Shown here one piece after another: positions 1 to 28,349 of a DNA stretch of 28,349 nucleotides; position 1 is the first letter of the stretch; each line of letters starts with the position of its first letter. This DNA is from a virus, in IMG/VR virus record IMGVR_UViG_3300020474_000079, positions 1-28,349 of that record. One strand, given 5' to 3'. Below the pieces are notes generated by a model. The model did not search any database, was not told the DNA's origin, and saw only the letters and a program-made list of their open reading frames with translations. Both the position numbers and the translations under genes were made by a program.

Positions 1-192
1 ATCATTTGCAAAAGCTGTATCGAAGTTTACTATATAAGTTCCAGTACCTGCGTCAGTAATGGTACTAATATTAAACGCATCCCTAATTCCTCCATTGGCT
101 TCGGTGAATGGAGAAGTTCCAAATGAGCCATCAAAATTAACCCAAGCTTTTGCTTGTCTTGCGTTTTCACTTGTTTCTCTTGCTCTTGTCAT
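1..192 (-). CDS. Tail fibre-like protein, N-terminal part (cut by window edge)
   Basis: The reading frame starts at an ATG ending at base 192 and stays open for 64 codons to the window edge, so the C-terminus is missing. The product begins MTRARETSENARQAKAWVNF and continues with NISTITDAGTGTYIVNFDTA. This ARQAKAWVNF...SITDxGTGxYxVNF pattern is common in short fibre or fibre-tip proteins of aquatic phages (family knowledge). Its ATG overlaps the TGA of the upstream glycine-rich gene (ATGA), so the two are probably translationally coupled. It is likely a virion protein at the distal fibre, but the role is inferred from domain resemblance and position only. Confidence 0.75.
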   Translation of the reverse strand, partial: MTRARETSENARQAKAWVNFDGSFGTSPFTEANGGIRDAFNISTITDAGTGTYIVNFDTAFAND

Positions 193-1022
193 GTTAAATA
201 CCTCACTATAACTATACCCGAACCACCAGAGCCATTAGGCGCGCCACCTCCTCCTCCAGTGTTAGAAACTCCGTTGCCTCCACGATTAGCGTTGCCTGCT
301 CCTCCACCCCCAACTCCTCCAGCTCCACCGCTGCCTCCACGCCTGCCGTAATATTCACCCTGACCACCACCACCTCCGGCATAATAAGTGGCAACACAAC
401 TCATACTATTTTGAAGGCCAGCACCACCAGCACCACCAATAGTACTACCAGAGCCATGACCATCTCCACCAACAGCTCCAGCGCCACCGCCTCCACCTCC
501 AGCTATCCAGTTTCCGTTTCTTCCATATCCACCTCTATTTCCCTGACCTGAAGTTCCAGAACCGGGATTGCTAGCGTTTCTTCTACGACCACCTCCACCC
601 CCACTACCACCGCTGCTACCACTGTGTCTACCACTACCTCCTTCGCCATCTCCCCCGTATCCACCGCCAACAGCAGTAAGAGAAAGACCCGGACCTATGA
701 TACTAGAGCTATTGCCGTTTCTCCTAGCTGTTCCTCCAGAACCAACAGTCACGCTGTAAATTCCAGCAGAAATGTTTTGATTTGTCAAATACAAATAACC
801 TCCACCTCCTCCACCAGCAGCTGCTTTGCTACCATTTCCCGCGCCTCCACCCCCACCAACTAAAAAAACATCTATTATCCCTTCGCCCTGTATTACAAAG
901 GTGTCACTAGTGTTAAATATGTGTAGAGTATATTCACCACACGAAGCTGTAGAGCCTCCCTCTAACGCAAATTGAGATGCTCCTCCTGAAGCAAAAAACT
1001 TTTTAGTAGTAAACAGGGTCAT
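189..1022 (-). CDS. Glycine-rich tail fibre adhesin
   Basis: A 277-residue protein dominated by glycine runs (GGGGG, GGSGG, GGAGG). A short non-glycine N-terminal part (about residues 1-55) is followed by VFLVGGGGG, and the protein ends GSGGSGIVIVRYLT. This start-and-end signature belongs to glycine-rich phage adhesins. In the T4-like gp38 type, such glycine tracts pack as polyglycine II helices and display variable loops that bind the host (family knowledge). I placed the start at the ATG ending at 1022 because it overlaps the TGA of the giant fibre gene (ATGA); the frame is open upstream to 1070, inside that gene. It probably sits at the tip of the 2,261-residue fibre and decides host range. 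Partner and receptor are inferred. Confidence 0.8.
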   Translation of the reverse strand: MTLFTTKKFFASGGASQFALEGGSTASCGEYTLHIFNTSDTFVIQGEGIIDVFLVGGGGGAGNGSKAAAGGGGGGYLYLTNQNISAGIYSVTVGSGGTARRNGNSSSIIGPGLSLTAVGGGYGGDGEGGSGRHSGSSGGSGGGGGRRRNASNPGSGTSGQGNRGGYGRNGNWIAGGGGGGAGAVGGDGHGSGSTIGGAGGAGLQNSMSCVATYYAGGGGGQGEYYGRRGGSGGAGGVGGGGAGNANRGGNGVSNTGGGGGAPNGSGGSGIVIVRYLT

Positions 1023-4000
1023 ACGTGATACTCCTGAACAGCATTGCCGTACCAGCTTGTTCCGTCGCAAACAAAAGTTATCAAATCCATTCTGTTAGCG
1101 TCAGTAGTTATAGAAGGTTGAGAATTAGTTGGGAATTTTACATTAGTAAACGTTGCTGTAAAACCACCAGACCCCGTTTTCAAAAGCATAGTAAAACTAC
1201 GACCAGCTTCAACGGGTGGCATGTTAAAAGTACAATGATCAGATAATGTATATGTTTGTACAGTACTATTACTAATGTCGATAGTTTTTATAGTTCCAGA
1301 ATTACCATTATCTATATAAGTTTCTTTATATCCGGTTACAATTAAATCTGCATTGACAGTAAGATTTCCTGTCATCGTATCGCCAGTTTTGGCGAGATTT
1401 GCACTAGCCACAGTAGCTCCGTAAGCTATATACTCAACGATGTCTCCAGAAACTGCGAGAGAGGTAAGAGTAAATTGAGAGGCACTAGTAACATTATAAT
1501 CATTGCCGTCTACCAACTTAACACCATTCAAAAACACAGCTAGATTGGAGCTGGTAAATGTGTCGATTGTGTTGAATACATCTTGATCGCTAGTCACAGA
1601 TATGCTGCCCAAAGAGGTGTCACCCACCGCATTCGTAGTAGCATTAAGGGCTACGTACTCTATTAGATCTCCACTAGCAGCTGTATTAGTTAAGCTAAAA
1701 GTTGTTCCATTTGTAGCTTGATAGTCATAAGCAGAACCCGGAAATAATTTAATACCATTTTGATAAACATCCAGCGAACCAATGTTGTACCCACTAGGCA
1801 CTGTGAAATCTCCACTAGGCGCAGTCAAAGCAATAGAGTCTTTAACAAGATTACTGGCTCCACCACCACCACCACCTCCACCAGTTGCGACAAAATTAAG
1901 TTTGCCAGCAGCGTCATCATAAGTTACAGTGATATTGCTTTCAGTGTTTCCAGACACCATATCTCCAACAATATCTTGAACTTGCTCGTCAGTAAGTTGT
2001 GTGTCAGTGTCTGTATTTGTGTCTACTACGGTTTCAGTAGCTGTCGTAACACCACTCACATGACCGTATTGGTCAAACAATAAGTTTTGGATATAAGTTC
2101 TTCCAGTATTATTAGTACTGCTAGCAGCATTTATAACTGGATGAGATGGTTGTATGTTGTTTACTAAATCTTGAACATAATCACTAGTTGCTTCATAAAA
2201 TCCGGGCCAGCAATATTCAAGTTGTGTAGTTCCCACAGAATCATAGTATAGAAAAGTTCTGTGTTCTTGAGTTTGAAAATCACCAGCGCCCATCTTAAAG
2301 TCTTTATTTACCCAAGCGCTAGTGTGATAGTGTGAAGTTAATTTTTCTCCAGTATCTAATCTGTATATACCTCCAGCGCCAGTAGTTGTCGTATTAGTAT
2401 CATCATTAGCATGAATTATTCCTATGGAGATACACCAAACATCTTTAGGTAATCCTATGGGATTGTATATATGGAAGTAAGGATTTGTATTGGAAGTTCC
2501 ATCTAACTCTAATGTTGTACATCCTCCACTTGCAGTTCCACATCCGTGATAAAAACGTCCAGAAACAGTATCAGAGTCATCAGAAACTCGTTTAACATAA
2601 ACAACACTTATATAAGTTTTATTATTACCAAGAGGGCGCATTGACTTTCGCCATCCACCATCTGAAGAAGAGTCAGAAGTATTATTTAACGTTTTCCAAA
2701 TAAGCCCCCTCATACCATTAGGCAAAGTTCCGTAATCAATTTCATGATCAGTAGAGCCTCCTACTCCAACAAAATTTTGACTTAGAACAGCACCCTGTCC
2801 GTAATAGCCAATAGCTCCATTGACACTAGAAATAGTGGACATCTTTTTCCAACCATCAGAAGATGCATAGTTTACGCCATATCCTATACCTCTATATATC
2901 TGACAATGGTTTTCATTAGCGTCTATCAAAATAGCATTTTCAGTAAGTTCACTTTCCACTCTAAAGTCAATATTAGCAGCGCTTTCATTAAAGACAGTAG
3001 ATGTGTTTCCTATACGTACTTCATTACTAGAGGCGTTTACAGTAATATTTTGGTCAAACGTTGTAGAGCTTGTTGAGAATGTAGCCTTAGTATCACCGCC
3101 AACTTTAAGGGCGAGATGCGCAGTACCCAGAAGCTGGTCATCATCTACGGCAATCACGCTTGTGGTATTGCCAGTATACAGTTCGGTTTTTAGTGTAGAG
3201 CTAGTATCTTCCATCATGAAGTGTGAGCCTTCTGACAGGTATTCTCCATTAATATGAAGAATAGCTTCTGGAGAACTTTCACCAATGCCAACTCTAGAGC
3301 CAACGTTGTTAATAATGCTTGGTGCTAAATCTCCACCACTAAATTTAGGAATATAATTTTCGGGTGTTGAAGAAGGGTTCAAATAGCCTACCTGTGAATG
3401 ATCCCCCCACTTATAGGCTGTGGTCCAAGCATCACCAGATGTAGAAACCAAACTAGCGGTATTATTCCAATCGCCAGATTTAGCCACTAAAACATTATAA
3501 GAAGTATTCCAAAGTCCAGAACGAGCAACAAGAACGTTATAAGATGTATTCCAATTTCCCGACTCTGGTATACTAACAAGGTATCCCTCTGTTGCGTGAT
3601 CGCCCCAACTGTACGCCTCTGTCCAAGAGTTGCCAGATAATGCTACTAAGTCAGCAGTATCATTCCAAATTCCAGATTTAGCAACAAGAACATTGTAACT
3701 ATCATTCCAGTTAGCAGAGTTGTCTGTAACAATACTGTAAGAACCAGCAGTACTGCCCCTTTTCATTAAACCTTCTGAAGCAAAGTCTCCATCAACCACA
3801 ACATCATCATGACTATCATAGTCACTCTTGAGGAAATAGCGACCTTCTAGAGATTCGCTAATAGTGGTACTGTCTAATCCTCTAGATAATGTAAGTAAAC
3901 CATTACCACTATTGAAAGCTACTTGTGTTATCCTTGCTAGATTAGTATCATCAAACAAGGCTGAAAAATCTACATTAAAAGAAGTAAAGTCGTCTCTGTG

Positions 4001-7000
4001 GAAAGTAGCAATACCATTATTTTCATTTAAAACACCACTAGCCAAACGAGCCGCATTGGTGTCATCTAGAGTCCAGCTTATATCAATATTGTTTGAAACA
4101 CCACTTTCATCTATATATATGAGTCTACTATGTGATGGATCTCCAGAGAGGGATGTTAAAGTTTCTTGTTTGAGATAATTCTCTTCTGCGTGATTACCCC
4201 AGTTATAAGCTGCTGCCCAAGCGTCACCCGATAACGAAACTAAGTCAGCAGTGCTGTTCCACAAGCCGGACTTGGCAACCAATGTATCATAGGAAGTATT
4301 CCAATTCCCCGACTTGGCAACCAACACATTGTAAGCTGTGTTCCAGTTTCCAGATTCTGGTATACTAGTGAGATAGCCCTGCTCAGAATGGTCTCCCCAC
4401 TTATATGCTGTAGTCCAAGCGTCACCAGAAAGCGCAACCAAGTCGGCAGTACTATTCCACAGACCAGACTTGGCAACGAGAACATCGTAGGCTTGATTGT
4501 AATTTCCAGATTTAGCTACAAGAGTGTTATAAGCTACAGTCCAAGAGTCACCAGAAAGAGCAACTAAATCCGCAGTGCTATTCCACAAACCAGACTTAGC
4601 AACCAAGGTGTCGTAGGAAATGTTCCAAGCCCCGGACTTGGCAACAAGAACATCGTAGGCTGTGTTCCAGTTTCCAGATTCTGGTATGCTAGTGAGGTAG
4701 CCCTGCTCAGAATGGTCTCCCCACTTATATGCTGTAGTCCAAGCGTCTCCAGACAACGCAACCAAGTCGGCAGTACTATTCCACAGACCAGACTTGGCGA
4801 CCAAGGTATCATAAGAAGTATTCCAATGACCAGACTTAGCAACAAGAGTGCTATAAGCTGTATTCCAGAGTCCAGATCTTGCAACTAAGACGTTGTAAGC
4901 AGTATTCCAATTGCCTGATTCTGGTATGCTAGTGAGGTATCCTCCTTGTGAATGATCCCCCCAGCTATATGCTGTGGTCCAAGCGTCACCAGAAAGCGCA
5001 ACCAAAGCTGCTGTGCTATTCCAAACTCCAGACCTAGCTGTTAATACATTATAAGAAGTATCCCATTGGCCTACCTTTGTATCTGTGATCGTATTAGTAT
5101 TGAAATTAATACTACTATTACCCATATTAATATCATAACCATTAACATCTAAACCACTGCCAAGCTGTGGGCTAGGATCTTCTAGCAAAGAAGCTATACC
5201 CGACGCATCTTCTCCACCAGTAGAAACGCCAACAGAAAGATTAGTAACATGACCGTTATCATCTAAAGTAACATTTTGTATAAAAGTATTTTCAGGATTA
5301 TTAAGGCTAGATCCATTATTTGATATATTTGGATGACTACTAAGATAATCTGTATCATCAACACTTCCGTCAGCTTTTAAGAATTGACTAGAAGTTCCTC
5401 CGTATTTAACAAAACCGCTAGCTGTAATAACTCCACTTACGTCTAATTTAGTTTGGGGAGAAGACGTTCCGATGCCAACATTGCCGCCATCTAATATTAT
5501 TGATCCACCATTATCTCTTAAGTCTAACTTTATGTTTTTATTAGTTGCGCTTACAAGAGTTGATCCATTTAATGTAATACCTCCAGTATTTGTTAATGAT
5601 ATATGATTTCTACTATCTTGAGATCCCCCAGCCGTTATTTGAAGATCACTGTTAGGAGCAGATATGTTGCCATCAGAAATTTGAATGTTAGATAATTTAG
5701 AAATTCCATCAACATGCAAAAGTTTGTCAGGGCTATCAGTTCCAATACCAACCCTGTCTGTACTAGCCTTAACAAATAATAATTGATCATCAAAGTTGCC
5801 CTTTACTCTAAAGTCACGTATCAAGCCCATGTTGTTGACAGTGAATTCATCTTTATCTATTTTAGCGTACTGAGAAGTGCTTGCTCCAAAAATTAAATCT
5901 TTACTTATATTAACAGGACCAACAGAAACATTTTCAGTTATATTAGTAAAAGTAACTCCTCCAGAACCAACATTAGCTAGTGTGCCACCGCTATAAGCAG
6001 TTGCATAAGTATACATAGCTCCAAGTCTAGCGCCTCCTTCTCTAGATTCGTATACAATAGTTCCGTTGTCTTTAGTTCCTTCGTTGAGTATCCAACTGCT
6101 ATTGTGTGGATGACTTTTAGCATGTACGACAATCTCAGGTCCAAGACTTGATGTGTTAATACCTACGCCGTAGTTTTGACTTTGTATGACACTATTAGTT
6201 AATGTGTTGGAATCACTAAATACAGGTACATAATTGACTGTGCCGTTGCCATCTATATAGCTAAACGTAGAATGATCTCCCCAACTGTAAGCTTCAGCCC
6301 AAGCATCACCAGACAAAGCGACCAAATCAGCGGTATCATTCCAAACTCCAGACTTAGAAACAAGAGTATCATATGCAGTGTTCCAGTTTCCTGACTTGGC
6401 TACAAGAACATCATAAGATTCATTCCAATTCCCAGACTTGGCAACCAAGGTGTCATAAGCAGTGTTCCAGTTTCCCGACCTAGCAACAAGAGTGTTGTAA
6501 GCTACAGCCCAAGAGTCGCCAGAAAGAGCAACTAAATCAGCTGTATCATTCCAAACTCCAGACTTGGCAACAAGAACATCATAGGCTTGATTGTAATCAC
6601 CAGATTTAGCAACCAAAGTGTTGTATGCTGTGTTCCAATTTCCTGATCTAGCAACAAGAGTATTGTAAGCTACACTCCAAGAATCTCCAGATAAAGCAAC
6701 TATGTCAGCAGTTCTATTCCATACGCCTGATTTTTCAACCAGCACATTATAAGCAGTATTCCATAAGCCAGATCTGGCAACAAGTGTGTCGTAAGAAGTA
6801 TTCCAATTGCCCGACTCAGCGACAAGTGTATTGTAGGCTATAGCCCAAGAATCACCAGAAAGTGCAACCAAGTCAGCAGTGCTGTTCCAAACGCCTGATT
6901 TTTCAACCAAGACATTGAAAGCCTGATTGTAATCGCCAGATTTAGCAACCAAGGTATTATAAGCAGTATTCCAATTCCCAGAAGCTTCTACTAAGGTATC

Positions 7001-7804
7001 ATAAGATAAATTCCATTGATTTATTTGTGCGCACGTAATATCTTTAATGCACTGTAAAACCGTGGGGTCTGTCTCAGGAGCGCTGGGACTTACTTCTACA
7101 TAAGTACTACCACTCCATCTATATATTTTATTATCAGATAAGTCTACGTAAATCTTAGAAGACTCTCCTGTTGACGGGAAAGAAGCAAAGTCAGAAAACT
7201 CTAGAACATCGTCAACATAGGAAGGAAGATTCTCTGCACTTATGATGCCACTAAGTATTGTACTGTTGATTGACTTTAGCCAATCTGGATTATAATAACT
7301 ACCGCTTGTCCTAACAGCTATAGTATCTTGAGCAACATTTATTCCTGAAACATGACCATACTGATCTAAGAATATATCTTGAATAAATACTGGGGAATCG
7401 TTGTCAGAATCGAGAGCAGCTAAAATACTTGGATGACTAGTCAAGTATCTGCTCAAGTTGGCAGACAATACAGACCCATCATTCATTGTAATATTTAAAT
7501 TTTCTGAAGAATCTAAATCAACCCCAGAAGCAAACTGGTCTACTTGTTGAGGTGTAGCGAAAACTAATTGACCTTGACCGTCCGTAGACAGGAATGTGTC
7601 AGAAGGACCATCGCCACTAGGAAATGAATAGTTACCAATCGTCAGCCCGCTGACATTAATATTTCCAACCTTAAGTAAATTCAATCCGCTATTATACACA
7701 AAGCCATTAAAAGACTCATGTATATTATCTGAGCCATTAAGAGATCCAAAGAATTGGACTCCCGAAGGCACAGCTGGCGTTCTTCTGTAAGGTTGATATG
7801 ACAT
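1019..7804 (-). CDS. Giant repeat-rich tail fibre protein (2,261 aa)
   Basis: The largest gene in the window. A 14-residue repeat (consensus WNTAYNTLVAKSGN, alternating with WNSTADLVALSGDS) forms three blocks at about residues 264-501, 914-1209 and 1366-1473. Other elements are GIGT/GIG-SSP segments (for example GNVGIGTSSPQTKLDVSG), and three copies of a SHPxI...FIQ..xLDxxGHVxxLS-type module. A lectin-like stretch lies at about residues 1660-1880 (DGGWRKSM, YISVVYVKR, HIYNP). Two tandem NGxKL...DY...SGDxxEYxA domains precede a C-terminal domain with STVQTYTLSDHCTFNMPP and DGTSWYGNA. These are all fibre-type modules of aquatic phages. The start is preceded by AGGAAATAAA. It probably forms a long trimeric side fibre carrying the glycine-rich protein encoded just downstream; trimerisation is inferred. 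Confidence 0.85.
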   Translation of the reverse strand: MSYQPYRRTPAVPSGVQFFGSLNGSDNIHESFNGFVYNSGLNLLKVGNINVSGLTIGNYSFPSGDGPSDTFLSTDGQGQLVFATPQQVDQFASGVDLDSSENLNITMNDGSVLSANLSRYLTSHPSILAALDSDNDSPVFIQDIFLDQYGHVSGINVAQDTIAVRTSGSYYNPDWLKSINSTILSGIISAENLPSYVDDVLEFSDFASFPSTGESSKIYVDLSDNKIYRWSGSTYVEVSPSAPETDPTVLQCIKDITCAQINQWNLSYDTLVEASGNWNTAYNTLVAKSGDYNQAFNVLVEKSGVWNSTADLVALSGDSWAIAYNTLVAESGNWNTSYDTLVARSGLWNTAYNVLVEKSGVWNRTADIVALSGDSWSVAYNTLVARSGNWNTAYNTLVAKSGDYNQAYDVLVAKSGVWNDTADLVALSGDSWAVAYNTLVARSGNWNTAYDTLVAKSGNWNESYDVLVAKSGNWNTAYDTLVSKSGVWNDTADLVALSGDAWAEAYSWGDHSTFSYIDGNGTVNYVPVFSDSNTLTNSVIQSQNYGVGINTSSLGPEIVVHAKSHPHNSSWILNEGTKDNGTIVYESREGGARLGAMYTYATAYSGGTLANVGSGGVTFTNITENVSVGPVNISKDLIFGASTSQYAKIDKDEFTVNNMGLIRDFRVKGNFDDQLLFVKASTDRVGIGTDSPDKLLHVDGISKLSNIQISDGNISAPNSDLQITAGGSQDSRNHISLTNTGGITLNGSTLVSATNKNIKLDLRDNGGSIILDGGNVGIGTSSPQTKLDVSGVITASGFVKYGGTSSQFLKADGSVDDTDYLSSHPNISNNGSSLNNPENTFIQNVTLDDNGHVTNLSVGVSTGGEDASGIASLLEDPSPQLGSGLDVNGYDINMGNSSINFNTNTITDTKVGQWDTSYNVLTARSGVWNSTAALVALSGDAWTTAYSWGDHSQGGYLTSIPESGNWNTAYNVLVARSGLWNTAYSTLVAKSGHWNTSYDTLVAKSGLWNSTADLVALSGDAWTTAYKWGDHSEQGYLTSIPESGNWNTAYDVLVAKSGAWNISYDTLVAKSGLWNSTADLVALSGDSWTVAYNTLVAKSGNYNQAYDVLVAKSGLWNSTADLVALSGDAWTTAYKWGDHSEQGYLTSIPESGNWNTAYNVLVAKSGNWNTSYDTLVAKSGLWNSTADLVSLSGDAWAAAYNWGNHAEENYLKQETLTSLSGDPSHSRLIYIDESGVSNNIDISWTLDDTNAARLASGVLNENNGIATFHRDDFTSFNVDFSALFDDTNLARITQVAFNSGNGLLTLSRGLDSTTISESLEGRYFLKSDYDSHDDVVVDGDFASEGLMKRGSTAGSYSIVTDNSANWNDSYNVLVAKSGIWNDTADLVALSGNSWTEAYSWGDHATEGYLVSIPESGNWNTSYNVLVARSGLWNTSYNVLVAKSGDWNNTASLVSTSGDAWTTAYKWGDHSQVGYLNPSSTPENYIPKFSGGDLAPSIINNVGSRVGIGESSPEAILHINGEYLSEGSHFMMEDTSSTLKTELYTGNTTSVIAVDDDQLLGTAHLALKVGGDTKATFSTSSTTFDQNITVNASSNEVRIGNTSTVFNESAANIDFRVESELTENAILIDANENHCQIYRGIGYGVNYASSDGWKKMSTISSVNGAIGYYGQGAVLSQNFVGVGGSTDHEIDYGTLPNGMRGLIWKTLNNTSDSSSDGGWRKSMRPLGNNKTYISVVYVKRVSDDSDTVSGRFYHGCGTASGGCTTLELDGTSNTNPYFHIYNPIGLPKDVWCISIGIIHANDDTNTTTTGAGGIYRLDTGEKLTSHYHTSAWVNKDFKMGAGDFQTQEHRTFLYYDSVGTTQLEYCWPGFYEATSDYVQDLVNNIQPSHPVINAASSTNNTGRTYIQNLLFDQYGHVSGVTTATETVVDTNTDTDTQLTDEQVQDIVGDMVSGNTESNITVTYDDAAGKLNFVATGGGGGGGGASNLVKDSIALTAPSGDFTVPSGYNIGSLDVYQNGIKLFPGSAYDYQATNGTTFSLTNTAASGDLIEYVALNATTNAVGDTSLGSISVTSDQDVFNTIDTFTSSNLAVFLNGVKLVDGNDYNVTSASQFTLTSLAVSGDIVEYIAYGATVASANLAKTGDTMTGNLTVNADLIVTGYKETYIDNGNSGTIKTIDISNSTVQTYTLSDHCTFNMPPVEAGRSFTMLLKTGSGGFTATFTNVKFPTNSQPSITTDANRMDLITFVCDGTSWYGNAVQEYHV
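3386..3709 (-). repeat. Block C of 42-bp repeats (seven units plus one spacer)
   Basis: Seven 14-codon units and one 10-codon spacer (YLVSIPESGN), again capped by WGDH units. Same register and consensus as blocks A and B. Confidence 0.88.
4178..5065 (-). repeat. Block B of 42-bp repeats (19 units plus three 10-codon spacers)
   Basis: Nineteen 14-codon units interrupted by three copies of the 10-codon spacer YLTSIPESGN. Each spacer follows a unit containing the WGDHS cap. The three supermodules are much closer to each other at DNA level than in block A (the YLTSIPESGN to WNTAY segments are nearly identical), which suggests recent duplication or recombination within the gene. Confidence 0.9.
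6302..7015 (-). repeat. Block A of 42-bp repeats (17 units of 14 codons)
   Basis: Seventeen consecutive 14-codon units without a single insertion or deletion. Units start with W (or Y) and read WNxxYxxLVxKSGx or WNxTADLVALSGDx. An eighteenth unit carries SWGDH and ends the block. Unit boundaries fall exactly 42 bases apart (W codons at 7015-7013 and 6301-6299, 714 bases apart). Third positions differ between units, so they are diverged rather than recently duplicated copies. Confidence 0.9.
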
Positions 7805-7819
7805 TTTATTTCCTACTTG

Positions 7820-9223
7820 TTATATGACATGCCAATTTGAATTGTCTGAAGCAAAAGTCAAAGCTTCGTTGTGGTAATTCATAATAAAACTATTTAATCC
7901 ATCTATTTTTTGCGTTGGGTTAGCTTGAGCGAAAGGGAATACTCTAACTATATAGTGTTGCGAGATGTTGCTATACTCTGTCCTTTTAACAGTAATTTTT
8001 TTACCTCCAATGCCAACTGCGGAAGGTAAGTATATATCTATATCCGCAATGGTATTGACAAACACTAAATCATCCGTGTTGACCAAATTAGTGTCTTCAT
8101 TTACTATTCTATGATTCTGAGTATACGCAGTAGTTTGTCTCGTGTCATCTTCAAATATTAATACAGGAAAATGGGCTTCTCCAAGACTGTTTATATAAGC
8201 TAATACACTAGCATTATAATTTTTCCACTCTGTTAGATTAACAGATTGACTAGCAGCTCCTTTAAAAGTAACTGGTACTGCTGTGCTAGCATCATTTTTA
8301 ATATGCAAACCATCTGCTCTAGTCAATTCAAATAAGTCGGCATTTCTATGCCTAATATTAAATCCTGTAGAATCTTTTAAAATATAGAAATTATCTACGT
8401 ATGTAGCGACACCACCAACAGAATCACAGTCTCCAAACACATATCCTTTAGTTGGAGGTGCGTCAAATGTTGGAGAAAAACCTTTTATGCCAAGCCTCCA
8501 CTCATTGCACTGCTCATTAGTAGAGTACAAAGCAACTATATTATCAAAAGCGTTATCTACATAGGCGTGGAAGAAAGAACCAGCATCATCTCTTCTAAAT
8601 ATAATATCTGTAAAAGTTGATCCAGAAACAGCAGTATTTACTATATTTGTATTATTTATATGCTGAGTGCCATGAACAAAGAAATCTCCGCTAACACTAA
8701 CGTCTGAATAAAAATTAGCAATTCCACTAACTGATAATGTATTAGTAGTTTCATTCCATCCAAAGCTAGGATCTGAGGCTAAACTTCTAGGCCCATCCCA
8801 GAAAGTTATTAAATTATTTGCACCTGAACCATTTATGGCATGATACTGTATGCCACTATCAGGAAAAGCTATACCGCTAAAATGTGGGTGTTGGGCAGTA
8901 GCTATACCACTAGGATTCAGAAAGAAAGAATGGTCAGCTGGATATGTACAGAATACCACAGAGACTCCAAGTAAATTTATTCTAGCACCGTTATTACTAC
9001 TGTCTAGAATTTTGTCTCTTGTGATTTTGTTTCCAGTTTCATGATAAGTTCCAATGCCTACTTCAAACTCATCATTATTTTCTATAGTATAGTATGTAGT
9101 ATTTCCATCGCCAATTGCTTCTAGAAAAGATTGAAAGCCACCAAATGTATCATTAAGAACAATGTGATCTACATTGCCTTCTGTGAGGGAACTTTCTTTT
9201 ACTCTGTCTGCTAATCTAAACAT
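7820..9223 (-). CDS. Tail fibre protein with N-terminal attachment-type domain (467 aa)
   Basis: The N-terminus (MFRLADRVKESSLTEG, then GFQSFLEAIGDGNTTYYTIE and FEVGIGTYHETGNKITRD) is a domain of about 110 residues found at the start of many aquatic phage fibre proteins; it probably docks the protein to the virion (family knowledge). The middle has fibre-like SGIANFYSDVSVSGDFFVHG segments, and the C-terminal 90 residues form a separate domain beginning near NHRIVNEDTNLVNTDDLVF (positions about 378-396). The giant fibre gene starts 15 bases after its stop with its own ribosome site. It probably sits at or near the base of the fibre as a linker. The exact location in the virion is inferred. Confidence 0.75.
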   Translation of the reverse strand: MFRLADRVKESSLTEGNVDHIVLNDTFGGFQSFLEAIGDGNTTYYTIENNDEFEVGIGTYHETGNKITRDKILDSSNNGARINLLGVSVVFCTYPADHSFFLNPSGIATAQHPHFSGIAFPDSGIQYHAINGSGANNLITFWDGPRSLASDPSFGWNETTNTLSVSGIANFYSDVSVSGDFFVHGTQHINNTNIVNTAVSGSTFTDIIFRRDDAGSFFHAYVDNAFDNIVALYSTNEQCNEWRLGIKGFSPTFDAPPTKGYVFGDCDSVGGVATYVDNFYILKDSTGFNIRHRNADLFELTRADGLHIKNDASTAVPVTFKGAASQSVNLTEWKNYNASVLAYINSLGEAHFPVLIFEDDTRQTTAYTQNHRIVNEDTNLVNTDDLVFVNTIADIDIYLPSAVGIGGKKITVKRTEYSNISQHYIVRVFPFAQANPTQKIDGLNSFIMNYHNEALTFASDNSNWHVI

Positions 9224-9224
9224 A

Positions 9225-10193
9225 TTATAATTCTATTATTGTTTCTTGTTCTGATATATCTTTGTCTGTAGAATACACGAATACATTGTCTGGTAATTCA
9301 GCTGGCAGGCCGTATGTACAGATCGCCTCATCTGATTGACCGCCACTAGCACTTTTCCAAACTAACGCTGGACTAGTGGCACTGTCTTCTACTTCAAAAT
9401 ACCAAGCAGTGCCTCCCAGCGGAGCATACACACATATCTTCATTATGTCGGGGCAGTAAGGTAATTCATATTCCCAGCTATTTACAATCATGTCGTATTT
9501 AGTCTTGACAAATGGCGGTATTCTATTGGGTTGATGCTTGGCAACGTCTGGAGGTCTAGGAGCATCTCTATCTGTTCCAATTAGCCCTGTGTCTAAAAGC
9601 ATTTCTCCAGTTTCCATATTTTCTACAGTGATCCTGTCTCTAACGTAATAGCTAGCAAACCTAAGAATCATAGGTAAAGTGTACTGGGTATCGCAGGGGT
9701 TTGGTACACATATTTCGCTTACAATAGGAACAATCTCGAAATTATCAATCTCATTAACACAACATATTGCTTCTGAAGTATCACATAAGTTTTCTATTTC
9801 CAAGACCAAGTGTTTATTGAGCAAATCTATGTTGGGGCCAGATATAATATTACATTCAAAATGGATAACGCCGTTTTCAATTAAAAAGTTATCACGCTCT
9901 GGAGTATTAACAAATTTTCTAGCAACAGCTACATTATCTTCCAAGACTTTTATAGTTAAGCTAAGTTGAGTATTAAGAGAGTATTCTCTTCCATATATTG
10001 CAAACGAAAACTTAACTGGAACAATGCTGGATGTAATTTTTTCAGTACATGTCACAAATTTTTTACTGGGAGCAATGTACACATCTCTATCATGCAAGAA
10101 TTTTAATTCTAAACTATCGTTTATGACGAGTGTAACGTCGTCTTTTGGGACTAATACTGAATTTGGCAAAACTTGATCAGGAACCAGCGACAT
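9225..10193 (-). CDS. Hypothetical fibre-module protein (322 aa)
   Basis: I do not recognise a family. The protein looks mostly beta-stranded, with short polar and hydrophobic alternation, and has no signal peptide or membrane segment. Cysteines cluster in the middle (CDTSEAICCVNEID at about residues 136-149, CVPNPCDTQY at about 161-170) and again near YCPDIMKICVY. A proline-rich stretch (DAPRPPDVAKHQPNRIPPF) follows at about residues 210-228. Its ATG lies inside the end of the preceding 100-residue gene (17-base overlap), and its stop lies one base before the next gene's ATG, so it is translated with the fibre genes. A structural or fibre-assembly role is inferred from position only. Confidence 0.55.
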   Translation of the reverse strand: MSLVPDQVLPNSVLVPKDDVTLVINDSLELKFLHDRDVYIAPSKKFVTCTEKITSSIVPVKFSFAIYGREYSLNTQLSLTIKVLEDNVAVARKFVNTPERDNFLIENGVIHFECNIISGPNIDLLNKHLVLEIENLCDTSEAICCVNEIDNFEIVPIVSEICVPNPCDTQYTLPMILRFASYYVRDRITVENMETGEMLLDTGLIGTDRDAPRPPDVAKHQPNRIPPFVKTKYDMIVNSWEYELPYCPDIMKICVYAPLGGTAWYFEVEDSATSPALVWKSASGGQSDEAICTYGLPAELPDNVFVYSTDKDISEQETIIEL

Positions 10194-10479
10194 TGCTTAC
10201 ACTCCCACATCCTTCGCACTCAACTACATTTAAAGTATAAGTTTGTGTTTGATTTTGGTATCTTCCGTGTAGATCTTTTAACGTTACGGTTACAGTGTGT
10301 GAACCAGTAGGAGGATAACCTACTAAATATATTTTATTACTTTTTATCTTGAATAAATCACTACCTGAAACTTCTCTGAGTACTGGTAAGCAGTTTGCAG
10401 GAAGGACTAAATCTGCCACCGGCAAATCAACAAACACGCTTGTACTCATTTCACTCAGCTCTAATTTTTCACAACTCAT
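10177..10479 (-). CDS. Small Ig/cadherin-like domain protein (100 aa)
   Basis: After about 35 residues comes a single beta-sandwich-like domain. The pattern FKIKSNKIYLVGYPPTGSHTV, then VTLKDLHGRYQNQTQTYTLNV, is the F-to-G-strand signature of cadherin-like or putative Ig-type domains (family resemblance, not proven). The tail is cysteine-containing (ECEGCGSVSN). I chose the ATG ending at 10479: it overlaps the previous gene's TGA as ATGA and has AGGAG seven bases upstream. An ATG at 10503 in the same frame lacks such support. Ig-like domains on phage structural proteins usually mediate weak carbohydrate binding. That role is inferred here. Confidence 0.65.
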   Translation of the reverse strand: MSCEKLELSEMSTSVFVDLPVADLVLPANCLPVLREVSGSDLFKIKSNKIYLVGYPPTGSHTVTVTLKDLHGRYQNQTQTYTLNVVECEGCGSVSNVAGS

Positions 10480-10928
10480 GATGATACTCCTGAACAATGA
10501 CAATCAGCAACAACTACTGACCTAGCAGATCCAGAGAGTATCTCTGCATTATAGTTATTGTCTAAGCAAAGAGTTGTCAAACCAGTTATTAACATATTTT
10601 GAACAGGAGGAACGCAAATGTTGCTAGAGCCATCTGAGTTTTTAGAGCAAAATTTTTGTTTTAATATAACGCCACCAGCGGGTGGTATCAAAGTGACTGA
10701 GTTGCAAACATATGAACTATTAAGATCAACAAGCTCACTAGTGCCATCATCTACTACGGGTGTGTCGGGAGTAGTTTCCGTAGTACTTGGGCAACTATCC
10801 ATATGATCAGGGTATGAAATAACTGAGAACTGTGGAGCTGACGTTGTAGTAGTACTAGTTGTTGTTATGGGGACGTATGTTGCATACGGAGAGATTGGCT
10901 TTTTACATTCATTTGTAGGTCGTCCCAT
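10476..10928 (-). CDS. Threonine-linker, cysteine-tail protein of the fibre module (150 aa)
   Basis: Not recognised as a named family. Residues about 22-31 are a near-pure threonine/serine run (TTTSTTTTSA), and a second Thr/Pro-rich stretch (STTETTPDTPVV) lies at about residues 48-59; both look like flexible linkers. The rest has short beta-type segments with scattered cysteines (YVCNSVTL, KFCSKNSDG, NICVPPV, TTLCLDNNY) and the protein ends DCHCSGVSS. It lies between the 1,024-residue fibre and the 100-residue Ig-like protein. Twenty-one bases separate its ATG from the previous stop. A virion linker or accessory fibre protein is inferred. Confidence 0.55.
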   Translation of the reverse strand: MGRPTNECKKPISPYATYVPITTTSTTTTSAPQFSVISYPDHMDSCPSTTETTPDTPVVDDGTSELVDLNSSYVCNSVTLIPPAGGVILKQKFCSKNSDGSSNICVPPVQNMLITGLTTLCLDNNYNAEILSGSARSVVVADCHCSGVSS

Positions 10929-10949
10929 GATGACATCCTTTTTTATAAA

Positions 10950-13900
10950 TTACGAAGCGCAGCATTTGCACGTTGAATTTTCATTGGTAATCCATATAGG
11001 TCTAAACTCTCCATTGATTTTTATAGCTATAACGAAATCGTCTTTCTTAATTATAGAATTTGGATCTAAGTTCGTTATAGAGAATGTTTGATTTCCATCT
11101 AAAGTCATGATGTAACCAGTTTGCTTATCTCCTAGACTAGAAGGGGTTATAATATCATCAACCGCTTTCCCTTCAACGAATATATTTTGAAGATCGCTCT
11201 TGTTTTTATTTACAGTAGACAAGAAAGCAGCACTAGCCAAAGATGTGCTATCAGAAAATCTTATATCTCCCTGTAGTTTTAAATCGCCTTTAAGTTCTGC
11301 ATATGGCCTTTGCTCACTTGGCGATTGATAGACGGCGCTATTAGACATAGCAACAGCGCCATGATTAAGATTCAATAATGTAGCAGCTTCATTTCCTCTA
11401 AAATTAAATTTCAAATCTGAAGCTGGAAGATCAGAGCCGTCTCCATCATATAGCTCTATACTGTTAAATCTTAAGGCTAAATGATCGTTCCCCTGAGAGA
11501 CTTCTAGTTTACCATTTGGAAGTTCCAATCTTTTATCATTTGCGTTTGGACCTAACACACCCTTCATTAATAGATTATCATTTGTTGCGCCAAGCATGAA
11601 AGCATAGTCACCAGAGTGGGCTTCTCCTATAGAGTGACAGCCAATTGCAATGTTGTAATTAGAAGGAGTGGTGATATCTCGATGCAGAGCTTGATAACCA
11701 ACACCAACGTTGTATGATCCAGTAGATATAAAATTACCAGCTCTATAGCCATACATTGTATTTCCATCGCCAGCAGTCACACCGCTAAGTGCGGCTTCAC
11801 CAAATGCAGTATTCCAATTAGCACCATTAGAATCTAAAACAGTTCTGTCCGCTGTGCAGTCATTACCGCCTAATGTATTTCCTCTTGAGTCCGTAAAAAT
11901 TAAACCATCAGAGCCAATATTTTTGTTTAAAACAAAATCATGGATATTGCCACCATCGTCTAAAAGGTATAATGTTTGAGTTTGTCCCGTGCTGATTTTA
12001 GGAGCAACCCATAACTTTCCGTAGCCATCAGTCTTTGATGGGTTTGTAGAAGTTTCTTGAATAGCCAACGCTCCAGAGACAGCAGCCCCACCAAAAGTAA
12101 ATGCGTCATTTACTACGCCACTGCTTAAGAAACCTAGCTTAGATCCATCAGATCTAACAATGTTAGTTTCTACTTCATTGCTATACATATTTATATCTAA
12201 AACGCCACTTGTTTGTCTGTAAATAAACTGAGCGCCATCTCTAAGGCAGTTTGCCCCACCAAGTAATTCTAAGGATGTGTTTGTGTATCCAGTTGTCTCT
12301 GCTGTTATTCTAGCGGAAGCATGGGTTCTACTTCTAACATTAAATATAGTCTCGGGCATTAACTCCGCACCAAGTTTATCGAAATTATTTATACCAAAGA
12401 CCCCGCCGACCTCATTGTTTTTCATCAATGTCATATGATTTTGACCAGAAGTAGATGGCAAATTATCATAAGAAGAAATGACGAATCTATCAACATTTGT
12501 GGTCCAACCTCTATCGCTATTGCTGGCATCATAGAAAGTCAACCCAAAGCCTGTTAAGTTGTCTTGTCCATCAGTTTGAGTTTTGTTTGCAGTTCTAGAT
12601 AAAAATCTTTGTGAAATGTTTGTGCCACCATATTCAGAATTTAAAGTAAAATCAAACGTTTCTCCACTAACTGGAGTAAATACGTTAATATTACCAATCC
12701 CAGCTATAGTTGCATTGGATCTAAAAGTAGAAATAGGAGAAAGGTATGCAGAATCAGCATCTGCATGAAATCCGTAACACAAGTTAGAAGCCGGGGTGAC
12801 GAAAGATTTTGATTCAACTTGATTGTCGCCCGGAATAGTTAAACTGACATTAGATTCCCACTTAGTACTTGTAGAGCAAGCCCCAACGCCGCTAACAAGT
12901 GTAAATGAATACCTGTTACCATCTTTAGTGTCAAGTAAAAACCCTGCTCCGTAAACATCTTTCTGCTCTAAAGTTGGAGATGGATCTGGACCATCAGGGC
13001 ATGGAAAATGATGGAACGGACCAGTAGGACCACCGCCATCCAAAACAAATTCACCACTAGATGCTAGATAGATAGTCTTATGAGAAAAATAAGATCTTTG
13101 GTAAAAACTAGCAAAGTTTGCAAAGATATCATCAAAGTATCCTTTGTCCCACCTCTGTGTCGAAGAACCAAGATCGTAAGATTCATTAACGGTAGGCAAT
13201 AGATCAGATGAAACCTCTAAACCAGTAGCTCCTTTAGATATAATTCTTGTAGGATCAAACTGAAGCTTATCTAGATAAACGGTTTTCCATCTATAAGGCA
13301 GAGCGCCTAAGTCAAATACATTGTCAACTGTGGGGGCAATATTGCCAGATGTCTGCAAGGCAGCATACTGGTGCAAGTCTTTAGTGGCAATGCCAACTCT
13401 TAACGATTGAACATCACCATAAATCAAAGGAACTACTCCAGACCCAGATGGATTGTCACAAGCATATGAGTCGTCTACAAGTTTGGTAGGATCAGATAAG
13501 ATATGATTACCAATATATAATTTAAAACTGCTGTTCTTTGGAGCGTAATAACCAGCGCCATGACCTAAAGATATGTTGCCATGACCAAGGGTATTACCTT
13601 TGGATGTCAATGAGCCAACGCCAATGTTTCCATGACCAGTAGTATTGCCAGCTAAAGAGTTGTAGCCAATAGCTACATTGTCTCCACCGTACACATTGCA
13701 GCTTAAAGAAAAAGCGCCTATAGAAGAATTTCTACTAGTTTGATAACTGGAACGTTGAGATTGATATCCTATCGCAGTGTTATCCGTGCTGCTATATCCA
13801 TCCAGTTTTAATTTTTCTAAACTTTGTACACCAGCATGAGTTGTTCTGTTGTTAGGAGTGCCAAAATTAGCAGCTGTAATATTGTTGTCAGCTGTTAGTA

Positions 13901-14024
13901 AATGTGCTGAATCAATAATATCTAACAGATTGTGTCTAATGTCATATGGAGTTATATTTCCAGTTGAATTATCAGACAAATCCGATTTTATACTATTGAT
14001 TAATCTGTCTTTAGATATAATCAT
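10950..14024 (-). CDS. Tail fibre with YadA-like head repeats (1,024 aa)
   Basis: The N-terminus (IKSDLSDNSTGNITPYDIRH, then NLLDIID) resembles the common fibre start domain of aquatic phages. Two stretches of NxAxGYxSL repeats (about residues 80-170 and 735-815; NTAIGYQSQ, NVAIGYNSLAGN, NVGVGYQAL) match the YadA-type trimeric beta-roll of bacterial adhesins and phage fibres. Between them are two FDLG/YDLGSSTQRWDKGYFDDI modules and several beta-rich segments. The C-terminus ends in a small domain with a cysteine cluster (STCKCCAS). It follows the 223-residue adaptor-type gene by nine bases. A trimeric fibre shaft is likely; the receptor is unknown. Confidence 0.8.
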   Translation of the reverse strand: MIISKDRLINSIKSDLSDNSTGNITPYDIRHNLLDIIDSAHLLTADNNITAANFGTPNNRTTHAGVQSLEKLKLDGYSSTDNTAIGYQSQRSSYQTSRNSSIGAFSLSCNVYGGDNVAIGYNSLAGNTTGHGNIGVGSLTSKGNTLGHGNISLGHGAGYYAPKNSSFKLYIGNHILSDPTKLVDDSYACDNPSGSGVVPLIYGDVQSLRVGIATKDLHQYAALQTSGNIAPTVDNVFDLGALPYRWKTVYLDKLQFDPTRIISKGATGLEVSSDLLPTVNESYDLGSSTQRWDKGYFDDIFANFASFYQRSYFSHKTIYLASSGEFVLDGGGPTGPFHHFPCPDGPDPSPTLEQKDVYGAGFLLDTKDGNRYSFTLVSGVGACSTSTKWESNVSLTIPGDNQVESKSFVTPASNLCYGFHADADSAYLSPISTFRSNATIAGIGNINVFTPVSGETFDFTLNSEYGGTNISQRFLSRTANKTQTDGQDNLTGFGLTFYDASNSDRGWTTNVDRFVISSYDNLPSTSGQNHMTLMKNNEVGGVFGINNFDKLGAELMPETIFNVRSRTHASARITAETTGYTNTSLELLGGANCLRDGAQFIYRQTSGVLDINMYSNEVETNIVRSDGSKLGFLSSGVVNDAFTFGGAAVSGALAIQETSTNPSKTDGYGKLWVAPKISTGQTQTLYLLDDGGNIHDFVLNKNIGSDGLIFTDSRGNTLGGNDCTADRTVLDSNGANWNTAFGEAALSGVTAGDGNTMYGYRAGNFISTGSYNVGVGYQALHRDITTPSNYNIAIGCHSIGEAHSGDYAFMLGATNDNLLMKGVLGPNANDKRLELPNGKLEVSQGNDHLALRFNSIELYDGDGSDLPASDLKFNFRGNEAATLLNLNHGAVAMSNSAVYQSPSEQRPYAELKGDLKLQGDIRFSDSTSLASAAFLSTVNKNKSDLQNIFVEGKAVDDIITPSSLGDKQTGYIMTLDGNQTFSITNLDPNSIIKKDDFVIAIKINGEFRPIWITNENSTCKCCAS

Positions 14025-14033
14025 GTTTCACTT

Positions 14034-14705
14034 TTAGTTGAGGCTTATTTCTAGTGATTTAACATCAAACTTAATATTATCGCCAGTATAAACATATCTA
14101 GGATTTGCTAATGCGGCGTACATTAACATGTTTCCAGAACCATGACCTGATTGGTCACATATAGCAACACCAGAAATCCAACCCCAATCTTTGTGAGCCG
14201 TTGGGAATACAATTTGTTCTTTGTTTTTTATAAAGCCATTGCCATCATAAAGAGGATATCCAGCAGAGTTTGTAGTTTGACCCTGCTGCTCTAAATTTGT
14301 AGGAGCGTAAAAATTAACAGATGGGAATTCAGAGAAGGTGCGGGTAATTGCTGTTCCGTTGCTAGTATTTTTACTTTTAGCTGTATTTTCGTTTAAGTAG
14401 TATGGGTAGAAATATCCACTAGTAGCAGGGGTTGTAGTTGATTGATATACAGCATAAGCTGTTGTGTCATCTACGCCAACAGCATCCCACTTAGCAGAGC
14501 TAGGAGCGCCTAAGTCATATCTACTATAATTAGTAGTAACTCCACCTACTCCAGATGCTATTTCTGGCAAAGTTGCTCCAGTGTCAGAGTCCAAAGGAAC
14601 CCCGCTGGTCAAAACTATAGAAATGTTAGTTGGTTTAGTAAAAGCCGTTCCTAAAAACACATGCGTCAGGAGCGAATTCTCTAAATAATCGGACAGAGCA
14701 GCCAT
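14034..14705 (-). CDS. Phage tail fibre/adaptor-type protein (223 aa)
   Basis: The start MAALSDYLENSLLTHVFLGT, followed by AFTKPTNISIVLTSGVPLDSDTG, is the hallmark of a widespread phage tail-fibre family (LSDYxENxLLdHxLGxTAFT...DPTD). The C-terminal half has QIVFPTAHKDWGWISGVAI and NMLMYAAL, matching the family's FPxAxxDWGxVxxxGIxD...LLxxGAL pattern. The length is slightly longer than the usual 130-200 residues because of an insert around residues 100-150. The ATG follows AGGAG by seven bases. It is the first gene after the terminator and heads the fibre operon. It probably connects the fibres to the tail; the attachment role is inferred from the family. Confidence 0.75.
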   Translation of the reverse strand: MAALSDYLENSLLTHVFLGTAFTKPTNISIVLTSGVPLDSDTGATLPEIASGVGGVTTNYSRYDLGAPSSAKWDAVGVDDTTAYAVYQSTTTPATSGYFYPYYLNENTAKSKNTSNGTAITRTFSEFPSVNFYAPTNLEQQGQTTNSAGYPLYDGNGFIKNKEQIVFPTAHKDWGWISGVAICDQSGHGSGNMLMYAALANPRYVYTGDNIKFDVKSLEISLN

Positions 14706-14750
14706 ATTTTTCTCCTAAAAAAAAGAGTCCTACAAGTGACAATCTACCAA

Positions 14751-14759
14751 TATATACAC
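14751..14759 (-). promoter_or_regulatory. Possible -10 element of fibre operon promoter (GTGTATATA)
   Basis: GTGTATATA on the minus strand lies directly after the T tract of the capsid terminator and 45 bases before the fibre operon's first ATG. It resembles the GTGTATAAT motif seen before two other leftward genes. No clear -35 is present. A promoter is expected here because the terminator would otherwise cut off the fibre genes, but function is inferred. Confidence 0.4.
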
Positions 14760-14793
14760 AAAAAAAGCCACCCCCAAGTAAATGGGAGTGACT
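14760..14793 (-). terminator. Rho-independent terminator after the major capsid gene
   Basis: On the minus strand AGTCACTCCC (14793-14784) pairs with GGGGGTGGCT (14775-14766) over ten base pairs, two of them G-T wobbles, with an 8-base loop and then seven T. It begins 27 bases after the capsid stop codon. It probably separates high-level head-gene transcription from the fibre operon. Confidence 0.85.
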
Positions 14794-14820
14794 TTCTTTA
14801 TGGTGACAATAGAACTAGAA

Positions 14821-15828
14821 TTAGAATGAACCCAAAATAACTCTTCTATTGTCGAGGACACCAAATCCAAGCTCAGCCCAGCCGTAATAACCAGCTCTTT
14901 GCTGACGGTGGAGAGTTGGATCTTCGTAAACTTGGAGCTGTTCCTTAACAGGCATTACGAAGCTATCGTTGCTGGACTGATCCAAGCCAACGACGATTTC
15001 TTTGTCTGTACCTTGGATTGTACCACCAAGCTCATCGTCAAAGAAGTTCGTATATTCCTGATTTTCACCAAGTTCGTCAAGATCATGAAGATTTACACCA
15101 TAGATGCGCGTGATAGGAGCGCCATCTTCAGAAGCGGTATAGATTTCACGACGAGTAACTTCATCAACCTGATCAAGTCCCCAATTGCGAACATCCTCCA
15201 AAGCTTCTGGAGAAACATAAAGATCAGTCAGGCGACCACGACCAACTGAACCGCTGTTACCGCCAGAATTTCGACGCATTACAGTCTGCATAAGAGAAAC
15301 GAGTCTCTTAGTAAACAGTCCGTTACTAGCATCGCCATCAAAGACGAGAATATTACGATCAACGCCAGCAGCAAGTACTGTGTGCCAACCATCGTCATTC
15401 ATCTTCTTAACAAATCCAGCTTCCATGACTTGCATGGCACGACCGACTACATCCCAACGTGCTTCTTTTGCATATCGTAGAAGATAATCTACAGAAGATG
15501 CAACGTTGTACGTTGGAATCATGACGTAATCGCCTTCAACGGAACGTTCTGGTATTCTACCGTGACCGGGATTAGTGTAAGCTACATGCTCACCTTCAAG
15601 CCCCGGACTAACAAGATCGAGAGGAAATTCAGTAGTGGAACCAGCTTCAACATTAATGGTTTCAAAAATGTTGCCAAGGATGTTACCTACGAGGACACCC
15701 TTACGAAGTGGAAGCTCAAGAGCCTTCGCAAACTCTCTTTGTGCAGCACTTGCTACATTGACATCAGCATCTCCAGATTTACGGAGAAGACTGAGAAATT
15801 CATCACTAGGTCTTTCATTAATTGGCAT
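14821..15828 (-). CDS. Major capsid protein
   Basis: A 335-residue protein in the right place for the shell subunit: after portal, protease-scaffold and decoration genes and before a strong terminator. Features fitting an HK97-fold capsid are a helical N-arm (about residues 1-50), a beta-rich extended segment with FPLDLVSPGLEGEHVAYTNP, a long helix around DVVGRAMQVMEAGFVKKMND, and an A-domain-like end with QLQVYEDPTLHRQQRAGYYG, then WAELGFGVLDNRRVI. This end motif is typical of phage capsid proteins. The protein is quite acidic in the middle. AAAGGAG precedes the ATG. Identity is strong by context and moderate by sequence alone. No cleavage site was identified. Confidence 0.85.
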   Translation of the reverse strand: MPINERPSDEFLSLLRKSGDADVNVASAAQREFAKALELPLRKGVLVGNILGNIFETINVEAGSTTEFPLDLVSPGLEGEHVAYTNPGHGRIPERSVEGDYVMIPTYNVASSVDYLLRYAKEARWDVVGRAMQVMEAGFVKKMNDDGWHTVLAAGVDRNILVFDGDASNGLFTKRLVSLMQTVMRRNSGGNSGSVGRGRLTDLYVSPEALEDVRNWGLDQVDEVTRREIYTASEDGAPITRIYGVNLHDLDELGENQEYTNFFDDELGGTIQGTDKEIVVGLDQSSNDSFVMPVKEQLQVYEDPTLHRQQRAGYYGWAELGFGVLDNRRVILGSF

Positions 15829-15857
15829 GTTTATTTCTCCTTTGTATGTTGAATTAA

Positions 15858-16316
15858 TTATGAAGGCAGGTTGACTTCGACCTTGCAGTAACCATCAGAG
15901 TCTTTACCACTAAGGAAAGCTCCGACACGCTGCCCCTGACCGGATACGATTGTCATTGACAGATTACCAGCAGTCGAGCCACTTACGTAAGCGCCTGAAC
16001 CAGCAACTGGCGTACCATCTACATTATTAGTTACAACATACCCCTTACGAAGTACAGTAACCTTTCCACCCTTCTGAACTTCATCTTTGTGTTGATTAAG
16101 ATGAGTTCTAGTTAAATCTTTGTCTACAACATCGTTAAGAAGGACACCAACTGGATTTCCAGCAGTTGCTTTCTTTACGAGGTTAACACCCTGATCCATA
16201 GCAGCGCCAGAACCGTAAGTGTCATGAACGACGACGCAACCACGACCAGTTACAGCGGCATTGTAGAAAAAGCTAATATCAGTTTGAAGTTCAAGTCTAT
16301 CTGATTTTAAAGCCAT
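15858..16316 (-). CDS. Head decoration / capsid cement-like protein (152 aa)
   Basis: A small, beta-rich protein between the scaffold and major capsid genes, the usual place for decoration proteins. The pattern GNPVGVLLNDVVDKDLTR...GGKVTVLRKGYVVTNNV...VGAFLSGKDSDGYCKVEV resembles the DUF2190-like capsid cement family, in which a VGVxLxDV and a beta-strand core recur. It has no membrane segment or signal. AAGGAG precedes the ATG in the 18-base gap after the scaffold stop. It probably stabilises the expanded capsid. The family match is by eye and could be wrong, but a head role is well supported by position. Confidence 0.7.
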   Translation of the reverse strand: MALKSDRLELQTDISFFYNAAVTGRGCVVVHDTYGSGAAMDQGVNLVKKATAGNPVGVLLNDVVDKDLTRTHLNQHKDEVQKGGKVTVLRKGYVVTNNVDGTPVAGSGAYVSGSTAGNLSMTIVSGQGQRVGAFLSGKDSDGYCKVEVNLPS

Positions 16317-16334
16317 GTTTTTATCTCCTTTTAA

Positions 16335-17018
16335 TTATTTGCTGAGTACGTTGTTTTCAAGCCATTCAGCGACACTCGCTCTTGTGGCTTCTAGTTCTTC
16401 ATTTTCATCAGAAGCGTCAACTAAAGTAGCTTCAGTTGTTTCTACTTCTTCTAGAGCTTCTTCAGCAGCGACTTCTGCTTCAGCTTCTTCAGCTTCTGCT
16501 TCAGCTTCTACTACTTCAGCCGTTGGTTTGATTGGCTTGCCTTCGCTCTCTTCTTCTTCTTTCTTGACAACTTTCTTCTTGTCGTCCATCTTCTTCATTG
16601 CTGTGATGATGGCATCAAAAGTTGTGTCATCGAATTCTTCGTAAGAAGCGAGGGACTCTTCAGCTTCTTCAGCTTCTAGTCCAAGATCAAGAAGTTCTGC
16701 TTTTCTTTTTTCATACTTAGCAGCCTTCTTCATCTTCTGAAGTTCTTCCATCTTTTCCTTCATGTCAGCTTCAACTGTTTCCGCTGATGTCTGAAGTTCT
16801 GTGATTCGTGCTTCCTTTTCAGCAACACTTGCTTCCAAGGCTGTGATTGCTTCGTCTTTTTCAGCAATCGTTTCTTCCAACTTAGCCATAGCTTCAGTAG
16901 TTTCCTTTGAAGCCATTTCAGTAGCTTGAGCTACAAGGGCATCGTTAGTTTCTTTTGCCGATGCTAGCTCACTCTTAAGATCAGCTACTTGCTGTTCTAA
17001 AGCGTTAATATCACTCAT
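16335..17018 (-). CDS. Likely internal-start scaffold protein (227 aa, nested in frame)
   Basis: Codon 265 of the protease-scaffold gene is an ATG (MSDINALEQQVADLK...) preceded by GGAG with eight bases of spacing (GGAGATAATAAC). It falls exactly at the junction between the protease part and the start of the coiled coil. A separately made scaffold from such a nested start is known in lambda (Nu3 within C). Here it is an inference from a good ribosome site and the domain border. Confidence 0.55.
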   Translation of the reverse strand: MSDINALEQQVADLKSELASAKETNDALVAQATEMASKETTEAMAKLEETIAEKDEAITALEASVAEKEARITELQTSAETVEADMKEKMEELQKMKKAAKYEKRKAELLDLGLEAEEAEESLASYEEFDDTTFDAIITAMKKMDDKKKVVKKEEEESEGKPIKPTAEVVEAEAEAEEAEAEVAAEEALEEVETTEATLVDASDENEELEATRASVAEWLENNVLSK

Positions 17019-17810
17019 GTTATTATCTCCATTATTAGGAACAGTTAATAAAATTTCATCTTCGGGGTTTAGAGAGAAAGCTTTGCTAGCATCAAGAATA
17101 ATACTTCTAGGATTCGCTGGCTTAGATACAAGACCTTTGCCAGAGAAAGAAATTTGTCTTAATGATCTACCAATTTTGTAACCTTCATATTCTCCATTAC
17201 CACCATAGGCTCTGAGGTGCTTTGTCAAAAATGCAGAACCTTCATTGCGTTCTAGCAGTTTTGCGTTTCCACCTTCGTCTAATAGCGCGTAATCAAAACC
17301 AGCGAACAAACATTCCATAGAAACAAACCATTTGCCTTCTTCTATTTCAGCAATGATTTGACTCATCTTCTCCCTGTTTTCTGGATCTGTCCAACTATTG
17401 TATAACACAGCCTCAGTGATAATATCGAAATCATCCGGCTGAGTATCACCTTCCACTGGATTTCCATCCCTATCAACGACATAGCTACCAGTTATATGTC
17501 CTATAATATCATTCTCATTATGCATAAGATTAAATTGCTTATCTTCGGGCGTACTACGAGCTGCCCAAGTTTGTGCAGCGTTAAATACGTCGTCATTTTT
17601 GTTCCAACCAGTTGATACCAAAATAGACTTAATATAATATAAATCTACTTGGTCTGGATTGGCACTTTCAGCTTTAACCTTATTAATAAAATCTATGTCT
17701 TTATTGTCCTGAGAGTTAGAAATTGTAGCAGGCATACAATAAGCTATAGACGAACTCGTTTGTACAAGTTCGGCAACGCCGTCATGGATTTCATCTGCAT
17801 AAATTTTCAT
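16335..17810 (-). CDS. Prohead protease fused to scaffold (491 aa)
   Basis: Two parts. Residues about 1-245 look like a head maturation serine protease: TGWNKNDDVF, then QFNLMHNENDIIGHITG with a candidate catalytic His97, EGKWFVSMECLF with a candidate Ser164, and ISFSGKGLVSKPANPRS. Residues about 265-491 are a scaffold: a long coiled coil (LEQQVADLKSELASAKETND; repeated EKDEAITALEASVAEKEARI), then a KMKKAAKYEKRK basic patch, a KKKVVKKEEEESEG segment and an Ala/Glu-rich acidic tail. Such fusions let the scaffold be digested from inside during maturation (family knowledge). The gene sits between portal and decoration genes, as expected. Catalytic residues are assigned by pattern only. Confidence 0.8.
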   Translation of the reverse strand: MKIYADEIHDGVAELVQTSSSIAYCMPATISNSQDNKDIDFINKVKAESANPDQVDLYYIKSILVSTGWNKNDDVFNAAQTWAARSTPEDKQFNLMHNENDIIGHITGSYVVDRDGNPVEGDTQPDDFDIITEAVLYNSWTDPENREKMSQIIAEIEEGKWFVSMECLFAGFDYALLDEGGNAKLLERNEGSAFLTKHLRAYGGNGEYEGYKIGRSLRQISFSGKGLVSKPANPRSIILDASKAFSLNPEDEILLTVPNNGDNNMSDINALEQQVADLKSELASAKETNDALVAQATEMASKETTEAMAKLEETIAEKDEAITALEASVAEKEARITELQTSAETVEADMKEKMEELQKMKKAAKYEKRKAELLDLGLEAEEAEESLASYEEFDDTTFDAIITAMKKMDDKKKVVKKEEEESEGKPIKPTAEVVEAEAEAEEAEAEVAAEEALEEVETTEATLVDASDENEELEATRASVAEWLENNVLSK

Positions 17811-17827
17811 ATATTCCTCTCACAGAC

Positions 17828-17836
17828 ATTATACAC
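17828..17836 (-). promoter_or_regulatory. GTGTATAAT motif before the protease-scaffold gene
   Basis: The minus strand reads GTGTATAAT in the 48-base gap between portal and protease-scaffold genes, with its last base 17 bases before the ATG. It is identical over nine bases to the motif before the first leftward gene at 27248. No -35-like hexamer lies 16-18 bases upstream. It may be a -10-only promoter; the leader would be only about ten bases, with the AGAGG ribosome site near its 5' end. Confidence 0.4.
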
Positions 17837-17858
17837 AAAATTTGCAAAAAAGCTTGTA

Positions 17859-19859
17859 TTAGCTAATCTTACACTCCACAAACGTACCAACTACAAACTT
17901 TCTGTAATCTTCTATGTTCATAGAATCAATATCTGCTCCAGATTTAGATAGCATATCCAAGAAATTTTTAGGCGCTTTCCTGCCAGATTTTAGGGCTTCC
18001 ATAACCTTAAGATCTGTTACATTTTCATGTGTTTGTAAATTTGTAAAAACGTCTAATTTTAATTGTTCAAGATCTTGAAACTGAGACTTCGTTAATTGTC
18101 TAAGATTCTTCTTGCCGTTGGACTTAAGATAAGCATTGTTCAATACGTCCGATACACTACTCCAAGCGCTTTCAGACCACACAATCAAATCGGCTAAGCC
18201 CGGAGTAGACTTAGGCTTATCAACCCTTTGTTTTCTTGGGCTGTCATCTTGTTTAAACAAAGGTCTTCCTGCGTCCATTTCAACAGGTTTATCGTCAGGA
18301 GCTGAAGGGGCATCATCCTTACTTGGTTGTGTTTCTGCTGCCTCTGGAGGTGCTGGGGGATGAAACGGGCCAGCTTTTTCTGGACCAACCGTTTCTCGTT
18401 TTTTAAGTTCTCTTTTAAGTCTGATATTTTCTATTTGAGGTATTTCTTTAAATCTCTCAAGAACAGTTTCTTGACTAATTATATCTCTATCAGCCAATTG
18501 TATAAGCAAATTCTTTTCTGCTGCCTCATCAGATAAAGTCATTTGATCGAAATGTATATGAGCCTTATATCTAAAACCCATAGCTTTGCGAACAATTTCC
18601 AATTCTTTTTCCCAAAAAGAAATTAATTGATCTCTTCCGTATTGCAATCTTTCTACTAAAGTTTTTAATGATATAAAATTATTAGTAAACCCTCCACCAT
18701 TGCCAGCCATACCAGTAAGAGTGGGTGGAACGCCCAAACCAGCATATATACTGTTTAGTACAGATGTGTATTTCTCTGATCCTAAGAACTTGTGAACATC
18801 TGTGCTAGATTCTTGAAAAGAAAGCTCTGGACCCCAGACTAGCTCCATAGTACCGCCACCAACGTTACTGGATAAAATATCACGTAATTTGTTGATAGCG
18901 GCTTTATTTGGTAAGATTTTGTGGTCGAGACTCCCTAGAGTCCAGAGCCTAATATTTGATATAGCACCATCCAATGCAGACAAATCTGCAAGTCGCATTT
19001 TTTCTAACATTATAATATCATCTAAAATTGCATAAATCATGGGATTAGCCCACTGTCTCCAATCGTCTTTTTTATAATGAAAAATACCAAGACGTTCTGG
19101 ATCAAGGGGTATTTCTTTTTCCCCTCTTAGCAAAGCTTGTTTAACACCAACTGGTAGAGTCTGTAACATTTTATCAGGAACATCTCCAGACTTGAATTTA
19201 TCAAAGAAAGAATTCGTAGTTACAGTTAAATTTTGCCTACCCATAAATAATGAAAGGTTTCCATCTTTCATCTTCACTGTCAGCGGATTGAAGAAATTAT
19301 ATCTCCAAGGTATTTCATTTTGCGTTGCGCTAGGCAGCTCTACTTTGATGTCAGAAGACAAAGCTTTCATATAGTTGTTTAACTGTGGCGTGACTTTAGC
19401 GTAACTTCTGTGGATAACAACGTTGCCACATTTATATAAATTATTCAGAAATCTTTCAGATCGTTCTTTGCCGTTAATATTTTTGAACCATTGCTGGTAA
19501 AACTTTTCAACAGACTTATCTCTATGGACAATGTTAATGCCTTGACTACCAAAGTCGCCCATAAGGTCTATAATGTTTCTAATGATCCCTACTTTGTCGT
19601 AAGCATCCATGCACATTTTAATAATACGGCGCTGTTGATTTGGTACGGCTTCATCTGGCCTAAAAGCGTGATAATCCGTCCTATTGAATCCCGGCCTTAC
19701 AGATCTGTTGGGTTCAATATCAATAAAATTTCTGTAATGAGTACCTTGAGACTTAGACAGGCCGGTATAAGCATCTACGTTATCAGCAGCTTTCAAAAAA
19801 GCATTTGCCTTGCTAGCGGAGTCGCCTTCTGACCATGTAAACATTTCTTCATTACTCAT
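17859..19859 (-). CDS. Portal protein (666 aa)
   Basis: It follows the large terminase and precedes the protease-scaffold gene. The N-terminal half has the portal-type helical clip pattern: RRIIKMCMDAYDKVGIIRNI, then IDLMGDFGSQGI, and NLYKCGNVVIHRSY. The middle has VKMKDGNLSLFMGRQN and the IFHYKKDDWRQWANPMIYAI segment seen in portal proteins of this type. Then come SVLNSIYAGLGVPPTLTGMA with a flexible GNGGGFTNNF loop, and SLKTLVERLQYGRDQLISFW, the long helix of the crown region. After about residue 500 the chain turns proline- and acid-rich (HPPAPPEAAETQPS), followed by a C-terminal helical domain of about 120 residues (PGLADLIVWSESAW...) that I do not recognise. GAGG lies seven bases before the ATG. 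Confidence 0.88.
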   Translation of the reverse strand: MSNEEMFTWSEGDSASKANAFLKAADNVDAYTGLSKSQGTHYRNFIDIEPNRSVRPGFNRTDYHAFRPDEAVPNQQRRIIKMCMDAYDKVGIIRNIIDLMGDFGSQGINIVHRDKSVEKFYQQWFKNINGKERSERFLNNLYKCGNVVIHRSYAKVTPQLNNYMKALSSDIKVELPSATQNEIPWRYNFFNPLTVKMKDGNLSLFMGRQNLTVTTNSFFDKFKSGDVPDKMLQTLPVGVKQALLRGEKEIPLDPERLGIFHYKKDDWRQWANPMIYAILDDIIMLEKMRLADLSALDGAISNIRLWTLGSLDHKILPNKAAINKLRDILSSNVGGGTMELVWGPELSFQESSTDVHKFLGSEKYTSVLNSIYAGLGVPPTLTGMAGNGGGFTNNFISLKTLVERLQYGRDQLISFWEKELEIVRKAMGFRYKAHIHFDQMTLSDEAAEKNLLIQLADRDIISQETVLERFKEIPQIENIRLKRELKKRETVGPEKAGPFHPPAPPEAAETQPSKDDAPSAPDDKPVEMDAGRPLFKQDDSPRKQRVDKPKSTPGLADLIVWSESAWSSVSDVLNNAYLKSNGKKNLRQLTKSQFQDLEQLKLDVFTNLQTHENVTDLKVMEALKSGRKAPKNFLDMLSKSGADIDSMNIEDYRKFVVGTFVECKIS

Positions 19860-19904
19860 TGCATAACCTCAATTGGATTGTTAATTGAATTGCTTGTATA
19901 TCTA

Positions 19905-21896
19905 TTAATACACATCTTTCATGGATTCTGCAAACCACTGATTTCCAGAATATAATGATTGATCTTTACCCCCAGTAGGATGGTGTCCACCGTCAGCAAA
20001 TCCACCCTCTGGCTTGTACTCCAAGGGTGTTGGAGCGCGCTGTAGCCTTCTAGCAGCCATGTTAGCCATCAAGAGTGCAGAATATCTATCTTTTCTTAAT
20101 TTGCCCTTTTTACCAACGCCAACTTTCGTTTCTGGCGTGTCCCATCTGTCTCTACCGTTGTTAGTCTTTGTCATCTGAATCATAGATAATTCAGTCTTTA
20201 ATTCTTCTATCTCCATAACGCAATCTTCTAATGTGTCATAAAGTCGTTTTTTCATTTCGTCGTCATGATGAGATATATCTAGACTAAGGGTATCATAAAA
20301 GGGAAAGAGCAAAGCTCTGTCTTCAAAGTCTTTTCTCATTCCATGATTAGCTTCAGAAAGCCAATCGTACCTAGCAAATTGGCACATTTCTATAATATGT
20401 AAACCCCTCTCGAAATCTGTATCTTTTTGCTTGTCTTCATCTACTACAGGCCACAATGGTACTTCCCCTTCTGATATCTTGTCGTCATCATGTAAAGACT
20501 CTGATATTGCTATACCACCGCCCTGAGCATCTAGAGCGATATGTGCGCAGGGAAATACCTTCATCAAGTCTCTAATTTTTCTACCACAGTACGCATAGAA
20601 ATCTTTTTCTTGTGTAAATGATTTACTAACTTTTTCCTTATGCTCTTGCCTATTAGTTGTCCAGCAATGAACTACTCTTCTATGGTCTTTGTGAACTTCT
20701 AATATTACTATGCTAAAATTATCGACTTCAGATGCTGGATCAATTCCATAGATATATTTCTTATCTTTATCACCTTTTAATACTGATTGAAAAACAATTT
20801 CTTCTTTAGTGTCGTGACATTTAACTGGATGCTCTTTACTTCCAGTGACACAGCTTTCGACAAGAGATCTTTTAAAGAAGCCTTGAGAGTCTTTTGCAAA
20901 ACAAGCTCCGTATTCCATTTGATATATTCCAGCATGAACAGTAGCCCTTGATCTGGCAACCTGATCAGCGTCCATAAATCCAGCTGGCAATAATTCATAT
21001 GGCATTCTAATTATAGAATACTGCCTCCAATCAAAATCCGCTGCAACATCATCATTTCCAAAGATTTCTGACAACTTACGAATATCTCCCTTGCTTTGTA
21101 TAATAGCCTTGTATCTTTTCCAGTAAGACGCAAAGTGGTTAAAGTCATAATATGCAGTACCAGACAATATGATTTGATTATCTTTTGAGTAAGTGTGTTC
21201 GTCAGCATTTAAATCAATACCAAGCTCTAAGGCTTTCTTTTTACTAGCTGCTTTTTTTACATTTTCTACTGGATTAGCGCTCACTGCGGCGAAACCAGCT
21301 ACAACGTTTTCAAAAATCTCTCTGGGTATAGATGCGAATTCATCAGCAATAATATCATTTGCTCTCTGACCTCTAATCTTTTGCCCATCACCTAAAGGTA
21401 AACAAACAATGGTGCTATCGTTCAATCTCAAAGTACATCTGTCCGTATCTCTACGTGGACCACTATTTACGGTGCAAACGTCTCGTAAGCGAGGAGCGTT
21501 ATTCCATATAGTTTCCATGTATTCAAACAGAACCTTAGACTGACGAAAAGCAGAGCCTACAATAACTATTTTTCTACCGGGATATAATAAAGCTCTCAGT
21601 ATAGCATATACAGATAATAAGAAAGATTTGCCAAAGCCTCGACTAGCTATGAGCATTGGAAACTTTCTGTCCCACAACTCCGTGAGCATCAAGGACTGTG
21701 ATGGTAGCAGGCTAATACCAAGCAAGTGACTACAAGTAAATGGCAAGTACTCGGGTCTTGTCATTAAATAAACAATCTTATCTTGAAAGTCGTCGTGACT
21801 CGGATTCACTATAGACATAGGGTTCATACGAACTCTGTCGGAATCGTTTAATCCTAACCAAGCTTCTTGAACAATTTTTACTTTATCTGATTCCAT
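19905..21896 (-). CDS. terL: Terminase large subunit
   Basis: ATP-driven DNA packaging motor and headful nuclease. With the start at 21896, the Walker A is about residues 84-91 (ASRGFGKS), the Walker B about 181-186 (DIIADE) and the coupling motif about 244-250 (LSGTAYY). The RNase H-like nuclease has candidate acidic residues at about D386 (YIYGIDPAS), D456 (HIALDAQGG) and D602 (KDRYSALLMANMAAR). About 663 residues is a normal length. I chose this ATG because GAGGAG lies 11 bases upstream; the frame is open to 21956, but that extension lies within the ClpP-like gene and has an unusual Cys/Arg-rich composition. It overlaps the ClpP-like gene's end by 19 bases, so translation is probably coupled. 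Confidence 0.95.
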   Translation of the reverse strand: MESDKVKIVQEAWLGLNDSDRVRMNPMSIVNPSHDDFQDKIVYLMTRPEYLPFTCSHLLGISLLPSQSLMLTELWDRKFPMLIASRGFGKSFLLSVYAILRALLYPGRKIVIVGSAFRQSKVLFEYMETIWNNAPRLRDVCTVNSGPRRDTDRCTLRLNDSTIVCLPLGDGQKIRGQRANDIIADEFASIPREIFENVVAGFAAVSANPVENVKKAASKKKALELGIDLNADEHTYSKDNQIILSGTAYYDFNHFASYWKRYKAIIQSKGDIRKLSEIFGNDDVAADFDWRQYSIIRMPYELLPAGFMDADQVARSRATVHAGIYQMEYGACFAKDSQGFFKRSLVESCVTGSKEHPVKCHDTKEEIVFQSVLKGDKDKKYIYGIDPASEVDNFSIVILEVHKDHRRVVHCWTTNRQEHKEKVSKSFTQEKDFYAYCGRKIRDLMKVFPCAHIALDAQGGGIAISESLHDDDKISEGEVPLWPVVDEDKQKDTDFERGLHIIEMCQFARYDWLSEANHGMRKDFEDRALLFPFYDTLSLDISHHDDEMKKRLYDTLEDCVMEIEELKTELSMIQMTKTNNGRDRWDTPETKVGVGKKGKLRKDRYSALLMANMAARRLQRAPTPLEYKPEGGFADGGHHPTGGKDQSLYSGNQWFAESMKDVY

Positions 21897-22525
21897 GTTG
21901 TAATTATCTCCTCGGCAAAACCAAAATAAACAGCGTTTTCTGCATCTAGATACCAATCTCCAGACTTTAACTTTCTTGAAAGAAAAGCCTTGACTCTTTC
22001 CATGTCAGGCTTAGCACCATACTTCTCTTTAAAATACTTACCAGAAATACAGCTCTGCGAATATATTTCTAGCATAATGTCACATATACGTTTTTCATAC
22101 TTAACCCAATTTTGTACATCTAAATATCCACCGCCAGCGACAGTGCTTCCGTAGTGAGACATAAAATATGTGTTAGGCGTGATTAGCCTTCTGTCTGCTG
22201 CTTGAAAAATAATGCTACTCATAGACTCAGCTTGACCATAAGCAATGATAGTAACATGACACCTACACATAGATATTGCATCGTAAATAGCCATCCCATC
22301 AGACCATTCACCTCCCACGCTTTGCATGTGGATAATTATAGGCTTGTCTGATTTTATTTCTAAAGCTCTAATGTTCTTTAGGAAAGTATTAGACATCTTA
22401 TATTCTACACCCGGATTATCTTCATCGTTTGATCCATAATGATTGTGTAAGAATATTTCCCTTGTATCTATGTTAGCGCAATAATTATGAAGATCGTAAA
22501 GAAGATCTTTATCGTAATTATTCAT
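21878..22525 (-). CDS. ClpP-like serine protease (215 aa)
   Basis: A ClpP/crotonase-fold peptidase. The strand-helix pattern IIIHMQSVGGEWSDGMAIYD is the ClpP oxyanion-region motif, YGQAESMSSII holds the candidate catalytic Ser101, TYFMSHYGST holds His124, and GDWYLDAENAVYFGFAEE supplies Asp190, matching ClpP's RDxFLSAxEAxxYGLxD. All three residues of the triad are therefore present. Phages use ClpP-like enzymes mostly as prohead proteases near the portal gene. Here the gene sits just upstream of terL, and a second protease candidate is fused to the scaffold, so its substrate is unclear. The stop of the upstream nuclease gene abuts its ATG (TAAATG), with GGGAG ten bases before the ATG. Confidence 0.9.
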   Translation of the reverse strand: MNNYDKDLLYDLHNYCANIDTREIFLHNHYGSNDEDNPGVEYKMSNTFLKNIRALEIKSDKPIIIHMQSVGGEWSDGMAIYDAISMCRCHVTIIAYGQAESMSSIIFQAADRRLITPNTYFMSHYGSTVAGGGYLDVQNWVKYEKRICDIMLEIYSQSCISGKYFKEKYGAKPDMERVKAFLSRKLKSGDWYLDAENAVYFGFAEEIITTWNQIK

Positions 22526-23029
22526 TTATGTTTTTCTCCCAATTGTGTACATTTCATTTATTCTTTTAAATATACTACTAACTGCCAAGAAAGCCGTGTG
22601 TTTGTCCCCGCAAAAAAGAATATGAATGTTATTGTATAAACCAAATTCTATAAGGCATTTTAACATATACTTACCAGTTATCTTTACTGAGTCTTTATTC
22701 TTAATTGGTATTCTAGTTTCTTTAGGAAATTTTATCAATTCCTCTAATGAAAATTCTAGAACCATATATTTATGAGGGAAAGACTCCATTCTTTCTATCT
22801 CTCTTAAAAATGTAGGTTTTTTTGATCCAAGATTTTGAGCTAATTCTTCTACGCAACCCTTTCTTTCTACACAAATCTTGTCCTCTAATCCGTCAATAGA
22901 GTAGTCCCCGGTATCCAACTTGTGTTCTATCATTCCTGCGCAGGTATTAAACTTAGTAAAGAAATATCCGTTTTGCTCACGGGTATCTTTTATTACAGTA
23001 AAATCAGGAGCTTTTTTATATTTAGCCAT
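22526..23029 (-). CDS. ERCC4-type (XPF-like) nuclease (167 aa)
   Basis: An ERCC4-domain nuclease acting on branched or flapped DNA. The core motifs are in order: VIKDTREQNG (residues 12-21), KLDTGDYSIDG (37-47) and ICVERKGCVEEL (52-63), then TFLREIERMESFPHKYMVLE. This fits the GDxnERKx3D signature of XPF/Mus81/Hef nucleases except that the final acidic position is Glu61 instead of Asp. The protein is just the nuclease domain with no helicase or tandem HhH part, as in other phage members. It may resolve branched replication products before packaging; that role is inferred from its place between HNH and terminase genes. Its ATG overlaps the HNH gene's end by eight bases (ATGGCTAA). Confidence 0.88.
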   Translation of the reverse strand: MAKYKKAPDFTVIKDTREQNGYFFTKFNTCAGMIEHKLDTGDYSIDGLEDKICVERKGCVEELAQNLGSKKPTFLREIERMESFPHKYMVLEFSLEELIKFPKETRIPIKNKDSVKITGKYMLKCLIEFGLYNNIHILFCGDKHTAFLAVSSIFKRINEMYTIGRKT

Positions 23030-23279
23030 CTATAATATCTCTAAATAAATTTTCGTAGTGTGATTCTCTACCAGTAACTTCTTCATGACACTTTTTGCAT
23101 AAAGTTATTCCATTGTAAACATCATATCTCATATAGAATGCATTAGCCCAAGTCTTTATGTGGTGAACGTGTAAGTTCCTTCGTGACTTACAGTGAGGCA
23201 TTCTACATCTACCTTTATCTCTTTTTAAAACGTCTTGCCTAAACCTCTTGTATTCAGGATCGTCATAATTTCTTCTCAT
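23022..23279 (-). CDS. HNH endonuclease (85 aa)
   Basis: A compact HNH nuclease. C25xxxxC30 and C61xxC64 form the zinc-binding pairs, HVHHIKTW (residues 37-44) carries the catalytic histidines, Asn56 is the middle N, and TLCKKCHEE (59-67) ends in His65. The size and the position a few genes upstream of terL match the HNH proteins that stimulate cos or headful cleavage by terminase in phages such as HK97 (family knowledge). A packaging role is therefore more likely than a homing role, but not shown. The ATG overlaps the upstream TGA (ATGA), with GGGAG seven bases before it. Confidence 0.9.
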   Translation of the reverse strand: MRRNYDDPEYKRFRQDVLKRDKGRCRMPHCKSRRNLHVHHIKTWANAFYMRYDVYNGITLCKKCHEEVTGRESHYENLFRDIIDG

Positions 23280-23719
23280 TCTAAAACTCCCGATAAATTG
23301 CCACGCTTTCTTAATATACCTTCGTGAGAAAACTTATCCTCTTTAAATTTTATTGTCTCAGTTAATAAAACTAATTTTTCATTTTCTTTTATTATGTTCA
23401 TTTCAGAGACAATCAGTAAATTTGCTAATTCATATCTAATCATGATTTCTTTTTGATCTTCATTCTCAGATAAGACATAATAATTATCTACAGACATTCT
23501 GACTTCTGGATGAAGTAAAAACATCGTTGCGGCTTTCCTTCTTAAGCCATCTCTTTTGGAAACAGAGAAACACTGTAAGAACTCTTCTAAATCATTTTCA
23601 TTTACACTATAAGATAAATTCTCCAGTAATACATCGACATCTGTTTTGTTAAAATCTCTTACCTCTTTTGCACAAACGTGACTGCTTAGTAAAACAATCG
23701 CAATAAGCATATATTTCAT
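23276..23719 (-). CDS. Exported small protein with signal peptide (147 aa)
   Basis: The N-terminus MKYMLIAIVLLSSHVCAKEV is a Sec signal peptide: a lysine, a hydrophobic core and a probable type I cleavage after VCA. The Cys before the cleavage site is not in a good lipobox. The mature part is about 128 residues, starts with helices (VDVLLENLSYSVNENDLEEF, LQCFS), and ends in beta-type strands; it faintly resembles the NTF2/SnoaL fold. I chose the ATG ending at 23719 because it makes an ATGA overlap with the upstream gene; three more codons are open upstream. A phage protein exported during infection could act in superinfection exclusion or envelope change. No function can be assigned from sequence. 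Confidence 0.7.
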   Translation of the reverse strand: MKYMLIAIVLLSSHVCAKEVRDFNKTDVDVLLENLSYSVNENDLEEFLQCFSVSKRDGLRRKAATMFLLHPEVRMSVDNYYVLSENEDQKEIMIRYELANLLIVSEMNIIKENEKLVLLTETIKFKEDKFSHEGILRKRGNLSGVLE

Positions 23720-23967
23720 TTTACACACTCTACCCTATCTATTCTCATAAAACGTCTTACTTTCCTACATACAATCCTAGTTTCAATATCTGGTCTAATT
23801 TTCATTAATGCATTCATAACTCTATTCATTATAACAGAACAAGCCTCGTCAGGATTAGCAGCTTCTACAAAGTATAAACAAAAAGGAAGCCTATACTCTC
23901 TTAAATCGTAATTGTTCAAATCTTGGACAAGATCTGACAAATCTATTGATATTCTATAATTTTGCAT
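23716..23967 (-). CDS. Hypothetical protein (83 aa)
   Basis: Not recognised. The protein starts YRISIDLSDLVQDL and has a helix (EAANPDEACSVIMNRVMNAL) and a basic beta-like C-terminal end (RIVCRKVRRFMRIDRVECVK). The strand-helix-strand layout (YRISIDLSD ... helix ... IVCRKVRRFMRIDRVE) is compatible with a small RAMP/ferredoxin-like domain, but that is weak. Its ATG lies inside the end of the gmd gene (14-base overlap), and its TGA overlaps the next gene's ATG, so it is translationally linked on both sides. Confidence 0.55.
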   Translation of the reverse strand: MQNYRISIDLSDLVQDLNNYDLREYRLPFCLYFVEAANPDEACSVIMNRVMNALMKIRPDIETRIVCRKVRRFMRIDRVECVK

Positions 23968-24997
23968 CCAGCATCATTTTAACCAACTGTTTAAAGTTGT
24001 GCTTTGGCTCCCAGCCAAGCTTTTGTTTCGCCTTTGAAAGATCACCTCTTAAATATTCAACTTCGCATGGTCTATAAAATTCAGGATCAATAACTACGAA
24101 GTTAGACCAATCTGTAATTCCGATATAACCAAAAGCTAAATCTAAGAAATCTGATATTGTGTGCGTATCTCCTGTGCAAATAACATAATCCTCTGGATTA
24201 TCTTGCTGGAGCATAAGCCACATTGCTTCCACAAAATCGCCAGCATAACCCCAATCTCTATAAGCTTCTAGATTGCCTAATCTTAATTTAGGAAAACTTT
24301 CTCTGTGAATAATTATTGAATCTTTTGTGTAGTCAGTAGGGAAGTCATCTACTGAACTATAAGATAGCCACTTCTTAAATTTTGCTATCCATTTTACTAT
24401 TTTCTGCGTAACAAATAAATCACCCCGTCTCGGACCTTCATGATTAAACAGAATACCAGAACTAGCATGAAAATCATAAGCATCACGGAATAAGCGAACA
24501 CAATGATGGGCAGCGCACTTACTGATAGCATATGGTGAGTTTGGCATAAACTTAGTCTCTTCATTTTGATATTTCTCCCCATGCTCATTGACATCGTATG
24601 AACTACCAAACATCTCACTTGTAGAAGCCTGATAAAATTTTACATTTGTCATTTCCAGATCCAAAAGCGACTGTAGCAAGTTCATGCATCCTCTTCCTGT
24701 AACATCCCAAGTAAGAGCTGGTTGTTTAAAAGAAGTTGCTACATGCGACTGTGCCGCCAGATTATAGATTTCATCTACATTATCGTTATTTTTAAATATA
24801 TTTATTACACTACTGACATCTGTAATGTCTCCCTCGATTAACTTGAAATTATTATTAGAAGATAGATGCTTTATTCGTTGTGTAGTGTCTACACTGCATC
24901 TTCTAGCTACACCTACGACTTCGTAATTCTTTTCAAGCAATAGGTCAGCGAGATGGCTCCCGTCTTGTCCGGTAACTCCAGTAATAATAGCTTTCAT
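23954..24997 (-). CDS. gmd: GDP-mannose 4,6-dehydratase
   Basis: Converts GDP-D-mannose to GDP-4-keto-6-deoxy-D-mannose, the entry to GDP-fucose and other deoxy sugars. It is an extended SDR enzyme of normal length (347 aa). The NADP-binding ITGVTGQDGSHLADLLLEK lies at residues 5-23 with GVARRCS after the next strand. Catalytic T126 and E128 are in YQASTSEMFG, and Y156/K160 are in SPYAISKCAAHH. FNHEGPRRGDLFVTQKIVKW and GYAGDFVEAMWLMLQ are GMD-specific. It departs from bacterial GMD in a segment after the VTQKI motif (about residues 205-240). In a phage it could change host O-antigen or sugar pools. Its ATG overlaps the upstream stop (TAATG). Confidence 0.92.
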   Translation of the reverse strand: MKAIITGVTGQDGSHLADLLLEKNYEVVGVARRCSVDTTQRIKHLSSNNNFKLIEGDITDVSSVINIFKNNDNVDEIYNLAAQSHVATSFKQPALTWDVTGRGCMNLLQSLLDLEMTNVKFYQASTSEMFGSSYDVNEHGEKYQNEETKFMPNSPYAISKCAAHHCVRLFRDAYDFHASSGILFNHEGPRRGDLFVTQKIVKWIAKFKKWLSYSSVDDFPTDYTKDSIIIHRESFPKLRLGNLEAYRDWGYAGDFVEAMWLMLQQDNPEDYVICTGDTHTISDFLDLAFGYIGITDWSNFVVIDPEFYRPCEVEYLRGDLSKAKQKLGWEPKHNFKQLVKMMLDAKL

Positions 24998-25110
24998 TAT
25001 TTCTTTCCCTTATCTTTAACCATATTAATAAAAAACCAGACTACTAACAATTCTATACCTAAAGCAAAACTCCAGCATGGTAATATGACCGAAAGTGATT
25101 CTGGGTCCAT
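24997..25110 (-). CDS. Single-span membrane peptide (37 aa)
   Basis: MDPESLSVILPCWSFALGIE, then LLVVWFFINMVKDKGKK: an acidic N-terminus, one hydrophobic span of about 20 residues, and a basic C-terminal tail, so the C-terminus probably faces the cytoplasm. GGAG lies nine bases before the ATG, and its TAA overlaps the gmd ATG (TAATG). It lies in a 126-base gap that would otherwise be empty. Role unknown. Confidence 0.6.
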   Translation of the reverse strand: MDPESLSVILPCWSFALGIELLVVWFFINMVKDKGKK

Positions 25111-25123
25111 TAAAGTTAACTCC

Positions 25124-25921
25124 TTATTTAACTGTGTCAGGTGTTAAGAAAGGTTGGTCTACAGTTTTATCCTCATACGTATGATAATCGCTTAACCTGT
25201 CCTTTTGTTTTTCGACCGCCATTCTCATTTGTTCCATCTCTATCCCGTATCTATTTAGCTTATCTGGATCTTGCATAAGAGTTATAATCCAGCTGGTAAA
25301 ACTCTCTTTAGAGTCCTCAAGTCTTTTGATTCTCTGCTCTCTTGTCCCCTTAACGTCTTTTAAAAGTTTCGACTTTTTATCCTGCAACGACTGAAACTCT
25401 CTATCTCTACTTTCCAGACCAGCACTTAAAGAAGCTCTCTGCCTCTCAAGATTGATAATATAATCAATGTCCTGCTGATCTTTGTCTCTAGATCGTTCGT
25501 CAAATATCATTTTATTATATGTATCAATTTGACTTTGCGAAGACTGTATAGAAGTCAGGCATCTGTCACCCAGTAATTCATATTTAATAATATCTAATAT
25601 CTGTATTTCTTCAGTGTGTAATACGTCTCCCTTAAACTGAGCTACCATTTCAGACCACTTGTATTCAAGTAGCATTAGCTCTGCGTCATTAAACTGAGCT
25701 GTGAGAGTAGGCCAGAAGGGACGTTTTTTTAAATCATACTTAGCCTCTTCCTGATCAGTAGTATTTACGCTGTAATGTTTCTTAAACATGTTTTCTACAG
25801 CTTCAACGTTTCTGCCGGATGCTACTGCTATCTGAGCTATAGATTGGCCCCGATCATACATATCCTTCATCTCAACTCGTTCAAGATCTGAAATACGCCC
25901 TTTAGGTTTTTGCTTAGCCAT
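25124..25921 (-). CDS. Candidate terminase small subunit (HTH plus coiled coil, 265 aa)
   Basis: The N-terminus holds a helix-turn-helix (ISDLERVEMKDMYDRGQSIA, then QIAVASGRNVEAVENMFKKH; residues about 10-50) of the kind found in small terminase subunits and sigma region 4. A central segment (LTAQFNDAELMLLEYKWSEM) is followed by a long coiled coil (about residues 125-220: SQSQIDTYNKMIFDERSRDK ... LQDKKSKLLKDVKGTREQRI). HTH plus coiled-coil oligomerisation and a place upstream of terL fit TerS. It is separated from terL by seven genes, which weakens the case. It overlaps the sigma-like gene by eight bases (ATGGCTAA). It could alternatively be a DNA-binding regulator. Confidence 0.55.
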   Translation of the reverse strand: MAKQKPKGRISDLERVEMKDMYDRGQSIAQIAVASGRNVEAVENMFKKHYSVNTTDQEEAKYDLKKRPFWPTLTAQFNDAELMLLEYKWSEMVAQFKGDVLHTEEIQILDIIKYELLGDRCLTSIQSSQSQIDTYNKMIFDERSRDKDQQDIDYIINLERQRASLSAGLESRDREFQSLQDKKSKLLKDVKGTREQRIKRLEDSKESFTSWIITLMQDPDKLNRYGIEMEQMRMAVEKQKDRLSDYHTYEDKTVDQPFLTPDTVK

Positions 25922-26402
25922 TTTTATTACCTTCCAATATTTCCTGTATAATACTTACAATTTCATCTTTTCTCTTTTTAGATACATGTACGTCATTCAT
26001 AATTTTCAAATAGTCTGATCTATATTCTATAGGGAGTTCTTTGTCTATAATATTAATAATCTCAGAGTTCTCTAGTGATAATGAGTATTTGGTGTCCTCT
26101 ATAGCGTATTCGTTAGAAAGCTGGTTAGGTACAAGAACTTTACGTTTTTCCTCATCAGATTTAGTGAAATTATTGTCTCTAATAAAATTCTTAAGCCTGT
26201 TGGATAGATTTACTGAAAGAAAGTTTTCTAATGGGCGTTTTTGGTCATATCTATTAAGGGCATCTAAACATATTAAGAAAGACTCTTGTTTTATATCATC
26301 TACCTCATAACCATTAAATGTATATTTGGGTGCTATCCTATTAATAACAAGCTGTATTTTATCCATGACTTGTTCTCTAGTCATATTCTTAGGTATCTTC
26401 AT
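25914..26402 (-). CDS. Sigma-70 region-2-like factor (162 aa)
   Basis: Residues about 24-77 match region 2 of sigma-70 factors: APKYTFNGYEVDDIKQESFL, then ICLDALNRYDQKRPLENFLS, VNLSNRLKNFIRDN. The DDIKQE segment matches the core-binding helix, and RPLENFL..NLSNRLKNFIRD the -10 recognition helix. A C-terminal part of about 80 residues is helical and basic near its end (HVSKKRKDEIVSIIQEILEG) but is not a convincing region 4. This one-domain plan resembles T4 gp55, the late sigma factor that recognises only a -10 element (family knowledge). A late-transcription role is inferred. It overlaps the upstream gene by 14 bases and the candidate terS by eight. Confidence 0.75.
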   Translation of the reverse strand: MKIPKNMTREQVMDKIQLVINRIAPKYTFNGYEVDDIKQESFLICLDALNRYDQKRPLENFLSVNLSNRLKNFIRDNNFTKSDEEKRKVLVPNQLSNEYAIEDTKYSLSLENSEIINIIDKELPIEYRSDYLKIMNDVHVSKKRKDEIVSIIQEILEGNKNG

Positions 26403-27096
26403 AAACTAATGTTCTCCATCGTGAACCATCATAACACCTGAGTTGATTAGTGTCAACATCATAGTAAAGCGTCCCTGCTTTATGGTCAGGCTTGGTAGAA
26501 GGAGAAATAGTTATTTGGGGCGTTTTTATTTTTTTAACATCAAGTCTAGAACATTTCAAGGAAATAAGTTTAGTTACTTTACATAAAGCTTTTTTAATAC
26601 CTTCACAAAAGTCTGGTAGGGTATCAATCTTGGAAAACTCTACGGAAGTAGGTACGTGGGGTTCTTCGCAAGTTACAATAGTATAGGGTTTATATAGTAA
26701 TTCTGAATTATCACTGGGGCGATGGGAACATATCAATAAGGTTTCACCCTCACTAGTACATTCACAAGACATAAGCTGGGTAGCTGGAGACAAACCTTTA
26801 TCGGGTCTCCCTTGATATAGGGGTCTATCTCTTACAAGTATATCATTTAATCCTTCAAAATTGTCTGGTTCAAGATGACCAATACCAACTTCGTAGCATG
26901 TACGCTGTCCGTTGACGACTATGCTGGCATTATAGAAGAACTGATTAGTATAACCATATACTTCTACAAATGTCCTACCAGCAATAGCAGCTCCTCTTAT
27001 AACATCAGAAATTTTATCATTGCCAAGTAGGTGGATCTTACCGTTTAGGTCTTGTGCCATCTCTACCGACAGGTCCGTGCTGATCTTCAGATTCAT
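26389..27096 (-). CDS. Hypothetical protein with fibre-type C-terminus (235 aa)
   Basis: The main part is not recognised. The N-terminal 60 residues (AQDLNGKIHLLGNDKISDVI, then RGAAIAGRTFVEVYGYTNQF) are followed by a cysteine-containing stretch (LMSCECTSEGETLLICSHRP). The last about 35 residues (AGTLYYDVDTNQLRCYDGSR, WRTL) match the GTLYYDxDTxxLxxYDGxxW module that ends many fibre and structural proteins of aquatic phages. The start at 27096 has AGGA ten bases upstream and overlaps the previous gene by 59 bases; an internal ATG at 27060 would overlap by only 23 but has a poorer ribosome site. A virion role is suggested by the C-terminus but is odd for the second gene of the operon. Confidence 0.55.
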   Translation of the reverse strand: MNLKISTDLSVEMAQDLNGKIHLLGNDKISDVIRGAAIAGRTFVEVYGYTNQFFYNASIVVNGQRTCYEVGIGHLEPDNFEGLNDILVRDRPLYQGRPDKGLSPATQLMSCECTSEGETLLICSHRPSDNSELLYKPYTIVTCEEPHVPTSVEFSKIDTLPDFCEGIKKALCKVTKLISLKCSRLDVKKIKTPQITISPSTKPDHKAGTLYYDVDTNQLRCYDGSRWRTLVYEDT

Positions 27097-27229
27097 CTTT
27101 TTCTAGTCCTGTTATTAATCCTGCTATCGAAATGTCTGGTAAGTTCAAGTCTGATAGAACGCTTTCCTTGAGTTCTGCCGTTGCACGACAATGCAATTCA
27201 GATTCTAATTGTTTAGGCTTATCATTCAT
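27038..27229 (-). CDS. First gene of the leftward operon, hypothetical (63 aa)
   Basis: Begins MNDKPKQLESELHCRATAEL and ends with a polar, charged tail (EKDESEDQHGPVGRDGTRPK). It has no recognisable domain or membrane segment. I chose the ATG ending at 27229: GGAG lies seven bases upstream (GGAGAAATAATATG). The frame is open upstream to 27373, but the added residues are hydrophobic and lack such a site. It is the first gene after the divergent control region, so it may be made early in the leftward transcript. Confidence 0.6.
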   Translation of the reverse strand: MNDKPKQLESELHCRATAELKESVLSDLNLPDISIAGLITGLEKDESEDQHGPVGRDGTRPKR

Positions 27230-27247
27230 ATTATTTCTCCTTACGGT

Positions 27248-27256
27248 ATTATACAC
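27248..27256 (-). promoter_or_regulatory. Candidate leftward promoter (GTGTATAAT)
   Basis: Minus-strand GTGTATAAT ends 18 bases before the first leftward ATG. TATAAT is a perfect -10, but the position for a -35 (TAGTCT at 17-base spacing) is poor. The same nine bases occur before the protease-scaffold gene. It may be read by the phage sigma-like factor or be a weak host promoter. Confidence 0.45.
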
Positions 27257-27372
27257 TGCGAAAGAATAAAAGACTAGCCAAAAAAAACCAATCAGGGGCT
27301 GATAGGGACAGTTTGGGTGATACATTTGTATATAAATATTTGAATTGTTTATGAACCACCAAGCGATTTTCA

Positions 27373-27400
27373 TACCAAAGTAGGGGTTAAGTCTTTGGTA
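27373..27400. promoter_or_regulatory. Perfect inverted repeat TACCAAAG-N12-CTTTGGTA
   Basis: Eight-base perfect arms with a 12-base loop in the divergent control region. No T tract follows on either strand, so it is not a normal terminator. An operator for a dimeric regulator or an mRNA hairpin is possible. Confidence 0.5.
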
Positions 27401-27428
27401 CTAAAATAGCCGGGGTTCCCAAAATGGT

Positions 27429-27457
27429 CGTAAGTCTATACTGGCAAAGGACTTACG
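27429..27457. promoter_or_regulatory. Perfect inverted repeat CGTAAGTC-N13-GACTTACG
   Basis: A second eight-base perfect inverted repeat with a 13-base loop, 28 bases after the first and 51 bases before the rightward -35. The two have different arms but almost the same spacing. Followed by an A/T-only stretch on the right (ATAAATAATAATAATAAAAA). Function inferred as regulatory. Confidence 0.5.
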
Positions 27458-27508
27458 TGTGATAAATAATAATAATAAAAAAATATCCAATAATTCCTAA
27501 ATTAGTGC

Positions 27509-27537
27509 TTGACAAATGCCGATACTATGTATATACT
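27509..27537 (+). promoter_or_regulatory. Strong sigma-70 promoter for the rightward operon
   Basis: TTGACA at 27509-27514, a 17-base spacer and TATACT at 27532-27537: a perfect -35 and five of six matches to the -10 consensus. The expected start near 27544 gives a leader of about 34 bases before the first rightward ATG. Host RNA polymerase should read it without phage factors, as expected for early genes. Confidence 0.85.
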
Positions 27538-27577
27538 TAGGATATAAGAAACAAACAATTAACCAAAGGAATTTAAA

Positions 27578-27709
27578 ATGTTAAACTACCCAACAATTTA
27601 CACTACCGATTGCTGCGGATCTTACTGCGAAAATGATACTGACATCTGCCCTGATTGCCAAGAACACTGCGAAGTAGTTACAGAAACTTTTGAAATTGCA
27701 GTTGACTAA
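27578..27709 (+). CDS. Cysteine-rich mini-protein (43 aa)
   Basis: MLNYPTIYTTDCCGSYCEND, then TDICPDCQEHCEVVTETFEIAVD. Cys residues at 12, 13, 17, 24, 27 and 31 (CCxxxC ... CPxC ... C) could bind one zinc as a minimal ribbon, and the protein is strongly acidic. AAAGGA lies seven bases before the ATG, behind a strong promoter, so expression is likely although the gene is short. Small acidic or zinc-binding early proteins of phages often bind host RNA polymerase or nucleases (general knowledge); no specific target can be named. Confidence 0.65.
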   Translation: MLNYPTIYTTDCCGSYCENDTDICPDCQEHCEVVTETFEIAVD

Positions 27710-27730
27710 TTAAAGTTTACAGTGTAGAAT
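27702..27730 (+). promoter_or_regulatory. Second sigma-70 promoter (TTGACT-N17-TAGAAT)
   Basis: TTGACT at 27702-27707 overlaps the stop codon of the mini-protein gene. After exactly 17 bases comes TAGAAT at 27725-27730, preceded by the GTG seen in the leftward motif. It would serve the genes from 27762 onward. Confidence 0.6.
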
Positions 27731-27761
27731 GTCGATATACTTATTAGGAGGAAAAGTTATT

Positions 27762-27887
27762 ATGGGATTTTACGAAGAACTCGATCAGTACGAAGCACGG
27801 GCCGAATATGAGGCTTGGCTTGACGAGCAAGAAGATTTTATGGTACGATGTCACGAACAGGAAATATCGCCGGAGGTAGTAGAATGA
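27762..27887 (+). CDS. Acidic small protein (41 aa)
   Basis: MGFYEELDQYEARAEYEAWL, then DEQEDFMVRCHEQEISPEVVE: very acidic and probably one long helix. AGGAGG, the best ribosome site in the window, lies ten bases before the ATG. Its TGA overlaps the next ATG (ATGA). No family recognised. A small early protein is inferred from promoter and size. Confidence 0.65.
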   Translation: MGFYEELDQYEARAEYEAWLDEQEDFMVRCHEQEISPEVVE

Positions 27888-28045
27888 ATGATTATATTGA
27901 AAAGAATTTGTATGATGTACTTGACAATTTTGACACGCCCAAGCTGCAAGTCTACTTGTTGGCATGTCAAGAAGAAAAGGAAAACGACGGTGTACGTGTA
28001 GCCGCTAACATTTTACGAGTGAGGTTTCTTAATGAGCAAAATTAA
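27884..28045 (+). CDS. Small helical protein (53 aa)
   Basis: MNDYIEKNLYDVLDNFDTPK, then LQVYLLACQEEKENDGVRVA and ANILRVRFLNEQN: two or three amphipathic helices, no cysteine pairs, no membrane span. I chose the ATG at 27884: GGAGG sits seven bases before it and it forms ATGA with the previous stop. The frame is open back to 27848, inside the previous gene. Not recognised. Confidence 0.65.
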   Translation: MNDYIEKNLYDVLDNFDTPKLQVYLLACQEEKENDGVRVAANILRVRFLNEQN

Positions 28046-28127
28046 ACTTGACTATGAGTTAATTCTTGTTATAATATTCTTAGTAGTTACAGTAGTAGTA
28101 GTATTCATTGAAAAAGGGATAATCTAA
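28032..28127 (+). CDS. Single-span membrane peptide (31 aa)
   Basis: MSKIKLDYELILVIIFLVVT, then VVVVFIEKGII: a short basic N-terminus and one hydrophobic span of about 17-19 residues. GAGG lies seven bases before the ATG, which overlaps the previous gene by 14 bases; its TAA overlaps the next ATG (TAATG). It may be a small inner-membrane effector; nothing more can be said. Confidence 0.6.
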   Translation: MSKIKLDYELILVIIFLVVTVVVVFIEKGII

Positions 28128-28327
28128 TGAGCATTTTTGATCGAGCTGATTTTGACACTATTCTCGCCAATATCATTTATGACAGCAGAGTACAGTCGCC
28201 TGATTGTGAAGTAGTCGAGTCGGAAGGTTGGGAAGATGACGGACAGCCTACACACTACGATGAATGTCAAGACTTATATGGTGGCGATGATTACATAGAA
28301 CAATGGGAGAATGATTCATGGGATTAG
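28127..28327 (+). CDS. Very acidic small protein (66 aa)
   Basis: MSIFDRADFDTILANIIYDS opens the protein, followed by a stretch rich in Asp, Glu, Gln, Trp and Tyr (ESEGWEDDGQPTHYDECQDL, DDYIEQWENDSWD). Such negatively charged proteins can mimic DNA or bind basic host proteins; that is an inference from composition only. It is translationally coupled to the peptide before it (TAATG), and the next frame starts inside its end. Confidence 0.65.
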   Translation: MSIFDRADFDTILANIIYDSRVQSPDCEVVESEGWEDDGQPTHYDECQDLYGGDDYIEQWENDSWD

Positions 28328-28349
28328 CATTCGGAGAAAATATGACATA
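28318..28349 (+). CDS. Start of a further rightward gene (cut by window edge)
   Basis: An ATG at 28318 with GGAG eight bases upstream opens MGLAFGENMT and runs off the window. It overlaps the previous gene by ten bases, in keeping with the spacing of this operon. Only ten codons are visible, so the product is unknown. Confidence 0.45.
   Translation, partial: MGLAFGENMT

Follow-up and report, generated by a model that had tools for sequence, protein, structure and literature searches.

The window, by which we mean the whole 28,349-nt stretch of viral DNA analysed here, appears to encode a phage late sigma factor that is reduced to region 2 and reads promoters made of one -10 element without a -35 element; we put the probability of this reading at roughly 0.8. 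With such a factor, this uncultured phage would probably reprogramme the RNA polymerase of its host much as T4 does, with a different DNA specificity and in an unrelated lineage.

A sigma-70 region-2 protein and its family

The ORF at 25914-26402 (minus strand) encodes a sigma-70 region-2 protein. It starts with ATG, runs for 162 codons and coincides exactly with the ORF in which the first-pass annotation had recognised a sigma-like factor, an assignment borne out by Pfam, by the alignment of relatives and by family-profile matches to solved sigma factors.

25914..26402, minus strand: region-2-only sigma factor gene, 162 aa (ORF call, Pfam, family alignment)
26169..26339, minus strand: sigma-70 region 2 homology, residues 22-78 (Pfam, alignment, model pLDDT)
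25923..26075, minus strand: conserved three-helix C-terminal domain, residues 110-160, LPxxYRxDYLK...KKRK (alignment, model)

Sigma70_r2 (PF04542) was the single family matched in the Pfam scan of the 162-aa protein (residues 22-78, E 5.6e-6), scoring 26.5 bits against a curated cut-off of 24, and it was likewise matched in 48/48 aligned relatives (best E 7.5e-8). Region 2 of the protein holds both a core-binding segment (DDIKQE) and a -10-melting segment (RPLENFL), and the family profile matched the solved sigma factors 8x6g_H (E 1.4e-5) and SigW (E 2.9e-4). Relatives were found at 57 viral-contig loci (25-68% identity), with six more in microbial genome contigs, and nine residues within region 2 are invariant across the family (D36, Q39, R56, L58, F61, L62, R69, L70 and R75). 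An ORF kept in 57 viral contigs, at identities as low as 25% and with these residues invariant, cannot be due to chance. A tblastn search of GenBank phages with three family members as queries returned no match. Members of a distant clade (L054, L055, L057, L105, L106 and L107) carry a cysteine-rich insertion (CxxC...C...C), possibly a zinc knuckle, just after the long region-2 helix.

Predicted fold and absence of region 4

The AlphaFold2 model of the 162-aa protein has a mean pLDDT of 79, with 56 residues at 90 or above and the best values in residues 11-80. Helices at 9-27 and 34-49 and a very long one at 58-90 (33 residues) make up the sigma-2 bundle; past the long helix lies a low-confidence stretch (residues 85-108, a disordered linker), followed by C-terminal helices at 110-122, 125-135 and 142-160. 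A Foldseek search with this model returned mainly sigma factors as top matches, none of them at E 0.001 or better, with the best overlap to the N-terminal domain of SigE (TM 0.74 by target); T4 gp55 in the open complex (7d7c) was matched weakly, lower in the list. Phage sigma factors were also obtained from a viral structure library. Had a non-sigma helical family matched better, this would have spoken against the initial assignment; none did, and sigma structures prevail among the top matches of both fold searches.

The proposal that the protein has region 2 without region 4 was upheld. The region 4 profile (PF04545) matched nothing in the window, the sigma ORF included. A family profile of the C-terminal 58 residues, compared with sigma factors that bear region 4, reached Prob 1% (E 0.055), leaving an assignment of the C-terminal domain to region 4 unsupported. 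This profile does not resemble the gp55 C-terminus either. The three C-terminal helices might nonetheless be read as a reduced region 4 still able to touch the beta flap, which would make this a complete sigma factor. The LPxxYRxDYLK motif does recall the start of region 4, with three helices and not four, but the score against true region-4 sigmas, a helix-turn-helix that would lack its first helix and the absence of a -35 element from the late sites described below make such a domain unlikely.

A GTGTATA element upstream of late genes

Promoter motifs were sought in four relatives (G001-G004, 126-155 kb) and the window, each divided between a late structural block and all remaining sequence. 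An unbiased k-mer search of 41 late intergenic gaps ranked GTGTATA as the most enriched 7-mer, above the ribosome-binding site: 15/41 late gaps contain it, always on the sense strand, where dinucleotide shuffles would give 0.17, and about two thirds of the gaps have no exact copy. Run on phiEco32 as a positive control, the search recovered TAATGTA in 3/10 gaps beside terminator and ribosome-binding-site words; the method is sensitive yet not clean on few gaps.

Across all loci, 18 of 22 distinct upstreams of the scaffold/protease gene carry the element, as do 4/4 of those of a 223-aa post-capsid gene (g223), as against 6/421 for fourteen other syntenic genes; five of these six lie before the portal gene (Fisher p 5e-28 for the two genes versus the others, uncorrected for relatedness of the sequences). 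Counts over whole genomes are at chance level in G002, G003 and G004 and modestly higher in G001 (29 vs 20.6 expected), and the window has 4 copies against 4.4 expected, so that the information lies solely in where the element stands relative to genes. The window itself contributes two late sites and one at an operon head; most of this positional signal is supplied by the relatives.

17830..17836, minus strand: predicted late promoter with GTGTATA, lying 26 nt ahead of the scaffold/protease gene (16335-17810) (motif, orthologous placement)
14753..14759, minus strand: predicted late promoter with GTGTATA, lying 54 nt ahead of gene 14034-14705 (motif, orthologous placement)
14760..14790, minus strand: GC-rich hairpin with T-run, terminator-like, after the major capsid gene (read in the sequence)
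27250..27256, minus strand: GTGTATA(AT), a promoter-like element ahead of the small ORF 27038-27229 (motif)

The hairpin at 14760-14790 directly abuts the late promoter at 14753-14759, a stop-and-restart layout also present in G002, G003, G004 and G013. The place equivalent to 27250-27256 is occupied by the element in 17 distinct loci. The first-pass annotation had suggested that the factor could activate the later head and fibre genes. The promoters found stand before the scaffold/protease and 223-aa genes. In the window, no gap ahead of a fibre gene contains GTGTATA; transcription would get to the fibre genes by read-through.

Two promoter classes

Two promoter classes are present, late GTGTATA and early TATAAT. 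A perfect TTGACA at 15-19 bp accompanies 0/29 distinct late sites versus 14/43 early TATAAT sites (p 2.6e-4); relative to shuffled sequence, the -35 signal of the late sites is slightly raised (z 2.6) and that of the early sites reaches z 11. A purine occupies element position +15, the expected start place, in 26 of the 29 late sites. The promoters with a -10 element only that the first-pass annotation had predicted are thereby recovered by motif analysis, as GTGTATA without a -35 before late genes, in the window and in its relatives. The early intergenic DNA (about 24650-31900 in G002 and 27373-27848 in the window) also contains recurrent inverted elements of the type TAAGTCCTT...TATAGACTTA.

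We considered whether host sigma-70 holoenzyme could read the late GTGTATAnT sites with the help of a phage activator in the style of T4 MotA or lambda CII, leaving the region-2 protein to act otherwise, for example by displacing the host sigma. A perfect TATAAT, readable by host sigma, does lie inside 11/29 late sites, and the sigma-operon sites of several loci have TTGnnA at 17-18 bp, so that this class at least could be host-read. Yet in orthologous late promoters it is the GTG directly before TATA that is near-invariant, whereas the last T of the -10 is present in only 20/29 sites, and GTG-TATA differs by one base from the classical TGnTATAAT. Nor was a second conserved box, as an activator would use, found between -50 and -6 of the late promoters. 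We regard reading by the host holoenzyme as improbable and prefer the region-2 sigma as the reader of these sites.

The sigma operon and its overlapping neighbour

The first-pass annotation put the sigma gene early in the leftward operon, and it does lie at the head of this late operon, where it is flanked as follows.

27038-27229: small ORF heading the sigma operon
26389..27096, minus strand: weakly conserved gene (235 aa) that precedes sigma within the same operon (ORF, synteny)
25124..25921, minus strand: neighbour gene downstream of sigma and overlapping it, co-inherited (synteny, family and fold searches)

The presence of a GTGTATAAT element upstream of this operon suggests that it may be positively autoregulated.

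The product of 25124-25921 has an N-terminal helix-turn-helix, a long coiled coil and a conserved tail, and its gene adjoins and overlaps the sigma gene, and is inherited with it, in nearly all loci, distant ones too. Fold and family searches gave no significant match that would prove it a small terminase, with the HK97 small terminase among its weak fold matches. Given its place upstream of the large terminase gene, we consider it probably a small terminase and possibly a transcription partner.

The second of these roles would fit a split sigma factor, in which the 162-aa protein would provide region 2 and the neighbour a function like that of region 4 or gp33, the two acting jointly as a late initiation factor. 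Besides the adjacency, overlap and co-inheritance of the genes, 8/32 members of the neighbour family match Sigma70_r4_2 (PF08281), weakly (best E 0.0014). However, the helix-turn-helix matches are generic and weak (HTH_38, HTH_23 and Terminase_5 are hit as well), the protein is mostly coiled coil with a terminase among its fold matches, the gene lies upstream of that for the large terminase, and the late promoters have no conserved upstream element for a partner to read. A division of labour of this kind seems to us very improbable; if it were true and the neighbour were the small terminase, late transcription may be coupled to DNA packaging.

Comparison with known sigma factors

Late sigma factors without region 4 are known from T4-like and phiEco32-like phages (PMC2988020, PMC8948821). 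Our best reading, by analogy, is that the protein works like the two closest known cases, T4 gp55 and phiEco32 gp36. Membership in the gp55 or gp36 family is not implied, as lineage, clamp motif and promoter sequence differ.

Like gp55, the protein has region 2 and no region 4, so that region 4 is no requirement for the sigma-70 superfamily; and its predicted late promoters have a -10 element and no -35. The last bundle helix of the AlphaFold2 model is very long (58-90) and resembles H4 of gp55, which by cryo-EM far exceeds the length usual in sigma region 2 (PMC7892883). A helix-loop-helix comes after the extended H4 in gp55, whereas the model continues with the disordered linker. The beta-prime clamp-helix contacts of gp55 are E70, D74 and E77 (PMC7892883). 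In the profile alignment, E70 corresponds to D36 and D74 to E40, giving acidic residues at two of the three contacts, while E77 falls on L43. The alignment itself is marginal (hhalign Prob 65%, E 6e-5, 49 columns), and a late-sigma PHROG was matched by 4/48 family members (best 0.01). The gp55 plan put forward by the first-pass annotation stands for architecture, region 2 only, while homology amounts to this weak profile match.

Unlike gp55, the protein is associated with GTGTATA and not with promoters of the T4 TATAAATA type, and TATAAATA is absent from the enriched words in the k-mer search of late gaps. Its C-terminal domain differs, and the C-termini of the family vary (HGYEER, HGHA, DEEG) and share no hydrophobic sliding-clamp-binding motif. 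A search for the clamp gp45 with PF02916 gave no match and missed the cyanophage controls as well, so that this negative says nothing about a clamp. In T4, gp33 is the partner of gp55 in place of region 4 (PMC7892883). Finally, the terminase, capsid and polymerase of the phage are unrelated to those of T4.

No region 4 homology is reported for phiEco32 gp36, which uses a single promoter element, tAATGTAtA, with starts 6-8 bp downstream (PMC8948821). The present system resembles it in lacking region 4, in the single-element promoters found by motif analysis and in early genes on host sigma-70; tAATGTAtA and GTGTATA have TGTATA in common, and the expected start likewise lies 6-8 bp downstream. 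Sequence similarity to gp36 is not significant (Prob 1.9%, E 0.026), and phiEco32, a podovirus, is of a different lineage. The sequence and fold of region 2 are like those of ECF sigmas (SigW, SigE, CnrH), but these carry region 4 and read a -35, whereas this family is without region 4.

Proposed mechanism

In the mechanism that we propose, the sigma factor would be expressed from the head of the late operon and would bind host RNA polymerase through its region 2.2 helix (D36/Q39/E40), for which we suggest the role of the corresponding gp55 helix, the binding of the beta-prime clamp helices. It would guide the polymerase to a single element at the -10 position (consensus TTTTnGTGTATAnT) without a -35, and transcription would begin at a purine about 7 bp beyond the element. 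Promoters of the TTTTnGTGTATAnT type would drive the scaffold/protease, post-capsid and other virion genes, with early genes served by ordinary host sigma-70 promoters (TTGACA-N17-TATAAT). We infer from co-occurrence that the sigma reads the GTGTATA motif; the timing, too, is inferred. The motif persists where sigma identity falls to 30-33% (L054, L055). Searches of 13 related records gave no RNA polymerase beta subunit, as would be expected if the core enzyme is that of the host.

Several relatives encode a second sigma, which is ECF-like and has region 4 (G001:C1:68067-68573 and G003:C1:25926-26399, also G009, G013, L098 and L099). An HMM of this protein had no match in G002, G004 or the window, all of which bear GTGTATA, and it was rejected as the reader of the motif on account of this absence. 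The region-2 sigma is the sigma-like factor common to the motif-bearing records.

Phage lineage and distribution

On sequence grounds, the phage genome is not T4-like. The large terminase shares 26% identity with Bacillus Slash-like phages and Microcystis phage MaeS, and the major capsid protein weakly matches that of Bacillus phage G. The replication module of G002 comprises a phrog_405-type DNA polymerase in two ORFs, a primase, a DnaB-type helicase and a UvsX-like recombinase. The two polymerase ORFs of G002 (L074:218-1819 and L074:2644-4266) match the two successive halves of a single PHROG and are separated by other ORFs.

Relatives of the sigma factor also turn up in a SAR202 MAG contig and, among planctomycetes, in chromosomes or MAGs. 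One, in the complete chromosome of Limnoglobus roseus, has a scaffold/protease homologue close by (L104, 5001-9007), and another lies in a Singulisphaera MAG beside an integrase-like gene (L105, 5001-5570); both loci are probable planctomycete prophage remnants.

Significance

If our reading is true, these phages hold a further group of region-2-only late sigma factors with -10-only promoters and a readable promoter code of their own, in a lineage that is widespread and without a relative in the GenBank phage collection searched. The consensus would permit late genes to be called from sequence in uncultured contigs, and the family would offer a natural set for mapping the region 2 residues that choose GTG-TATA over TATAAATA or AATGTATA.
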